Part shown: positions 1-64,000 of the stretch, in pieces
Position numbering within the stretch: the first letter of the stretch is position 1
Layout: every line of letters begins with the position of its first letter
Assembly (NCBI RefSeq): GCF_003096355.1
Contig: NZ_QEKI01000003.1
Coordinates: 372,001 to 436,000, forward strand
Length of the DNA: 64,000 nucleotides
Reading direction: 5' to 3'
DNA from: Pontibacter virosus
GTDB taxonomy: Bacteria; Bacteroidota; Bacteroidia; Cytophagales; Hymenobacteraceae
Made by a program: the position numbers and the translations under genes
The notes under the pieces: generated by a model
The model's database searches: none
What the model was told of the DNA's origin: nothing
What the model saw: the letters and a program-made list of their open reading frames with translations, nothing else

Positions 1-2
1 CG

Positions 3-770
3 ATCTTTGATGGTTCCATCATGCACATTGTGATGAACTACATCCTGTTACCCATTATCTCGCTCGTATTGATTTACAACCTGGTGAAAGTGGACAGTGT
101 GGAGCGTCAGCGGCTTTTTGTGGTAATTCTGCTTACGTTCTTTATCACCGTTTTCTGGTCGTTCTTTGAACAGGCCGGTTCTTCGCTCACACTTTTTGCT
201 GAGCGTAACGTGAACCTGACGTTTATGAATGCGGCACAGACCAACTCGATCAACCCATTCTTCATCATCCTGTTTGCCTTGCCTTTCTCGGCTATGTGGG
301 TGTTCCTGTCTAAGCGCCGCGTTAATCCATTTACGCCCGTTAAGTTTGCCTTAGGTATAGCACAGCTTGGTCTGGGTTTCCTGATCTTCGCCTGGAGCGC
401 CAATTATGCCGATGCTGATGGCAGAGTATCAATCTGGTTCCTGATTCTGGGCTACATGTTCATCACAACCGGTGAGCTTTTCGTGTCACCGGTAGGTCTA
501 TCCAAAGTGACCGAACTTTCTCCTAAGAAGATCGTGGCCTTCATCATGGGTATCTGGTTTCTGTCATCCTCTTTCGCACACTACATCGCCGGCATTATCG
601 CCAAACTGACTGCCGTAAGTGGTAGTGAAGGCGAAGCTGCTACAGGGATGGACTCTTTGTTGGTTTACACAGGCGTGTTTGAGCAGATCGGCTATGTGGC
701 CTTCGGCTTCGCAGTACTCGCGTTGTTGCTTACACCGATTATGCGCAAGTGGATGCACGGCATCCACTAG
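3..770 (+). CDS. POT/PTR-family peptide MFS transporter, C-terminal part (5' end outside window)
   Basis: This is the C-terminal ~255 residues of a proton-dependent oligopeptide transporter of the inner membrane. The frame is open to the window edge, so the ATG at 21 is internal rather than the start. About six hydrophobic helices are visible. The segment FWSFFEQAGSSL matches the conserved PTR2/POT helix carrying the FEQ-type motif, and the later segment with TTGELFVSPVGLS is also typical of the family. Known family role: H+-coupled import of di- and tripeptides. A strong terminator follows 20 bp after the stop. The transporter class is clear; the exact substrate is not. Confidence 0.88.
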   Translation: MFDGSIMHIVMNYILLPIISLVLIYNLVKVDSVERQRLFVVILLTFFITVFWSFFEQAGSSLTLFAERNVNLTFMNAAQTNSINPFFIILFALPFSAMWVFLSKRRVNPFTPVKFALGIAQLGLGFLIFAWSANYADADGRVSIWFLILGYMFITTGELFVSPVGLSKVTELSPKKIVAFIMGIWFLSSSFAHYIAGIIAKLTAVSGSEGEAATGMDSLLVYTGVFEQIGYVAFGFAVLALLLTPIMRKWMHGIH

Positions 771-790
771 GTAGCACTATCTATCATTTT

Positions 791-830
791 AAGAGCCCGC
801 ACTTTAAAAGGTGCGGGCTCTTTGTTTTTA
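791..830 (+). terminator. Rho-independent terminator after the peptide transporter
   Basis: A 12-bp perfect stem (AAGAGCCCGCAC with GTGCGGGCTCTT) has an 8-nt loop and is followed by TTTGTTTTTA. It ends the transporter transcript. Confidence 0.9.
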
Positions 831-868
831 TAGTACAATTTATGATCTTGCGGAAATTTAAGAGTTAG

Positions 869-900
869 CGCTAAATCGCTTGACGTATAGCGATTTAGCG
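869..900. repeat. Perfect 12-bp inverted repeat upstream of the lipoprotein gene
   Basis: The arms CGCTAAATCGCT (869-880) and AGCGATTTAGCG (889-900) are perfectly complementary around the 8-nt centre TGACGTAT. No T-run follows on either strand, so it is not an obvious terminator. It lies 40 bp before the ATG of the lipoprotein gene and could be an operator or an RNA stem. Which of the two it is cannot be told from sequence alone. Confidence 0.6.
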
Positions 901-940
901 TAAAACTGTAATTTCAACTTTTAGCCATATTGTTATTTTC

Positions 941-1537
941 ATGCTTCTCTCAATCAGGCGCTTTTTTGCAGCAGCCTTCCTTATTCTTTTTATGGCCTCC
1001 TGTGAGGTAGAAACAACCACTACTACCGTAACTGATTCTCCTGTACCCGAGCCAGCCAGCACCACTTATACCATTCCAAAGGGTTCACACAATGCCCAGA
1101 TTCAATTCAAGTTTGTAGAAACCTCCACCATACGTTTCGAGGCGACCTTTGACAGCACGGCAATGTATAAGACTAGTCTGCCTGGCAACCAGGCTGACAT
1201 CAACAAACTCTATGGTCTTTCTGACTGCGAAACAGACCACCATACCAACAGTGCACGTTTCGGTTGGCGCTGGTTCAATAATCGTCTGGAAATACATGCT
1301 TATACCTATCTCAACAAAAAGCGTAACACAGCCTACATCACAGCTGTGCAACCTAACCAGACAAATAGGTATGAGCTCGTGCTGGGAGAGAAGGAGTACA
1401 CGTTTAAGGTAAATGACACGCAAGTTACACAGCCGCGCTACTGTACTTCAGCCAGCAGCCACTACCAGCTATACCCATATTTTGGGGGAGATGAAACGGC
1501 ACCCCATAACATTACAATCTTAATCAGGGAGCTATAG
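941..1537 (+). CDS. Hypothetical lipoprotein
   Basis: The 198-residue product has a lipoprotein signal peptide: an Arg-rich start, a hydrophobic stretch, and a lipobox-like FMASC with the acceptor Cys at residue 21. A Thr-rich linker (ETTTTTVTDSPVPEP) follows, and the rest looks like a soluble beta-rich domain with two Cys. I recognise no family. Expected location is the outer membrane or periplasm after lipidation. It stands alone between a terminator and a convergent terminator shared with groEL. A perfect inverted repeat at 869-900 may govern its expression (inference). Confidence 0.75.
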   Translation: MLLSIRRFFAAAFLILFMASCEVETTTTTVTDSPVPEPASTTYTIPKGSHNAQIQFKFVETSTIRFEATFDSTAMYKTSLPGNQADINKLYGLSDCETDHHTNSARFGWRWFNNRLEIHAYTYLNKKRNTAYITAVQPNQTNRYELVLGEKEYTFKVNDTQVTQPRYCTSASSHYQLYPYFGGDETAPHNITILIREL

Positions 1538-1561
1538 GTATAGCTGGAATGCATAGAAAAC

Positions 1562-1600
1562 GAAAAGCCCCGGACCGAAAGGACCAGGGCTTTTCTATAT
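1562..1600. terminator. Bidirectional terminator between the lipoprotein gene and groEL
   Basis: A 9-bp perfect stem (GAAAAGCCC with GGGCTTTTC) sits between convergent genes. An A-tract on one side and TTTTC on the other allow it to serve both strands. Confidence 0.8.
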
Positions 1601-1618
1601 TCAGACTATGGGAGTCTA

Positions 1619-3274
<1,656 letters not shown>

Positions 3275-3292
3275 TTAATTTAATAGAATAGA

Positions 3293-3583
3293 TTAAAGGA
3301 TAGCCAGGATATCTGACTCACGCATGATCAGGTAATCGCTGCCGTCGATGGATATCTCGGTACCTGCATACTTGCCATACAACACCTGGTCGCCAACGGC
3401 AACCTGTGGCTTCATCAGAGCGCCTTGCTCAGATACTTTGCCCTCGCCTACAGCTACGATCTCGCCGCGCTGTGGTTTCTCTTTAGCAGTGTCCGGAATG
3501 ATAATGCCAGACTTTGTTTTTTCTTCTGCTGCAGCAGGAGCTACAATTACTCTGTCTGCTAATGGTTTAATGCTGATTGACAT
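3293..3583 (-). CDS. groES: 10-kDa co-chaperonin GroES
   Basis: The 96-residue product is the usual GroES length. It shows PLADRVIV at the N-terminus, the mobile-loop segment with [12 protein letters not shown], and the C-terminal [13 protein letters not shown]. It caps the GroEL ring. It is the first gene of the groESL operon. The ~250-bp upstream region lacks a recognisable CIRCE element but holds a cluster of TGACA/TGTCA inverted repeats at 3704-3755, which is a candidate heat-shock control region (inference). Confidence 0.98.
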
Positions 3584-3703
3584 AGTTTGTTATGTTTTTA
3601 GTTTTTGTGGTTAATGATTAACGTTGAAACCATACTCCCTCTATCATTTCTTGTGCCAAGGGCTGTTTCCTGCCAATATGAACCAATTTTGCAGCAATAG
3701 GCC

Positions 3704-3755
3704 GTCATGTGACTGACATTTTTGTCAGGTTATGACAGGGAACAACGAACTGTCA
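3704..3755 (-). promoter_or_regulatory. Cluster of TGAC/GTCA inverted repeats upstream of groES
   Basis: Three small inverted repeats share the same half-site: GTCA-TG-TGAC at 3704-3713, CTGACA-TTTT-TGTCAG at 3713-3728, and TGACAG...CTGTCA at 3733-3755. They lie 120-170 bp upstream of the groES start, downstream of the secG terminator. Repeated half-sites suggest a protein-binding operator. The regulator is unknown. Confidence 0.5.
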
Positions 3756-3784
3756 GTAACAAGTGGCAGATAGGGAAGCAGCCA

Positions 3785-3816
3785 AAACAAAAAAGCCGGC
3801 TTTAAAGGCCGGCTTT
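3785..3816 (-). terminator. Terminator of the secG operon
   Basis: On the minus strand a 9-bp stem (AAAGCCGGC with GCCGGCTTT) ends in TTTTTTGTTTTGG, 19 bp after the secG stop. Confidence 0.88.
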
Positions 3817-3834
3817 CTCTGGTATAGGTTAATG

Positions 3835-4215
3835 CTACTGAGCTGTGTCTACCATGGTAGGAATCTCGCCTGCATCAGGTATAGACATGTCTTCTTCAGA
3901 CTCAACTCCTGGCAGCGCTGGAACAGCTGGAGTACCCATCTGGCGGGCACGCTCTTCGTTAACGCTGCGGATCGTTGTATCAGCACTGGTGTCGATCATC
4001 ATATGCGTACCAAGTGTCAGGACTACCAATGCGATGGCGAAACCCCAGGTCAGTTTTTCAAGCAGGTCGCCGGTGCGCTTTACGCCCATCAGCTGGCTGG
4101 CACCACCGCCGCCAAACTGGCTTGAAAGTCCGCCTCCTTTAGGATTCTGGGCTAGTACTACCAAAATAAGAAGTACGCAAATGAAGAGAATGATACTGAT
4201 TAGGGCGATATACAT
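3835..4215 (-). CDS. secG: Preprotein translocase subunit SecG
   Basis: The 126-residue inner-membrane protein has two transmembrane segments (about residues 3-23 and 55-73). Between them is the conserved cytosolic loop with LAQNPKGGGLSSQFGGG, a hallmark of SecG. The C-terminal ~50 residues are acidic and Pro-rich, an extension common in Bacteroidota. SecG assists SecYEG-mediated protein export. It starts one base after the stop of the upstream acidic TPR-like gene, so the two are co-transcribed. A terminator follows directly. Confidence 0.95.
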   Translation of the reverse strand: MYIALISIILFICVLLILVVLAQNPKGGGLSSQFGGGGASQLMGVKRTGDLLEKLTWGFAIALVVLTLGTHMMIDTSADTTIRSVNEERARQMGTPAVPALPGVESEEDMSIPDAGEIPTMVDTAQ

Positions 4216-4216
4216 T

Positions 4217-5596
4217 TTATGTTATGTTTTGTAATTTCTCGATCTGTTCGGCAAAGTAAGACTTTTTTTCCGGATATTTCAAAATAAGCTGTTCATAAAT
4301 TTTAGCAGCTTTTTTGGTCTTTCCTTGTTTTATAAAGATGTTGGCCAGGCTTTCGGAGGCCATCCCTTTCTTTATTTTAGAGCTCTTGAGCGATAAATCC
4401 TCCTGTGGCTCAGGCTTTAGCTTCAGGTTGGCCATGGTTTTGAGCCTCGGATTCAGCTTAAGAAACTGGTCGATAATGTCGAGCTGCTTGCTGAGCACAT
4501 GCGTTGATGGCTGTATCGCTTTTTCGAGTTCATGTGTCTTGCTATACTCTAAGATCAACTCCGGGTGGAAGCTTTGAGGCCTTGCACGGGTATAGTCATC
4601 CTTTAACTGCAGCACCTCGCCCAGGCGGCTGGAGCCCATCCAATAGCCCAGGGCGTCCTCAGCGTAGAGGCGGTCAATCTCATCGAAGGAGTAATTGATC
4701 TCGGCATCCTCAGCGTTTGCCAGCACAGGTTCTTCTGATTCATCAGCAAAAAGCTCAGTATCTGACTCTGATGTTTCAGGTATAGGCAATTCATTTGATT
4801 GAGAAGCCTGAGTCAATTCGGCTTGCTGATCAGGTATAGCTTGTGCCTCTGCTTCTGGCTCATCCAGCTGCTCTTCCTTAAAACTTTCCTGGTCGGTTTG
4901 CTGAGCCTCCTCCAGGTCGTGCAGGGCTTCGATTGCTTCTGTGAAGTGCGAATGCTCAGCTTTTTGTTCGGTCTCGTCCAGGTCATCGCTTACCCGGTGG
5001 CTCAGCAAGTCGGTGGACGAAGAACTGATGCTGTTAAAGGTAAATAACAAGGCAAGCTCTGAATCTATTTCTGCGTCAGGACTTTCTGCAGCATCAGTTT
5101 CAGCATATTCCTCTGTCAGATACGAATCCTGCTCCATCGGGGCAGGACTGTATACCTGCTCCAGCGTCTCTGTCTGAACTTCATCCTCTCGCACAGTATC
5201 TTCCAATTCAGGTAAAGCGACTGCAGTTTCAGTATCCTCTGTTACGAATTGCCCGGCATCAACTGTAGATTCTTCTTCAATGAATGCTGCATCCTCCGGA
5301 ATAGGCTGTGTTTCCGCTGCAAGTGGTGTTTCTTCTTCCTCGGCATACACCGGCTCCAGCACAGGAGTAGAGTAAATGAGTCGCTTCAGCAATTGGCGAT
5401 CTGTGGCATAGGCGGAAGCCCGGCGCAGTCGCTGTGTAGAAAGCATACTGCCTCTGTCATAAGCTGACTTTGCCAGCAGCAGATGGGCCGTCTGGCAATA
5501 GGGGAAGGTCGCCGCCACCTGCTCCAGCTCACTTTGCTGCTGGTCAGAGATGTCGGATACCTGCTTGATCAGTTTAAGAAAGGCAGATTTGTTCAT
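4217..5596 (-). CDS. Conserved Bacteroidota protein with long acidic linker and TPR-like C-terminus
   Basis: The 459-residue product has three parts. The N-terminal ~95 residues are helical, with a segment of the kind KQVSDISDQQQSELEQVAATFPYCQTAHLL. Residues ~95-310 form a very Glu/Asp/Gln-rich, low-complexity and probably disordered region. The C-terminal ~140 residues end in a helix-turn-helix repeat unit (SLANIFIKQGKTKKAAKIYEQLIL...) typical of one TPR. No signal peptide is visible, so it is probably cytosolic. It lies between lptE and secG in a same-strand run. A role in envelope biogenesis is only suggested by that position. Confidence 0.75.
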   Translation of the reverse strand: MNKSAFLKLIKQVSDISDQQQSELEQVAATFPYCQTAHLLLAKSAYDRGSMLSTQRLRRASAYATDRQLLKRLIYSTPVLEPVYAEEEETPLAAETQPIPEDAAFIEEESTVDAGQFVTEDTETAVALPELEDTVREDEVQTETLEQVYSPAPMEQDSYLTEEYAETDAAESPDAEIDSELALLFTFNSISSSSTDLLSHRVSDDLDETEQKAEHSHFTEAIEALHDLEEAQQTDQESFKEEQLDEPEAEAQAIPDQQAELTQASQSNELPIPETSESDTELFADESEEPVLANAEDAEINYSFDEIDRLYAEDALGYWMGSSRLGEVLQLKDDYTRARPQSFHPELILEYSKTHELEKAIQPSTHVLSKQLDIIDQFLKLNPRLKTMANLKLKPEPQEDLSLKSSKIKKGMASESLANIFIKQGKTKKAAKIYEQLILKYPEKKSYFAEQIEKLQNIT

Positions 5597-5629
5597 GTAA
5601 GGGTTAAGGGTATTGAAGCTTTGTAATGA

Positions 5630-6154
5630 CTACCAGTCGGCAACCGTCTTGTTAAACACATCAGCCACAAGCCGCTCGGTCATGCGGTCGATGGCAGCGG
5701 GCGGAATGTTTGTAATATCCACGGTCGGAGGGAACTCCTCGGTGATCGTGAACTGCTGATCAAAATCCTTTTCCGGATTAGTTGTATTAGTAAAGCGAAT
5801 CTGGACACCCAGTGTAAGGCGGTTCAGCGTGGCTTGGTCAACATTTCCCTCGCGCTGCACTGCGTTTGGCGTCAGTGTAAAAGTAACGATCTGTCCTTCT
5901 AATTGCAAATCGCCGTCGCGCTGCAAAACAGTCAGGTTGGTGTTGCGCTGGTAGTAGTTTTTGAAACTGTTGGTCACTACCTGTGTCAGGTTCGAAGGGC
6001 CTTCGCCGGCACTGTTTTCAAATGTCTGGATTGAAATAGTGCGTATAGAAGGATCCACATTTACACCCGAAAAGGAGTAAATACCACAGGCGTTGCAGCA
6101 CAAGGCTATCAGCACGGTCAGGCAAAGAACAAGGATCTTAGTTCTCAATATCAT
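5630..6154 (-). CDS. lptE: LptE-like LPS-assembly lipoprotein
   Basis: The 174-residue protein has a signal peptide ending in a Cys (LCCNACGIYSFSG; the acceptor is probably the Cys before GIYSFSG). The segment SFSGVNVDPSIRTISIQTFEN and the downstream LTQVVTNSFKNYYQRNTNL match the Bacteroidota LptE family. LptE plugs and assembles the LptD outer-membrane LPS translocon. Its start overlaps the 3' end of the sigma-54 regulator gene by 17 bp, so translation is probably coupled. lptD is not in the window. Confidence 0.85.
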   Translation of the reverse strand: MILRTKILVLCLTVLIALCCNACGIYSFSGVNVDPSIRTISIQTFENSAGEGPSNLTQVVTNSFKNYYQRNTNLTVLQRDGDLQLEGQIVTFTLTPNAVQREGNVDQATLNRLTLGVQIRFTNTTNPEKDFDQQFTITEEFPPTVDITNIPPAAIDRMTERLVADVFNKTVADW

Positions 6155-7412
6155 ATTGCTTTAGTTTGCGGTACAGCGTTCTTTCCGAAATACCCAGGTC
6201 ATTGGCTGCGTATTTTCGTTTGTTATTGTGCTTTTTGAGCGCTTTCAAGATCATTTCTTTTTCCATCGACTCCAGCGACAGGCCTTCTTCCTCTGTTTCA
6301 TGCGAAATGTCTTCTACACGCTCCTCGTAATCTTCTTCATCGCGAGGCTGCTGCACAGGCAGGTAGTAAGGCTCAGGCTTATCCGCACTCTTGTAAGTGC
6401 GCGCATGGTTCAATTGCTCAATGTTCTCGAACAGATGACTGTGCTCTTTCAGCAGTTCATTGTCGCCGGGCTGCCGCGTCATGAGTTCATACACCAGCTT
6501 CTTGAGGTCCGACACATCGCGGCGCATGTCGAAGAGGACCTTGTACAGCAGGTCGCGCTCAGAGAAAGACTGGTCTGCACCATGCTCTCTGGCCAGCAGC
6601 GCCGGAACCTGGCTGCCGCCCTGTTCACGGGGCAGGTAGTGTCTCAATTTAGCAGCGTCCAGTTCACGATCGTACTCCAGTACCGAAATCTGTTCCACGA
6701 TATTTTTCAACTGACGAATGTTGCCTGGGAAACGGAAGCTCAAAAGCTCCTCCACTGCATCAGGCGTCAACGTAATGGATTTAACCCGGTACCTTTCAGC
6801 AAAATCAGAGGCGAACTTTCTGAACAGTAGGTAAATATCCTCGCCACGTTCACGCAAAGGTGGAACTGTGATCGGCACTGTGTTCAGGCGGTAATACAGG
6901 TCTTCACGGAAGCGGCCTTTCTCCACGGCATTGATCAGGTTCACGTTGGTGGCGGCCACCACGCGTACGTCGGTCTTTTGTACTTTGGATGATCCTACTT
7001 TGATAAACTCCCCGTTTTCGAGTACACGCAGTAGACGGGCCTGTGTTGCCAGTGGCATTTCGCCTATCTCATCAAGGAAGATGGTTCCACCGTCCGTAAC
7101 TTCAAAGTAGCCTTTGCGGGTGTCAGAAGCGCCCGTGAAAGAGCCTTTCTCATGTCCGAATAACTCCGAATCGATGGTTCCCTCAGGTATAGCACCGCAG
7201 TTAATGGCAATGAACTGACCGTGCTTGCGTGGACTGAGTTGATGAATAATCTTGGAAAATGACTCTTTGCCGCTGCCGCTCTCACCCGTAATCAGCACGG
7301 TCATCTCGGTAGGGGCCACCTGGGCCGCTACCTGTATGGCGTAGTTGAGCAAGGGTGAGTTGCCAATAATGCCAAAGCGCTGTTTTATGCTTTGTATATC
7401 GATGTTGCGCAT
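6138..7412 (-). CDS. Sigma-54-dependent transcriptional activator without receiver domain
   Basis: The ~424-residue protein begins almost directly with the AAA+ domain. It has Walker A GESGSGKE, the sigma-54 contact loop GSFTGA, Walker B-type GGTIFLDEIGE, and an arginine-finger region RFREDLYYRL. The C-terminus is a Fis-type helix-turn-helix (NNKRKYAANDLGISERTLYRKL). No response-regulator or other sensing domain precedes the AAA+ core. I chose the ATG at 7412; a 21-residue extension to 7475 runs into an AT-rich repeat and looks non-coding. It sits between miaB and lptE, as seen in other Bacteroidota. Its regulon cannot be read from the sequence. Confidence 0.93.
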   Translation of the reverse strand: MRNIDIQSIKQRFGIIGNSPLLNYAIQVAAQVAPTEMTVLITGESGSGKESFSKIIHQLSPRKHGQFIAINCGAIPEGTIDSELFGHEKGSFTGASDTRKGYFEVTDGGTIFLDEIGEMPLATQARLLRVLENGEFIKVGSSKVQKTDVRVVAATNVNLINAVEKGRFREDLYYRLNTVPITVPPLRERGEDIYLLFRKFASDFAERYRVKSITLTPDAVEELLSFRFPGNIRQLKNIVEQISVLEYDRELDAAKLRHYLPREQGGSQVPALLAREHGADQSFSERDLLYKVLFDMRRDVSDLKKLVYELMTRQPGDNELLKEHSHLFENIEQLNHARTYKSADKPEPYYLPVQQPRDEEDYEERVEDISHETEEEGLSLESMEKEMILKALKKHNNKRKYAANDLGISERTLYRKLKQYDIEN

Positions 7413-7420
7413 GTTTTCAA

Positions 7421-7503
7421 ATTTGAAGATTTGGAAATGTGGAGATTTGTAGATGTTATGAAATATTATTTTCAAATTTTAACATCCTCAGATTTCCAAA
7501 TCT
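7421..7503. repeat. AT-rich intergenic inverted repeat
   Basis: The arms AGATTTGGAAAT (7427-7438) and ATTTCCAAATCT (7492-7503) are perfect 12-bp complements. Each is accompanied by a copy of the phrase TTTTCAAATTT. The right arm overlaps the miaB stop codon. It looks like an intergenic repeat rather than a terminator. Confidence 0.6.
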
Positions 7504-8941
7504 AATCAACCGCCTCTCCGAAGAGCGTACCAACAGAGCAGTCGTTTACGAACACATTCACGTAGTCGCCTTTCTTGTAATGCTTCTTGTCGAAGATCAC
7601 AACTTTGTTCTGGTCATTGCGTCCGCTCAGCTGCTGGTCAGATTTCTTGGAGAACCCTTCTACCAGCACGCGGTGCATACGGCCGACATCGCGCTTGTTG
7701 CGATTCAGGGAGCATTCGCGCTGCTTTTCGATGATTTCGGCCAGACGACGCTTCTTCACTTCCAGAGGCACATCATCTTCCAGTTTGCGCGCAGCCAGGG
7801 TGCCTGGGCGCTCGGAGTAGAAGAACATGTATGAGTAGTCGTACTGCACATAATCCATCAGCGAAAGCGTATCCTGATGCTCTTCCTCCGTCTCGGAGCA
7901 GAAGCCTGCAATCATATCAGAAGAAATGCCGCAGTCTTCGCCGAGGATGGCACGGATAGCATCTACGCGGTTGAGGTACCAGGCACGGTCGTAGGTACGG
8001 TTCATCAGTTCCAGCACACGCGAGTTGCCACTCTGTGCCGGCAGGTGAATGTATTTACAGATGTTGTCGTACTTCTTCATGGTATACAACACCTCGTCCG
8101 TAATATCTTTGGGGTGGGAGGTAGAGAAACGTACCCGCATATTGGGGCTGAGTTTCGCCACCATTTCCAGTAACTGGGCAAAGTTCACGCTTTCTGTTCC
8201 ATCTTCCGAAGCCCATTTATAAGAGTCCACGTTCTGACCCAGGAGTGTAACTTCCTTGTAGCCCTGTGCAACCAAGGCCTCAGCTTCGCGCACGATTGAA
8301 TGGGCATCGCGGGATCGCTCACGTCCGCGGGTGAAGGGCACCACGCAGAAGGAGCACATGTTGTCGCAACCGCGCATGATGGAGATAAAGGCGCTAACCC
8401 CGTTACTGTTCAGGCGAATCGGGTTGATGTCGGCGTACGTTTCCTCGCGAGAGAGCAGTACGTTCACCGCCTTCTGTCCGCCATCCACTTCACTGATCAG
8501 GTTGGGCAGGTCACGGTAGGCGTCAGGACCAACCACCAGATCAACGATCTTTTCTTCCTCCAGCAAAGATTTTTTCAGGCGCTCGGCCATACAGCCCAAT
8601 ATACCGATCACCATTTCTGGTTTCTTCTTCTTGAAGTAGTTGATTTGGCCCAAGCGGTTACGAACCGTGGTTTCGGCCTTCTCACGGATAGAACATGTGT
8701 TCAGGAACACTACGTCCGCCTGCTCAATATGCGCTGTGGTGTCAAACCCCTGCTCAAACATGATCGACGACACGATCTCGCTGTCCGAGAAGTTCATCTG
8801 GCAACCGTAGCTCTCAATATAGAGTTTGCGAGATTTGCCGGTATTGGTTTCAGCCGTCACTTTGGTATCGCAGGAAGCCGCGGCAGTTGCCTGCTCAGGT
8901 GTGCGATTATCTATAAAATCTAAATCAATGATTGGATCCAT
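7502..8941 (-). CDS. miaB: tRNA-2-methylthio-N6-dimethylallyladenosine synthase MiaB
   Basis: This 479-residue radical-SAM methylthiotransferase is complete. The N-terminal UPF0004 domain has its three cluster cysteines at about C47 ([11 protein letters not shown]), C83 ([10 protein letters not shown]) and C117 (GCMAE). The radical-SAM CxxxCxxC is at C192/C196/C199 ([21 protein letters not shown]). A C-terminal TRAM domain follows. It converts i6A37 to ms2i6A37 in tRNA. A TATATTTG -7 box lies 25 bp upstream. miaE and mtaB, which act on the same nucleotide, are also in the window, but miaA is not. Confidence 0.98.
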
Positions 8942-8966
8942 GCTTCAAAAAATCTCTTAGGAGGTG

Positions 8967-8974
8967 CAAATATA
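8967..8974 (-). promoter_or_regulatory. -7 promoter box of miaB
   Basis: TATATTTG on the minus strand matches the Bacteroidota -7 consensus TAnnTTTG, 25 bp upstream of the ATG. A TTTTAC about 20 bp further up may serve as the -33 region. Confidence 0.65.
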
Positions 8975-9033
8975 CTATAATCCGCTGTAAAACGTGACAG
9001 AATGGCAGGGGAATTCTTTTAATTATGGTGTAC

Positions 9034-10329
9034 TTATTCCAGGCCAAGCGCTTTCCGTATTCCTTGGGCTTTGAGCAGGCACTCCTCATACTCTTGTTCA
9101 GGTACTGAGTCGTAGGTGATGGCGCTGCCTACCATAAAGGATAAGTAGCCTGTTGTGGCATTATACTGCAAACTCCGGATCACAACATTGAAATCGAAAT
9201 CCTGGTTGGGCTTCAGGTAGCCGAATGCGCCTGAGTAAAGGCCTCGTTTAGATACTTCAAGTTCTTCAATCAGTTCCATCGCCCGGATCTTGGGGGCGCC
9301 CGTCATGCTGCCCATCGGGAAAGCGCCTTTCAGTGCATCGGCTATTCCACATTCAGGCCGCAGCTCTCCGGTAATCGTCGAGATCATTTGCGACACCTGC
9401 CGGAAACCGTAAATGCCGAACATTTCCTCGACTTGAATGGTGCCCGTGGCGCAGGAGCGGCGCAGGTCGTTGCGCACCAGATCCACGATCATCATGTTCT
9501 CGGCCAATTCTTTCTCGTCGTGTCGCAGTTGGTGCTGTAGCTGCTGGTCCTCCTCCGGCGTGGCGCCGCGACGTATCGTTCCTTTTATGGGTTGGGAGAT
9601 CAGTTTTCGGCCTTCTTTTTTTAGATAGCGCTCCGGAGAAGCGCAAAGCAGGTATAGGTCGCCATATTTAAGGAAACCTGAGAAAGGAGTAGGGGAAAGT
9701 GCGTTGAGCTGCAGGTATAGCGGCAAAGGAGATAACGTTACTTCCTCGGCGTAAAACTCCATGCAGTAATTCAGCTCGTATACCTCCCCATCCCGGATAT
9801 AGTCCCGCACCCGCTCTACGTTCCGGAGGTAATCTTCCTTCTGAACCCTTTGCTTTATTTTGATTGGGAGAGCACAGAATTTTTCAGGTATAGAAGTGGC
9901 ATGTATTTCCTGTAGTATATTTTCGATATTACCGTCTTTGCTATAGATGTTTATGCCCTCTTTCTGAAAGTATAAGTATAGCTCAGGTTCAAAAAAGAAA
10001 ATGGCCGGAAATCCAACTTCGTCCTTGTTGCCGCTACTCAACTTCTCAACCTGATTCTTGAGGTCATAGCCTAGGTAACCGCACCAGAGATGCTGCTGAG
10101 TGGCTAGCTTCTGCTGCAGCTCCTCGAACATATTCTCATGATCCCATAATAGGGGTTCCCCACTCGAAACGGCGATCAATTCGTCGAAGCCCTGATAAGG
10201 ATAGGCGACCCCATTGGAGGTATAGCTGGCAACTAGCGGAAACTTTTGCGCCCAGGCCAGCACCTTCATTCGGAAGTCAGCAATTGGTATTTCCAGTTCA
10301 ACTAAAGGTATGTATAAGGTATAAGCCAT
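9034..10329 (-). CDS. pabB: Aminodeoxychorismate synthase component I
   Basis: The 431-residue cytosolic enzyme belongs to the chorismate-binding family. Visible signatures are the substrate-binding IKGTIRRG, the Mg-site segment DLVRNDLRRSC, and PMGSMTGAPKIRAMELIEELE, which fits PabB better than TrpE. It aminates chorismate for folate synthesis together with a glutamine amidotransferase (PabA). No amidotransferase domain is fused and none is nearby. It is the last gene of a tight operon, starting 4 bp after the upstream TPR gene. Anthranilate synthase is the less likely alternative. Confidence 0.9.
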   Translation of the reverse strand: MAYTLYIPLVELEIPIADFRMKVLAWAQKFPLVASYTSNGVAYPYQGFDELIAVSSGEPLLWDHENMFEELQQKLATQQHLWCGYLGYDLKNQVEKLSSGNKDEVGFPAIFFFEPELYLYFQKEGINIYSKDGNIENILQEIHATSIPEKFCALPIKIKQRVQKEDYLRNVERVRDYIRDGEVYELNYCMEFYAEEVTLSPLPLYLQLNALSPTPFSGFLKYGDLYLLCASPERYLKKEGRKLISQPIKGTIRRGATPEEDQQLQHQLRHDEKELAENMMIVDLVRNDLRRSCATGTIQVEEMFGIYGFRQVSQMISTITGELRPECGIADALKGAFPMGSMTGAPKIRAMELIEELEVSKRGLYSGAFGYLKPNQDFDFNVVIRSLQYNATTGYLSFMVGSAITYDSVPEQEYEECLLKAQGIRKALGLE

Positions 10330-10333
10330 TGTT

Positions 10334-11851
10334 TTACAGCTTTTTAATCGTCTGAAGTGCCAACTTGGCTTTGCCGTCTATGCTGTTTTTGTAGGTATGC
10401 CCTTTATAGGCCAGTGCTTTGGTGTACCATTGCCTGGCAGTGTCGGGTTTCTGCTCATCCTGGTAAATGTACCCCAACTGCAATGCAGCATAAGGTGCAA
10501 AGTATAGGCTCGTATTTTGACTCTCTTCAATGGCCTGTTCATAATAGCGTTTGGCCTGCGACAGATTTCCCATGCCGTGGTAGATGCGTGCCTTCCGGTA
10601 AAAATACTCGGCCCGTTCAGCAGGTATAGTTTCTGGCTTTAGGGGCATCTGGGTCATAACCTCCAGCGCATCTTCGTAATAGCCGCCATCATATTGCAAA
10701 CGGGCTTGCATCAGGTAGCGGTTGGGGTGGGGCTGTTCTTTTGCGAAACGGGCTGCATAGGCATCTTCTTCCATTTCAGTTTTACCTTGCTTTCCCATTT
10801 GCGTCAGGTGCTTCTCTGCCTGTTTAGCCCGTCCACCCAGCCAGTGTGCCAGGTATAGCTTGTAGTTTACCGCCTTTAGGTAGTGCTCGCCTTTGTGCTG
10901 TGCCAGAAACAATTGATTCAATTTGATGGAGTTGTTATAATCACTTTTGTACAGGTATAGATCCGCCGCCATGTGATGCAGGTAAGGGAAAGCCAGGTAG
11001 CCTGCTTGCTGCGGTCTGTCAAGGTATACCTGCAAAGCTAAATCACTTTTCCGTGTCTTTTTAAGCACGTGCATGGCAGCAAAGCTAAACAGGAGATTAT
11101 CAGGTGACTGCCTCCTAAGTTTTAAAACGGACTCAGCAGCAGCTTCATTTCTCTCAGGGGCAACCAGATGTTGCAGCAGAACCTGCAAAAGCTGCGCCTC
11201 CTCCTGGAATGGGTTGGTTTTAGTAGCAGCTGCTTTTAGGTTGGCCATGCCTGTTTCGATACTGCCCTGCATCCCGATGATGTTCAGCAGCACGCGGTAG
11301 GAGTCAGGTACGGAACCGATGAGCACTTGCAGCGCACCTAATGTTTTGCGATTCGGAAGAAAATCGGGGTATTGTCGGGCGTTGGTAATGTACTGCAGGT
11401 AGGCCTGGCGCAAATCCCAGGCGGCGCCCAGTTTATTGCCCTGTAGCAGTTTACTCAAAGCGATTTGTAGTCGCACCTCGGCCAGGGCATAACCTACCCA
11501 GACGGAGTTTTCTTTCAGGCTGCTGAGTAGCTGCAGTCGCTTTTCCTGTCGGGAGAGTATGCCCTCGTATAACGCTGGATTTTGCTGTATTGCCCAAGTA
11601 AGAAAATCCTGCTGGTTGGCGATCAGGAGGGCAGCGGCATTTTCTGGATTGCTTAAGAGCTCCTGCTGTATCAGGCGTCGGCCTTCGGGAATGCGCAGAC
11701 TGATTGTGGCATCATAGGCCTGGCGCACTGTAGGACTGTAGACCGAGGCCGCCTGTAATGGATAAGAATAGAACAGGTATAGGCACAAAAAAAAAGGATG
11801 GGCGAATGCCATCCTCTTTAAGTATGTATGCAAGCGCATTACGCTTAACAC
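10334..11851 (-). CDS. Secreted tetratricopeptide-repeat protein
   Basis: The ~505-residue protein starts with a signal peptide (FFLCLYLFYSYPLQAA). Helical repeats follow, the clearest being C-terminal TPR units such as AEYFYRKARIYHGMGNLSQAKRYYEQAI and YAALQLGYIYQDEQKPDTARQWYTKAL. The first possible start is a GTG at 11851; an ATG at 11839 keeps the signal peptide and is equally plausible. It is probably periplasmic and a protein-interaction scaffold. It is tightly packed between the zinc-ribbon gene and pabB (9 and 4 bp gaps). Function is unknown. Confidence 0.8.
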   Translation of the reverse strand: MLSVMRLHTYLKRMAFAHPFFLCLYLFYSYPLQAASVYSPTVRQAYDATISLRIPEGRRLIQQELLSNPENAAALLIANQQDFLTWAIQQNPALYEGILSRQEKRLQLLSSLKENSVWVGYALAEVRLQIALSKLLQGNKLGAAWDLRQAYLQYITNARQYPDFLPNRKTLGALQVLIGSVPDSYRVLLNIIGMQGSIETGMANLKAAATKTNPFQEEAQLLQVLLQHLVAPERNEAAAESVLKLRRQSPDNLLFSFAAMHVLKKTRKSDLALQVYLDRPQQAGYLAFPYLHHMAADLYLYKSDYNNSIKLNQLFLAQHKGEHYLKAVNYKLYLAHWLGGRAKQAEKHLTQMGKQGKTEMEEDAYAARFAKEQPHPNRYLMQARLQYDGGYYEDALEVMTQMPLKPETIPAERAEYFYRKARIYHGMGNLSQAKRYYEQAIEESQNTSLYFAPYAALQLGYIYQDEQKPDTARQWYTKALAYKGHTYKNSIDGKAKLALQTIKKL

Positions 11852-11860
11852 ATCAATGAT

Positions 11861-12592
11861 TTAGTAGATACGTTGCTCAACACCTGCCATCACACGGCCA
11901 CAGTGCTCGCAAACGATTACTTTTTTCTGGGCTGCAATGTCGGCCTGGCGCTGTGGAGGCACTGTGTTAAAGCAACCACCACAGGCGTCACGCTTCACCA
12001 GTACCACGGCAAGGCCGTTGCGTACGTTTTTGCGGATACGGTTATATGCGGTTAGCAGACGCTCCTCAATCTGATGGGCAGCAGCATCACGGTCTTTTTC
12101 CAGGTTCTTTTCCTCTTCTTCGCTTTCTGCTACAATCTGGTCAAGCTCGTGCTTCTTGGTGTCAAGATCTTTACGACGTTCTTCCAGGCGGTTCTTCGTG
12201 CCTTCGATCTCGTTGATCTTCTGCTCGATCTGGTAGTGCGCTTCTTTGATTTTCTTCTCTGCAATCTGAATTTCCAGTTTCTGCAGTTCAATTTCTTTCG
12301 TGATGGCGTCGTACTCGCGGTTGTTGCGGACGTTCGTCTGCTGGTCTTCGTATTTGCGAATCAGACCTTCGGCGTCTTTGATGGACTGCTTGCGCTGGGC
12401 AATGCTGTCGTTCAGGGCGGCCACTTCATCATCAAACTTACGAACCCTTACCTCATAGCCCTCAATTTCATCTTCGAGGTCCTGAACCTCTTCTGGTAAA
12501 TCGCCTCTTACTCTTCTGATTTCGTCAAGCTGCGAATCGATACTCTGAAGCTTTAGCAGTGCTTCTAATTTGCTGGCTACCGTACTTTCCAT
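11861..12592 (-). CDS. Coiled-coil protein with C4 zinc ribbon (CT398/zf-RING_7 type)
   Basis: The 243-residue protein has a long coiled coil (about residues 5-175) rich in Glu, Lys, Gln and Arg. A C-terminal zinc ribbon follows, with CGGC at about 205 and CEHC at about 229. The combination matches the Bacteroidota/Chlamydia CT398-like family. In Chlamydia that protein has been linked to sigma-54 and secretion components; whether this holds here is unknown. It is translated 8 bp after the nif3-like gene, within the pabB operon. Confidence 0.85.
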   Translation of the reverse strand: MESTVASKLEALLKLQSIDSQLDEIRRVRGDLPEEVQDLEDEIEGYEVRVRKFDDEVAALNDSIAQRKQSIKDAEGLIRKYEDQQTNVRNNREYDAITKEIELQKLEIQIAEKKIKEAHYQIEQKINEIEGTKNRLEERRKDLDTKKHELDQIVAESEEEEKNLEKDRDAAAHQIEERLLTAYNRIRKNVRNGLAVVLVKRDACGGCFNTVPPQRQADIAAQKKVIVCEHCGRVMAGVEQRIY

Positions 12593-12600
12593 GTAGTTAA

Positions 12601-13707
12601 TTAGGTGTATCTGATAGGGTTTGTGTTTACTTCCGATAAATAGACTGCAAAATTAGCAAAGTTTTTGGAAATTGTATCATAAAAAATCTCCTTTGTAAAT
12701 ACCTCACTTTCATAGTGCCCGATGTCGGCGATGAGGAGCTTTTCTTCTGCGTCGAAGAACTCGTGGTACTTCACATCGGCCGTCACGTAGGCGTCAGCGC
12801 CCTGCCGGATCGCATCCTTGATCAGGAAACTGCCCGATCCGCCACAAACCGCCACATGCTTGATTTTTTTGTCACCAACAGGGGTGAAGCGAACAACCGA
12901 CAGCTGCATCTGTTTTTTGAGGTAGTCCAGAAAACCTTCCTCCGACATGGAATCCGCCAATTCCCCGACCATCCCGATGCCGACTTCCTGGTTGCCGTTC
13001 TCGAGCAGGGTCAGAAAGTGCGCTACTTCCTCGTATGGATGCGTCTCTAGCAGGGCTTGCATGATGCGCTGTTGCTTGAAGGCCGGGAAGATCACTTCCA
13101 CACGGTTTTCCTGTACCTGCTCCGGTTTACCTGACTCGCCTATGGTTGGGTCAGCGTTATCGGAGGGAAGAAAGCGACCTGTTCCCTGTACCTGAAAGCT
13201 ACAGTCGCTGTATTCGCCGATCTGTCCGGCGCCCGCTTTGTGGATGGCGGCCAGCACTTCGTCCGTATTCTCAACAGGCACAAAAAAGGCCAGCTGCATC
13301 AGGGTGTGCGGCTTGGATGTGAGCATTCGGGTATTTTGTAGCTTCAGCTTTTCCGCGATTTTGGCATTTACGCCATTGTGCACACTGTCCAGGTTGGTGT
13401 GGCAGGCGTAGATGGCGATGTTGTTTTGAATGGCCTTGATGATGGTGCGCTCCACATAGCTGCGACCGGTCAGGCTTTTAAGACCTTTAAAAATGACCGG
13501 GTGGTGCGCCACAACTAAATTGCAGCCTTTGGCAATGGCTTCTTCTATTACTGCCTCGGTACAATCCAGGGTAAGCAGCACACCTTTCACTTCGTCGCTG
13601 GCATTACCCGTCTGCAAGCCGGAGTTATCATAGCTTTCCTGATAGGGTATAGGAGCGTATTGCTCGAGTACCTTTATAATATCGCCAATAGTGTTCTTCT
13701 CTTTCAT
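12601..13707 (-). CDS. Nif3-like dinuclear metal-centre protein
   Basis: The ~368-residue protein has the Nif3/YbgI fold. The metal-binding segment VAHHPVIFKG and a second HTNLD near residue 100 are at the N-terminus. An inserted PII-like domain (residues ~125-235) follows, and a C-terminal part contains GGSGSFL and DIGHYESE, whose His and Glu complete the site. I chose the ATG at 13707; the frame extends 51 codons upstream but would then overlap the lipoprotein gene. The family is often annotated as GTP cyclohydrolase I type 2, with little biochemical support. It leads the operon ending with pabB. Confidence 0.9.
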   Translation of the reverse strand: MKEKNTIGDIIKVLEQYAPIPYQESYDNSGLQTGNASDEVKGVLLTLDCTEAVIEEAIAKGCNLVVAHHPVIFKGLKSLTGRSYVERTIIKAIQNNIAIYACHTNLDSVHNGVNAKIAEKLKLQNTRMLTSKPHTLMQLAFFVPVENTDEVLAAIHKAGAGQIGEYSDCSFQVQGTGRFLPSDNADPTIGESGKPEQVQENRVEVIFPAFKQQRIMQALLETHPYEEVAHFLTLLENGNQEVGIGMVGELADSMSEEGFLDYLKKQMQLSVVRFTPVGDKKIKHVAVCGGSGSFLIKDAIRQGADAYVTADVKYHEFFDAEEKLLIADIGHYESEVFTKEIFYDTISKNFANFAVYLSEVNTNPIRYT

Positions 13708-13763
13708 AGTCCGGTCCGCTTTTGAAAGCACCAAATTACGAAGTTCGGGACAGCCCTGAAAAT

Positions 13764-14222
13764 TTAAAGCACCTGGAGTTGCAGGTAACCTGTCTCTGGC
13801 TGGCGCTTGAGCTCTTTGCCGTTGAAGTAGAAGGCAGAGTAGGTATAGTCGGTATAGCACTTGCCACGATTCACGGTATAGGCGATATCCAACGTGTCGG
13901 TGTTGAGGCTGTTGAGACGTAGCAGCATGCGCACCCTCGACTTGGTATACAGGACAGGGTAGGTCTCAAAGATCAGGTTGTTCACCTTTTCATCTGTGCC
14001 CGTAAACAGGTAGTTAAAGGGCTCCCCATCCAGTATCAGTTGAATAGAATCGGGGTGCATGCCGGCGTTGGGGTTATTGAAAGGACTGCCACCCGAAGCA
14101 TCCACCAGGTAGAATGCGACAGGAGCCGGCGGGTCAGATCGCATGGTGGCGCAGGGCGTGCAGGCTGCCGATACAAGCAGCAGCGAGAGTGAAATAATGG
14201 CAAGGGTACGGTTTGCTTTCAT
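13764..14222 (-). CDS. Hypothetical lipoprotein
   Basis: The 152-residue product has a clear lipoprotein signal (LAIISLSLLLVSAACTPC, acceptor Cys at about residue 21). The remainder is beta-rich and ends in KELKRQPETGYLQLQVL. I recognise no family. It is divergent from lpxK, sharing a 121-bp intergenic region, and is the gene upstream of the nif3 operon. Confidence 0.7.
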   Translation of the reverse strand: MKANRTLAIISLSLLLVSAACTPCATMRSDPPAPVAFYLVDASGGSPFNNPNAGMHPDSIQLILDGEPFNYLFTGTDEKVNNLIFETYPVLYTKSRVRMLLRLNSLNTDTLDIAYTVNRGKCYTDYTYSAFYFNGKELKRQPETGYLQLQVL

Positions 14223-14313
14223 GTGAAGAATGTAGGGTCGGATATAGTCGGTACTAAATATAGTGTATTCTGGGTATACGAATCAAGTACAGGCGCTAGC
14301 TTTGAGCATATTT

Positions 14314-14334
14314 CTATACCTTTGCAAGGTATAG
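14314..14334. repeat. Two AGGTATAG octamers in inverted orientation around the lpxK -7 box
   Basis: CTATACCTT (14314-14322) and AAGGTATAG (14326-14334) form a perfect 9-bp inverted repeat with a 3-nt centre. It overlaps the TACCTTTG box of lpxK. Both arms contain the octamer that is over-represented across the window. Confidence 0.75.
14317..14324 (+). promoter_or_regulatory. -7 promoter box of lpxK
   Basis: TACCTTTG matches TAnnTTTG, 19 bp before the lpxK ATG. A second match, TAGCTTTG, lies at 14297-14304. Confidence 0.6.
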
Positions 14335-14343
14335 CTGATCCAT

Positions 14344-15417
14344 ATGACTGTTTTGCGGTACCTTTTATGGCCTTTTTCGATCTTGTACGGCGGTATCATG
14401 CTGTTGCGTAACTGGCTGTACGACAAGGGTTGGTTGCGTTCAGAGCGATTTGATGTGCCGGTTATTTCGGTCGGGAACCTGACCGTTGGAGGCACTGGTA
14501 AAACACCACACGTTGAATACCTTTTGCGGCTGATATCGGATAAAAAAACGGCCGTGCTGAGCAGAGGCTATCGTCGGAAAAGCAAAGGATTCGTGCTGGC
14601 TGATGATCGTGCGACGGCAGAAACGCTGGGGGATGAGCCGTTTCAGTATCACCTTGATTTTCCGGATGCGCTGGTGGCAGTGTGCGAGAGCAGACCGGCA
14701 GGAATAGCTCAGCTGCTTCGCATACAGACAGCCACAGAGGTCGTACTATTGGACGATGCCATGCAACACCGACCTGTTAGCCCTTCCTTTAATCTAATGC
14801 TGACGGATTATGGACGTCCATTCTACAAAGACCATGTGCTACCCACTGGCTTATTGCGAGAACCACGGCAGGGAGCCCAACGGGCAGATGCTGTTATCGT
14901 GACCAAGTGTCCTGCCGATCTGTCTCCAAGTCAACTAACAGACATTGCTAAACGTGTGCAGCGGTATAGCCGGCATGTTACGCCAGTTTTCTTCAGCGCC
15001 TTTCGTTATGGCAAACCAGTAGGTATAGGCAATGCGTCGCAGGTATCGGCCCGGGTGGTGGTGGTGACAGGTATAGCGAACGCTAATCCACTACTTCACC
15101 ATCTGACTGAAAACGGGTATGAAGTGGTACACCATCTGGAATATCCGGATCACTACAGCTATACCTTGGCGGATATTGAAAAGCTGCAAGCTTTGCTGGA
15201 ACAAAAGGATAGTAAAGGTTTAAGTATCATCACAACGCGGAAGGATGCAGTAAAACTAACAGATCGCGCACTCGCAGCCCTGACCGGGCAGTTGCCGGTT
15301 TTCTACGTGCCGATTGAGGTGTATTTTCTGCAGCACGGGAAGCTATTTGATCAGATGATAAGACAGCACATCAGCTCCTTTGGAATGGCTAAACCCGTTG
15401 CGGCAGATAAAATTTAA
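14344..15417 (+). CDS. lpxK: Tetraacyldisaccharide 4'-kinase LpxK
   Basis: The 357-residue inner-membrane-associated kinase has an N-terminal hydrophobic helix. The family P-loop lies in VISVGNLTVGGTGKTPHVEYL (about residues 40-60), and the SRGYRRKSKGF segment and VLLDDAMQHR follow. It phosphorylates the lipid A precursor disaccharide to make lipid IVA. With lptE this shows the cell makes lipopolysaccharide. A porin gene follows 66 bp downstream with its own promoter-like box. Identity is firm. Confidence 0.97.
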   Translation: MTVLRYLLWPFSILYGGIMLLRNWLYDKGWLRSERFDVPVISVGNLTVGGTGKTPHVEYLLRLISDKKTAVLSRGYRRKSKGFVLADDRATAETLGDEPFQYHLDFPDALVAVCESRPAGIAQLLRIQTATEVVLLDDAMQHRPVSPSFNLMLTDYGRPFYKDHVLPTGLLREPRQGAQRADAVIVTKCPADLSPSQLTDIAKRVQRYSRHVTPVFFSAFRYGKPVGIGNASQVSARVVVVTGIANANPLLHHLTENGYEVVHHLEYPDHYSYTLADIEKLQALLEQKDSKGLSIITTRKDAVKLTDRALAALTGQLPVFYVPIEVYFLQHGKLFDQMIRQHISSFGMAKPVAADKI

Positions 15418-15471
15418 AGGAAAACAGCTTATACTTGGTATGGGTACGTATACGGGTTGCACGAAAATCAC

Positions 15472-15479
15472 TAATTTTG
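15472..15479 (+). promoter_or_regulatory. -7 promoter box immediately before the porin GTG
   Basis: TAATTTTG fits TAnnTTTG and ends only 4 nt before the GTG start codon. Transcription would then begin at or next to the start codon. Confidence 0.5.
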
Positions 15480-15483
15480 GCTT

Positions 15484-17367
15484 GTGAAAAGTAAGCTCTT
15501 AGCAGTAATATGGCTCCTGGTGGGTCTGGCTGGCGCCGCGCAGGCACAGTCCCAGATCGTTGACGACACGACAAAAGTGCTCTACAGTCCTAAAACGACG
15601 TTGCAGCTTTACGAAAACGACGTGTTGGAAGGGCGCTACCTCTTGCAGCGCATCGATACCAGCATCAACAACATGCAGAACGAGCGCTACTGGTACAAAG
15701 ACACGGTGCATTTCCAGCACCTGGGTAACGTGGGCACGGCCTCCAAGCCCATTCTTTTCAGAGCGCCCGATAAGATCGGCGCACGCTTGGGCAAAAACGT
15801 GTTTGACCGCTATGCCTATAACCCACGCACGATCAATTACTACGATACACGATCCCCTTACTCCCATATTTTCTATATACAAGGTCAGCGGGGAGAGCAG
15901 GTTTTTGAAGCCACCCATGCCCGCAACATCACCCCACGCTGGAACGCAGGGGTAGCGTATCAGATCATTTCTGGTAACAGGCAGATAGGGGTGTCTAATT
16001 TAAGACGCGATGGTTACCTGAGCAGCCAGGCGGTGAAGGCCTTTACCCATTACCGCTCTGAAGATGAAAAGTATCACCTCTTTGCCAATTTCACCCACCT
16101 CAACCACGAACAGATCGAATATGGTGGTATTGCGCCCGGGGAGGCGAATCGTTTTCTGTTCCAGCAGGCGATCACTAACCTGAACCAGGCATCTACCCGC
16201 GAACTACGCAACAACTATCACCTGATGCACATCTACAAACTCGCAGGTGAAAACCTAAAGCTCTTCCACAGCTTTGACTGGGGAAGCCAGCAAGATAATT
16301 TCCAAGATGATGCGATTCCAAGATTGGCCGATGAAAACCGCACACTGGTTTTTTATCCGCGTGTACTGGAAACCTTTAATCGCACAGACGACCGTACCGC
16401 TTACCGCGAAATGGAGAATGTGGCAGGAGTAACCGGCAACAACAAACTCTCCTTTTATAAAGCCTATGCCAAATTCCGTAACTCCAAGATAGATTACCGG
16501 GTGCTTAGTGTGGCAGAGCAGGATACCACTATTGAGGCATTCAAAGAAACAAACGAGAGCCTGAACCAACTGTTTGTGGGTGGTGAGTTCCGGCTCATGT
16601 ATAGGCAGGCATTGCTATCATTTGACGGGGAGTTTCAGATGACGAATGACTACAAAGTAGGAGCTACGGCCAAACTGGGGCCACTGCAGGGGCGTGTTAC
16701 CCGTGTACTGCGCTCACCCTCCCTTGTAGAGCAGCGATTGATCAGTAACCACTTTAACTGGATCAACTACTTCAATAATTCCGTGACAGATCGCCTGGAA
16801 GCCACTTTTGCAGGCAAACTAGGCGATCGGCAATATGTAAGGCTGACCGGTCATTTCAACCACATCAAGCGCCACATTTACTTCGACCTGAATGCAGAGC
16901 CAGCACAGTACCAGGATAATCAGCAGGTGTTTGGGGCTGAACTGCAGCATCACATTCGTTTCGGCAAGATCCATTTCGAAAATTTTGTAGCTTATACCAA
17001 CACCAGCGAAGCTCCTGTCATACGCATACCGGAGTGGCTTTTTGACTCCAAGCTATACTTTGAAGGGGCTTTGTTCAGGAGAGCACTGGTAGGTCAGTTT
17101 GGTGTGCAGGTATACACACCAACTGCTTATATGGCCGATGCCTATATGCCGGTAACACAGCAGTTTCACTTGCAGAACACCTTTACCATCCAGCCCTACC
17201 CGGTAACGGATGTTTTTATCACGGCAGATATCAAGAGCCTGAACGTGTTCTTAAAGATGTCTAACATCGCTTCCGACCTGACAGCGCCAGGGTATTTCAC
17301 TACGCCATTCTACCCAGGTATGCGCACGAGCTTCGTGTTCGGCATCAAGTGGATGTTCTTCGATTAA
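15484..17367 (+). CDS. Putative outer-membrane porin (Porin_10 type)
   Basis: The 627-residue protein starts with a signal peptide (LLAVIWLLVGLAGAAQAQ). It then looks like a beta-barrel: alternating aromatic strands throughout, ending in FGIKWMFFD with the terminal aromatic residue of outer-membrane proteins. The N-terminal plug-like part with RYWYKDTVHFQHLGNVGTA and SPYSHIFYIQGQRGEQVF matches the Bacteroidota putative porin family. The start is GTG; no in-frame ATG lies near it and the signal peptide fixes it. Solute specificity is unknown. miaE begins 13 bp after its stop. Confidence 0.88.
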   Translation: MKSKLLAVIWLLVGLAGAAQAQSQIVDDTTKVLYSPKTTLQLYENDVLEGRYLLQRIDTSINNMQNERYWYKDTVHFQHLGNVGTASKPILFRAPDKIGARLGKNVFDRYAYNPRTINYYDTRSPYSHIFYIQGQRGEQVFEATHARNITPRWNAGVAYQIISGNRQIGVSNLRRDGYLSSQAVKAFTHYRSEDEKYHLFANFTHLNHEQIEYGGIAPGEANRFLFQQAITNLNQASTRELRNNYHLMHIYKLAGENLKLFHSFDWGSQQDNFQDDAIPRLADENRTLVFYPRVLETFNRTDDRTAYREMENVAGVTGNNKLSFYKAYAKFRNSKIDYRVLSVAEQDTTIEAFKETNESLNQLFVGGEFRLMYRQALLSFDGEFQMTNDYKVGATAKLGPLQGRVTRVLRSPSLVEQRLISNHFNWINYFNNSVTDRLEATFAGKLGDRQYVRLTGHFNHIKRHIYFDLNAEPAQYQDNQQVFGAELQHHIRFGKIHFENFVAYTNTSEAPVIRIPEWLFDSKLYFEGALFRRALVGQFGVQVYTPTAYMADAYMPVTQQFHLQNTFTIQPYPVTDVFITADIKSLNVFLKMSNIASDLTAPGYFTTPFYPGMRTSFVFGIKWMFFD

Positions 17368-17380
17368 CTTATTTTTACCT

Positions 17381-17986
17381 ATGTCCTCTCAATTCACCAA
17401 AACCATACTGCGCCTTCAACTTCCAACCGACCCTCGTTGGGTGAACATTGCCGAAAAGAATATAGAGGAAATACTGGTAGACCACGCGTATTGTGAGCAG
17501 AAAGCGGCGACTTCAGGCATATCCCTGATCGTAAAGTATCCAGACAAAACCCGCCTGGTGGAAGAGATGACCGATCTGGTAGCTGAGGAGTGGAGTCACT
17601 TTGAGCGCGTACTGGCTGAGCTAAAGAAGCGTGGTTGGGGATTGGGGCGTAACCGACCTGACGAGTATGTTGTCGAGCTAACCAAGCACATCCGAAAAGG
17701 GGGCTTGCGTGAAAGACAGTTAATGGACCACCTGCTGGTTAATGCCCTCATTGAGGCCCGCAGTTGCGAGCGTTTCAAGCTACTCTGGAAAAACATACAG
17801 GACGAAGACCTGCAGAAATTTTACTACGAGCTGATGGTTTCAGAAGCTGGTCACTATGTGAGTTTTGTGAAGCTGGCCAAGGAGTACATGCCCGCCGATG
17901 TAGTAGACGCCCGCCTGAAAGAACTGCTCGAAATAGAAGCCGAGATCATCCGCAACCTGGAGCCCCGACCAGACAGGATGCATTAG
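17381..17986 (+). CDS. miaE: tRNA-(ms2io6A)-hydroxylase MiaE
   Basis: The 201-residue ferritin-like diiron enzyme shows the expected ligand motifs: an early Glu in EKNIEEILVDHAYCEQKAA, EEWSHFERVL (ExxH), EARSCERF, and SEAGHYVSF (ExxH). MiaE hydroxylates the isopentenyl side chain of ms2i6A37 in tRNA using O2. With miaB in the same window the substrate-producing step is accounted for. The stop is followed by a long intergenic inverted repeat. Confidence 0.95.
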   Translation: MSSQFTKTILRLQLPTDPRWVNIAEKNIEEILVDHAYCEQKAATSGISLIVKYPDKTRLVEEMTDLVAEEWSHFERVLAELKKRGWGLGRNRPDEYVVELTKHIRKGGLRERQLMDHLLVNALIEARSCERFKLLWKNIQDEDLQKFYYELMVSEAGHYVSFVKLAKEYMPADVVDARLKELLEIEAEIIRNLEPRPDRMH

Positions 17987-17990
17987 GTTT

Positions 17991-18144
17991 AATTGCTAAA
18001 TTGCTGATGGTTAAATTGTTATATATATACACTTCTAATTCTGTCTTGGATTGAGATCATTTGACGAAGTGACTTTGGGCAACCTATCCAACGGGTATAT
18101 TATCGAAAGAAAACAACAATTTAACCATCAACAATTTAACAATT
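17991..18144. repeat. Intergenic element with 30-bp imperfect terminal inverted repeats
   Basis: The left arm 17991-18020 and right arm 18115-18144 are inverted copies matching at 28 of 30 positions. They include a perfect 16-bp core (TGATGGTTAAATTGTT). The 94-bp centre is AT-rich and non-coding. It lies exactly between the convergent miaE and the next minus-strand gene. Similar TTAAATTG phrases occur at 34919-35190 and 61873-61889. Confidence 0.75.
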
Positions 18145-18150
18145 CATTCC

Positions 18151-19419
18151 TCACGTCTTCTGCTTTTTCTTCTTAGCTGCCGGAAACAGGATGTTGTTCA
18201 GGATAAGCCTGTAGCCGGGTGAATTGGGGTGAAGGGCCAGGTCGGTAGGATCTTCGCCCACCAGGTGCTGGTAGTCCTCCGGATCGTGGCCGCCGTAGAA
18301 GGTCCACGTGCCGCGGGCGAAGGTGCCGTGCATGTACCGTATCTCACCTACCTCTTTGTTTTCGCCCATCACCACCACTTCCGGCTTCACCAGGCCTTTG
18401 CGGAAGGCTGTGGTCTGGCCCATAAATCCCTTAATGGTTTTCGCGTGGTTCTGCGTGAGCATGGTAGGTATAGGGTCCCACTTGGCTGAGAAGGTAAAGA
18501 GTTGAAAAAAGTCATTCTGCTCCGTCAGGCCACGCTCTTGCGGTTGCATGTCAATGTTGGAGTACTCATACTCCAGGGGGTTGCGCACCAGGGAGAAGTC
18601 TTTGAAGGCAAAGGTTTTGCTGAAGTCCAGCTTGCTTTGTGCATTAGGATCGGCACCATCTCCGTCGTACATCGACTCGATAAAATCTATACCTTCAGCA
18701 GCGAGCGCAATGTCATAAGTATCAGTGGCCGAGCACATGGCAAACAGGAAGCCGCCTCCTGCACAAAAGTCACGGATGGTGCGTGCTACAGCGCCCTTCA
18801 GATCAGATACTTTGTTGAAGCCTAGCGATTTGGCTGAAGCCTCGGATTCGCGCTGCTGTTCCTGGTACCAGGGGTAGTGGCGGTAGCTCGAGTAAAACTT
18901 TCCATACTGGCCTGTAAAGTCCTCGTGGTGAAGGTGTAGCCAGTCATACTTGGGCAGGTCACCACGCATGATCTCTTCGTCGTAAATTTTATCGTACGGA
19001 ATCTCAGCGTAGGTCAGCACCAGTGTCACGGCATCGTCCCATGGCATCTTAGATTTAGGGGTATAAACGGCGATCTTCGGCACCTTTTCCAACTTCATCA
19101 CGTCCATGTTCGCCTCCGGGTCGCTGATCTGTGTGAGGATGGTATTGTACTGTGCATCCGAAATAACCTGGTAGCTGATGCCCCGAACCACCAGTTCATT
19201 TTCGAGTTGCGGCGCATGCTGAAAGGCAAAACTGCCGCCCCTGAAGTTAAGTAACCAGTCAACCGACACGCTTTTGGAAAGCACCCAGTAAGCCGCTCCG
19301 TACGATTTCAGGTGGTCTTTCTGCGTTTCGTCCATTGGTATCAGCACCGTAGAACTGAACGCATGGAGGGGGTACACCAGGCAGGCGAAGAGCAGTAGTA
19401 AAAGGCGGTATGACTTCAT
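18151..19419 (-). CDS. Exported conserved Bacteroidota protein (often labelled asparagine synthetase B)
   Basis: The ~422-residue product begins with a signal peptide (RLLLLLFACLVYPLHAFSS), so it is exported. Recognisable segments are LIPMDETQKDHLKSYG, VDWLLNFRGGSF, YDWLHLHHEDFTGQYGKFY and a C-terminal GTWTFYGGHDPEDYQH. I recall such proteins being named asparagine synthetase B in databases, but I see no amidotransferase or ATP-pyrophosphatase motif (no SGGxDS), and export argues against that role. The GGFLFAMCSATDT segment recalls a ThuA/GATase-like fold (inference). Start chosen at the ATG at 19419. Confidence 0.7.
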   Translation of the reverse strand: MKSYRLLLLLFACLVYPLHAFSSTVLIPMDETQKDHLKSYGAAYWVLSKSVSVDWLLNFRGGSFAFQHAPQLENELVVRGISYQVISDAQYNTILTQISDPEANMDVMKLEKVPKIAVYTPKSKMPWDDAVTLVLTYAEIPYDKIYDEEIMRGDLPKYDWLHLHHEDFTGQYGKFYSSYRHYPWYQEQQRESEASAKSLGFNKVSDLKGAVARTIRDFCAGGGFLFAMCSATDTYDIALAAEGIDFIESMYDGDGADPNAQSKLDFSKTFAFKDFSLVRNPLEYEYSNIDMQPQERGLTEQNDFFQLFTFSAKWDPIPTMLTQNHAKTIKGFMGQTTAFRKGLVKPEVVVMGENKEVGEIRYMHGTFARGTWTFYGGHDPEDYQHLVGEDPTDLALHPNSPGYRLILNNILFPAAKKKKQKT

Positions 19420-19548
19420 GGGCTTAAGGTATGGTAACAAATGTATTGAAATTGGTTCTTTTTTCAGATATTGGAGGTAAATTAGAAACCAGAGGTTCTT
19501 CCTTATACTTAACGCAGGGGTGAACGTTTCGCATATAAGACTTAAGCT

Positions 19549-20796
19549 ATGGACCTGTTCGAAAATATACGGGAAAGTATTCGGGCTATCAAAAGCAACC
19601 TGCTCCGTACCATCCTCACCGGCCTGATCATCTCGATCGGAATTATGTCGCTGGTAGGTATACTCACGGCTGTTGACGGCATGAAAAATTCCCTTAACCA
19701 GACCTTTTCGAGTCTGGGCGCCAACTCTTTCGACATTCGGAAGAAATTTAACAGTGGTAGGGGAAATAACGGACAGGGCAGATCTGAGAAGGTATACCCG
19801 GATATCACCTACAATCAGGCCATTAGGTATAAGGAACTGATGGGGGCCAAGTCTCAGGTAAGTCTTTCGGCCAACGTTTCGGGTGCGACGGTGGTGAAGA
19901 GCGCCACAGACAAAACAAACCCGAACATTAACGTGATCGCCGGCGATGAATTCTACCTGTCAGGACAAAACCTCAACCTGGAGCGTGGCCGCGCTTTTTC
20001 TACGCATGAACTGGAACTTGGGACCAATGTGGCCATAATCGGAAAGGAGATTTCTGACAAACTTTTCCCTAAGGCAGACCCTATTAATCAGTACATCAGC
20101 TTTTTGGGGCGTCGTTTCAAAATTATAGGGGAATTAGAGAAACGTGGTAGCAGCATGGGTGGCAGTGGCGGCGACCGCATGATCCTCATTCCGCTCGAAA
20201 CCGGTCGCCAGATTCCACAGGCCGGTAATGGAACCCTGACTTATAATATTAAAACGTCCATCTTCAAACCTGAAGAACTCACCTATGTGATGGGTGAAGC
20301 TACAGGAGTGATGCGCAACGTGCGCCAGGACAAGTTAGGGCAGGATGAGTCTTTTGAAATCAGAAGAAGTGATTCCCTGATTCAGAGCCTGAATGAGATC
20401 TCGGGTTACCTGAAGGTGGGTGGGTTCGTCATCGGATTTATCACTTTGCTTGGTGCCTCTGTGGGGCTAATGAACATCATGATGGTGTCAGTGAACGAGC
20501 GGACACGTGAAATTGGTGTTCGCAAAGCGCTGGGGGCAACTGCAAAGCAGATCCAACAGCAGTTTTTGATCGAAGCAGTCGTGATCTGTATCCTGGGAGG
20601 TTTGGTCGGCATTTTCTTGGGTATTGTGATGGGCAATGGCATTGCCTCCCTGATCGGAGAGGGCGGCTTTATTGTACCCTGGATCTGGGTGTTTGTTGGC
20701 CTGGCAATCTGCGTGATCGTGGGTGTGCTTTCAGGCTACTACCCGGCGCACCGTGCCTCTAAGCTCGACCCAATCGAATCGCTTCGCTACGAATAA
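19549..20796 (+). CDS. MacB/FtsX-type ABC transporter permease
   Basis: The 415-residue inner-membrane protein has the MacB topology. One TM helix lies near the N-terminus (residues ~20-42), then a ~240-residue periplasmic MacB-PCD-like domain, then three C-terminal TM helices (about 282-315, 335-365, 370-395). The conserved NERTREIGVRKALGATAKQI and YYPAHRASKLDPIESLRYE are visible. It would work with an ATPase, but no ATP-binding subunit is adjacent. The next gene starts 3 bp later. The exported substrate is unknown. Confidence 0.93.
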   Translation: MDLFENIRESIRAIKSNLLRTILTGLIISIGIMSLVGILTAVDGMKNSLNQTFSSLGANSFDIRKKFNSGRGNNGQGRSEKVYPDITYNQAIRYKELMGAKSQVSLSANVSGATVVKSATDKTNPNINVIAGDEFYLSGQNLNLERGRAFSTHELELGTNVAIIGKEISDKLFPKADPINQYISFLGRRFKIIGELEKRGSSMGGSGGDRMILIPLETGRQIPQAGNGTLTYNIKTSIFKPEELTYVMGEATGVMRNVRQDKLGQDESFEIRRSDSLIQSLNEISGYLKVGGFVIGFITLLGASVGLMNIMMVSVNERTREIGVRKALGATAKQIQQQFLIEAVVICILGGLVGIFLGIVMGNGIASLIGEGGFIVPWIWVFVGLAICVIVGVLSGYYPAHRASKLDPIESLRYE

Positions 20797-20799
20797 TCT

Positions 20800-21186
20800 A
20801 TGGTGAAGTCTCAGTACGTTTTAGCGCGCATCTTAGAAAAGAGACGTCTGGTTTCAGTTATGAATCTTACGAAGTGGCGTGCATTGATAGAGGCCATGAG
20901 TGAGTTAACACATCTGGAGCCGGCTGTGCGCATTAAGTACCTGCATGATGAACTGGAGCCAGTTGGTTTTGCACCTATATGGTGGGATCAGTTGGAGCAA
21001 ACCGGTTTAAGCACTATTGAATGGCTTGAGATAAAGGCTTTTAAAGAAATAAGCGCCGGGCTGCTGTCACCTACGCTACAAGTGGACTATACGGATTCTA
21101 TTCAGGAAATTCTGGACAGGTATAGCATTCCGTATGTGGTAGAAGGAGAGGTGTTCAGAATATGGGGATACCAGCGACTGCAGTAA
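20800..21186 (+). CDS. Hypothetical protein co-transcribed with the ABC permease
   Basis: The 128-residue soluble protein begins 3 bp after the permease stop; a later ATG at 20860 is an alternative start. It contains mixed helices with LEWLEIKAF-like and IPYVVEGEVFRIWGYQRLQ segments and no signal peptide. I do not recognise the family. A strong terminator ends the two-gene unit. Confidence 0.65.
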   Translation: MVKSQYVLARILEKRRLVSVMNLTKWRALIEAMSELTHLEPAVRIKYLHDELEPVGFAPIWWDQLEQTGLSTIEWLEIKAFKEISAGLLSPTLQVDYTDSIQEILDRYSIPYVVEGEVFRIWGYQRLQ

Positions 21187-21200
21187 TGGACTGAAATAAA

Positions 21201-21230
21201 AAAGGCGGGTGACAACCCGCCTTTTCTTTT
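21201..21230. terminator. Bidirectional terminator, ABC permease unit / OmpH gene
   Basis: A 10-bp perfect stem (AAAGGCGGGT with ACCCGCCTTT) has a 4-nt loop, flanked by A- and T-rich tracts. It sits between convergent genes. Confidence 0.88.
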
Positions 21231-21249
21231 GATATACCTGTATGCCAGG

Positions 21250-21888
21250 TTATTTCTTTTTGGTAGCAGTTTCAGTGGTCTTTGCGGTTTCTTTCTCCTG
21301 ATCGTACTCGTTGTTTAAGCCTGTCAGTACTTCTTCTGTTATATCCAGAGAATTGTCACCGTACAAGATAGCGCTTTGGCCTCTTGAGTAAGTCAACACC
21401 ATTTTATAACCTCTTTCCTGGCTCAGCTTCTGCAAGTAAGCTTCTACGCGGTCGTAGATTTTTTTCATCTCTTCCGCTTCCTCTGTTGCCAGTTGGTTGC
21501 CGGTAGTCTGGCTTTGCTGCTGCAACTGCTGCTGGCGCTGAGCCAGTTTCTGCTCTGTAGAGGCACGCTGTTCCACCGTCATGTTACCACCTGTGCGCTG
21601 GTAATTCTGTACTTCTTTCTCAAAAGCAGCCGCCTTAGACTGAAAGTCTTTCTCAGCCTTCTGTGTTTTGGATTGGAAACGTGTACGGGCATCTTTGAAA
21701 TACTCATACTTGCTCAGCAGAGAGTCTGAGTTAATGTACACAATGTCAACTGTGCCAGCGGTAGCCAGGGAGTCTGAGCTTGTTGCTGAAGTCGTGGCAA
21801 TGCCGGTTGCCTGCGGTTTTTGATCTGTGTTACAAGCAGTCACAAGAGCGCCCAAAGCAACTCCCAAAACGATTCTAGATAGGTTCAC
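21250..21888 (-). CDS. Skp/OmpH-family periplasmic chaperone-like lipoprotein
   Basis: The 212-residue protein has a lipoprotein signal (GVALGALVTACN, Cys at about 19). After a Ser/Thr/Ala linker comes VDIVYINSDSLLSKYEYFKD, typical of OmpH. A long Gln-rich coiled coil (residues ~70-145) and a C-terminal beta strand segment (YKMVLTYSRGQSAILYGD) follow. Skp homologues hold unfolded outer-membrane proteins in the periplasm; lipidation suggests membrane anchoring here. The terminal KTTETATKKK is low complexity. Confidence 0.88.
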   Translation of the reverse strand: MNLSRIVLGVALGALVTACNTDQKPQATGIATTSATSSDSLATAGTVDIVYINSDSLLSKYEYFKDARTRFQSKTQKAEKDFQSKAAAFEKEVQNYQRTGGNMTVEQRASTEQKLAQRQQQLQQQSQTTGNQLATEEAEEMKKIYDRVEAYLQKLSQERGYKMVLTYSRGQSAILYGDNSLDITEEVLTGLNNEYDQEKETAKTTETATKKK

Positions 21889-21961
21889 AAGTAGAAAATT
21901 AAGCTGTTATTGATTGTTTCAGGTTGAAAATATAGGGCTAATTTTTAAAAATTCAGAATTT

Positions 21962-23281
21962 TTAATGTTTCAATACCTCTATATATGTTTCTTCGGCCTC
22001 CATCAGGCCCTGCTCGTTGATGCCGGTGAGTCGTACGTGCTTTGTTTCATTTACTAAAACAGGGTCGTATTTCGCCGCTACACGCACATAATTCTCCGTC
22101 CAACCTTCCATCACGCCATCCTTCACATCATCCTCAAAAAGCACCGTGAATTCACGACCAACATTTTGCTCGTAAAAGTAGCGTTTCTTTTTTTCAGAAA
22201 GGATGCGCAGCATATCGGCCCGGCGATTGCGGTCTTTGATGCTAACTTTACCAGGCATAGCAGGCGCCATCGTGTTCTCGCGCTCCGAATAAGGGAACAC
22301 GTGCAGGTAGCTTACATCAAGGCCATTGATGAAGTTATAAGTCTCCAGGAAGTCTTCTTCTGTCTCGCCCGGGAAGCCCACGATTACATCGACACCAATG
22401 CAGCAATGCGGCATCAGGGCTTTGATACTGGCAACACGGTCAGCATACAACTCACGCAGGTAGCGGCGGCGCATCAACTTAAGTATCTTGTTCGAACCTG
22501 ACTGCAAAGGTATGTGGAAGTGCGGCATAAAGCGCTTGCTCTGACTCACAAACTCGATAATCTCGTCCTTGAGCAGATTAGGCTCTATTGAAGAGATGCG
22601 GAAGCGGTCTATACCTTTCACCTTGTCGAGTTCCTGTACCAGATCGTAAAATGTTTCTACACGCTCCCCGTCCTGCAAACCAAAGTCACCGGTATTCACA
22701 CCTGTCAGCACAATTTCCTTCACGCCTGACTCGGCTATTTCATTTGCAGAGCGCACTACATTGGCGATACTGTCGGAGCGGCTGTTGCCACGCGCCAGTG
22801 GAATGGTGCAGAAAGTACAGGAGTAGTCGCAGCCGTCCTGCACCTTCAGGAAAGTGCGGGTGCGGTCGCCGAAGGAGTAGGAGTTATGGAAGGTATTGGC
22901 CTCACTGATGGCGCTGGCATATACCTGTGGCTGCTCTTTCTTTTCGAAAGTTTCCAGAATATCAACCAACTGAAACTTCTCAGCGGCGCCCAACACGGCG
23001 TCAACCCCCGGAATCTCACTGATCTCTGTCGGTTTCAGCTGTGCATAGCAGCCCACAATGGTTATAAATGCGTTAGGAGAATATTTTTGAGCCTCCTTTA
23101 CGATTTTACGGCATTTCTTATCTGCGTTGTCAGTAACAGAGCAGGTATTGATCACGTAAATGTCGGGCGTTTCGGTAAACTCTACCTTTTCAAAACCACG
23201 CTCCTGGAATATCCTCCCGATCGTGCTGGTTTCAGAGTAGTTTAGCTTACAGCCCAGTGTATAAAATGCTACCTTTTTCAT
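21962..23281 (-). CDS. mtaB: tRNA t6A37 methylthiotransferase MtaB
   Basis: The ~439-residue radical-SAM methylthiotransferase has N-terminal cluster cysteines at C11 (YTLGCKLNYSE), C47 (NTCSVTDNADKKC) and C78 (GCYAQL). The radical-SAM C151/C155/C158 lie in QDGCDYSCTFCTIPLARG. The CKLNYSE and TDNADKKCR signatures separate MtaB from MiaB. It makes ms2t6A37 in tRNA. I chose the ATG at 23281, because the extra seven codons upstream encode a TATCTTTG promoter box. Confidence 0.96.
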   Translation of the reverse strand: MKKVAFYTLGCKLNYSETSTIGRIFQERGFEKVEFTETPDIYVINTCSVTDNADKKCRKIVKEAQKYSPNAFITIVGCYAQLKPTEISEIPGVDAVLGAAEKFQLVDILETFEKKEQPQVYASAISEANTFHNSYSFGDRTRTFLKVQDGCDYSCTFCTIPLARGNSRSDSIANVVRSANEIAESGVKEIVLTGVNTGDFGLQDGERVETFYDLVQELDKVKGIDRFRISSIEPNLLKDEIIEFVSQSKRFMPHFHIPLQSGSNKILKLMRRRYLRELYADRVASIKALMPHCCIGVDVIVGFPGETEEDFLETYNFINGLDVSYLHVFPYSERENTMAPAMPGKVSIKDRNRRADMLRILSEKKKRYFYEQNVGREFTVLFEDDVKDGVMEGWTENYVRVAAKYDPVLVNETKHVRLTGINEQGLMEAEETYIEVLKH

Positions 23282-23291
23282 AATCAGGGTG

Positions 23292-23299
23292 CAAAGATA
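23292..23299 (-). promoter_or_regulatory. -7 promoter box of mtaB
   Basis: TATCTTTG on the minus strand matches TAnnTTTG and ends 10 nt before the ATG, giving a leader of about five nucleotides. It lies inside the longer open frame, which supports the ATG at 23281. Confidence 0.65.
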
Positions 23300-23420
23300 C
23301 AAATTAAAATTTTGAATGCGTGAACGGGTACTGTGGTAAATAAACTATTGCAACCCTATAACTTAGTGTAAGTTGACTAACCTTTTATACCTGTGTTTTG
23401 CCGATGATCTGATGAAATAC

Positions 23421-25259
23421 CTACTTCCTGACAAAGTCTTCGAAAGAGTACTGCATATAAGCTTTTCCCAGCTCCACCTGTTCGGGCGTGACCCCTTTGC
23501 CCTTGATGATAGGCTTCTCCGCTACATTGTCGAAGGACAATACTTTGCCAGGTGTGATAAAGGTGAAGCCGTCCCGGAAAACATAAAACGCAAAAGGATA
23601 GGAGGTTGGTGCCAACAGGTTACGGCCCCACTTGAAGTCCTGGGAAGGAAGGTTCAGCTGATAAAGCAGGGTAGTGGCAACATCGGTTTGGCTTCCAATG
23701 GTGGAAATCGTTTTTCCTTTAGTAGCTAAAGCACCGCCCGTTAGCACAAAGGGGATACGGAACTTGGTGCTACGGTAATTCGGATCGTCATAAGGCAGCG
23801 GATGGCCGTGGTCCGCCACCAGCACGATCAGCGTTGAATCCCACCACGGCTGCTGACGCGCCTGCGCAATAAATTGACCCAGCGCCCAGTCGGTATAGTA
23901 AACGGAGTTCTTGAATTTGTCGCTGATCTGGTCGCCTTTGAATTTGGCAGGTATAGGAATCTCGAAAGGCTCGTGGCTGCTCAAGGTATAGACGGTACTG
24001 AAAAATGGCTGTTTTTCCTGCTTAAGATCCTGCAGCACACGCTCGAATAGCACATGGTCGTGAGCGCCCCACTTGGAATTATAGCTTTCGGCGGGAAAAT
24101 CATGCTTGTCGATCAGCCTGTCAAACTTGCCATTCTGTAGGTATGAGCGAATGTTGGCAAACTCCAGTTCACCGCCATAGTAAAAGGACGTACCATATCC
24201 GGCTTGTTTGAAAACGTGCCCCAGATGTGGCAGTTTCTCTGTTTTCTTCGGGTTTTTAATTATTGAGGTGGTGGTCTGCACCGGATAACCACTCAGTAAA
24301 GCCACCATGCCCTTTTCGCTGCGGTCGCCACTGGAGTAGAGCTTAGAAAAGCTGATTCCCTCTTTGGCCAGTTTGTCCAAATTGGGTGTGACGCCCGGCT
24401 CCCCACCCAGATGCTTCACATACTTGGCTGTATAACTCTCCAGGATAATAAAGAGCACATTAGGTTTTTCTACCCGAAGAACTTTCTCCGAAGAGTCAGC
24501 AGTAGCAGCGTACAGCCCGGCCACTTTCTCGGCGGCTGTTTCGTAGTCCATGTACTGATAGGGGTTGCGCGTCTCCTCATTATACTTCAGCATGGTGTCC
24601 ATCAGGTTCCACGGCATGTTAAGACCGGCATGGTTGGCATAGGGGTTCTCAGAGAAGTAGACCACACTTTGGTTGATTGGAATCTGCTGCCAGCCGCCCC
24701 GCATAGGCAAAATCAACACGGCTGCGAAAAGCAAGGCTATACCTGCATACTTCAGCTTTGAGAAGTTCAGGTGGTAATTCTTATAGTCGAAGGTATAGCG
24801 GAACAGTAACGCGAAGACCAGGCTGGTAGCAAATGCGATGACGGTGAGCAGCAGGATAGGGGCTGCTGCTGCTGAGGCCGCCATTTCACCCGGTGTGTTC
24901 AGGTATAGCATGGGCGTGGAGTCAAGTCGGAAGCCCCAATAGGTATAGAGTTCGAGGTCAACGGCCATCAACACAGACAACAACACCAATATAGTATATG
25001 TATAGTAGCGGATAAACTTGCGAACCTGCAAGCCCGGAAACAGGGCAGTGGCCAGAATAGCCAGAAAAGGGATGGCACTTACATAAGAGCTAAAAGATAA
25101 ATCCAGCCGCAGACCTTTTGAGAAAATGGTCCAAAGGTCCTCTTGAGACAACTCTTGAGTGCGGTTGTCGTGGTAAAGCAGGAAAATAGCCCTGGTTGCA
25201 ACAAAATAGAGCACCCAGAACAGAAAGTATAATGGTTGGTATAAAAGGCTTCGTTTCAC
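23421..25259 (-). CDS. LTA-synthase-family membrane sulfatase (phosphoglycerol transferase-like)
   Basis: The ~612-residue protein has about five N-terminal TM helices (up to residue ~215) and a large periplasmic sulfatase/alkaline-phosphatase domain. Visible motifs are VLFIILESYTAKYV, SKLYSSGDRSEKGMVALLSGYP with the likely catalytic Ser/Thr, YTLSSHEPFEIP and VLVADHGHPLPY for metal binding. The family transfers phosphoglycerol or phosphoethanolamine groups; the substrate in LPS-bearing Bacteroidota is unclear. The start is GTG at 25259, set by the membrane segment and by a TATATTTG box 5 nt upstream. Confidence 0.9.
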   Translation of the reverse strand: MKRSLLYQPLYFLFWVLYFVATRAIFLLYHDNRTQELSQEDLWTIFSKGLRLDLSFSSYVSAIPFLAILATALFPGLQVRKFIRYYTYTILVLLSVLMAVDLELYTYWGFRLDSTPMLYLNTPGEMAASAAAAPILLLTVIAFATSLVFALLFRYTFDYKNYHLNFSKLKYAGIALLFAAVLILPMRGGWQQIPINQSVVYFSENPYANHAGLNMPWNLMDTMLKYNEETRNPYQYMDYETAAEKVAGLYAATADSSEKVLRVEKPNVLFIILESYTAKYVKHLGGEPGVTPNLDKLAKEGISFSKLYSSGDRSEKGMVALLSGYPVQTTTSIIKNPKKTEKLPHLGHVFKQAGYGTSFYYGGELEFANIRSYLQNGKFDRLIDKHDFPAESYNSKWGAHDHVLFERVLQDLKQEKQPFFSTVYTLSSHEPFEIPIPAKFKGDQISDKFKNSVYYTDWALGQFIAQARQQPWWDSTLIVLVADHGHPLPYDDPNYRSTKFRIPFVLTGGALATKGKTISTIGSQTDVATTLLYQLNLPSQDFKWGRNLLAPTSYPFAFYVFRDGFTFITPGKVLSFDNVAEKPIIKGKGVTPEQVELGKAYMQYSFEDFVRK

Positions 25260-25264
25260 GGCTG

Positions 25265-25272
25265 CAAATATA
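25265..25272 (-). promoter_or_regulatory. -7 promoter box immediately before the LTA-synthase-like GTG
   Basis: TATATTTG on the minus strand ends 5 nt before the GTG codon, as in the porin gene. A TTTA about 21 bp upstream could be the -33 region. Confidence 0.55.
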
Positions 25273-25483
25273 CAACTTAAGTGTCCTCTCTTAAACGACA
25301 CCTGATCTAATATAATTCAGGACGGACTTTGATTTCATTTCGTACTATAGATAGATCTAAAACAAGCACTTTTGAATAAGACCCCTTGATTTGGTGGGGT
25401 GTTTTGGTGATAGCATGTAACTTTTCTTTATATACCCCCTAAAAAAACATACCCTGTTAGATACAACTTATTAATCTAGCATT

Positions 25484-25491
25484 TACCTTTG
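25484..25491 (+). promoter_or_regulatory. -7 promoter box of glnN
   Basis: TACCTTTG fits TAnnTTTG, 31 bp before the ATG. The ~180-bp region further upstream has a weak ACCCC/GGGGT hairpin (25381-25400) and no clear operator. Confidence 0.55.
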
Positions 25492-25522
25492 ACCATACTT
25501 TATACCCTAACCCCTTAACTCA

Positions 25523-27715
25523 ATGGCAATTCTTCGATTCAAGGCGCTCGAACTGGTGAGTCAGCGCAAACCGGCAGAGGTGGTGCTGCCATCCAGCAAA
25601 ATTTCAGAGTATTTTGGTGAAAACGTGTTCGGTTTTGATGCCCTGCGTGCCACTATGTCTACCGAGAACTTTAAGAGACTTTGTGCTACGATAGATGCGG
25701 GTGAAAAAGTAGACCGAAATCTGGCTGATGCCGTGGCCGCTGCCATGAAAACGTGGGCCATGAGCAAAGGTGCGACACATTATACGCACTGGTTTCAGCC
25801 GCTTACAGGCTCCACAGCTGAAAAGCACGACTCCTTTTTTGACCTGACTAATGAAGGTGATCCGATCGAGAGTTTTAAGGGTAGTGCTCTCGTGCAGCAG
25901 GAGCCGGATGCATCTTCATTCCCGAGCGGCGGCATACGCAATACTTTCGAAGCCAGGGGTTACAGTGCATGGGATCCATCATCGCCAGCCTTTCTGATTG
26001 AAAATGCCGGTACCCGTACCCTTTGTATACCTACCATTTTCGTTTCTTATACCGGTGAGGCGCTTGACTACAAAACGCCCTTGCTGAAGTCACTTCATCT
26101 GCTCAACCAGGCAGCTGTTCCGGTTTGCCAGTATTTCGATAAAGATGTGGTGAAAGTTAACACCACGCTGGGCATCGAGCAGGAATACTTTCTAGTTGAC
26201 CGTGCCCTGTACGAAGCTCGCCCTGACCTGGTGATGACTGGCCGTACCTTGTTTGGACACGCGCCGGCAAAAGGGCAGCAGTTGGAAGACCACTATTTTG
26301 GTTCTATACCTAGCCGCGTACACTCGTTCATGGTAGACTTTGAGAAGTCAGCCCTGAAACTGGGTATACCTTTGCGCACCCGTCACAACGAGGTGGCGCC
26401 TAATCAATTTGAATGTGCCCCAACCTTTGAGGATGCCAACCTGGCTGTGGACCACAACCAGCTTCTGATGGATATCATGGACCGTGTGGCAGAGCGCCAT
26501 GGTTTTAAAGTATTGCTTCACGAGAAGCCCTATAAAGGCGTAAACGGCAGCGGAAAACACAACAACTGGGCGATGAGCACCAACACGGGCGTCAACCTGC
26601 TTTCTCCTGGCAAAAAGCCGAAGGAAAACCTACAGTTCCTGACTTTCTTTGTCAACACGGTGATGGCCGTGCACAAACACGCTGACCTGCTACGTGCCAG
26701 TATTGCTTCGGCCAGCAACGACCACCGTCTGGGTGCCAACGAAGCGCCTCCGGCCATCATGTCGGTTTTTGTGGGCCAGCAACTGACGGCGGTACTGGAA
26801 GAGTTGGAGCGCACTGCCAAGGTGCCGATGGAGAAAGGCGATAACATGTACTTAAAACTAGGTATAGACAAGATCCCTGAAATCCTACGCGATAACACCG
26901 ACCGTAACAGGACCTCTCCGTTTGCTTTCACGGGCAACAAGTTCGAATTCCGCGCCGTTGGATCCTCTGCAAACAGTTCTTCCTCTATCACCGTGCTGAA
27001 TACTATCGTAGCCGATCAGCTGATCGATTTCCGTGTAGCGGTAGACGACCTGATTGATAACAAAGGAATGAAGAAGGAGTTAGCCATCATTCAGGTGCTG
27101 CGCGAGTATGTGGCTGCCTCCAAGGCAATTCGCTTTGAGGGCAACGGCTATTCCAAAGAGTGGGAGGAAGAGGCAGCCAAACGTGGACTGTCAAACATCA
27201 AGTCGACGCCGCGTGCCCTGGACATATACCACCGCGAGGATGTGCAGGACCTCTTCACGCGCCACGGTATTCTTTCGAGAATAGAGTTGCATGCCCGACA
27301 CGAAATCCTGCTGGAGGACTACATCAAGAAAATACAGATTGAGTCGCGTGTTATGGGCGACCTTGCCTTCAACCACGTAATTCCAACGGCTGTGGCTTAT
27401 CAGAACAAGTTGATTCAGAATATTCGCGGTTTGAAAGACTTGGGGCTGGAGGATGAGTACACTGAATCTACACTAGACTCGATCAAGCGTATTTCCCGTC
27501 ATATCAAATCGATCCAGACAAACGCCGTAGACATGATTCAGCAACGAAAGGTTGCCAATAAGATTGAGGATGTGCGTGAGAAAGCAATTTTCTACAACGA
27601 AATGGTAATGACTTATTTTGAAGCCATCCGTACGAGTGTAGACAAATTAGAACTGATGGTGGACGACGAGGATTGGCCGCTGGTGAAGTACCGCGAACTG
27701 ATGTTCAGGCGATAA
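25523..27715 (+). CDS. glnN: Glutamine synthetase, type III
   Basis: At 730 residues this is the long GSIII form typical of Bacteroidota. Diagnostic segments include the N-terminal FGENVFGFDALRATMS, the catalytic-domain EARGYSAWDPSSPAF, GIEQEYFLVD, RHNEVAPNQFECAPTFEDANLAVDHNQ, KGVNGSGKHNNWAMSTNTG and FEFRAVGSSANSS. It makes glutamine from glutamate, NH3 and ATP in the cytosol. It is monocistronic: its own promoter box lies upstream and a terminator 22 bp after the stop. No GlnB/PII gene is adjacent. Confidence 0.98.
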   Translation: MAILRFKALELVSQRKPAEVVLPSSKISEYFGENVFGFDALRATMSTENFKRLCATIDAGEKVDRNLADAVAAAMKTWAMSKGATHYTHWFQPLTGSTAEKHDSFFDLTNEGDPIESFKGSALVQQEPDASSFPSGGIRNTFEARGYSAWDPSSPAFLIENAGTRTLCIPTIFVSYTGEALDYKTPLLKSLHLLNQAAVPVCQYFDKDVVKVNTTLGIEQEYFLVDRALYEARPDLVMTGRTLFGHAPAKGQQLEDHYFGSIPSRVHSFMVDFEKSALKLGIPLRTRHNEVAPNQFECAPTFEDANLAVDHNQLLMDIMDRVAERHGFKVLLHEKPYKGVNGSGKHNNWAMSTNTGVNLLSPGKKPKENLQFLTFFVNTVMAVHKHADLLRASIASASNDHRLGANEAPPAIMSVFVGQQLTAVLEELERTAKVPMEKGDNMYLKLGIDKIPEILRDNTDRNRTSPFAFTGNKFEFRAVGSSANSSSSITVLNTIVADQLIDFRVAVDDLIDNKGMKKELAIIQVLREYVAASKAIRFEGNGYSKEWEEEAAKRGLSNIKSTPRALDIYHREDVQDLFTRHGILSRIELHARHEILLEDYIKKIQIESRVMGDLAFNHVIPTAVAYQNKLIQNIRGLKDLGLEDEYTESTLDSIKRISRHIKSIQTNAVDMIQQRKVANKIEDVREKAIFYNEMVMTYFEAIRTSVDKLELMVDDEDWPLVKYRELMFRR

Positions 27716-27737
27716 CCGTATCTTATTAGAAAGAGGA

Positions 27738-27766
27738 AGAGCACCTGCACCAGGTGCTCTTTTTTA
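27738..27766. terminator. Terminator between glnN and the convergent small gene
   Basis: A 10-bp stem (AGAGCACCTG with CAGGTGCTCT) has a 3-nt loop and is followed by TTTTTTATT. Confidence 0.9.
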
Positions 27767-28138
27767 TTAGCTTCGGTTTCTGATCCAGCCGACCACTTCT
27801 CCTGCCACTTTCGCCAATATGATGGGCAGAAGTAGTATGACCAGGGTAGTGGCTATAACAGGTCGCAGGCCCATTTGCATGATCAGTTTCCTGACCACCT
27901 TACTTCGTAGTTCGTCTAACACGAACCGGCCGGCTTTCGTCATGGGCTTGCCTTTGAGTACTTCCAGAACACCTCTCCAGTTGCCGTGTTCAATTTGCCT
28001 TTTCAGAAAGCCCAGTACCGTGTCTTTAGTTATCAGGAAAGCTTCTGTCAGTTGCTCCTGCCGTATTTTTCCCCAATGTAACAGTGAGCGGAGCTTGGCG
28101 TCAGTGTTCTTCGGTATGTAGGCACTCATGTGTATCAT
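27767..28138 (-). CDS. Hypothetical protein with C-terminal membrane helix
   Basis: The 123-residue protein (or 120 from the second ATG at 28129) has a basic helical N-terminal part and one C-terminal TM helix (PVIATTLVILLLPIILAKVAGEVVGWI). It resembles a tail-anchored protein. I recognise no family. Upstream is a 280-bp AT-rich gap before the divergent ispG. Confidence 0.65.
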   Translation of the reverse strand: MIHMSAYIPKNTDAKLRSLLHWGKIRQEQLTEAFLITKDTVLGFLKRQIEHGNWRGVLEVLKGKPMTKAGRFVLDELRSKVVRKLIMQMGLRPVIATTLVILLLPIILAKVAGEVVGWIRNRS

Positions 28139-28419
28139 TTCTGTTTGTTTGAATTAGTATTCTGTGCGTATGCTGATCCAATTTCAATTATCTTTAACGT
28201 TAGCCTGCTTGTTTTATACAACAATATACTGATAATTTCATCCATCACTATACCTAAACGATTCTGATAGTTTGTTTGCATACACGAATCCTGCCACAAA
28301 AATTGCCGCACTTACCTCTGTTTAAAATAATGATGCTAAATTTACGCTGTACGCCTGTTGAACAAAGCAGGTCTGAATTAAGTTAAGAGAAGGAAGCTTT
28401 AGCGAAGGCCCATTTATAT

Positions 28420-30393
28420 ATGAACAAGATCTATTGCCCCAACCTGACAGCATATAAACGCAGAGAAACCATTAAGGTACAGATTGGCGACGTGCCCATG
28501 GGGGCTCATCACCCGATCAGGGTGCAATCCATGACAACCGTGGACACCATGGACACGCTGGGCTCTGTGGAGCAGTGCATCCGCATGATCGAGGCAGGCT
28601 GTGAGTACATCCGCATCACCGCACCTAGCATCAAGGAGGCTGAAAACCTTCGCCACATAAAGAAGGAGTTGCGCCGCCGTGGGTATAACACCCCACTGGT
28701 AGCCGATATACACTTTACGCCAAATGCTGCTGAGGTGGCAGCCCGTATCGTCGAGAAGGTCCGCATTAACCCGGGCAACTATGCCGATAAGAAGAAATTT
28801 GAGGTAATTGAGTACAACGACCAGACCTACCAGGCGGAGCTGGATCGCATTCGGGAGCGCTTTGTGCCGCTGGTTCGCATCTGCAAAGAACATGGAACCG
28901 CCATGCGTATCGGTACCAACCATGGTTCCTTGTCCGACCGCATTCTGAGCCGCTACGGCGACACGCCTTTGGGTATGGTGGAGAGTGCGTTGGAGTTTTT
29001 GCGCATTTGCGAAGACGAGCAGTACTACAACATTGTCATCTCCATGAAAGCCTCGAACACGCAGGTAATGGTGCAGGCCTACCGACTATTGGTCCAGAAA
29101 CTGGAAGAGGAGGGGCTGAAGCCATACCCACTGCATTTGGGCGTAACAGAAGCTGGAGAAGCGGAAGATGGCCGCATTAAGTCTGCCGTAGGTATAGGTA
29201 CCCTGCTGGAAGACGGACTGGGTGACACCGTGCGCGTGTCTCTGACGGAAGCACCGGAAGCCGAAGCGCCAGTAGCCAAAGCACTCATCGACCGCTATAC
29301 CTACCGGGCAGAAAAAGCACAGCCGATCAAGCCGATTTGTAACATCCCGATCGATCCGTTTCAATATCATCGCCGCGAAACAGGAGAAGTAGAAAACGTC
29401 GGAGGTCAAAACGTGCCACGCGTGCTGGCTGACCTGAGTCAGTTGCGTGATATACAGTATGCTGACCTGAAAAGCGTCGGCCACCTGTATTCTATGCTGC
29501 TGGATAAGTTCAATATGAACGACCTGGGAGCAGACTATATTTATACTGGCGACCATCCGATCAACTTCATGTTACCTAACGGACTGAAGGAAATCATCAA
29601 TTACGTGCCGTGGCAGTTAGTAGAAGATCAGGAGCATCGGCATCCTATGCTCACGGCAAAGCAGTACCTGGAAGCCACCCATCTGCATCCGAAACTGAAC
29701 TTCATTGAAACGGATGTCAGTGGTATCACCGAGGATTTAATGGAGCGTTTGAAGCAGGACCCTACGGCGGTGCTGGTGCTTTATACCTCTAATGAGCATG
29801 CTATGCCTGAGCTGCGCAAGTGTTTCTTCCGCCTGATAAACAATGGCATAAACACGCCTGCCATCATCAAGCGTTCATACGGTGCGCTGACACCAGATGA
29901 GGTACAACTGTACGCATCTACCGATGTGGGCGGCTTGCTGATTGATGGATTAGGAGACGGTATCATGCTGGGCACGGAATTGTTGCCTGCGCAGGAAAAA
30001 GGAGCCTGGTTGAGCACGATTGAGAAACTGAACAACCTGAGCTTCGGCATCCTTCAGGCTGCCCGCACCCGCATGAGCAAGACTGAGTACATCAGCTGCC
30101 CAAGCTGCGGTCGTACTTTATTCGATTTGCAGGAGACGACCGCTATGATCCGCAAAAGAACCGATCATCTGAAAGGTGTGAAGATAGGCATCATGGGGTG
30201 CATCGTGAACGGCCCGGGTGAAATGGCTGACGCCGACTATGGCTATGTAGGTGTCGGGAAAGACAAGATTGCTCTCTACCGTGGTCAAACTGTTGTCAAA
30301 AAGTCTGTTCCAGCCGACAGGGCGGTGGATGAATTGATAGAGTTGATCCGGGAGGACGAAAAGTGGATTGAACCTGTGCAGCTGGAAGCATAA
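28420..30393 (+). CDS. ispG: 4-hydroxy-3-methylbut-2-enyl diphosphate synthase, long form
   Basis: The 657-residue enzyme is the large, plant- and Chlamydia-like form. An N-terminal TIM barrel has PIRVQSMTTVDTMD and VADIHFTPNAAEVAA. An inserted domain of about 250 residues (residues ~285-540) follows. The C-terminal 4Fe-4S domain has CPSCGRTLFDLQ and MGCIVNGPGEMADADYGYVG. It reduces MEcPP to HMBPP in the MEP isoprenoid pathway. Short forms are ~370 residues, so the insert is substantial but normal for Bacteroidota. It is followed by the small DUF6728 gene. Confidence 0.97.
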   Translation: MNKIYCPNLTAYKRRETIKVQIGDVPMGAHHPIRVQSMTTVDTMDTLGSVEQCIRMIEAGCEYIRITAPSIKEAENLRHIKKELRRRGYNTPLVADIHFTPNAAEVAARIVEKVRINPGNYADKKKFEVIEYNDQTYQAELDRIRERFVPLVRICKEHGTAMRIGTNHGSLSDRILSRYGDTPLGMVESALEFLRICEDEQYYNIVISMKASNTQVMVQAYRLLVQKLEEEGLKPYPLHLGVTEAGEAEDGRIKSAVGIGTLLEDGLGDTVRVSLTEAPEAEAPVAKALIDRYTYRAEKAQPIKPICNIPIDPFQYHRRETGEVENVGGQNVPRVLADLSQLRDIQYADLKSVGHLYSMLLDKFNMNDLGADYIYTGDHPINFMLPNGLKEIINYVPWQLVEDQEHRHPMLTAKQYLEATHLHPKLNFIETDVSGITEDLMERLKQDPTAVLVLYTSNEHAMPELRKCFFRLINNGINTPAIIKRSYGALTPDEVQLYASTDVGGLLIDGLGDGIMLGTELLPAQEKGAWLSTIEKLNNLSFGILQAARTRMSKTEYISCPSCGRTLFDLQETTAMIRKRTDHLKGVKIGIMGCIVNGPGEMADADYGYVGVGKDKIALYRGQTVVKKSVPADRAVDELIELIREDEKWIEPVQLEA

Positions 30394-30497
30394 GGCTATA
30401 CCCGGCTATCCACTCGCCTAGATTATTTGTTAAGGATTGAGCATGTGACAACAGCAATTTGTGGCCGCATGTATTTTAAAATATTATTTACCGCACT

Positions 30498-30662
30498 ATG
30501 AAAGGATTATTTGATTTTACAGAAGTGGCTACCTACTTCTTTCGCAAAAAGGACCCGAATCAAAAAACTAACTTTAATCTTCGGGCCATGCACACCATCA
30601 ACAAGATCTCGATTCTGATGTTTTTGGCTGCCATGATATATTTTGTCATTAAACATTGGTAA
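30498..30662 (+). CDS. Small DUF6728-like membrane protein
   Basis: A 54-residue frame starts with MKGLFDFTEVATYFFRKKDP. It continues with a soluble segment (NFNLRAMHTINKISI) and ends in one TM helix (LMFLAAMIYFVIKHW). I believe this pattern is the conserved Bacteroidota DUF6728 family. It is likely translated: codon use and the membrane helix look real, and its stop lies just before the MmcQ-like gene. Confidence 0.75.
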   Translation: MKGLFDFTEVATYFFRKKDPNQKTNFNLRAMHTINKISILMFLAAMIYFVIKHW

Positions 30663-30674
30663 GTGCCTTTCGCT

Positions 30675-31019
30675 GTGAATATTGAAGACTTCAGGGATTA
30701 CTGCCTAGCGAAACCTGGCACTACGGAAGAATTGCCTTTTGATGAAGACACGCTTGTATTTAAGGTAGGTGGTAAGATGTTTGCCCTATGCAGCCTGTCT
30801 GAGTATAGGAAAGGGATAGCACTAAAATGCAATCCGGTACATGCTGTTGTGTTACGTGAGCAGTATGCACAAATCTTACCCGGCTATCACATGAATAAAA
30901 AGCATTGGAACACAGTGCTTCCCTTAGCTGGCTTGGAGCCGGATTTCCTCAAGTCGCTTATTGACCATTCCTATACCTTGGTGGTGGCAAATCTACCGAA
31001 AGCGCTGAAGCCACTTTAA
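30675..31019 (+). CDS. MmcQ/YjbR-family protein
   Basis: The 114-residue protein matches the MmcQ/YjbR (CyaY-like fold) family: N-terminal IEDFRDYCLAKPGTTEELPFDEDTLVFKVGGKMFAL, then LKCNP, and MNKKHWNTV near the C-terminus. The family is described as double-wing DNA-binding-like, with unknown cellular role. I chose the GTG at 30675 (giving MNIEDF), which matches family N-termini. An upstream GTG at 30663 is possible. Confidence 0.9.
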   Translation: MNIEDFRDYCLAKPGTTEELPFDEDTLVFKVGGKMFALCSLSEYRKGIALKCNPVHAVVLREQYAQILPGYHMNKKHWNTVLPLAGLEPDFLKSLIDHSYTLVVANLPKALKPL

Positions 31020-31230
31020 ACGCTTTTTTTCAAAAAAAATTATAAGCCGTATAAATTTTTTTTGTGCTAATGAATGACTGATATTTTGACAATTCCCGCA
31101 CAAACACGCATTGGATTATAACACAAGATATATTTTTTTGCCTGTTTGTGAGTGTTTGGCATTAAAACCTACTCAAAGCATTCTAAATGCATATCTGAAG
31201 GTAAGAAAACTGCGAAGAAAGTTGCAACGT

Positions 31231-31246
31231 ATATAAAAGTTTATAT
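31231..31246 (+). promoter_or_regulatory. Palindrome upstream of the MarR gene (candidate operator)
   Basis: ATATAAA-AG-TTTATAT is a 7-bp perfect inverted repeat 42 bp before the MarR start codon, within a 270-bp AT-rich gap. MarR proteins typically bind ~16-20 bp palindromes near their own promoter; function here is inferred. Confidence 0.45.
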
Positions 31247-31288
31247 GTATATTAAGATCTATTTCGCAACTATTCACCCTATCTCACT

Positions 31289-31795
31289 ATGCAATCTCAA
31301 CGCGATGTAGGCATATTTGCCTACAGAAATGAATGGCAAAATGCCAGTCTAAACATTATCCTAACAAACAGTTTGCTGATTAACAGTTACGAAGAGTTTT
31401 TTAAAAAATATGACGTAACTGGCCAGCAGTACAATATTCTGCGCATTCTGCGCGAGCACTATCCTAAGCCGGTATCCACTTCGGTATTGCGCAATAATAT
31501 GCTCGACAAAATGTCAGATACCTCCCGGTTGGTTGGTCGCCTCAAAACCAAAGGCTTGGTGGAGGTGGAGCGTAACATCTCTGACAAACGTCTGGTGAAC
31601 ATCGTGATTTCCGACAAAGGATTCAGTCTACTGGATCAGATAGGAAATGACTTGTACAAGCTAGACAACCTGCTACAGGGGCTGACTGAAGAAGAAGCAA
31701 CCACGTTAGCTGGTCTGCTTGCAAAAGCACGGGAGTCGATTTCTACAGCAGAAAATCGTCTGTCACCTGCTCTCCAGTTTAACGAGGCTGTTTAA
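31289..31795 (+). CDS. MarR-family transcriptional regulator
   Basis: The 168-residue protein has the MarR winged-helix layout. The recognition region is GQQYNILRILREHYPKPVSTSVLRNNMLDKMSDTSRLVGRLKTKGLVEVERNISDKRLVNIVISDKG (the DKR wing motif is visible at residues ~99-101). Dimerisation helices follow. It lies alone, with an AT-rich upstream region holding a palindrome and a strong terminator just after. Its targets cannot be inferred from neighbours. Confidence 0.93.
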   Translation: MQSQRDVGIFAYRNEWQNASLNIILTNSLLINSYEEFFKKYDVTGQQYNILRILREHYPKPVSTSVLRNNMLDKMSDTSRLVGRLKTKGLVEVERNISDKRLVNIVISDKGFSLLDQIGNDLYKLDNLLQGLTEEEATTLAGLLAKARESISTAENRLSPALQFNEAV

Positions 31796-31811
31796 GAAGC
31801 TCCGGACCAAA

Positions 31812-31848
31812 CAAAAAAGGATAGCCAATAAGGCTATCCTTTTTTGTT
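31812..31848 (+). terminator. Terminator of the MarR gene
   Basis: A 15-bp perfect stem (CAAAAAAGGATAGCC with its complement) has a 5-nt loop and ends in TTTTTTG. Confidence 0.92.
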
Positions 31849-32031
31849 TTTAGGCTATGTAAGTAATGATAAATTGATACGGTTAGCACAAGGCATTAAG
31901 GCAGACCTTCTAACACTAGCAATCTATAGTGAATTGTAAAATTCACTGCCCATTTTAGCCCATCAGGTAATACAAAATACAGGAGCGGTGCTTGATATGC
32001 TTTTTGCTATTATGACAAAATATGAAGAGGT

Positions 32032-32077
32032 ATGAAAAACCAAAAGCCGCCAGATTTGGGGTCTGAGCGGCTTTTGG
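32032..32077 (-). terminator. Terminator of leuS
   Basis: On the minus strand an 11-bp stem (CCAAAAGCCGC with GCGGCTTTTGG) has a 16-nt loop and ends in TTTTTC, 26 bp after the leuS stop. Confidence 0.85.
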
Positions 32078-32102
32078 AAAGTTAGTGGTAAGATGGAAAT
32101 CC

Positions 32103-34874
32103 TTATACCACCACGTTGATGATTTTGTTAGGGACGATAATAATTTTCTTTGGTGTTTTTCCTTCCAGGAATTTAATGATCGTTTCGTCAGCCAATACTG
32201 CTTTTTCCATGTCCTCGCGTGGCGCGTCGGTGGCAAAAGCAAGCTTTCCTCGTGTTTTGCCATTTACCGATACCGGATACTCAAACGTGTTTTCAACCAG
32301 GTACTTCTCATCCCAAGTCGGAAAGGAGGCGAACGTAATGCTCTCTTTGTGACCTAGCTTCTCCCAAATTTCCTCCGCAATGTGCGGTGCGTAAGGGGCC
32401 AAGGCAATGGTAAGAGGCTCCAGAATAGCCCGCTTGTTCGTCTTAAGGGGCGTTAGCTCGTTCACGCAGATCATGAAAGTGGCAACCGAAGTGTTAAACG
32501 AAAAGCGCTCAATGTCTTCTTCTACCTTCTTCACTGTCTTGTGCAACGACTTCAACTCAGCAGCTGTCGGTTCTTCATCAGTCACGGCAAAGTTACCATC
32601 GTTGCTATGGAAGAGATTCCAGAAACGCTTCAGGAACTTAGTCACGCCATCCATGCCGTTGGTGTTCCAAGGCTTGAACTGCTCCAGTGGCCCTAGGAAC
32701 ATCTCGTACATGCGCAAGGTATCGGCGCCATTGCGTTCTACCAGTATATCCGGGTTCACCACGTTATACTTTGACTTCGACATCTTTTCGATCTCAACGC
32801 CGCAGATGTACTTGCCATCTTCCAGCACAAACTCAGCATTGGCGTTTTCCGGTCTCCAAGCTTTGAAGGCCTCCAGATCCAGTTCGTCGTTCTCCACGAT
32901 ATTCACATCCACGTGCAGGGGAGTGGTGTCGTACTGCTTGCGCAGGCCAAAAGATACGTAAGTGTTGCTGTCCTTCACGCGGTACACGAAGTTAGAGCGA
33001 CCTTGGATCATGCCTTGGTTGATCAGCTTTTTGAAGGGCTCCTGTTCTACCACCAGTCCCAGGTCGAACATGAACTTGTTCCAGAAGCGGGAGTAGAGGA
33101 GGTGACCTGTCGCGTGCTCGGCGCCACCCATGTACAAGTCCACATTGCGCCAATATTCCACCTTGGCTTTGTCGGCAAAGGCCTGATCGTTCTGTGGGTC
33201 CATGTAGCGGTACCAGTACCAGCTCGAGCCTGCCCAACCCGGCATAGTGCTCAGTTCATATTCGTACTGATCCTGATATTTCCAGTCTACGGCGCGGCCC
33301 AGCGGAGGCTCACCTGTCTCGGTTGGCAGGTAGGCGTCGATCTTTGGTAACTCTAGCGGCAGCTCGTTCTCATCGAGCAAGTGCGGTATACCGTCTTTGA
33401 AGTATACAGGCACCGGCTCACCCCAGTAGCGCTGACGGCTGAACACGGCATCGCGCATACGGAACTGCGTGCGGCCTTTGCCCACGCCCAGTTCTTCGGC
33501 TTTGGCTATACCTGCAATGATCGCATCTTTTACCTCCAGTCCGTTCAGGAAACCTGAATTGATGATTTTTCCCTCTTTGGCAGCATAAGCCTCTTCCTCC
33601 AGATTACCGCCAGCTACCACTTCACGGATAGTCAGGTTGAAGTGCTTGGCAAAAGCGTAGTCACGGGAGTCGTGGCCCGGAACGGCCATCACAGCACCGG
33701 TACCGTAGCCAGCCAACACATAATCGGCGATCCAGATCGGCACACGTTCTTCGGAAATCGGGTTGATGGCGTAAGCTCCGGTAAATACACCGCTCACGGT
33801 TTTCACGTCGGTCATACGCTCACGCTCCGAGCGGTTTTTGGCCACGTTCACATAAGCTTCCACCTCGGCGCGATGGTCATCTGTTGTGATTTCATCTACC
33901 AATTCGTGCTCTGGTGCCAGCACCACGAAAGTGGCACCGTAAATCGTATCAATACGTGTTGTGAAGACTTTGATCTTCTCGGAAGCACCGCCTTCGATGG
34001 CAAAGTCAAGCTCAGCACCCACTGATTTGCCTATCCAGTTGCGCTGCATTTCTTTCACCGGCTCCGGCCAGTCGATGGTGTCGAGGCCCTGCAATAGGCG
34101 CTCGGCGTAGGCGGTGATTCGCATCATCCACTGGCGCATCAGTTTGCGCTCTACCGGATAACCGCCGCGCTCAGAAAGACCGTCTTTCACTTCGTCGTTG
34201 GCCAGCACCGTACCCAGGGCAGGGCACCAGTTCACCACAGCGTCGGCTACATAAGTCAATCTATACTTGAGAAGTGTCTCCGCTTTCTCCTGCTCGTTCA
34301 TTGCTTTCCAATCTTCGGCCGAGAAGGCAGGGGTGTCTTCGTCGCAGGCAGCCTTGATGCTGGCGTTTCCGTTTGCCTCAAAGGCAGCGATCAGTTTATC
34401 AATGGACTCTGCTTTATCGGATGTATAGTTATAGTAGCTGTTGAACAGCTGCATGAAGATCCACTGCGTCCACTTGTAATAGCTTGGATCGGAAGTGCGT
34501 ACTTCGCGCTCCCATTCGTAAGAGAAACCGATGTTCTTGAGCTGCTCAATGTAGCGGCCAATGTTCTGCTCCGTTGTGATGGCGGGATGCTGGCCCGTTT
34601 GGATGGCGTATTGCTCGGCTGGCAAACCAAAGGCGTCGAAACCCATCGGGTGCAGCACGTTAAATCCTTTGGAGCGTTTGTAGCGGCTCACGATATCAGA
34701 GGCGATGTAACCGAGTGGGTGTCCTACGTGCAGACCCGCCCCAGATGGGTAGGGGAACATATCCAGCACATAATACTTCGGCTTATCGGTGTTTTCATTG
34801 GCTTTAAAAGTCTGGTTCTCTTCCCAGTAACGCTGCCACTTCTTCTCTATCTGATTGAAATTATACTCTGACAT
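32103..34874 (-). CDS. leuS: Leucyl-tRNA synthetase
   Basis: The 923-residue class I synthetase is full length. The HIGH-type motif is LHVGHPLGY (about residues 47-55) and the KMSKS loop [10 protein letters not shown] is near residue 700. The editing domain shows [20 protein letters not shown], and the C-terminal anticodon-binding domain is intact. It charges tRNA-Leu. A terminator follows the stop. The 354-bp upstream gap carries intergenic repeats rather than another gene. Confidence 0.99.
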
Positions 34875-34918
34875 AGTTTATCCTGTAATCGCTTGATCTA
34901 AACAAGCTGCTAAGATAC

Positions 34919-35190
34919 GTTAAATTGCTAAATGGTTAAATTGTTGATTACTGATTGTTAATTGTCGGATGTTTGAATTGTTAGTGAATAGTGGTTGTGC
35001 GAAAGGTACAGATGAAGCGGGCCTTGGAAGCTTTTTAAAAGTTGTGATGCTCCAGGTATAGGCATCCTGTTTGGCGATAGTATTGCGAGATGTTAGATTT
35101 TGTATCAACTCCTAAAGTGCGAATAATTATAAATCAAAAAAATTGTGTGAATACCATTTAACAATTTAACTATGTAACAATTTAACAATG
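34919..35190. repeat. Gene-free 354-bp gap (34875-35228) with TTAAATTG-type inverted repeats
   Basis: The 17-bp segment at 34919-34935 recurs inverted at 35154-35170 with one mismatch. A longer 27-bp comparison against 35164-35190 matches at about 24 positions. The core phrase GTTAAATTG is shared with the element at 17991-18144. The centre is non-coding, and I see no RNA gene. The right end abuts the promoter of the DsbA-like gene. Confidence 0.6.
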
Positions 35191-35196
35191 AATAAA

Positions 35197-35204
35197 TACC
35201 TTTG
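35197..35204 (+). promoter_or_regulatory. -7 promoter box of the DsbA-like gene
   Basis: TACCTTTG fits TAnnTTTG, 24 bp before the ATG at 35229. It overlaps the in-frame TTG at 35202, which argues against that earlier start. Confidence 0.6.
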
Positions 35205-35228
35205 CACTTTGAAGCAAAATGGAATACG

Positions 35229-35879
35229 ATGGAAAAATACGATCTGCTGGATGTGCCGCACCTGATCTATGTGATGGACCCGATGTGCTCGTGGTGCTAT
35301 GGATTTGCGCCGGTGCTGCACAGGCTCAAAAAGGAACAGGAAGGTAAGCTGAACTTTAAGCTGGTACTGGGGGGATTGCGCCCGGGTACTACTGAGCCGA
35401 TGGGGGATGAAATGAAAGCCGCTATTAAGCAACATTGGCAGGAAGTAGAGAAGGCGACAGAACAGACTTTTGATTTCGGCTTCTTTGAGCGGGAGAGCTT
35501 TGTGTATGATACAGAGCCGGCTTGCCGCGCTGTGGTGACCATGCGTTACCTGCAGCCTGAAAAAGAGCTGGAGATGGCAGAGGAAGTACAACGTGCCTTT
35601 TATGCCCGCAATAACGACGTGACCAAAGCCGAAGTGCTCGCAGAGATCGCATTGGGATTAGGTATAGCGGAAGACACTTTTCTGGAGAAGTTTCACTCCG
35701 ATGAAATGAAAGAGAAAACGCAGCAGGATTTCCTGATTGCCCGGCACCTGCAGGCCAACGCTTTCCCAAGTGTATACCTGCTCGTTGGCCACAACCTGAG
35801 TCTGCTTAGCCGTGGCTATTATTTATACGATGCGCTGAAGGCCAAATTGGAAGAAGCCCTGAAAGGGGCACAACATTAA
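35229..35879 (+). CDS. DsbA-family thioredoxin-fold protein
   Basis: The ~216-residue protein has a DsbA/FrnE-like fold with the active-site CxxC in DPMCSWCYGFAP (about residues 20-28). A helical insert follows, and then the cis-Pro-type segment NAFPSVYLLVG. No signal peptide is visible, so it is probably a cytosolic dithiol oxidoreductase. It begins at the ATG at 35229. The DUF1003 gene starts 1 bp after its stop, so they form an operon. Confidence 0.88.
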   Translation: MEKYDLLDVPHLIYVMDPMCSWCYGFAPVLHRLKKEQEGKLNFKLVLGGLRPGTTEPMGDEMKAAIKQHWQEVEKATEQTFDFGFFERESFVYDTEPACRAVVTMRYLQPEKELEMAEEVQRAFYARNNDVTKAEVLAEIALGLGIAEDTFLEKFHSDEMKEKTQQDFLIARHLQANAFPSVYLLVGHNLSLLSRGYYLYDALKAKLEEALKGAQH

Positions 35880-35880
35880 A

Positions 35881-36576
35881 ATGAAAACCGCTGTCTGCCA
35901 CCTTACCAAAAGGCATCTCCCTCTAAACCAACTGGTGCTGGGAGCCAGCATCCGGCGGCCTATCTTTAAGCTGATTCAAGCCGACTACCCTGATTTCACA
36001 GATGCATCTTATGTAGCGGCGGGGAATTTAAACAAGTACCGAAAGATATATCTGGAGCAACTGTTGGAAAAAGAACTGGGCGAGATCTCGGATCTGGAAA
36101 AGGAGGTGCTCGACAGTATACAGGAAAACGAATTGCTATCTTCCAACATCGAAGAGGAGTTACAGGAAAACCTGTCGCTAGGAGACCGTATGGCCGACAG
36201 GATCGCTACCTTTGGTGGCAGTTGGACGTTCATCCTGGCTTTCTTTGGGTTTATCCTGCTCTGGATGATGGTGAATGTATACCTACTCGCAACACGCCCT
36301 TTCGATCCGTACCCCTTCATTTTGCTCAACCTGATCCTTTCCTGTCTGGCAGCCATACAAGCACCGATCATCATGATGTCCCAAAACCGTAAAGAGGTGA
36401 AAGACCGGCAGCGGTCGGAGTATGATTACCAAGTGAACCTGAAGGCAGAATTAGAGATTCGATTGCTGCACGAAAAGATCGATCACCTGATCGTGCATCA
36501 GAACCAGCGCTTGCTCGAAATTCAACAGATACAGGTAGATCTGATGGAAGACATCCTCAACCGCTGGCGGAAATAA
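35881..36576 (+). CDS. DUF1003 membrane protein
   Basis: The 231-residue protein has a soluble N-terminal half and then the DUF1003 core. The core has two TM helices (GSWTFILAFFGFILLWMMVNVYLL and PFILLNLILSCLAAIQAPIIMMSQNR) followed by a cytosolic coiled coil (residues ~175-231). The domain is conserved but of unknown function. It is translationally adjacent to the DsbA-like gene. Confidence 0.9.
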   Translation: MKTAVCHLTKRHLPLNQLVLGASIRRPIFKLIQADYPDFTDASYVAAGNLNKYRKIYLEQLLEKELGEISDLEKEVLDSIQENELLSSNIEEELQENLSLGDRMADRIATFGGSWTFILAFFGFILLWMMVNVYLLATRPFDPYPFILLNLILSCLAAIQAPIIMMSQNRKEVKDRQRSEYDYQVNLKAELEIRLLHEKIDHLIVHQNQRLLEIQQIQVDLMEDILNRWRK

Positions 36577-36582
36577 TGGGCC

Positions 36583-37320
36583 TTACTCGCTTTCACTGAG
36601 TACGGTAGCCAGCGGATTCACACCGTTCCACAGGCCATGGCTCTCCACAGGTATAAAGCGGGCAAACAATTCTTCGCTATACCACTTTTCAGCCCGTGTA
36701 CGCCTGATCACTTCTTTGTGCAAATCACCGCGATAGGCATAAGTTTTCATGGCCTCCATCGACTCCCATACACTAAAAGTGGCCTGCCGGATCAGGGGAA
36801 GTTCGCCGAGCCCAATAGAACAAATCAGTCCTTTGGCTTCTTCCAGCGCTCTGCTCACCTTCGGCGTAAAACGCCAGAACTGAGGTAACGCCAGCCAATT
36901 AATAGAGGCTCTGGTTAATACTGCTACCGGCCCATCATACTGCTTTTCCGTCAGTTGTGGTGTAAAGGGTTGCACACCGTCCCACAGACCATGCGCTTGC
37001 ATAGGTTGTAGCTTCACCGTCCAGATTTCGGATGCATGCAGCCTGTACTCCAGCATCAATTCAGAGCGCTCCAGAAACTCGTCAGCAGCCTCTTCGCTTT
37101 CCCAGGTGCACATCAGGCCATATCTGCGAAAGTTAGGTTTGATGCTGAAGCCTTTGCCCTGGCCGCTGCCTAATAATTTGTAGAATAATAATCCGGGGAT
37201 TTGATCTAGTTCGGCGCCTTTGGTGCCCATTTGAGCCAAACCCCAACGGATATGGCCTTTCCGAAAACCGAAAAGCGTCAGGGTGGTTAGTCGATCGGAC
37301 TGTGGGGTAATTTGTCGCAA
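36583..37320 (-). CDS. crtA: Spheroidene monooxygenase-like protein (CrtA family)
   Basis: The 245-residue protein matches the CrtA family: LTTLTLFGFRKGHIRWGLAQMG, IPGLLFYKLLGSGQGKGFS, VAVLTRASI, the AEKWYSEELFARF motif and a late LWNGVNPL. CrtA homologues oxidise acyclic carotenoids at C2, fitting a pigmented bacterium; the substrate here is unknown. No other crt gene is in the window. The start appears to be TTG at 37320, since no suitable ATG precedes the family homology. Confidence 0.82.
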   Translation of the reverse strand: MRQITPQSDRLTTLTLFGFRKGHIRWGLAQMGTKGAELDQIPGLLFYKLLGSGQGKGFSIKPNFRRYGLMCTWESEEAADEFLERSELMLEYRLHASEIWTVKLQPMQAHGLWDGVQPFTPQLTEKQYDGPVAVLTRASINWLALPQFWRFTPKVSRALEEAKGLICSIGLGELPLIRQATFSVWESMEAMKTYAYRGDLHKEVIRRTRAEKWYSEELFARFIPVESHGLWNGVNPLATVLSESE

Positions 37321-37373
37321 GGGATTCGGTATTAAATGGTAAGTACAAATGCAATTTACAAAACGAATAAACC

Positions 37374-37409
37374 AAAAACACCTGCCGAACCGATTTGTTT
37401 GGCAGGTGT
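37374..37409 (-). terminator. Terminator of the PNPOx-like stress gene
   Basis: A 9-bp stem (ACACCTGCC with GGCAGGTGT) is followed on the minus strand by TTTTGG. Confidence 0.7.
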
Positions 37410-37437
37410 CTGGAGTTATTTTTAGCTGTTACTACAA

Positions 37438-37932
37438 CTATAGGTCAATCTTTTTATTCTCACCCGGATCGTAGCTTTCGCCAGACAAAGTTGCTTTAAC
37501 AAATCCAATCAGGTGCGTGACAGCGCTATTGGGAGAGTCCCAATATTCAGCTTTTTCAATATCAACTCTAATAAGCCCGATATTCGCGTCTTCTTTCCCA
37601 TCCGGGAACCACGCCTTGAGTTCAGGAGTCCATAGCTCTTCAATTTTTGCTCTGTCTTTGGAGAGGGTTGCTTTGCCTGAAACAGAAACAAACACGTTGT
37701 CAGACGGCTTGGAGTAGCTCAGGTTCACATGCGAATCGTTTTTGATTTCGTGCGACTTGCCTGATTCATAACCGGTGAAGAACCAGACTACCCCATCTTC
37801 CCCGATTTTTTGAGTACTCATAGGGCGGCTTCTCAAACTTCCATCTTCGTCCACGGTAGTCATCATGGTAAAGTCAATGTCCTCTAACAATTCAATCAGT
37901 TTCTGCAGATTCTCTTTTCGATCGTTGTTCAT
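37438..37932 (-). CDS. Pyridoxamine 5'-phosphate oxidase-like general stress protein
   Basis: The 164-residue split-barrel flavin-binding protein has the family pattern: DIDFTMMTTVDEDGSLRSRPMSTQKI, VVWFFTGYESGKSHEI, VNLSYSKPSDNVFVSVSGKA and YWDSPNS near the end. It resembles GSP26-type proteins (Pyrid_ox_like). The likely ligand is FMN, F420 or haem; the reaction is unknown. It is a single-gene unit. Confidence 0.9.
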   Translation of the reverse strand: MNNDRKENLQKLIELLEDIDFTMMTTVDEDGSLRSRPMSTQKIGEDGVVWFFTGYESGKSHEIKNDSHVNLSYSKPSDNVFVSVSGKATLSKDRAKIEELWTPELKAWFPDGKEDANIGLIRVDIEKAEYWDSPNSAVTHLIGFVKATLSGESYDPGENKKIDL

Positions 37933-38064
37933 AGTTTTCTAGGTTGTATGTGTTTAAGTGGTACGGGCTAATGTGCTAAAGTGTTTATACCCGTTTTGGC
38001 AATACCTTTACAACCGAATCAGGTATAAGATGTTTATATTGCAGCTGAACCAAACACAGAAACA

Positions 38065-38661
38065 TTGAACTATTTGGCCCATATTTTCCTGTCAGGCGAC
38101 GACGAAGAGCTTTTACTGGGCAATTTTATAGCCGATGCTGTGAAAGGAAAACAGCTCGAGCTATACCCGACGGGCATTGCACGGGGCATCAAACTGCATC
38201 GCCTCATCGACACCTATACCGACACGCACCCAGTGGTAAGCGAAACCAAAGCTCGCCTGCGTCCCTATTTTCGCAAATACGCTCCGGTTGTGGCCGACCT
38301 GTACTTCGACCATTTTCTAGCCAACCGTTTCGGGGAGTTTTCTTCTGAATCCTTGAAAGAATATACCTCCCGCGTCTATACTTTGATCAATCAACACTTA
38401 CCTAATCTTCCGGAGCGGGTCCAGTATTTCTTTCCTTACATGATGCGGCAAAACTGGCTCTTGTCTTATGCCAAGGTGTCAGGTATAGCGCAGGCCCTTG
38501 GTGGACTAAGCCGACGTACTTCGTTTGAATCGGGTATGGAGAGGGCGGGGGAGGAGTTGCTGGAGAATTATGCGCTTTATAACGAAGACTTTTCCCTGTT
38601 CTTCCCGGAACTAATTGCCTATGTGGAGGAGGTGCTGCCGGAGTTGAGGAAGGTGGTATAG
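38065..38661 (+). CDS. acpH: Acyl carrier protein phosphodiesterase
   Basis: The 198-residue protein is an HD-like AcpH: N-terminal MNYLAHIFLSGDDEELLLGNF, GIKLHRLIDTYTDTHPVV, and VVADLYFDHFLANRF with metal-ligand His/Asp residues. It removes the phosphopantetheine arm from ACP. The start is TTG at 38065; the AHIFLS N-terminus matches the family, so this unusual start is well supported. It is followed by an imperfect terminator shared with slyD. Confidence 0.93.
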   Translation: MNYLAHIFLSGDDEELLLGNFIADAVKGKQLELYPTGIARGIKLHRLIDTYTDTHPVVSETKARLRPYFRKYAPVVADLYFDHFLANRFGEFSSESLKEYTSRVYTLINQHLPNLPERVQYFFPYMMRQNWLLSYAKVSGIAQALGGLSRRTSFESGMERAGEELLENYALYNEDFSLFFPELIAYVEEVLPELRKVV

Positions 38662-38678
38662 CAAGTAGGTGTAAAAAA

Positions 38679-38710
38679 AAGGAGCCGCTATACCTGCGAC
38701 TCCTTCTTTA
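38679..38710. terminator. Terminator between acpH and slyD, with an octamer copy in the loop
   Basis: A 10-bp stem with one mismatch (AAGGAGCCGC with GCGACTCCTT) follows an A8 tract and precedes TTCTTTA. The octamer CTATACCT spans the loop. Confidence 0.65.
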
Positions 38711-38726
38711 TGAATACTGTTGGTTC

Positions 38727-39242
38727 TTAGTGGTGGTGCACACCGCCTTCACCGTGCACATGACCGTGGTCAAGTTCTTCGGTTGTTGCTTCACGCACTT
38801 TTTCAACCTTGCCTTTGAAGTACAGTTCTTTGCCAGCTAGCGGGTGGTTGAAGTCCATTACCACTGCATTGTCTTTCAGTTCAGCCACACGGCCCTGCAG
38901 TTGGTTGCCTTCGCTGTCCGCCATCGGGATGAAGTTGCCCACTTCCAGCATGTTTTCCGGAATGCCACCTTCTACTTCAAATACGCTCATGGGTAGCTCA
39001 ACAACCGCGTTCTGGTCGAACTCACCGTAACCGGCCTCTGAATCCAGTTTAAAGTCAAACGTGTCACCAGCGCTCTTGCCGTCAAGGTTCTCTTCGAACT
39101 GATCTGGCAGGCCGCTCATGCCGTATATGAATACCATTGGATTTTCGTTATTGGCAGTTTCAACGAGGGTTTGCTCACCGCTTTCATTCTGAATACGGAG
39201 CTCGTAAGAGAGCGTCACCACTCTGTTTTTCTCAATTTTCAT
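38727..39242 (-). CDS. slyD: FKBP-type peptidyl-prolyl isomerase SlyD
   Basis: The 171-residue protein has the FKBP core (VVTLSYELRIQ, FIYGMSGLPDQFEENLDGKSAGDTF) with the inserted-flap segment FEVEGGIPENMLEVGNFIP, then VVMDFNHPLAGKELYF. The His-rich metal-binding tail (HGHVHGEGGVHHH) is present. It is a cytosolic prolyl isomerase and chaperone that binds Ni. It is a single gene. Confidence 0.96.
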   Translation of the reverse strand: MKIEKNRVVTLSYELRIQNESGEQTLVETANNENPMVFIYGMSGLPDQFEENLDGKSAGDTFDFKLDSEAGYGEFDQNAVVELPMSVFEVEGGIPENMLEVGNFIPMADSEGNQLQGRVAELKDNAVVMDFNHPLAGKELYFKGKVEKVREATTEELDHGHVHGEGGVHHH

Positions 39243-39364
39243 AATTGTGTGTTTTGTTTTGGTATCAGAAAGGTAAAAAGATTAACCGGAGAAGCATAAC
39301 TCACCCGGTTTTATTTGAACGACTCCCTGATGATGAATAAATAAAATGTAAACTTATACCTACG

Positions 39365-41305
39365 CTAAGGCAGGCTCTCAGTTAGTTCCCAGGCACTTTT
39401 ATAAGCACCGATGCTTTCCACGTAGGAAATCAACTTCGCAAAAAACGGGTTGGTGGATAGCGTGGCGCTGTCGCCTACAATAATCAGCTTGCGGCGGGCG
39501 CGGGTCATGGCCACATTCATGCGCCTTTCGTCCGCCAGGAAGCCGATCTCGCCGCGTTCGTTGCTGCGTACCAGACTCATGCAGATGATGTCGCGCTCCT
39601 GTCCCTGAAAACTGTCCACGGTACCGATGCTTAACTGGCGCTTCTGATGCAAATCATGCAGACGGGGCGTATGCTCCACTTTGTCCTGCAGGTAGTTGAT
39701 CTGGGCACGGTAGGGCGCTATTACTCCGATCTTCAGCGGTGCTACTTCCTCATCCTCGTCGTAGTCCTTCAAGAGGTTCGAAAGATGGTTGATCAAAAGA
39801 TCTCCCTCTTCCGGGTTGGCGGAGCTCTGCGTGTCGGGCATTTCGGCCTCATTATACCCGCATCCGGCTGTGTCGATAAACTCCACCGCCATGTCGGGTG
39901 AGAAGATCGTGTTATACCCGTGCAGTTCCGCGCTGTGCACGCTTTCGTGCGCCACCAGTTCGCCTCTGTAGAACTGCTGGTTCGAGAACTGCATGATGTG
40001 ATGGTGCATGCGATACTGGGTTTTAAGCATCACCGACACCTCCGGCTGGCGATTGATACACTTCTCAAACAAAGTCACACTCAAACCGCCCTTATCCGCG
40101 TCCAGCGACTTGATGGTAGGAGGCAGCTGGCAGTGGTCACCGGCCAGCACCACGCGGTTCGTGCGGCTGATCGGAATCCAGCAAGCTGGCTCCAGGGCCT
40201 GCGCCGCTTCGTCGATGAAAACCGTGTCATAGGTCAGGTGGCGGATGGCCTTATTGGCTGCGCCCACTAAAGTACATGTGATCACCTGCACATTGTCCAG
40301 CAAGTCATCGGTGATGTAGTGCTCCACGTTGTCAGCCTCGTCGAGGAGGCGGTGGCTTTCGGATTTGTAAAGCTGGCGCTGCGCCCGCTCCTGATGCCCG
40401 AACTTACGCTTGAACTGGTAGGCCATGCGCTTATACTCTTCCGCTGTCTTTCTCAGATTCTTCAAGTCTTTGTAAGCCCGGTGCGCCATTACCTGTGCAT
40501 CCAGGGTATGCTCCAACAGCACATCTGACACACGAGACGGATTACCGATGCGGATCACGTTCACCCCTTCGTTCGCCAGCTTCTCGGTGAGCAAGTCAAC
40601 GGCTGTATTTGAAGGCGCCGTTACCAGCAATCGCTTCTGAGATTTCAGGGTATGGAGGATGGCCTGTACGAGCGTGGTGGTTTTGCCTGTACCCGGAGGT
40701 CCGTGGATGATCGCTACATCCTTAGCCTGCGCTATTTTCTGCACGGCTTCGTTCTGCGACTCGTTCAGCACTTGAATTACCTCCAGTTTCTCGCCCGTGA
40801 AGGTAGCCGGTTTTATACCCAGCATGATGTCACGGAGTTCGGCCAGACGCGTACCTTTGGCTTCCTGCACCTTTTTAAGGGCGATCTCCATCTCGCGGTA
40901 GCTGATCTCATCGAAGGTCAACTCGATGCCCATGCGTCCAGTTCCCACCCAGTCAGGCAGATCTTCCTTGTTCGTGGCCAGAATCACCTTGTTGCGCTTC
41001 ACGCCCAGTACCACGCCGCTTAAAGTGGCTTTCTCACTGCTGTTTATGAAAAGAGAGGCTGTTTTACCGGGCTGGAAGAGGTGCAGCTGGTCACGGTCGG
41101 AGGTACGCTCCAGTTCAATCACCACTTTGTTGCCAAAACCGATTTCTTCTTTTGAGATCACGACCGGATACCAGCAAAGGCCCATTTGTTTGCGCTCGGT
41201 GATCGTGCTCTTGAGTGCCTTCAGCTTGTATTGCTGCCGGTCTTCTTCCTGTTCTATTTTCAACAGGTCCTGTACCTGCCGTAGTTCTTCAAAAATATCG
41301 ATCAT
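39365..41305 (-). CDS. UPF1/IGHMBP2-like superfamily 1 helicase
   Basis: The 646-residue ATPase has an N-terminal beta-barrel-rich region (residues ~30-130). Helicase motifs follow: Walker A GPPGTGKTTTLV (~204-215), Ia SNTAVDLL, Walker B DEAAQALEPACW, motif III GDHCQLPPTI, motif IV QYRMHHHI, motif V GTVDSFQGQERDI and motif VI NVAMTRARRKL. This is the SF1B UPF1/IGHMBP2 lineage acting on DNA or RNA. Its cellular role in Bacteroidota is not established. Confidence 0.93.
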   Translation of the reverse strand: MIDIFEELRQVQDLLKIEQEEDRQQYKLKALKSTITERKQMGLCWYPVVISKEEIGFGNKVVIELERTSDRDQLHLFQPGKTASLFINSSEKATLSGVVLGVKRNKVILATNKEDLPDWVGTGRMGIELTFDEISYREMEIALKKVQEAKGTRLAELRDIMLGIKPATFTGEKLEVIQVLNESQNEAVQKIAQAKDVAIIHGPPGTGKTTTLVQAILHTLKSQKRLLVTAPSNTAVDLLTEKLANEGVNVIRIGNPSRVSDVLLEHTLDAQVMAHRAYKDLKNLRKTAEEYKRMAYQFKRKFGHQERAQRQLYKSESHRLLDEADNVEHYITDDLLDNVQVITCTLVGAANKAIRHLTYDTVFIDEAAQALEPACWIPISRTNRVVLAGDHCQLPPTIKSLDADKGGLSVTLFEKCINRQPEVSVMLKTQYRMHHHIMQFSNQQFYRGELVAHESVHSAELHGYNTIFSPDMAVEFIDTAGCGYNEAEMPDTQSSANPEEGDLLINHLSNLLKDYDEDEEVAPLKIGVIAPYRAQINYLQDKVEHTPRLHDLHQKRQLSIGTVDSFQGQERDIICMSLVRSNERGEIGFLADERRMNVAMTRARRKLIIVGDSATLSTNPFFAKLISYVESIGAYKSAWELTESLP

Positions 41306-41311
41306 GCGTAT

Positions 41312-41348
41312 CTAAAAAAGAAAGGCTGGGTACATAGCGCCAGCCTTT
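41312..41348 (-). terminator. Terminator-like hairpin 240 bp downstream of the coiled-coil gene
   Basis: A 9-bp stem (AAAGGCTGG with CCAGCCTTT) is followed on the minus strand by CTTTTTTAGA, just before the helicase start. Confidence 0.65.
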
Positions 41349-41477
41349 TCCGTAGCTTTTGTTCTATTGTCTATACCTGAAAAAGGTATCGTCTTATAAC
41401 AAAAAGCGTGTACTAAATAATTCCGCTGCCACAGACTGTTTCTTATACCTGTCAGGGTTATTTCACTCTACTTTATT

Positions 41478-41572
41478 TGTCATCCTGTAAGGATCTTGGT
41501 AGCTCTTAGCTTAGGTTTAACCTCCGGGAGGAGGGGCCCTCTATTTCATTAAGTTTCTTAACAGAATGATAC
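41478..41572. repeat. Degenerate GTCATCCTG-type intergenic repeat
   Basis: The phrase TGTCATCCTGTAAGGATCTT at 41478-41497 is partly matched in inverted form by CTTAACAGAATGATAC at 41557-41572. The arrangement recalls the intergenic element at 44987-45072 but is more decayed. The 41306-41591 gap has no gene that I can support. Confidence 0.4.
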
Positions 41573-41591
41573 CTGTGGCAGCTATACGGCC

Positions 41592-42176
41592 CTAGGCCTT
41601 CTTGCGTTTTTTAGGCGCCTTCTTGGTGCTCAGTCTAACCTGCAGAAAAACTGCATAGAGGAAAAAGAGGAACGCGGCACCACCCAATATGGCGATCACA
41701 CGGTCTTTGCCGTAGCGCACCTCATCGGTCGCTTTCAGTTGCTCTTTGAGATCCAGAATGACACGTTCGCGCTTCTTGGCCTGACTCTCAAGCGTGCTGA
41801 TCTGCCCTTTGAGGTCGGTGATCTGGTTGTTGATCAGGCGCTCATCCTGTTGGATCATTTTACCGGCCCGCTGTCTCTCCACGGTGCTTTCGGCGATCTT
41901 GCGCACGCTGGCCTCTTTCACGGCCGCAATCAACTCCGAATCTTTGCGGATGATCTCTTTGAGGGTGTCGATGATGTTAAGGAGGTCTTTCTTGGATTGT
42001 TTACCCCAGAAATTGCTGTTTTGTCCGCTGTAATACTGGTACTCCAGAATCAGCTGTTCACGCTCGCCCATCAGACGGCTGAGCTTGTCTTCTTGCGGTG
42101 GTGCTTGTTCCTGTGCCTGCGCGCCCACAAACCAAAGGCAGCAAAAGCAAATAGCCAGTAGTTTCTTCATCATCAT
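41592..42176 (-). CDS. Exported coiled-coil protein with C-terminal membrane anchor
   Basis: The 194-residue protein starts with three consecutive Met codons and a signal peptide (LLAICFCCLWFVGAQAQ). A coiled coil spans residues ~70-150, and one TM helix (VIAILGGAAFLFFLYAVFLQVRL) is followed by a basic tail (KKAPKKRKKA). It is probably a periplasmic coiled coil anchored in the inner membrane. I recognise no family. It lies downstream of the MMPL exporter on the same strand with a 60-bp gap. Confidence 0.75.
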   Translation of the reverse strand: MMMKKLLAICFCCLWFVGAQAQEQAPPQEDKLSRLMGEREQLILEYQYYSGQNSNFWGKQSKKDLLNIIDTLKEIIRKDSELIAAVKEASVRKIAESTVERQRAGKMIQQDERLINNQITDLKGQISTLESQAKKRERVILDLKEQLKATDEVRYGKDRVIAILGGAAFLFFLYAVFLQVRLSTKKAPKKRKKA

Positions 42177-42236
42177 AAAAAGGAATGCTTTACTCTATCA
42201 CGCAAATATGGCCATCCTTATTGGATTAGGCACAAA

Positions 42237-44492
42237 TTATTTTTGTTTTGGCCTGTAAAAATAGAGGATCAGCACAGGCAAAAGCAAGAGGTCGGCCACC
42301 ACGGCAAAAACAAAGGTGAGACTTACAAACACGCCCACATAAAAGGTAGCATCGAAGGACGATAGCACCAGCGTCAGGAAGCCGGCCACCAAAATGCAGG
42401 AAGTGATGATGATCGCCTTACCAGCCGAAATGATGGTGGTCTTGATGGCGTAAGGCAGTGTCTTGCCTTTGCGCAGCTCCACTTTAAGCTTGCCGAGGAA
42501 GTGGATCGTGTCGTCCACGGCGATGCCGAAGGCAATGGTGAAGATAATGGAAACGGACACCGTCATGTTAATGCCCAGGTAACCCATAATGCCCCCGATC
42601 ATTAACAACGGAATGATGTTGGGCACAAGCGAAATCACAACCATACGGAGCGAGCGGTAGATAAAGCCAACCAGTATCGCTACTACCAAAAAAGCGATCA
42701 GCAAGCCCTGCAGCATGTTGCTGACCACGTAATCGTTGTTTTTGTCGAGCATCACAGCGCTGCCGGTAATGCGTGTCTGCAGTAGTTCTGGATTTAAATG
42801 CTGATCAATGAACGTACGTAGCGAGTCATTAAGCTCGGCAGCCCGCACGCTGCCCACGTCGGTCATTTTACCAGCCAATCGACCTTCCAGCTGATCAGCC
42901 GTCACTACCGCCCGCAGTTCGCTTCGTTTGCTGTAAGCCGCCAGCCGCCGTTGTACCTGTTGCATTTCGCGCTCGTTGGCCGGCAAGGTATAGTAGTCGG
43001 GTAAGCCGCCATTCTGGGCACGGTGTATAGCGCGCACCACGGTGGCAGGCGAGGTGATGAAGTTAAGGCCGTAGGTCTGGTATAGGTAGGTCTCGAGTTG
43101 ATCGACCTCCTGCAACACCTCGAGATCATACATGCTTTTGCCGGGACCAGCGATCAGGTGCAGTTCGAAAGGGCGGACACCTGAAAATTTTTCTTCAAAA
43201 TATTGAAAGTCCTTTATAATGGGGTCGTCATCGCCGAGGTCTTCCAGCAAAGTCGTGTCGACTTTTATCATGCTGATGCCGATGAGGGAAACCAGTACTA
43301 TGCCCATGCTGGCGTAGAGGATCGGGTAAGGCTTGCGCAACACAAAGGTATAGACGCGTCGCAAAAGCATTGGCCACGACAGATCCGAACGTCGGGCACG
43401 CCGTGGGTTGGGCTTTTTGTTCAGGAGGAGAATAGCCGGCAACATGGTGAAGGCCAGTACAAAAGCCAGCGCAATACCAATGGCGGTGTATAATCCAAAC
43501 TCACGGATAGGTACGATGGAGGTAGTGAGTAATGTCAAAAAGCCGACTGCAGTGGTGAGTGAAGTCAGTAAGGTAGCCATGCCCACTTCGCGGACGGTGA
43601 GCCGCAGCGCCTGTAGCTTGGTGGCGCCCTGCCCAATCTCAGTGATGTAGCGCGACATAATATGGATGACATCGGACATACCGACCACAAACATGATGGT
43701 GGGCAATAGCACCGTCATCACATCAATGGGTTTGTTGAACAGCCCCATCACCCCAAGGCTCCAGAGCACAGAAAGAAGTACCACCACCAAGGGCACCAGC
43801 ACCCCCCATACTGTGCGGAAGGCAATCCACAGGAATAAGATGACCAAGAGGATGGAGGCCGACATAAAAATAGCCAGTTCGATCTTCATCTTCTCGATAA
43901 AGACTGACTGCGCCAGCACTTTTCCAGCCACATGGTGCTCCTGCAAGCCCAACCGCTCGACCTCGCCATACATGGCGGTAATCAGCGAGTCGCCGGGCTC
44001 CTTGCCCAGATCGTCCGAGGTCTGCACAAAAAGCGATACAGCCGTGGCGTCCTCTGAAAACAACGTGCCCACCAGTTCACGACTCTGGTAGATCAGCGTA
44101 GAGTCTTGGGTATAGCGCTCGGGCTCGTCAGGGTGCAGGTAGGGAATCTCAAAATAGCCAAACTGCTCAATGATTGGACTTTTGACGGTAGTAGGAGAGA
44201 GTACCGATTCCACATGCGGCTGTTGCTGCATGAAGCGGGTAAGGGTATCAACTTTCTGTAGAAATTGCTGTTCGAATAGACTGCTGCCATTGTCGAGGCC
44301 GATCAGCAAATAGTCGTTGTCGTTGCCGAACTTATCGCGGTAGCTGAAGTAGTAAGCTAAGTCCGGATCGCCTTTCGGGAAGAAGTTGTCGAAGTTATAA
44401 TCGAAACGCAAACGGGAGGCGTAGAAAACGCTGAGAGCCGTCAGGATAGCGATGACGGTCAGGGCAAGTAAACTGCTGGTTTTGTGGCTCAA
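42237..44492 (-). CDS. MMPL/RND-superfamily exporter
   Basis: The 751-residue inner-membrane protein has the 12-TM RND layout. One helix at the N-terminus is followed by a periplasmic loop to residue ~210 and a six-helix bundle to ~350. A second loop (~410-600) and a second bundle to the C-terminus complete it. GMSDVIHIMSRY and GIAVDDTIHFLGKLK are the paired internal-repeat motifs with the Asp residues used in proton transfer. Such proteins export lipids or hydrophobic compounds; the cargo is unknown. The start is TTG at 44492. A Cys-rich secreted peptide gene is divergent. Confidence 0.92.
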   Translation of the reverse strand: MSHKTSSLLALTVIAILTALSVFYASRLRFDYNFDNFFPKGDPDLAYYFSYRDKFGNDNDYLLIGLDNGSSLFEQQFLQKVDTLTRFMQQQPHVESVLSPTTVKSPIIEQFGYFEIPYLHPDEPERYTQDSTLIYQSRELVGTLFSEDATAVSLFVQTSDDLGKEPGDSLITAMYGEVERLGLQEHHVAGKVLAQSVFIEKMKIELAIFMSASILLVILFLWIAFRTVWGVLVPLVVVLLSVLWSLGVMGLFNKPIDVMTVLLPTIMFVVGMSDVIHIMSRYITEIGQGATKLQALRLTVREVGMATLLTSLTTAVGFLTLLTTSIVPIREFGLYTAIGIALAFVLAFTMLPAILLLNKKPNPRRARRSDLSWPMLLRRVYTFVLRKPYPILYASMGIVLVSLIGISMIKVDTTLLEDLGDDDPIIKDFQYFEEKFSGVRPFELHLIAGPGKSMYDLEVLQEVDQLETYLYQTYGLNFITSPATVVRAIHRAQNGGLPDYYTLPANEREMQQVQRRLAAYSKRSELRAVVTADQLEGRLAGKMTDVGSVRAAELNDSLRTFIDQHLNPELLQTRITGSAVMLDKNNDYVVSNMLQGLLIAFLVVAILVGFIYRSLRMVVISLVPNIIPLLMIGGIMGYLGINMTVSVSIIFTIAFGIAVDDTIHFLGKLKVELRKGKTLPYAIKTTIISAGKAIIITSCILVAGFLTLVLSSFDATFYVGVFVSLTFVFAVVADLLLLPVLILYFYRPKQK

Positions 44493-44602
44493 GGGATTAA
44501 AAAATGATGATGATCATTTTGGTGATTTGATAGAACGTGTATATTTACTCACTCAACAACAAAGGGTTGATTTCTGTTTAAACAATCGATAAACCAAGAG
44601 AT

Positions 44603-44887
44603 ATGAAGAAGATCGTTTTAGCGCTCGCACTGGCTGGATTTGTAGGTGCCGGCGTAGCCACCCCAGCCCTCGCTTGTGAAGGCGGCAAGTGCAAAATGGA
44701 GCACACCGACAAAGATGGCAAAGCGAAGAAAGCTAAAAAAGGCGAAAAGGCTGAGTCCTGCCACATGATGACGCCTACCGCGACTGCTAAAGATGGCAAA
44801 GCTACTGCAGCTGCGCCAATGTCTTGCTGCGCAAAGAAAGATGCTCCAAAGGCTGATGCTACGAAGGAAACGAAGGAACAGCGCTAA
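44603..44887 (+). CDS. Small secreted Cys/Lys-rich protein (possible metal binder)
   Basis: The 94-residue precursor has a signal peptide (KKIVLALALAGFVGAGVATPALA) with likely cleavage before CEGGKC. The mature ~70 residues are rich in Lys, Ala and Asp and carry Cys/His/Met groups: CEGGKCKMEH, SCHMM and MSCCAKK. This suggests binding of copper or another soft metal (inference). I recognise no domain. It is divergent from the MMPL exporter and followed by an unusually long perfect hairpin. Confidence 0.75.
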   Translation: MKKIVLALALAGFVGAGVATPALACEGGKCKMEHTDKDGKAKKAKKGEKAESCHMMTPTATAKDGKATAAAPMSCCAKKDAPKADATKETKEQR

Positions 44888-44898
44888 GCTTGTTTTAT

Positions 44899-44950
44899 AT
44901 TCAGAAGGGGTACTTGCTGAGAATTCAGCAAGTACCCCTTCTGAATTTTA
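44899..44950. terminator. Perfect 22-bp hairpin after the Cys-rich peptide gene
   Basis: The arms at 44899-44920 and 44925-44946 are perfectly complementary over 22 bp with a 4-nt loop (GAAT), followed by TTTTAG. It starts 12 bp after the stop codon. It can act as a terminator but is much longer than others in this window (9-15 bp). Confidence 0.8.
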
Positions 44951-44986
44951 GGGATAGCTTGTAAACGATTTGGCCTGGTTGACTTT

Positions 44987-45072
44987 ATGTCATTTCGACC
45001 AACGGGAGAAATCTGAATCATTGTTAAATGCCTGAATTAATCCAGATCTCTCACTCGCGTTCGAGATGACAT
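44987..45072. repeat. GTCATTTCGA-type intergenic inverted repeat element
   Basis: An ~86-bp element is bounded by ATGTCATTTCGA (44987-44998) and TCGAGATGACAT (45061-45072), inverted with one mismatch. Inside it GAGAAATCT and AGATCTCTC are also near-complements. This GTCATTTCGA...GAGATGACA layout is, as far as I recall, a widespread repetitive element of Bacteroidota intergenic DNA. It ends 7 bp before the dbpA stop codon. Confidence 0.75.
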
Positions 45073-45078
45073 TTGGGA

Positions 45079-46458
45079 TTACTTCACCAACCCAACCCGA
45101 AACTTCCTGCCTTTGATCTTCCCAGTCGTAAGCGCCTCTACAATTTCTTGCGCCCGCTCCGCAGGTATAGCCACATAGCTGGCTTTGTCCTGCACTTCGA
45201 TGCGACCAATCTGATCGGCTTTGAGTCCAGCGGCGGCAATCAGGGCGCCCACAATATCCCGTGGACTGAGTTTGTCTTTTCGACCGGCGTTGATGTGGAG
45301 CGTAGCAAAGGCTTCTGTGGATTCCGGTTCTGCTTTCTCAACCCGTACGGCCAGTTCGGCGGTGTTCAGCCATTCATCCATGCGCACCAGACCCCAGTCA
45401 CGTAGCGTTTTTTCGTCGCGGGTAGTCGCAAAGGTATAGACCTCGCCACTTCGACCGGCGCGACCGGTGCGGCCGCTGCGGTGTAGATAGGCTGCTTCTT
45501 CGTCTGGCAGTTCGTAATGGATGATGTTTTTGAGTGCGGCGATGTCGAGTCCACGGGCGGCCAGGTCGGTAGCGACCAATACCTGCGTGGTACCGTTGCG
45601 GAAGAGCGTCATGGCCTTGTCCCGGTCCTGTTGCTCCATGCCACCATGCAGGGAACGAGCTCCGAAGCCGTACTTGGCCAGCATGGCCGCTACATCGTCG
45701 GAAGCACCACGGGTGTTGCAGAACACAACGGTACCGGCGGGGTTGATGCTTTGCAGGAGGTGGAGCAAAGCTTGTTGTTTGTCCGGCTGTGCGACTTTTA
45801 TACCTGTTAGACGCACCTGATCAGGTATAGTGTTGGGCGACACCTGTACAAACTGCGGATTTTTAAGTGATTCAGAGATCAGCTGCTTCACCTCGTCTGG
45901 CATGGTGGCTGAGAACAGTACCGCCTGTCGTTTTTTAGGTATAGCCTCCAATATCTGGTCTATTTCATCGGCAAAACCCATTTCGAGGAGCTTATCGGCT
46001 TCGTCGAGCACCAGCATGCGTACCTGACTAAAGTCAACAGTTTGGCGGTAGAGGTGATCAGTCAGACGGCCGGGCGTGCCCACCAGCACCTGTGGCGGGA
46101 AAGCCAGCGATGCCCGTTCCTGTGAAAATGAGTGCCCGCCATAAAAAGCGCTTATCTTGAGGTTGTCGATCTTCTGGGCGAGTTGCTTGAGTTCATGACG
46201 CACCTGAACGGCCAGTTCGCGAGTTGGAACTAGCACCAACGCCTGTACCACCTGCTTGGCGGTATCGATCTGCTGAAGTAGTGGCAAACCGAAAGCGGCT
46301 GTTTTTCCGCTGCCTGTTTCCGCCTGTCCGGCCACATCCTGCCCCTTTAGGAGCGCAGGTATAGCAGAGAGTTGTATAGGGGTGGGCGTGTGAAATTCCA
46401 GCTCAGCGAGGCGCTGTAACAGCGCAGGGGAGAGTCCCAGTTGATCAAAAGAAGCCAT
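45079..46458 (-). CDS. dbpA: DEAD-box ATP-dependent RNA helicase DbpA
   Basis: The ~459-residue protein has the DEAD-box set: Q motif FHTPTPIQL, Walker A AETGSGKTAA, PTRELA, VLDEADKLLEMGF, SATMP, then HRSGRTGRAG. The C-terminal ~75 residues (KDKLSPRDIVGALIAAAGLKADQIGRIEV...AIPAERAQEIVEALTTGKIKGRKFRV) are the DbpA RNA-binding domain that targets 23S rRNA. It acts in 50S subunit assembly. ATGs at 46464 and 46458 are both close to a TACCTTTG box; I chose 46458 (MASFDQLGL). Confidence 0.94.
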   Translation of the reverse strand: MASFDQLGLSPALLQRLAELEFHTPTPIQLSAIPALLKGQDVAGQAETGSGKTAAFGLPLLQQIDTAKQVVQALVLVPTRELAVQVRHELKQLAQKIDNLKISAFYGGHSFSQERASLAFPPQVLVGTPGRLTDHLYRQTVDFSQVRMLVLDEADKLLEMGFADEIDQILEAIPKKRQAVLFSATMPDEVKQLISESLKNPQFVQVSPNTIPDQVRLTGIKVAQPDKQQALLHLLQSINPAGTVVFCNTRGASDDVAAMLAKYGFGARSLHGGMEQQDRDKAMTLFRNGTTQVLVATDLAARGLDIAALKNIIHYELPDEEAAYLHRSGRTGRAGRSGEVYTFATTRDEKTLRDWGLVRMDEWLNTAELAVRVEKAEPESTEAFATLHINAGRKDKLSPRDIVGALIAAAGLKADQIGRIEVQDKASYVAIPAERAQEIVEALTTGKIKGRKFRVGLVK

Positions 46459-46478
46459 AGGCATGCGTACGTGAACCG

Positions 46479-46486
46479 CAAAGGTA
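46479..46486 (-). promoter_or_regulatory. -7 promoter box of dbpA
   Basis: TACCTTTG on the minus strand lies 14-20 bp upstream of the two candidate ATGs, inside the longer open frame. This supports the shorter start. Confidence 0.6.
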
Positions 46487-46531
46487 CGGATTCCAATATA
46501 TCCCATCTGCTATTTTTTCAGTATTAGGGTT

Positions 46532-47635
46532 ATGGCAAATGACTACAAGCGAGTAAAAAAGCTCACGTATTGGTTATTGTTCTCGGTGCTCCTGGTATTT
46601 GTCCTGGTGGAGGCGCGTGAGTTTCTTTATCCCATCGTCATGGCCTTGCTGTTTGCCTATCTGCTATACCCTGTTGTGAAGCGATTGGAGAATTGGGGCA
46701 TACCGCGGCTGCTGGCCAATTTCGTAACCATTATCACTGCTATGGCCTTGTTTGCTGGCTTGCTGCTGCTGCTTTACAAACAACTATCTGTTTTCCTGAC
46801 CGATTTTCCTCAACTAAAAGAGAAGGCCTTGGCCAACATTGACTTGCTTCAAGCGCACATCGACCGAAAGTTTGGCGATGAAAGCCAGGCCAACGAGCGC
46901 TGGCTGCGCCTTCAGGTTAGCAATGCAATGGATCTGAGCGGATCAGCCATCACAAACATACTGCTAGCCACTACCAACACCATTACCAAGTTTGCCCTGA
47001 TGCCGGTTTACATTTTTCTGATGCTGTATTACCGCAACAAGTTTGAGACCTTTTTATTCAAGGCACTCTCGTCACACCGGCATGGCAAGGTGAAGGTGAT
47101 GATCGATGAAATTTCGAGCGTGACCAAGCATTACATGGGCGGTGTGGTGATCGTTATTTTGATTCTCTGCGTTATTAACTCGGCCGGACTGCTGATCATC
47201 GGGGTGGAATACGCGATTTTACTGGGCATCGTATCGGCTTTTATCAATTTTATACCTTACTTCGGTACCTTAATTGGCGGTGCAGTTCCGCTGCTCTATA
47301 CCCTGGTCGTGCAAGGAGATCCCCAGAAGACCTTGGCCGTCCTGCTCTTCTTCCTGGTAGTACAGTTCACCGAAAACAACATTCTCACACCAAATATCAC
47401 TGGCAGTCGCGTCAACATCAATCCGCTCTTCACTATTCTCAGCATTATAGTAGGAGGTATGCTGTGGGGCCTTCCAGGTATGTTTGTAGCGGTACCAATC
47501 ATGGGCATGTTTAAAATATACTTCGATAATAGCCCGAACCTCCAGGCTTATTCTTTTATGCTCGGCACGGAGGGTACCGAAGAACATGCGCTCACCATAG
47601 ATAAAATTCTGCGTTTTCTGCGCCTGAGGAAGTAA
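46532..47635 (+). CDS. AI-2E family transporter
   Basis: The 367-residue inner-membrane protein has the AI-2E/PerM fold. TM helices lie near residues 10-30, 35-50 and 60-85, followed by a soluble amphipathic segment (~90-140) and five C-terminal helices. The family motif PYFGTLIGGAVPLLYTL and the later ENNILTPNITGSRVNINPLFTI and GLPGMFVAVPIMGM are visible. Members have been linked to autoinducer export or Na+/H+ antiport; the function here is open. It is divergent from dbpA. Confidence 0.93.
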   Translation: MANDYKRVKKLTYWLLFSVLLVFVLVEAREFLYPIVMALLFAYLLYPVVKRLENWGIPRLLANFVTIITAMALFAGLLLLLYKQLSVFLTDFPQLKEKALANIDLLQAHIDRKFGDESQANERWLRLQVSNAMDLSGSAITNILLATTNTITKFALMPVYIFLMLYYRNKFETFLFKALSSHRHGKVKVMIDEISSVTKHYMGGVVIVILILCVINSAGLLIIGVEYAILLGIVSAFINFIPYFGTLIGGAVPLLYTLVVQGDPQKTLAVLLFFLVVQFTENNILTPNITGSRVNINPLFTILSIIVGGMLWGLPGMFVAVPIMGMFKIYFDNSPNLQAYSFMLGTEGTEEHALTIDKILRFLRLRK

Positions 47636-47839
47636 AATGTACTTTGCGGGAGCGATTTCCGTTACTTTCAAAATAACTAATACAAAGCGGGCGTGGGCAG
47701 GTTACTTTTGCCGTATAGCGCGCATTAACCTTTAAAGCTGTGGTGGCATTATTTCTGATGCAACCCATGCAACTCTTTTAAGGTTTGGGGCGTCTTCTCT
47801 ATAGTCCGATCACCCAAAAATATTTATATAGCTAACAGT

Positions 47840-48409
47840 TTGTCTACCTCTATCATCACTGCATTTTTCAAGCGTCGTATCGTACAGCCTGTGCTCAATC
47901 TGCTCCGGCAAGGTATGACACCGCACAAGCTGGCCGTTACGGTTGCGCTCGGCACGGTGGTAGGTATACTGCCTGCACTGGGCGTCACGACCGTGATGGG
48001 AACGGCGCTGGCCGCCCGATTCCGGCTGAATATCGCTGCCACCGTGCTGGTAAGCTATCTGGTGCATCCGCTGCAATTACTGCTGATCATTCCTTTTATC
48101 AAGGCGGGCATTTTCATGTTTGGTATGGATGACCTCAAATTGACACTCGATGAAATGATTGCTATGTTTCAGCTTGACTGGCTGGCTGCGCTGAACAAAC
48201 TCTGGCTCGCCAACTTAGCGGCTGTTTCGGCCTGGGCGATATTGGCTTTACCTGTTGGAGCAGTGGTGTATTTTGCCTTGCTTCCTGTTCTAAAGCGGGT
48301 TTTGCCAAAGTCATCATCGGCTGCTGAGACTATACCTGTCAGTCCTATACCTGAGATCACTCTTCCGGTTATACCTATACATGAAGCAGAAGTGCAGCCT
48401 CAAGTCTAG
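47840..48409 (+). CDS. DUF2062 membrane protein
   Basis: The 189-residue protein has the DUF2062 core: RQGMTPHKLAVTVALGTVVGILPALGVTTVMGTALAARFRLNIAATVLVSYLVHP, with three to four TM helices. The best start is TTG at 47840. The last ~25 residues are a Pro/Ile tail (IPVSPIPEITLPVIPIHE) whose coding DNA contains repeated CTATACC words, so a local DNA repeat has become protein. The domain's role is unknown. Confidence 0.85.
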   Translation: MSTSIITAFFKRRIVQPVLNLLRQGMTPHKLAVTVALGTVVGILPALGVTTVMGTALAARFRLNIAATVLVSYLVHPLQLLLIIPFIKAGIFMFGMDDLKLTLDEMIAMFQLDWLAALNKLWLANLAAVSAWAILALPVGAVVYFALLPVLKRVLPKSSSAAETIPVSPIPEITLPVIPIHEAEVQPQV

Positions 48410-48444
48410 TGTATAGCATTTATACTTAAGGCCTGTAAAATAAG

Positions 48445-48476
48445 AAAGTCAGCTCCATTTCGAAGCTGGCTTTTGT
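48445..48476. terminator. Terminator between the DUF2062 gene and the OmpA-like gene
   Basis: A 10-bp stem with one G-T pair (AAAGTCAGCT with AGCTGGCTTT) is followed by TTTTG. The genes are convergent. Confidence 0.65.
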
Positions 48477-48494
48477 ATTTATGTTTTATACTGA

Positions 48495-49352
48495 TCAGGC
48501 TGACTCCAGGATCTGGAATAATTCGTCCAGCTTAGGCGTGAGGATGATCTCGGTACGACGGTTTTTCTGACGGGCCTCTTTTGTTTTGGCGTTGTCGAGT
48601 GGCACGTACAGGCTGCGGCCAGATGGCGTTACGCGATCGGGCTGCACACCGGATTGCGTCAGGATACGGGTGATCTCGGTGGCGCGGAGCACGCTCAGGT
48701 CCCAGTTGTCCTGCATGCCTACGGTGCCGCGGGCGATCGGCACATCATCCGTATGGCCTTCTACAACCACGTTCACGTCCTGCTGCTCTTTCAATACGGC
48801 GGCAAGTTTCTTCAGTGCCTCTACACCTTTCGGGTCTACTTTGGTAGAGCCGGAGTTGAACAGCAGTTGCTCAGCCAGCGACACGTATACCTTGCCGTTG
48901 CGAATGTTTACGGTTAGGTCTTTGTCGTTGAAGCCAAGCAGGGCATTGCTCACTTTAGCACGAAGGGCATTCACGGCCTTGTCTTTCTCGTCGAGGATGC
49001 GCTGCAGTTCGGCCAGTCGCTGCTCGCGGGCTTTAAGATCAGCGTTCAATTTATCGATCTGCGACTTGCTCATGTTCAGGTTATCGCCCAGTGCCTTGCC
49101 TTCTTTCAGGGCTTGCTGCAGACTTTGCTGATACTCTGTTTTCTGACGCTCCAGTTCGGCCCGTTCCTGCTCCAACTGGGCTTTTTCTTTTTCGAGCGCA
49201 GACTTCTGCTGCTCCAGGTCGGACTTATCCAGCTCTAGGGCGTTTTTGCGCGTCATCAGGTCATCGTATTTTTTCTTGGAAACGACGCAGGATGATAGCG
49301 AAAGACTCCCGATCAGAAGAAAGAGGGAAGCTCTGTAAAAATTCTTTTTCAT
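48495..49352 (-). CDS. OmpA-family coiled-coil lipoprotein
   Basis: The 285-residue protein has a lipobox (LSLSSC, Cys at ~22). A highly charged coiled coil (~25-150, repeats of LEQEK/ERQK type) follows, then an OmpA C-terminal peptidoglycan-binding domain. That domain shows LFNSGSTKVDPKGVEALKKLA, VEGHTDDVP, WDLSVLRATEITRIL and NRRTEIIL. It probably tethers the outer membrane to peptidoglycan. It is followed upstream on the strand by two paralogous TPR genes, suggesting a common envelope role (inference). Confidence 0.92.
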   Translation of the reverse strand: MKKNFYRASLFLLIGSLSLSSCVVSKKKYDDLMTRKNALELDKSDLEQQKSALEKEKAQLEQERAELERQKTEYQQSLQQALKEGKALGDNLNMSKSQIDKLNADLKAREQRLAELQRILDEKDKAVNALRAKVSNALLGFNDKDLTVNIRNGKVYVSLAEQLLFNSGSTKVDPKGVEALKKLAAVLKEQQDVNVVVEGHTDDVPIARGTVGMQDNWDLSVLRATEITRILTQSGVQPDRVTPSGRSLYVPLDNAKTKEARQKNRRTEIILTPKLDELFQILESA

Positions 49353-49395
49353 ATCAATCTTTAAGGTTGGATGGTGCTTGTGTGTTGTTCTTTGT

Positions 49396-50115
49396 CTAGT
49401 TAGCTGCCTCGGCAGCTTCGGTTTCGATGCGGAATATGCCTTTCGGGTCTGGCATGCGGGTCATAAGATCTGACAGGAAATTATAGTCGAGCGACATGAT
49501 GTTGAGGTCACGTCCGCGGTGAAGGTAATCCCAGGCTTCGGCGTATTTCTTGTTGTGAAAATATACCTGCGACAAACTTGACATGGCAAAGGCATTGTTC
49601 TGATCTGCCTTTAAAGAGCGGTCAAGAAATGTAGTGGCTTGTTTTAGGTTCTTTTTCTTCTTGTCTGAAAGGTACTGCTGCAGGTAAGCGGAGCCCATAT
49701 CAGACAGCAGCAGAGAATTATTCGGTTGGTACTCCAGAGCACGTTCCAACATGCCGATAGCCTCTTTGGAATTGCCTCTGCTGTTTTCCACCAGTCCAAA
49801 TGCCCAGTAGGTGTTGTAATTATCCGGATTTAGCAGCCAGGCCAGGTTAAAGCGGTATACGGCCGTGTCGACCTGTCCTTCGTTCAGATACTCCCAACCG
49901 CGGTCCATAAAAAAGTTACTGGCCTCCGTGCGGCTTTCGAAGCTCTTGTCACAACTGGTCAGGAATTTTTCATCGGCTTTCTGCTGGGCATCTGTCTTAG
50001 CTACCTGCCCAAACATCGGGAGCACTTTAGGGTGCGAAGCAGGCTGCTGCTCTTGTGCGAAGGCCATGGAGGCGCTCAGGAAAATAGTGGCCGCAGCCAG
50101 GAAAATTCTTTTCAT
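49396..50115 (-). CDS. Secreted TPR protein, paralogue 1
   Basis: The 239-residue protein has a signal peptide (IFLAAATIFLSASMAFAQ) and TPR-like units: EASNFFMDRGWEYLNEGQVDTAVYRFNLAWLLNP, YWAFGLVENSRGNSKEAIGMLERAL and MSSLSQVYFHNKKYAEAWDYLHRG. The final DPKGIFR is mirrored in the neighbour (DPAGKYQ), and the two share the YWGYG/YWAFG and AW.YLH signatures. They therefore look like a tandem duplication. It is probably periplasmic with unknown function. Confidence 0.82.
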   Translation of the reverse strand: MKRIFLAAATIFLSASMAFAQEQQPASHPKVLPMFGQVAKTDAQQKADEKFLTSCDKSFESRTEASNFFMDRGWEYLNEGQVDTAVYRFNLAWLLNPDNYNTYWAFGLVENSRGNSKEAIGMLERALEYQPNNSLLLSDMGSAYLQQYLSDKKKKNLKQATTFLDRSLKADQNNAFAMSSLSQVYFHNKKYAEAWDYLHRGRDLNIMSLDYNFLSDLMTRMPDPKGIFRIETEAAEAAN

Positions 50116-50199
50116 GTGATGGTATCAACTAGGTATGGTAATCCTTCCTGGTTTAAAAATACGCCACCTGACTTGAAATAACAAATGCCAACCTGTCAT

Positions 50200-50913
50200 T
50201 TACTGGTATTTGCCGGCTGGGTCCTGCTGCTTTTCCAACAGGGCGGCAATGAAGGCGGCATCTGCTACACCTTTGTCCTTGCTGATACTCTTGTGCAGGT
50301 AACTCCACGCCTTGCCGTACTCCTGCAGGTAATAGTGGCTAATGGCTAACTTGTAATAAGCGTCCGCCGCGTTGGGGGAGTAGCGCACGGCAGTTTCGAG
50401 TAGCTTGCGGCTCTGCATCAGGTCTTCCGGGTTGCTTTCGGCATAGAACCGGCCGAGGTGACTGGTAGCCAGGTCGGTGAGCAGGCGCGGATTGTGCTGG
50501 TCCTTTTGCAGCGCGTGGTATAGCACGAAGAGCGCCTTGTCATATGCCTTTTGCTGCCCGTAAACCAGGCCGTAACCCCAGTATACCTCATTGTTAGTGC
50601 TATCCATCAGCCAGGCTCTTCCGAAAAGATGGCTCGCAGAGTCTAGCTTCTCTTCGTTAAAGTTGCGTTTAGCCTGAAATACATAGTAGGCAGAGGCTGC
50701 TTTGCGGTTCCTGAAGCGTTTTGCATCCCTGTCCAGCGTGCGCTTTAGCTGTTGCTTCTCCTGTGGGGTAAGGGCTTTTCTGGCAGTTATGACATCGGCC
50801 ATGGTGAGTTCTGGCCTGGGTGCCTGTCGGTTTTCAGTAATGGCATTTTGGGAAGTACAGGCAGCCATTGAGCCTGCTATCAGTAATCCAAAAGCGATAA
50901 GGTGGCTTCGCAT
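50200..50913 (-). CDS. TPR lipoprotein, paralogue 2
   Basis: The 237-residue protein has a lipoprotein-type signal (IAFGLLIAGSMAAC, Cys at ~19), unlike its soluble-signal paralogue. TPR units cover residues ~70-225 (EVYWGYGLVYGQQKAYDKALFVLYHAL, AADAYYKLAISHYYLQEYGKAWSYLHKSI). It lies 84 bp upstream of paralogue 1 on the same strand. One copy may anchor at a membrane while the other is free (inference from the signals). Confidence 0.82.
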   Translation of the reverse strand: MRSHLIAFGLLIAGSMAACTSQNAITENRQAPRPELTMADVITARKALTPQEKQQLKRTLDRDAKRFRNRKAASAYYVFQAKRNFNEEKLDSASHLFGRAWLMDSTNNEVYWGYGLVYGQQKAYDKALFVLYHALQKDQHNPRLLTDLATSHLGRFYAESNPEDLMQSRKLLETAVRYSPNAADAYYKLAISHYYLQEYGKAWSYLHKSISKDKGVADAAFIAALLEKQQDPAGKYQ

Positions 50914-51092
50914 GCGTAAAGCGGGTTTGATTCTCGCTTCAAACGATCCAATCCCTCAGATAGTGCCTCTTCCATATAACCTTGCTGATATTGGTCTTAT
51001 TGTCCATTTCCAAAAAGGTATTGCCCTATTTAATTATGAGTGCCTGTATTTAATTCGTGCGTCATAGGTATGGGTAAAATTAATTACGCAAC

Positions 51093-51120
51093 TTGTCGTA
51101 TTAATAACGACAATGTTCGT
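51093..51120 (+). promoter_or_regulatory. Candidate operator of the toxin-antitoxin pair
   Basis: Three related half-sites alternate in orientation: TTGTCGT (51093-51099), ACGACAA (51107-51113) and TGTTCGT (51114-51120). The first two form a perfect 7-bp inverted repeat with a 7-nt spacer. They lie directly upstream of the -7 box, where an antitoxin complex would repress its own promoter. Confidence 0.6.
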
Positions 51121-51127
51121 ATATTTG
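51120..51127 (+). promoter_or_regulatory. -7 promoter box of the toxin-antitoxin pair
   Basis: TATATTTG fits TAnnTTTG, 16 bp before the antitoxin ATG and touching the last operator half-site. Confidence 0.65.
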
Positions 51128-51143
51128 AGAAAAGGAAATTAAC

Positions 51144-51572
51144 ATGGGAAAGGCACTAAAAATTAACGGCGGCATTAACTTTAGTCTGTTAGACGATAGG
51201 GACGTTTTTATGCTGATCACGACCGTTCGGGAAGGTATCAAATACACCACATTTCAGAATATCGCCAACAAAATTCCTTTTAGCCTGGGCGAATGGTCGG
51301 AGTTTCTTCACCTTTCTGAGCGCACCTTTCAGCGCTATAAAAAAGAGCAGCGCAAGTTTGACCCGCTGCATTCCGAGAAAATCCTGGAGATCACCCTGGT
51401 GTATAACAAAGGAGTAGAGGTGTTCGGTGAAAAAGAAGACTTTGATGCCTGGCTGGAGGCCAAAAACGTGGCCCTGGGAGGTATACGCCCCAAAGAACTG
51501 CTCGACAGCACCTTCGGCATCGGTCTGTTGCGCGACGAACTGACCCGCATTGAACACGGCGTGCTCGCATGA
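51144..51572 (+). CDS. Xre/MbcA/ParS-family antitoxin
   Basis: The 142-residue protein has an Xre-like helix-turn-helix in the first ~75 residues (TTFQNIANKIPFSLGEWSEFLHLSERTFQRYKK). A DUF2384 toxin-binding C-terminus follows (VEVFGEKEDFDAWLEAKNVALGGIRPKELLDSTFG). It should neutralise the RES toxin encoded next and, with it, bind the half-sites at 51093-51120 for autoregulation (family knowledge plus inference). Its stop overlaps the toxin start by 4 bp (ATGA). Confidence 0.92.
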   Translation: MGKALKINGGINFSLLDDRDVFMLITTVREGIKYTTFQNIANKIPFSLGEWSEFLHLSERTFQRYKKEQRKFDPLHSEKILEITLVYNKGVEVFGEKEDFDAWLEAKNVALGGIRPKELLDSTFGIGLLRDELTRIEHGVLA

Positions 51573-52030
51573 TCGTATACCGCCTCAGTAGAAAGTTGTA
51601 TTGCAATGACCTGTCCGGCAAAGGTGCTGAATTGGCGGGCGGCCGCTGGAACAGCAAAGGCACCGCCGTGCTCTATACCAGTGAATCCATTGCGCTGTGT
51701 ACGGTGGAGATAGCCGTACACATGCCGCTCGGCATCGTTCCCAAAGACTACTACCTCGTTACCATCGAACTTCCGGACGATGCCCCCATCGGGGAGATTC
51801 ATGAAAAAGACCTCGCTTCGTCCTGGAAATCATTTCCGCACAGCAGCGTCACCCAGAAGATAGGGGACAGCTATGTCAGGGATGGGGCATACCTGATCTT
51901 AAAAGTGCCCTCTGCCACCGTACAGGGTACGTTCAACTACCTGGTCAACCCCCGCCATCCCGAGTTCAACAAGGTGCGCATCCTTAAAACAGAGCCATTC
52001 GTGTTCGACAAGCGCCTGTTTATCAAATAA
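51569..52030 (+). CDS. RES-domain toxin (NAD+-degrading)
   Basis: The 153-residue RES protein shows the Arg in GGRWNSKGTAVLYTSES, the Glu in ALCTVEIAVH, and a later Ser in the C-terminal half. These are the three residue types that name the family. RES toxins deplete NAD+ as the toxic half of type II Xre-RES modules. Translational coupling with the antitoxin (4-bp overlap) is textbook. Nothing appears truncated, so the pair is probably active. Confidence 0.92.
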   Translation: MIVYRLSRKLYCNDLSGKGAELAGGRWNSKGTAVLYTSESIALCTVEIAVHMPLGIVPKDYYLVTIELPDDAPIGEIHEKDLASSWKSFPHSSVTQKIGDSYVRDGAYLILKVPSATVQGTFNYLVNPRHPEFNKVRILKTEPFVFDKRLFIK

Positions 52031-52038
52031 TGTCGCCT

Positions 52039-53418
52039 TTAATGTAGGTAATAAGTGGTGCCCATTTCAGCAATGGTGCAGCCCCAGCCCAGTGTGTCCG
52101 TTATCTTCAAGCGGAGGGCCTCCAGCGCCTGGGCTTCGCCGTGGTTCAGAAAAACCTGCTGCGGCGCCTTCTTGAAGTGACTGAGCCACCAAAGCAGATC
52201 GGCTTGGTCCCCGTGCGCAGAAAGGGAGGAGATTTGCTGTATCTCGGCATGCACCGGGTAATAATTGCCCTGCATCTTGATCTCGCTAGCGCCGCTCAGT
52301 AGCAAACTTCCCCTGGTACCCGGCGCCTGAAATCCCACCAGCAGCACGGTGTTTTTCGAGTCGTCAATCAGGCGCTGCAGATAGTAGAGCACCCGTCCAC
52401 CCGTTACCATGCCGCTTCCAGCAATTACAATCTTAGGCCCGGGATTATCCAGCACGCGCAGGGTCTGTTCAAAATCGCGAATCACACGCACATTGTGCAT
52501 CATGGTGCGACACTCAGCGTCGCTCAGACTGTGCCAGTCCCGGTGATGCAGGTATAGCTGCGTCACATCAATGCCCATCGGCGTGTCGAGGTAGATCGGG
52601 ACATTCGGTATGCTACGTTCTTCACGCAGCGTGTTCAGAATTAACAATAGCTCTTGTGCCCGTTCCACAGCAAAGCTCGGAATCACCAGCACGCCGCCTT
52701 TGGCGATGGTATGCTTCACATAGGCCTGCAGTTCGTCGTAAGCCGAGGCCTGTTCATGCAGTCTGTCGCCGTAAGTTGACTCCAACACCAGGTAGTCGGC
52801 CTCTCTCACAAAAGCGGGTGGCTCCATCAGCAGTGGTTTGCGCCGTCCGATATCGCCCGAGAAGACGATAGTGCGGCCCTTGCACTTCAGCTCTACAAAG
52901 GCAGAACCCAGGATGTGTCCACTCTTCCGGAAGCAGAACTTCATGTCCTCGTTGATGATCACCCACTCATTGTCTTTGTGCGTTTCAAAGAGCGGCATGG
53001 TTAGCTCTACATCCTCGGTAGTATAAAGCGGCTTGGCCGGGTGGTGTTTGGAGTAGCCACCCCGGTTGGCTTCGGCGGCATCTTCCTCCTGTATTTTGGC
53101 ACTGTCGCGCAGGATGATTTCTGCTACATCGCGGGTAGGCAGAGTGGCATAAATTGGTCCGTTATAGCCATTTTGCGTGAGCACGGGCAGATAGCCGCAG
53201 TGATCCAGGTGACCGTGGGTGAGGATGACGGCATCCAGCTCTTCTACATCCAGGGGCAGTTTCTGCCAGTTGAGCAAGCGCAGCTGTTTTAAGCCCTGAA
53301 ATAAGCCGCAGTCGATCAGCACCTGGTGCTTGTCTGTTTTGAGTAGCATTTTAGAACCCGTCACGGTGCCGGCACCGCCCAGAAAAGTCAGTGTAAATGG
53401 AGGAGTATCGTGTAGCAT
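52039..53418 (-). CDS. Beta-CASP metallo-beta-lactamase RNase-like protein
   Basis: The 459-residue protein has the MBL signature TLTFLGGAGTVTGSKMLL, HGHLDHCGYLP (HxHxDH), and SGHILGSAF. The beta-CASP region contains VIPSFAVERAQELL and IAGSGMVTGGRVLYYL, and the RMMBL tail has SLSAHGDQADLLWWL and VFLNHGEA. This matches the YsnF/CPSF-like exonuclease group, which processes RNA in the cytosol. The substrate is unknown. It is convergent with the toxin gene, 8 bp away. Confidence 0.93.
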   Translation of the reverse strand: MLHDTPPFTLTFLGGAGTVTGSKMLLKTDKHQVLIDCGLFQGLKQLRLLNWQKLPLDVEELDAVILTHGHLDHCGYLPVLTQNGYNGPIYATLPTRDVAEIILRDSAKIQEEDAAEANRGGYSKHHPAKPLYTTEDVELTMPLFETHKDNEWVIINEDMKFCFRKSGHILGSAFVELKCKGRTIVFSGDIGRRKPLLMEPPAFVREADYLVLESTYGDRLHEQASAYDELQAYVKHTIAKGGVLVIPSFAVERAQELLLILNTLREERSIPNVPIYLDTPMGIDVTQLYLHHRDWHSLSDAECRTMMHNVRVIRDFEQTLRVLDNPGPKIVIAGSGMVTGGRVLYYLQRLIDDSKNTVLLVGFQAPGTRGSLLLSGASEIKMQGNYYPVHAEIQQISSLSAHGDQADLLWWLSHFKKAPQQVFLNHGEAQALEALRLKITDTLGWGCTIAEMGTTYYLH

Positions 53419-53574
53419 CTTTCTATTGGATAGTGGGTATGGGCAAGTTATACAATCCTGATATGTCGGATAATGATAAATGTTTCTTTTTCACATTTAA
53501 ATTAATTAGACCTGCTGTTTAATGCTCAACATTAATTTAAAATACGCAGACTGGCAGCTAAGCAGCATTTGCCG

Positions 53575-53582
53575 TATCTTCG
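53575..53582 (+). promoter_or_regulatory. -7-like box immediately before the NPP-type gene
   Basis: TATCTTCG differs from TAnnTTTG at one position and ends 4 nt before the ATG at 53587. Confidence 0.45.
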
Positions 53583-53586
53583 CCGC

Positions 53587-54846
53587 ATGAAACAGATCTT
53601 CGTTTTGCTGGTTTGCCTGCTCTGGCATGGGCTTGCATTCGCACAAGTTGATACGGTGCAGCGCGTCATCTCTGACAGGTATAACAGCCCGGCGCAACAG
53701 GAAAAACCTTATGTCATCCTGATCTCAGCCGATGGCTTCCGCTACGATTACGCCGACAAATACGACGCTCAATTCCTGAAATCGAAGCGGGCGCAGGGTA
53801 TAGAAGCGGAGTCGATGCTACCGGCCTTTCCGTCTAAGACTTTCCCGAACCATTATTCCATTGTGACGGGGCTCTACCCGGCCAGCCATGGCCTGATCAA
53901 CAATTACTTTTACGACCCGCAGCGCAAAGAGCACTATACCATGCGCGACCGCAGCAAAGTGGAAGATGGCAGCTGGTATGGCGGTACGCCGCTTTGGGTG
54001 CTGGCTGAGCAACAGCAAATGGTGGCGGCCAGCTTTTTCTGGGTTGGTTCAGAAGCACCAATTCAAGGTATACTGCCAACTTACCATTACCAGTACAGCG
54101 AAGTGATGCCGATCGAACGCCGCATCCAGACAGTCGTAGACTGGTTGAATCTGCCAGAAGATAAACGTCCGCACCTGATCACTTTTTACCTGCCCGAAGT
54201 AGATCATGCCGGTCATCGCTACGGTCCGGATGCGCCTCAAACCAGGCAGGCTGTTTTGGAACTGGATAAGCACATGCAAATGCTAACGGAGGCCGTAGCC
54301 AAAACGGGGCTCCCTGTCAATTATGTATTCGTATCAGACCACGGCATGCTTAAAGTAGATACTGAGAATACGCTACCCATGCCAGCAGCCATCGATACAG
54401 CCAAGTTTATGGTTTCCGGAGGAGGTATGGTCGTGGAGTTGCATGCGAAGGATAAGAAAGCCGTAAAGCCAACCTACCGCAAGTTGAAGAAAGAAGCAAA
54501 GGACTATCAGGTATACCGGAAAAACAAAATGCCCAAGCACCTGCATTATGGCGCTAAAGACGACAAGTATAGTCGTGTGGGGGACATCCTGCTGCTGTCA
54601 GATGCCCCGAAGGTGTTCCATTTTTCATCACGGCCGCCATCACCCGGTCAGCATGGCTACGATGCCACACAAGTGAAAGAGATGCACACCGTATTCTATG
54701 CCTGGGGACCAGCCTTCAAGCAAGGAGTTAAAGTTGAAACCTTTGAAAACGTGGATGTATACCCGCTGATCGCAGAGATTTTAGGCTTGCCTTATACCTT
54801 TAAAATTGACGGGAGCAGACACCTGATCGAGAAAGTGCTACAATAA
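53587..54846 (+). CDS. Ectonucleotide pyrophosphatase/phosphodiesterase (NPP) family protein
   Basis: The ~419-residue exported protein has a signal peptide (IFVLLVCLLWHGLAFAQ). The NPP-type catalytic core shows ILISADGFRYDYADKY and PAFPSKTFPNHYSIVTGLYPASHG, where the Thr nucleophile lies in SKTFPN. TFYLPEVDHAGHRYGP and VSDHGM supply the metal ligands. It cleaves phosphodiester or pyrophosphate bonds in the periplasm; the substrate is unknown. I chose the ATG at 53587; the frame extends six codons further but covers the promoter-like box. Confidence 0.92.
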   Translation: MKQIFVLLVCLLWHGLAFAQVDTVQRVISDRYNSPAQQEKPYVILISADGFRYDYADKYDAQFLKSKRAQGIEAESMLPAFPSKTFPNHYSIVTGLYPASHGLINNYFYDPQRKEHYTMRDRSKVEDGSWYGGTPLWVLAEQQQMVAASFFWVGSEAPIQGILPTYHYQYSEVMPIERRIQTVVDWLNLPEDKRPHLITFYLPEVDHAGHRYGPDAPQTRQAVLELDKHMQMLTEAVAKTGLPVNYVFVSDHGMLKVDTENTLPMPAAIDTAKFMVSGGGMVVELHAKDKKAVKPTYRKLKKEAKDYQVYRKNKMPKHLHYGAKDDKYSRVGDILLLSDAPKVFHFSSRPPSPGQHGYDATQVKEMHTVFYAWGPAFKQGVKVETFENVDVYPLIAEILGLPYTFKIDGSRHLIEKVLQ

Positions 54847-54864
54847 TTCACGAGCCCTACTCAC

Positions 54865-54904
54865 GCAAAAAGCCCGTTTCTGTTTGAGAGACGGGCTTTT
54901 TGCT
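54865..54904. terminator. Bidirectional terminator, NPP gene / beta-barrel gene
   Basis: A 13-bp perfect stem (GCAAAAAGCCCGT with ACGGGCTTTTTGC) has a 13-nt loop and T/A tracts on both sides. Confidence 0.9.
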
Positions 54905-54919
54905 TTGTGTAGGCAGCAC

Positions 54920-55531
54920 TTATAAATTAGAACCACGGCCAGGCAGGTAGATCTGGAAACCTATCCCAACGGCGAGGCCGGAAGTACTGGTATCAACTGT
55001 GATATCGGCACTGGTACGGGTATAGTTGAGCGTGGCTTCAAGTGCCACATTGCGGGCAACAAAGTGCGCGTAGCCTGCCCGTAACCCGAGCACCGAACCG
55101 AAAATGCGATCACCGTCACTATCTTTTAAAGAACTGCCAGCAAAACCTGCCAACGCTTCACCGAACCACCGGCTGTTAGGGGAGGCTCCTTCCGGGAAAT
55201 AATAGCGTGCAAAAGGTGTTAAACCATAGCTGAAGTTCTCGCCACCATCATACAATGTGAGACCGAGTTGGGCCTGTGCACCCAGCACGGCATTGTCACT
55301 GATAAAGTAACCTGCTCTCGGCTCAAGGATTAACTGGAAAGTTTCAGATTTAAAATTATAGCCAAGGGAGCCAACACTGGCACCCACCAGCCAATTACCT
55401 TGCTGTATGGCATCACTGGCCACGGCAGCTGATGTTTGGGGCTTCTCAATATTTAAATCAGTGTCCTGCGCCAGGAGCGTACTAGTTGTTAAAAATGCGC
55501 TTAAAGTAAATAGGAGATAGATTCTTTTCAT
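54920..55531 (-). CDS. Outer-membrane beta-barrel protein
   Basis: The 203-residue protein has a signal peptide (IYLLFTLSAFLTTSTLLAQ) followed by a small OmpA/OmpW-like eight-stranded barrel pattern. Strands such as WLVGASVGSLGYNFKS, FQLILEPRAGYFIS, LGAQAQLGLTLYD and LAVGIGFQIYL are visible. It ends in RGSNL rather than an aromatic residue. The role is unknown. The ~390-bp upstream gap holds no gene. Confidence 0.82.
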   Translation of the reverse strand: MKRIYLLFTLSAFLTTSTLLAQDTDLNIEKPQTSAAVASDAIQQGNWLVGASVGSLGYNFKSETFQLILEPRAGYFISDNAVLGAQAQLGLTLYDGGENFSYGLTPFARYYFPEGASPNSRWFGEALAGFAGSSLKDSDGDRIFGSVLGLRAGYAHFVARNVALEATLNYTRTSADITVDTSTSGLAVGIGFQIYLPGRGSNL

Positions 55532-55922
55532 AGTAGTAGAATTAGAAGTTTGTAATAAATTGTACTTAAATTATTGCAGTATAAACATTAATATTAACGA
55601 AGGGCATAGTCTTTTGTTCAGAGCAGCTCAAAATCAAGTACTTACAAAATATAAAACTCAAAAGTATAGTAGGAGATAAATTAGATTTACTAACAGAGTG
55701 ATTGGCTAGTGAAGGCAGCTAGGCAATGGGTGAACACACACCTGAAGTGAGCAAAAGCGGTATGACGCTAGGGCGACCTGTTAGCTTTTTCAAGCTATGA
55801 TACAAGGTTGATCAAATGAAGGGGTGATTGGGAAGGGGTGCACGTTCATACATGAACGGTACAAAGGGACATTTTGCAAAAAAAGGGCAGGCAATACCAA
55901 GATTGCCTGCCTCTTTGATGTT
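55532..55922. other. Gene-free gap with one palindrome and a terminator
   Basis: No credible gene lies in this 391-bp stretch. It contains the palindrome CGTTCAT-AC-ATGAACG at 55844-55859 and the amidase terminator at 55880-55912. A 24-codon frame at about 55728 has no supporting feature. Confidence 0.5.
55880..55912 (-). terminator. Terminator of the amidase gene
   Basis: A 10-bp perfect stem (GGCAGGCAAT with ATTGCCTGCC) has a 6-nt loop and is followed on the minus strand by CTTTTTTTGC. Confidence 0.9.
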
Positions 55923-57020
55923 TTATTGAGCTGTGTAGTCGCTCAGTAAACCTTCGTAGATCCAGTTCGCAAGCGCCTGTCGGTTGTCTGCAATCACGAA
56001 GCGGCGCTGGTCTTTTACGTTACGTATATTACCGAGCTCGATAAATACAGTGGGCGGATGACTGTACTTGATAACATACAGACTGCCTCGCTGGGTCACA
56101 TTACCGGAATAGTCGCGGTTGGGTTGGTAACGTCTGTACTTGTTCGTAAACGTCTGGTGAATGTTTTTGGCCAGTTGCTCCCCGTCCTTGCTGTTTTCGT
56201 GGTGGTAGAAAAACACATCGATGTTCTGGCTTTCGCTTCGGCTGTCAACGTGGATGGCCAGCATGCGCTGGTATCCACCTTTGTGCTTCAGGTATAAGCC
56301 ATTCACCGCCTCTGTGCGCTGACGCAGGCGGGCGCTATGGTTGAGCGGGATGGGTTTGTTTGGGTACACGACTTCATTTCGGTCCATTTTGAGAATTCCC
56401 TCGTCCCGGATTCCGTTCTCCGGGTCCTGCACGATCATGTATACGGTAGCGCCGTGCTCCATCAGCACGCGGGCCAGGCGGATGGTCACATCGTAAGCAT
56501 ATTCATCTTCAGCCAGGTCGTGGTTGCCATACTTGCCCACAGCCCCTGGGTCGGGACCACCATGGCCGGAACTCAGGTAGTATACCGCGCCTTGTAGCTT
56601 CGTAGACTTTACTTCAACACGAGAATACTTCTCGCCAAACAGCGGCATCTCAATCACGCGGGCTGATACCTTGGCTGGGCCAGCAGTTACGTTGCTAAGG
56701 GTTTTATTGTCCACAGTAGCTACCCGCGTATTGTCGTTAGCAATCTCAGTATTGTCTACTGAAGCGGCGCCGTCAGGCAGGGTATAGGACTTACCGACGA
56801 TAAGGCCATTGTCCTTGCCGAAGCGGTCTTTGTTGATCTCCACAAACTTATGAAGATGCTCCGAAGGGTTTAACCCATGACGGCGCAACAAGGTATAGAT
56901 ACCGTCGCCGGGCATGGCTACTACCTGCAGGTTAGAGCTCTGGGAGTAGGCGCTTAGGGAGACGACAAGCAAGAAAAGGGTGATGATAGAGGTACGCAAT
57001 GGAATAAGATTTACCGGCAT
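55923..57020 (-). CDS. N-acetylmuramoyl-L-alanine amidase with LysM-like domain
   Basis: The 365-residue exported enzyme has a signal peptide (IITLFLLVVSLSAYSQ). A LysM-like domain (about 32-85: VVAMPGDGIYTLLRRHGLNPSEHLHKFVEINKDRF) is followed by an Amidase_3 catalytic domain (about 145-360). The Zn ligands lie in LSSGHGGPDPGAVGKYGNHDLAEDEYAYD (His, Glu) and LAIHVDS, with a catalytic Glu in VFIELGNIRN. It cleaves the peptide stem from peptidoglycan in the periplasm. A terminator follows. Confidence 0.95.
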   Translation of the reverse strand: MPVNLIPLRTSIITLFLLVVSLSAYSQSSNLQVVAMPGDGIYTLLRRHGLNPSEHLHKFVEINKDRFGKDNGLIVGKSYTLPDGAASVDNTEIANDNTRVATVDNKTLSNVTAGPAKVSARVIEMPLFGEKYSRVEVKSTKLQGAVYYLSSGHGGPDPGAVGKYGNHDLAEDEYAYDVTIRLARVLMEHGATVYMIVQDPENGIRDEGILKMDRNEVVYPNKPIPLNHSARLRQRTEAVNGLYLKHKGGYQRMLAIHVDSRSESQNIDVFFYHHENSKDGEQLAKNIHQTFTNKYRRYQPNRDYSGNVTQRGSLYVIKYSHPPTVFIELGNIRNVKDQRRFVIADNRQALANWIYEGLLSDYTAQ

Positions 57021-57292
57021 ATTTTGTGATTCCGATATTACAAAAAATGGATGAAGGATAAAAGCTAATTTAACAGTTGGTGTTCTCCTTACTGCGTTTT
57101 AATACTAGGGGTTTTGTGTTTTTAACGAGGGATGCCCATGCAATATTTCGTATTGAATTAACCGGGAGGCTTAATTCGCTAACCCTAAATTAATTACAGG
57201 AGCAGCATCCAGAGCAATTTTAGTCAGAAGTTTATGCCTGGCCGGACGTGCCTTGTTAAGTTTTCGTGATACCTGATGATCAATTGCTATAG

Positions 57293-58036
57293 TCAGCAAA
57301 GCTTCCTGTCATTCCAGCTCATCCCGCTTCTGCCTTTCTCGCTGGGGTAAAGGGTCATGACCGGATCCGATTGCCATACCGCTTTGCTGTCAATATCCAT
57401 GATGGAGAGGCAGCCTGTATAGCCGGCACCGGTGTCCAGCATGATCAGATTATCCATATGCAACGGAACTGTCTGCTTATTGTCCAGCAGGATGGTAGGG
57501 GTATGACCGATATAGACTTCTTTATAGCCGTTGATGTGAAGCGGATGCCCTTTCTGATAGCTGTTGTAGTGGTGTTCTATAAATTCCCGACTCCAGATCA
57601 GGGTATATGCATCTGTTTCTGCCACAGGTTTATTGGTGTCGAAGCCGGCATGCACAAACAGGATGTTGTCCTCGGTGATCAGGTATAGCTTTGCCTGCTG
57701 CAATAGCGCCAGGTGCTTCGGAGGCATGGGCTTACTTTCTCCATAAGAGGCAACAGTAGCTTCGCCTCCCTGTCGAAGCCAGCTTTTTAATTCGGCTTCC
57801 TGTGTTAACTGACCACTGTAATAGGCCATAGCCCACTGGTCGTGGTTGCCGAGCAGGTATACCAGGTGCTTTACTTTCAACAGCAGGTCTATACTTTCTT
57901 TTGTCTCCGACCAGCCATCCACCACATCTCCCAGAAAGATCAGTTGGTCTTTTTCTTCGTCCAACCCACACCGATCCAGGCACTGCACCAGTGCTTTATA
58001 ACCCCCGTGGCTATCGGATGTGACAAACCTTTTCAT
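57293..58036 (-). CDS. PPP-family serine/threonine protein phosphatase-like metallophosphoesterase
   Basis: The 247-residue protein has the PPP motifs: TSDSHGGYKAL (D-H), LIFLGDVVDGW (GDxxD) and LLGNHDQWAMAYYSG (GNHD). Two late His-containing motifs follow in FVHAGFDTN and YIGHTPTILLD. It hydrolyses phosphate esters, perhaps phosphoproteins or dinucleoside polyphosphates. The first motif has SDSHGG instead of the usual GDIHG. A TACCTTTC promoter-like box lies 9 nt upstream. The 272-bp gap downstream holds nothing I can support. Confidence 0.9.
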   Translation of the reverse strand: MKRFVTSDSHGGYKALVQCLDRCGLDEEKDQLIFLGDVVDGWSETKESIDLLLKVKHLVYLLGNHDQWAMAYYSGQLTQEAELKSWLRQGGEATVASYGESKPMPPKHLALLQQAKLYLITEDNILFVHAGFDTNKPVAETDAYTLIWSREFIEHHYNSYQKGHPLHINGYKEVYIGHTPTILLDNKQTVPLHMDNLIMLDTGAGYTGCLSIMDIDSKAVWQSDPVMTLYPSEKGRSGMSWNDRKLC

Positions 58037-58045
58037 AATGTACGT

Positions 58046-58053
58046 GAAAGGTA
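58046..58053 (-). promoter_or_regulatory. -7-like box of the phosphatase gene
   Basis: TACCTTTC on the minus strand differs from TAnnTTTG only at the last base and ends 9 nt before the ATG. Confidence 0.4.
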
Positions 58054-58206
58054 ACCTGAATTAATAGTTGGTATCACATAGGTTAATACGTTTTTGCCTG
58101 GCACTATAATGCACTAAAACCATTAGACGTAAGAAAAAACCATTGAAACTCAATGTTTCAGCTTGCCAGCTGTTTTGCCTTTGCAGAGCCCAGACCTTAC
58201 AAATCC

Positions 58207-58824
58207 TTACTGTACGCGGTAACTGACTAGCTCATAGCGCCGCATTAATTTGTCGGAGTCTGCGTAATACCAATCTGTTCGGATCATGCCAATCTCGGGA
58301 GTCACGTATTCTTTCACCCAGGTAGTGCTCAGCGATGAGGATGCTTTTTGCTCGGTTTGCCTTTCAAAGGTGAACTCCAAAGCCTGGTTTGCATGTGGTG
58401 AATCGGGCACAGCTACAAGGCCTGTTGTTCTTCTGTGGTAAATCCACAAGGTATAGTTCGGATATTGATAACCGTATGCGATACCAGACATGCTTGGGCT
58501 GGGGTAAGTAATATACTGTTCTCTGGCATCCTTTCTAAAGTGCACATAGCCGTCCTTGTCATTTCGGACGATCATGCCGTTATTTAAAATAAACCAGGTG
58601 GTTTTAATGATCAAGGTGTCTTTCACTACTTGTCGTCTGAACGAGCTGGTTGACAATACATCGCCGTCGGAATTATATTCGAAAACATCATACACCCATT
58701 CATTGCCAACCTGCAGGGGCATAATTGCCTCCACGGGTTCTATTACTTCTTCTTTATCACACGAGAAGAGGAAAAGTGACAGGAATAAAAGGGAGATGGA
58801 GCTGAAAAGCGGCTGTCGTTTCAT
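58207..58824 (-). CDS. Hypothetical lipoprotein
   Basis: The ~205-residue product has a lipoprotein signal (SISLLFLSLFLFSCDKEE) and then a beta-rich domain with repeated Trp/Tyr (MPLQVGNEWVYDVFEYNSDGDVLSTS...). This is a layout I associate with uncharacterised Bacteroidota lipoproteins of the PLxxGNxWxY type. I chose the ATG at 58824; a longer frame would overlap the AddB-type gene. Function is unknown. Confidence 0.75.
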   Translation of the reverse strand: MKRQPLFSSISLLFLSLFLFSCDKEEVIEPVEAIMPLQVGNEWVYDVFEYNSDGDVLSTSSFRRQVVKDTLIIKTTWFILNNGMIVRNDKDGYVHFRKDAREQYITYPSPSMSGIAYGYQYPNYTLWIYHRRTTGLVAVPDSPHANQALEFTFERQTEQKASSSLSTTWVKEYVTPEIGMIRTDWYYADSDKLMRRYELVSYRVQ

Positions 58825-58919
58825 GGAATAATGGTCTTCTTTTAAAAGTATGATGCCATTACCCGATGAAACGTTGCATGCTTCGTTAGAAAATATTAAG
58901 GAAATAAGATTCAAGTTTC

Positions 58920-61820
58920 TTACCGCGCACAAATGCCCCGGTACGGACAGTACTGGCAGATCTCCAGCTCTTTCGTTTTTCGGATCACTTCATTCGGGTC
59001 GAGCAGTTCCTGCACAAAGCGTGTGAGCAAGGTTTCGGATGCTGTGATAAAATCCTCTCCGGTCGCCTGCTCAAATGGGAAGTCGGCAGTCAGTACGCCG
59101 GCGTCCAGGTTTCGGAACGAAAGTATACCTGACTTGGGCACGATTCGAGTCGGGTCCATGTGACCGGCGTTTCGGAGTAGGACTTCCGGCTTCTGTTGTA
59201 GATTGCGCTGCAGGATGTACTCGTAGAGCCACAGCTGACGCGCTTTGTCATATTTAGGTGAGGTGATGAAATGCAGAGCCACGTCATCCGGCTTCACATT
59301 CACCTGGTTGCGTTCTACCTTGCCAGTCTTGTAGTCGATCACACGGAGTTCAGCGCCCTTCAGGTCGATGCGGTCGGCTTTGCCTGCCACCTTCACAGGT
59401 ATACGCTCGTCGCCCACCTGCACCTCCAGTGTGGTTTCCAATTGCTCTTCTAGGCGCAGCACGTAGAGCGGCAGTTCATCCTCCGAGTACAGAAGACTCT
59501 CCAGGTATTTCTCGAGTACCTGCACCGCCACTTTAAAAAGCAGATAGTTCATGCCACGTTCAGGGCTCGCACCGCGTGTCACTTTTTTGAATTCTTCTTC
59601 TACCTTGGCTGACAGCTCCTTCAGCATAAGCTCCACATGTGGCTTCTCGATCGGATTTCCATTTTGCTCAAAAGGCCGGAAAAAGTCTTCCAGCACCTGG
59701 TGCACGATGGTACCAAATTGGTCGGCACCAAGCTGTTCTTCTACCTCGTCTATCTCCCTGATCTTGGCAATGCGGCTGAAGTAATACTGCAGGGAGCAGT
59801 TGATGTACATGTTTAGGTGCGAAGGGTAGAGGCCACGCTTCAGTTCCTGCCGCAGTTGCTCTAGCGTCTGGGCATCTTTGTGAATCAAGATATCCTCGTC
59901 GTACTTTTTCTGGTCGCGCAGCTCCACGGTAGCCGTCAGGTCCCGAAATTTGATCTTGGGGTTGCGCAGGGCCAGGTCGTTTTGAAGCTGCAGGATAAAA
60001 CGGCTTTTCTCACCCGAACCATAGGTGTCGGATGGCAGCACGTAAAGCAGATTCACACGCTTGGCGCGCTGCAGCAGGCGGTAAAAATTATATGCCATGG
60101 CACCTTCGGTTTCAGCATAGGTTGGCAGACCGAACTGCTTGAGCACATCGTAGGGCATCAGTGACTCGTGCCGCTTCGGAGCAGGCAGTGTATTCTCGTT
60201 TACCGACAGGATGATCAGGTTCTCAAAATCGAGTGCACGGGTTTCGAGCATACCCATGACCTGCAGGTCAGAGATGGGCTCCCCGCTGAAAGGCAAACGT
60301 TGCCGGGCGATCAGTTCGTTGAGGAATTTCCGGAAGCTGCGCACCGATATCTTCTGCTCCCGACAATCGAAGATCGTGTCGAGGCGCTTGACGATGGTAT
60401 AGAAAATATAGAGATACTCGGTTTCGATTGTGCTGGGCTGGTGACTGTACATCTTGTGCAACAGGTCGATCAGTTGGTAAAGTGAAGCGATGATGTCGTC
60501 GCAGTCGCGCCAGGACTTGAACAGTACTTCGAAGAGTGGCTCGTGCTTGCCCATCTTCAGCAGGTCGTTGGCTGTGATGAGCACGCGGTTGTCCTGCACA
60601 ATCCGGTCAAGCACTTGCTGCACAAAGCCGTGAAGTTCCTGCTTGTCTGGCTGCTCGTTCAGGTATAGCTCATACCTGCGGATGAATGGGTGGGAGAGCA
60701 GCTTGGTAACCGTCAGGTGGTGATACTGGTATACCTTGTAACCCGATTCCTGCAGCTGCGTCACGCCTGTCAGGTGCACATCGAACAGCAGATCGATCAG
60801 GTTGTAGAGCGGTGTGCCCTTGAAGCTTAGACCCATGGTCACGTTATAGTTCGGTACCTCGTTGGGTATGGAGTGCAGCACGGGAAGCAGTAGCGTTTCG
60901 TCGGGTAGCACCACTGCCACCTGCGCATGCTTGTCACGTGAGCGAATTTCCTGTATCAACTGACCTGCCAGCTTGCCTTGCATACTCGCATTGGCAACCC
61001 CGATCACATTGATCTCTTTCTCGTCGGTGAGCAGCAGGTTCTGTTGCCAGCGCCAGTCCGGCAAATTCCAGGTGCTTTTATACTTGCGTAGGAAGCTGCC
61101 GGCTCGGTTTGGGGTGCCTTCTTCCATGTAAAAGTCATCAGAATCGAATAACACCTCGGCTTTGTTGTGCTTGAGCAGCGTGCGTATGATGTGCTCTTCG
61201 GAACTGGTGAGGGCGTTGAGACCGATAAAAAGGTACTGGGCGCATTCCGGCGACTTGGCCAGCTGCTCAATGTTATCAGCAACCATCTTGAAAGCCATAC
61301 CTGTGTAGGCCTGCTTGCGCTCCTCCAGATGGTCTTTCAGATTGTGGTAAGTCTTCTCGATGTTGTCCCAGAGGCTGAAGTACTTTTTGACAGCGGGCGT
61401 CAACTCCTTGCCGAGAAACGCCGGGTCCCATCGCTCCAGCGCTTTGGCTTCACTCACATAATCAAACAATTTGCCTGTGTCAACCAGGTTCTGGTCGATG
61501 CGGCTAAAGTCGTCGAGCAGGGTGCCTCCCCAGGTGATGAACTGATCGAAGTCGAGGTTCGGATCCTGCTCACGCATCAGGTCGTAAAGCTCGAGCTGCA
61601 GATTGATCGGCTCCAGCACATCCACTTTGGCCAGCTTGGTAATGAAATCCTCCATACCTGAAACCTCTGGTGACCAGATCGGTTCGGGAGCGGCCTGCGC
61701 CAGAGCGTTCTTGAAAAAGAAACTTGCACGACGAGACGGCAGCACAATGCACAGCTCGCTGATGTTCTCTTTGTACTTCTCGTAAACGTATTTTGCCGCT
61801 AGCTCAAGAAAGGTCTGCAC
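58920..61820 (-). CDS. AddB-like helicase-nuclease subunit (PD-(D/E)XK nuclease)
   Basis: The 966-residue protein is AddB-like. The N-terminus resembles a superfamily I helicase (VLPSRRASFFFKNAL) but lacks a Walker A P-loop, so it is probably inactive as an ATPase. The C-terminus is a PD-(D/E)XK nuclease (KADRIDLKGAELRVIDYKTGK). An Fe-S cluster is framed by CSLQYYF and the terminal CQYCPYRGICAR. With AddA it would resect DNA ends for recombination. The start is GTG at 61820. The AddA-type gene lies upstream beyond two small genes. Confidence 0.88.
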   Translation of the reverse strand: MQTFLELAAKYVYEKYKENISELCIVLPSRRASFFFKNALAQAAPEPIWSPEVSGMEDFITKLAKVDVLEPINLQLELYDLMREQDPNLDFDQFITWGGTLLDDFSRIDQNLVDTGKLFDYVSEAKALERWDPAFLGKELTPAVKKYFSLWDNIEKTYHNLKDHLEERKQAYTGMAFKMVADNIEQLAKSPECAQYLFIGLNALTSSEEHIIRTLLKHNKAEVLFDSDDFYMEEGTPNRAGSFLRKYKSTWNLPDWRWQQNLLLTDEKEINVIGVANASMQGKLAGQLIQEIRSRDKHAQVAVVLPDETLLLPVLHSIPNEVPNYNVTMGLSFKGTPLYNLIDLLFDVHLTGVTQLQESGYKVYQYHHLTVTKLLSHPFIRRYELYLNEQPDKQELHGFVQQVLDRIVQDNRVLITANDLLKMGKHEPLFEVLFKSWRDCDDIIASLYQLIDLLHKMYSHQPSTIETEYLYIFYTIVKRLDTIFDCREQKISVRSFRKFLNELIARQRLPFSGEPISDLQVMGMLETRALDFENLIILSVNENTLPAPKRHESLMPYDVLKQFGLPTYAETEGAMAYNFYRLLQRAKRVNLLYVLPSDTYGSGEKSRFILQLQNDLALRNPKIKFRDLTATVELRDQKKYDEDILIHKDAQTLEQLRQELKRGLYPSHLNMYINCSLQYYFSRIAKIREIDEVEEQLGADQFGTIVHQVLEDFFRPFEQNGNPIEKPHVELMLKELSAKVEEEFKKVTRGASPERGMNYLLFKVAVQVLEKYLESLLYSEDELPLYVLRLEEQLETTLEVQVGDERIPVKVAGKADRIDLKGAELRVIDYKTGKVERNQVNVKPDDVALHFITSPKYDKARQLWLYEYILQRNLQQKPEVLLRNAGHMDPTRIVPKSGILSFRNLDAGVLTADFPFEQATGEDFITASETLLTRFVQELLDPNEVIRKTKELEICQYCPYRGICAR

Positions 61821-61955
61821 TTTGTTATGGAGTGGTTTAGTGAATGAGTGATGGAGTGAGTTGTTGATTGTTAATGGTTAAATTGTTTAGTGCTCGATTC
61901 GGAGAGGTCGCGAACTGTCCCTACAGGTTATCAAACTCTTAAACTTCTAAACTTT

Positions 61956-62375
61956 TTAACTTTCTAACTTAAAGCCATCTATAGGCAGAAAGGGGTTATA
62001 GGCAATTTCCCATAGGTTGTCGTCGGGGTCGGCAATGTAACTACTGTAGCCACCCCAGAACACTTTTTCCGGTTGCTTGAGCACGCGCACGCCTTTGCCG
62101 GCCAGTTCTGCCACCAGGTCATCTACTGCTTTCTCGGAATGTACATTATAGGCCAGCGAAAAACTTTTAAAGCCCTTGCCATCGGCTTCCAGACCGGCAT
62201 CATCAGCCAGCGACTCCTGCGGGAAAAGGGCCAGCTGCAGGCCATTCAGCTGAAAGAAAATGATGCTCTCTGTACTGCTCTCGAGCGGTTGCCAGCCAAA
62301 GATGTTCTGGTAAAATTCTCGTGCGCGCTGCAGATTTCTGACGCCTAGTGTAATGAGTGTAATTCTCTGTTCCAT
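61956..62375 (-). CDS. VOC-family (glyoxalase/bleomycin-resistance-like) protein
   Basis: The ~139-residue protein has the VOC beta-alpha-beta layout: RITLITLGVRNLQRAREFYQNIFGWQPLESST, LQLALFPQESLAD, the SLAYNVHSEKAVDDLV middle and the final YIADPDDNLWEIAYNPFLP. The last Glu (LWEIAYN) is the usual metal ligand. The likely role is a dioxygenase, isomerase or binding protein; the substrate is unknown. I chose the ATG at 62375. It lies between the AddA- and AddB-type genes. Confidence 0.9.
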   Translation of the reverse strand: MEQRITLITLGVRNLQRAREFYQNIFGWQPLESSTESIIFFQLNGLQLALFPQESLADDAGLEADGKGFKSFSLAYNVHSEKAVDDLVAELAGKGVRVLKQPEKVFWGGYSSYIADPDDNLWEIAYNPFLPIDGFKLES

Positions 62376-62414
62376 CAATTCCCTCTTATCTCTGATTAAT
62401 ATTATGTTAATTCT

Positions 62415-62432
62415 CGCTATACCTGCTATACC
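62415..62432. repeat. Tandem CTATACCT octamers
   Basis: Two direct copies of CTATACCT lie side by side (CTATACCTG then CTATACCTT) in the 55-bp gap just downstream of the DUF4287 stop. Confidence 0.8.
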
Positions 62433-62987
62433 TTACCTGGCTTCTTCATAAGCAGCTTTTAGCCAGCCGATCAGTTCAGCGTCTATCTCTTCTGCATTTT
62501 GTAGTCTCACCCGATGAGAGCACATGGCGTTGAAACTGCCTGAATTTTCCAGTCTTCCTTCCGGTTCGCGGCCTTTCAGGTTGATGCCCACGTCCAGCCT
62601 GGTTTTAGTGGACGGCTGGATAAGGGCAAACTGCTTTTTGCTGCGCACACTCACGTAGGCGGTTTTAGGAGCCAGCTCTACGTCAGTACCCAACAGCTTT
62701 AGCTGCGCCACAAGCGCTTCGTAGATTGGTTGCAGCTGCTCTTTGCCTTTGTACTGCTTCACCACCAGGTCTTCCGGATTTTCTGCTGAACCAGCATCAG
62801 TGCCTTTGGCTTTGAGGGCCACCATGTTAGCGAAGCCATGTGTGAAGTTGTGGTCCGACTTCAGGTATTTCAGTATCTCGCCATGCTTATGCAAACCGGT
62901 GTCCTGTACAATTTTGATCCATTCTGCGAGTGACTTCCCTGTATTCTTCTCCAGGTTGTCGATCATGGTTTGCGCTGCTTTGTCCAT
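62433..62987 (-). CDS. DUF4287/DUF5655 protein
   Basis: The 184-residue protein has two parts. The N-terminal ~75 residues (TMIDNLEKNTGKSLAEWIKIVQDTGLHKHGEILKYLKSDHNFTHGFANMVAL) match DUF4287. The C-terminal ~95 residues (YEALVAQLKLLGTDVELAPKTAYVSVRSKKQFALIQPSTKTRLDVGINLKG...SHRVRL) match DUF5655, a transport- or nucleic-acid-related domain of unknown role. It lies between the AddA- and AddB-type genes. Confidence 0.88.
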   Translation of the reverse strand: MDKAAQTMIDNLEKNTGKSLAEWIKIVQDTGLHKHGEILKYLKSDHNFTHGFANMVALKAKGTDAGSAENPEDLVVKQYKGKEQLQPIYEALVAQLKLLGTDVELAPKTAYVSVRSKKQFALIQPSTKTRLDVGINLKGREPEGRLENSGSFNAMCSHRVRLQNAEEIDAELIGWLKAAYEEAR

Positions 62988-63087
62988 GTTATTATTTAAT
63001 ATTTAATGAAAAGTGAGTAATGGATAATGATTGTTCGAGTTATGACTAAAGAGTAATTCTTCATTAATCAATACTCATTATACCTTC

Positions 63088-64000
63088 CTAAAGCGCCAGG
63101 CCAATCTGCTGGCTTTTACCGCCGTAAGACCATTCGTACAGTTCTTCAGTATCAAAGTAGTAAAGGAGGCATTTTACTTTTTCGAAACCGAGTTGCTTGA
63201 AGCGCACCGCATAATGGTCAAGTTTATTGCGGTGCTCTTCCTGGGGAGGCGGCAGTTTAAACTCCAATAGCACCACCTGATCACCGTCGAACACCACCCG
63301 GTCTGGCTTGTAAAGGTAGGCGCGGGCGTCGAGCAACTCTTTTTCATGCTCCACGATCACCTTATCCGAGAAGTAGTGACTGATCTTTGGATGCTTCACC
63401 ACTTCCAGCAAGCGTTCCTTCAATGTCAACTTCTCCCGATCGCTGATGATGCCCTGGTATACCATTTGGCGCAGCACATCGTCGAGTTGCGCGGCGGTCA
63501 GGATGCGGGAGAGGGCGTAGTGCAGTTTTTTGTTTTGGATGCGCTGCTCGGTCTGTGTCTCGAAGTCAAACACGTTGTTGGCGTGCTGCTTGAGTTGTAG
63601 CCGCTGTGCCCAGTCGTTTGTTTGCAGGTAATCGAGAGCATAGACCGACCCGATCTCAGGGCTGCCGCCATCCTGTTTTGTGGTCTCGCCGGCGTATACC
63701 TGGTAGCACAGTTTGCCGGGCTCCCAAAGGTTTTCCGCCACCAGGTAGCGGTATAGCAGGTGACTCACATTTTTAGCCGTCCCTTCCAGCGCCTTCTGTG
63801 CCTTTCGCTCTTCCAGCAAGTCCTTCCCGTTGCCGATCAGGTATAGCCGGTCCTTCGGGCGGGTGAGGGCCACGTAGAGCATGTTCAGGTTTTCGATAAA
63901 GGTCTTCTCTATCTCGGTATTGTATTGCCCGGCCAGCTCGGTATGCTCCAATCTGGAGCTGATGTTCACGGCCGCGCTGCGCAGCTTGCCCATTACCTTA
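63088..64000 (-). CDS. AddA-like UvrD/PD-(D/E)XK helicase-nuclease, C-terminal part (5' end outside window)
   Basis: The C-terminal ~303 residues of a large helicase-nuclease are present. The frame continues to the window edge (Lys-Val precede the Met at 63993), so this is partial. The UvrD motif VI segment NLNMLYVALTRPKDRLYLIG identifies the helicase. A C-terminal nuclease core KPDRVVFDGDQVVLLEFKLP (PD...ExK) follows. This is the AddA partner of the gene at 58920-61820. Two small genes separate them, which is not the usual adjacent order. Confidence 0.88.
   Translation of the reverse strand, partial: KVMGKLRSAAVNISSRLEHTELAGQYNTEIEKTFIENLNMLYVALTRPKDRLYLIGNGKDLLEERKAQKALEGTAKNVSHLLYRYLVAENLWEPGKLCYQVYAGETTKQDGGSPEIGSVYALDYLQTNDWAQRLQLKQHANNVFDFETQTEQRIQNKKLHYALSRILTAAQLDDVLRQMVYQGIISDREKLTLKERLLEVVKHPKISHYFSDKVIVEHEKELLDARAYLYKPDRVVFDGDQVVLLEFKLPPPQEEHRNKLDHYAVRFKQLGFEKVKCLLYYFDTEELYEWSYGGKSQQIGLAL

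Follow-up and report, generated by a model that had tools for sequence, protein, structure and literature searches.

Promoter boxes beside the start codon suggest leaderless or nearly leaderless mRNAs for three conserved genes of Pontibacter

Three genes of Pontibacter virosus, encoding a porin, a lipoteichoic acid (LTA)-synthase-like protein and a type I phosphodiesterase/nucleotide pyrophosphatase (NPP), carry a -7 promoter box only four or five bases before the start codon, and this geometry is retained at their relatives. The explanation that best fits the sequences, and which we regard as quite probable, is that the three genes have ordinary sigma-A promoters that give rise to leaderless or nearly leaderless transcripts. 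The genes lie in a 64,000-nucleotide stretch of contig NZ_QEKI01000003.1, hereafter the window, and a search of the whole window against Rfam at the gathering threshold gave no match. The number of bases between the -7 box (consensus TAnnTTTG) and the start codon is denoted d. The first-pass annotation had described boxes close to the start codon at these three genes and at two more, and all five sites were found as described, with an exact box at the porin, LTA-synthase-like and mtaB genes and a single mismatch at the NPP and phosphatase genes:

15472..15479, + strand, -7 box TAATTTTG of the porin gene, exact match to TAnnTTTG
15484..17367, + strand, porin gene, Porin_10 family (Pfam PF14121), with GTG as the predicted first mRNA codon
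25265..25272, - strand, -7 box TATATTTG of the LTA-synthase-like gene, exact match to TAnnTTTG
23421..25259, - strand, LTA-synthase-like gene, sulfatase superfamily (PF00884), GTG start
53575..53582, + strand, -7 box TATCTTCG of the NPP gene, one mismatch to TAnnTTTG
53587..54846, + strand, NPP gene, type I phosphodiesterase/nucleotide pyrophosphatase (PF01663), ATG start
23292..23299, - strand, -7 box TATCTTTG of mtaB, exact match to TAnnTTTG, 10 nt before the ATG at 23281
58046..58053, - strand, possible -7 box TACCTTTC of the metallophosphatase gene, one mismatch, 9 nt before the ATG at 58036

The box of the porin gene is separated from its GTG at 15484 by the spacer GCTT (d=4), that of the LTA-synthase-like gene, read on the minus strand from 25272 to 25265, is followed by CAGCC and the GTG at 25259 (d=5), and that of the NPP gene is followed by CCGC and the ATG at 53587 (d=4). 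In Flavobacterium johnsoniae, transcription is reported to start 4-5 nt after the box at 241 of 434 candidate promoters, a distance that was also the authors' own criterion for a probable promoter (PMC6847099), and in F. psychrophilum the box is placed at -12 to -5 (PMC9723704). Because the spacings of 4, 5 and 4 equal this distance, which is borrowed from Flavobacterium, a genus of another order than Pontibacter, the mRNAs of all three genes should start at or beside the start codon, as the first-pass annotation had proposed; conserved spacing, described below, also supports the proposal. The porin and NPP mRNAs would then begin with the first or second base of the start codon, and the LTA-synthase-like mRNA with its first base or with the base just ahead of the codon. 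According to the proposed mechanism, promoters of the sigma-ABfr type would drive the three genes, the -7 box would set the transcription start 4-5 nt downstream, at or within 1-2 bases of the start codon, and the mRNAs would thus carry a 5'-terminal AUG or GUG. Translation would follow the leaderless route, in which the ribosome binds the 5' end directly and without Shine-Dalgarno contact, a contact with which Bacteroidota mostly dispense.

A -33 element (TTTG) was sought by eye only: none was seen at the porin gene, and a TTTA lies 19 nt before the box of the LTA-synthase-like gene. This element is reported to be far less evident in F. johnsoniae (PMC6847099). A pyrimidine at -1, the expected signature of a start site, was rejected as a marker, being no commoner at d=4-5 (51/71) than at d=14-40 (190/268).

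Conservation is most complete at the porin gene. Seventeen loci were found, 15 in Pontibacter and two in Adhaeribacter, and the window protein shares 85-88% identity with nine named Pontibacter records and 56-77% with six others. The box, the 4-nt spacer and the GTG are kept at all 15 Pontibacter loci, even at a protein identity of 56%, while the DNA further upstream mostly differs in the distant loci; the geometry was not seen at the two Adhaeribacter loci. Immediately 5' of the box, at 15456-15471, lies a block, GAAAATCAC, that is present in 11 of the 15 Pontibacter loci and as variants in the other four, with an earlier GTTG in most loci; it may represent an AT-rich -18 element or the binding site of a regulator.

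The loci also bear on where translation begins. If the start codons were misassigned and the real starts lay at other in-frame codons, the genes would have an ordinary leader or the box would fall inside the gene, and it is true that GTG starts are less frequent than ATG starts and that sequence alone cannot prove a start codon. At the porin gene, however, the TAA of the box is itself an in-frame stop 12 nt 5' of the GTG, and in all 15 Pontibacter loci the GTG is preceded, at 6 or 12 nt, by an in-frame stop, with no start codon in between; the GTG also directly precedes an apparent signal peptide, judged by eye from the translation. The clear N-termini that had been claimed for all five products hold fully for the porin and the phosphatase, whereas an upstream in-frame start codon precedes the first stop in the window at the other three: a GTG 42 nt upstream at the LTA-synthase-like gene, a TTG 18 nt upstream at the NPP gene and a TTG 21 nt upstream at mtaB. 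The upstream start codon of the LTA-synthase-like gene is nevertheless found in none of eight aligned relatives, and at four of nine NPP relatives (L041, L043, L045 and L046) no start codon occurs from the ATG back to the upstream stop. At these four loci the box at d=3-8 lies or ends in that stop. Together with the class-wide excess of boxes at d=4 over d=9 before ATG and GTG and not before TTG, presented below, these observations make misassigned starts very unlikely.

The match of the LTA-synthase-like protein to the NCBIfam lipoteichoic acid synthase model is far under the cut-off of that model. For this gene, 11 of 17 loci were matched, and three were set aside because the match began at residue 77-79; in the eight relatives with an aligned N-terminus, TATATTTG and the GTG are present without exception, with a spacer of 5 nt at seven loci and 4 nt at one. 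For the NPP gene, 60 genomes of the family were searched and 59 gave some match, and after exclusion of weak matches the comparison comprised nine full-length loci of 52-93% identity plus the window's own copy. Seven of the nine relatives have a box at d=3-5 that matches the consensus fully or with one mismatch, although the surrounding upstream DNA varies; the exceptions are L043, with a box at d=8, and L047, from another genus, without a box at d=3-5. The near-box geometry of the three genes is best explained, from these alignments, as kept by selection within Pontibacter.

A conserved box could still be idle, being a chance match or a weak second site while transcription comes from further upstream. 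The neighbour of the porin gene (14344-15417) is co-directional and only 66 nt away, and read-through from it could therefore also yield a leadered mRNA; the gene at 14344, taken for comparison, has its own box at d=19, an arrangement other than that of the porin. Boxes with one mismatch also occur further upstream, at d=46 in the 66-nt porin gap and at d=47 and 184 in the 263-nt gap of the LTA-synthase-like gene. The LTA-synthase-like and NPP genes, however, diverge from their neighbours and should therefore need a promoter of their own. The near box is the single exact box in the gaps of the porin and LTA-synthase-like genes, and TATCTTCG is the sole box with at most one mismatch in the 168-nt gap of the NPP gene. 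Since the conserved parts are precisely the box and its spacing, idle near boxes appear unlikely, though less so than misassigned starts, and active near-box promoters remain the preferred reading.

The first-pass annotation had stated that mtaB and the phosphatase gene leave only a few nucleotides between box and start codon, and this agrees with spacings of d=10 and d=9 and predicted leaders of about 4-6 nt. The mtaB product matched TIGR01579 (MtaB) above its cut-off, and 12 of the 13 orthologous loci retain the mtaB box, with d=9-10, three further matches at 27% identity having been excluded as paralogues. From these spacings, mtaB is predicted to have a leader of only about 5-6 nt, and the phosphatase gene, which encodes a calcineurin-like product, a leader within about 4-6 nt. 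The start codon would therefore not stand at the 5' end of either mRNA, and neither gene is counted as leaderless.

The frequency of near boxes within Pontibacter was determined for the window's own genome (G000), in which a simple gene caller gave 608 genes over 836 kb, and for a 400-kb sample of a second Pontibacter (G038), with a gene regarded as box-bearing if an exact box lies no more than 60 nt from an ATG or GTG in frame. In the former, 79 of the 608 genes are box-bearing and six of these have the box at d=3-6 (8%), a small excess over one in an out-of-frame control and two in a reversed-box control; in the latter, the figure is one of 40 (2%). The idea that exact near boxes are strongly in excess within Pontibacter itself was rejected on these counts, and the case for the window genes is carried by conservation and not by frequency. 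Over the whole of G000, counts of ATGAA after the box were 12 at d=4 (control 2) and 5 at d=9 (1), those of GTGAA were 6 (0) and 4 (1), and those of TTGAA were 5 (1) and 2 (2).

A comparison of the two Pontibacter genomes yielded 183 reciprocal-best pairs, with 154 genes and 210 common start positions. Conserved near-consensus boxes number six at d=4, against a mean of 0.96 elsewhere in d=0-50; none of 29 permuted boxes reached six at d=4, and the reversed box reached four, these four pairs proving on inspection to be without a TAnnTTTG-like box. The d=4 pair at C3:414128 and the d=5 pair at C3:301382 resemble starts inside a longer reading frame; with at least one of the six d=4 pairs apparently internal, the true number is about five. 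Between d=6 and d=12 there is a single conserved near-consensus box, a near absence that would fit an avoidance of very short leaders in Pontibacter; mtaB, at d=10, would be an exception.

The search was extended to 99 genomes of the class to which Pontibacter belongs using the pattern TAHHTTTG, d bases, a start codon and AA, with the reversed pattern as control. Class-wide, a box at 4 nt outnumbers a box at 9 nt before ATG and GTG, and the reverse is true for TTG, which is a new observation. For ATG, 1587 occurrences at d=4 (reversed control 315) compare with 775 at d=9 (397); for GTG, 451 (259) compare with 239 (226); and for TTG, 486 (400) compare with 836 (455). Genome by genome, the d=4 count is higher than the d=9 count in 74 genomes, lower in 16 and equal in 9 for ATG, higher in 69, lower in 19 and equal in 11 for GTG, and higher in 15, lower in 74 and equal in 10 for TTG. 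As TTG at d=4 is somewhat above control, and markedly so in single genomes (19 against 1 in G208 and 5 against 1 in G000), the rule is a preference for ATG and GTG and not an absolute one. TTGAA nine bases after TAHHTTTG is itself nearly twice as frequent as its reversed control. Across 89 genomes from other classes of the phylum, ATG counts, taken without summed reversed controls, were 373 at d=4 and 436 at d=9, with the former higher in 29 genomes, lower in 40 and equal in 20; ATG is thus not in excess at d=4 in these genomes as a whole, although single ones such as G060, with 9 at d=4 and 0 at d=9, do exhibit the excess. In the same search, 29 genomes of the Pontibacter class gave 435 at d=4 and 267 at d=9, of which 10 genomes of family f6 contributed 156 and 135.

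Some families of the class appear to be richer in near boxes than Pontibacter. Stretches with called genes were sampled (L068-L086 from G210, L126-L135 from G245 and L156-L165 from G190), and the share at d=3-6 was calculated over the box-bearing genes, defined as above. In family f65, the share is 41 of 92 in G210 (45%; 201 genes called; out-of-frame control 6) and 13 of 36 in G245 (36%; 74 genes; control 0), and in family f45 it is 16 of 36 in G190 (44%; 139 genes; control 1). Two families of the same class thus have the near-box geometry at 36-45% of their box-bearing genes, which is also a new observation. Lower shares were found in f73 (G218; 8/53, 15%, control 0) and f59 (G240; 0/42, control 0). 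Family f6 was rejected as a rich family (G161; 7/49, 14%, against a control of 4), as was f70, whose whole-genome count is high but whose sample contains one of 22 (G215; control 1). The distance profile of G210 peaks at d=4-5, and we take its near-box genes, from their translated N-termini, to include the housekeeping genes dnaX and ribulose-phosphate epimerase. It has a somewhat better than even chance of being true that in several lineages of the class, chiefly f65 and f45, leaderless expression is a main mode, housekeeping genes included, with a mycobacteria-like preference for ATG and GTG over TTG.

These lineages also bear on whether TAnnTTTG at d=4 is a promoter at all or a translation signal, that is, a ribosome-binding element, given that Bacteroidota are reported to lack Shine-Dalgarno sites and to use other upstream signals (PMC6847099). 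Sites at d=3-6 avoid tight operon-internal positions, a promoter-like location that argues against a translation signal: a same-strand neighbour within less than 20 nt occurs at 1 of 39 near-box genes in G210, 0 of 12 in G245, 2 of 16 in G190, 0 of 8 in G218 and 0 of 6 in G000. For genes without a box, the corresponding figures are 36 of 102, 12 of 33, 62 of 100 and 54 of 94 in the first four genomes (164 of 329 taken together) and 105 of 530 in G000. Some of this contrast would arise anyway, since the coding sequence of a neighbour is a less likely place for an AT-rich box. We give the translation-signal reading hardly any credence and retain that of a promoter.

Mycobacterial leaderless genes use a different sigma factor and -10 box. 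They are nevertheless alike in having a 5'-terminal ATG or GTG and not TTG, and are distinct from the leadered class (PMC4633059); leaderless expression was shown there by experiment, whereas it is inferred here and the restriction to ATG and GTG is only a statistical preference. Within the phylum, 5.5% of F. psychrophilum mRNAs are reported to be leaderless (PMC9723704), leaders under 10 nt are put at about 3.7% in Bacteroides thetaiotaomicron (PMC7366714), and 87% of F. johnsoniae leaders exceed 10 nt (PMC6847099). The Pontibacter shares of 8% and 2% resemble the published 5.5% and 3.7%, and the three window genes are ordinary members of this known minority class and not a new kind. The F. 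psychrophilum and B. thetaiotaomicron transcripts share with Pontibacter the phylum and the TAnnTTTG promoter, but were mapped experimentally and in other orders, whereas those of Pontibacter are deduced from sequence and conserved in three genes. An earlier survey, which likewise used a box near the start codon to identify leaderless genes, reported them in one of 37 Bacteroidetes/Chlorobi genomes, at 2.4% of its genes; it detects only Pribnow-like boxes, a limit acknowledged by its authors, who nevertheless consider extensive misses unlikely (PMC3160421). With the Bacteroidota box in place of the Pribnow-like box, the class has a clear peak. Leaderless and/or S1-based initiation had already been suggested for Bacteroidetes in a comparative study (PMC5397173). 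In the literature searched, mostly outside subscription journals, no map of leaderless transcripts for Pontibacter, Cytophaga, Chitinophaga or Hymenobacter was found among the matches listed.

In Escherichia coli, leaderless GUG is reported to be much weaker than AUG, less so on natural mRNAs, whereas GUG is functional in Mycobacterium smegmatis and Streptomyces (PMC9031893), which makes the two conserved GTG candidates described here noteworthy. The position of the promoter allows start codons to be placed, such as the GTG here, which gene-calling programs might overlook. If leaderless expression is indeed a main mode in f65 and f45, the low shares of Bacteroides and Flavobacterium would be unrepresentative of the class. 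How Bacteroidota ribosomes, mostly without Shine-Dalgarno sites, find the start codon is still being worked out, and conserved leaderless genes, together with lineages that seemingly rely on them, would be direct test cases for initiation in this phylum.
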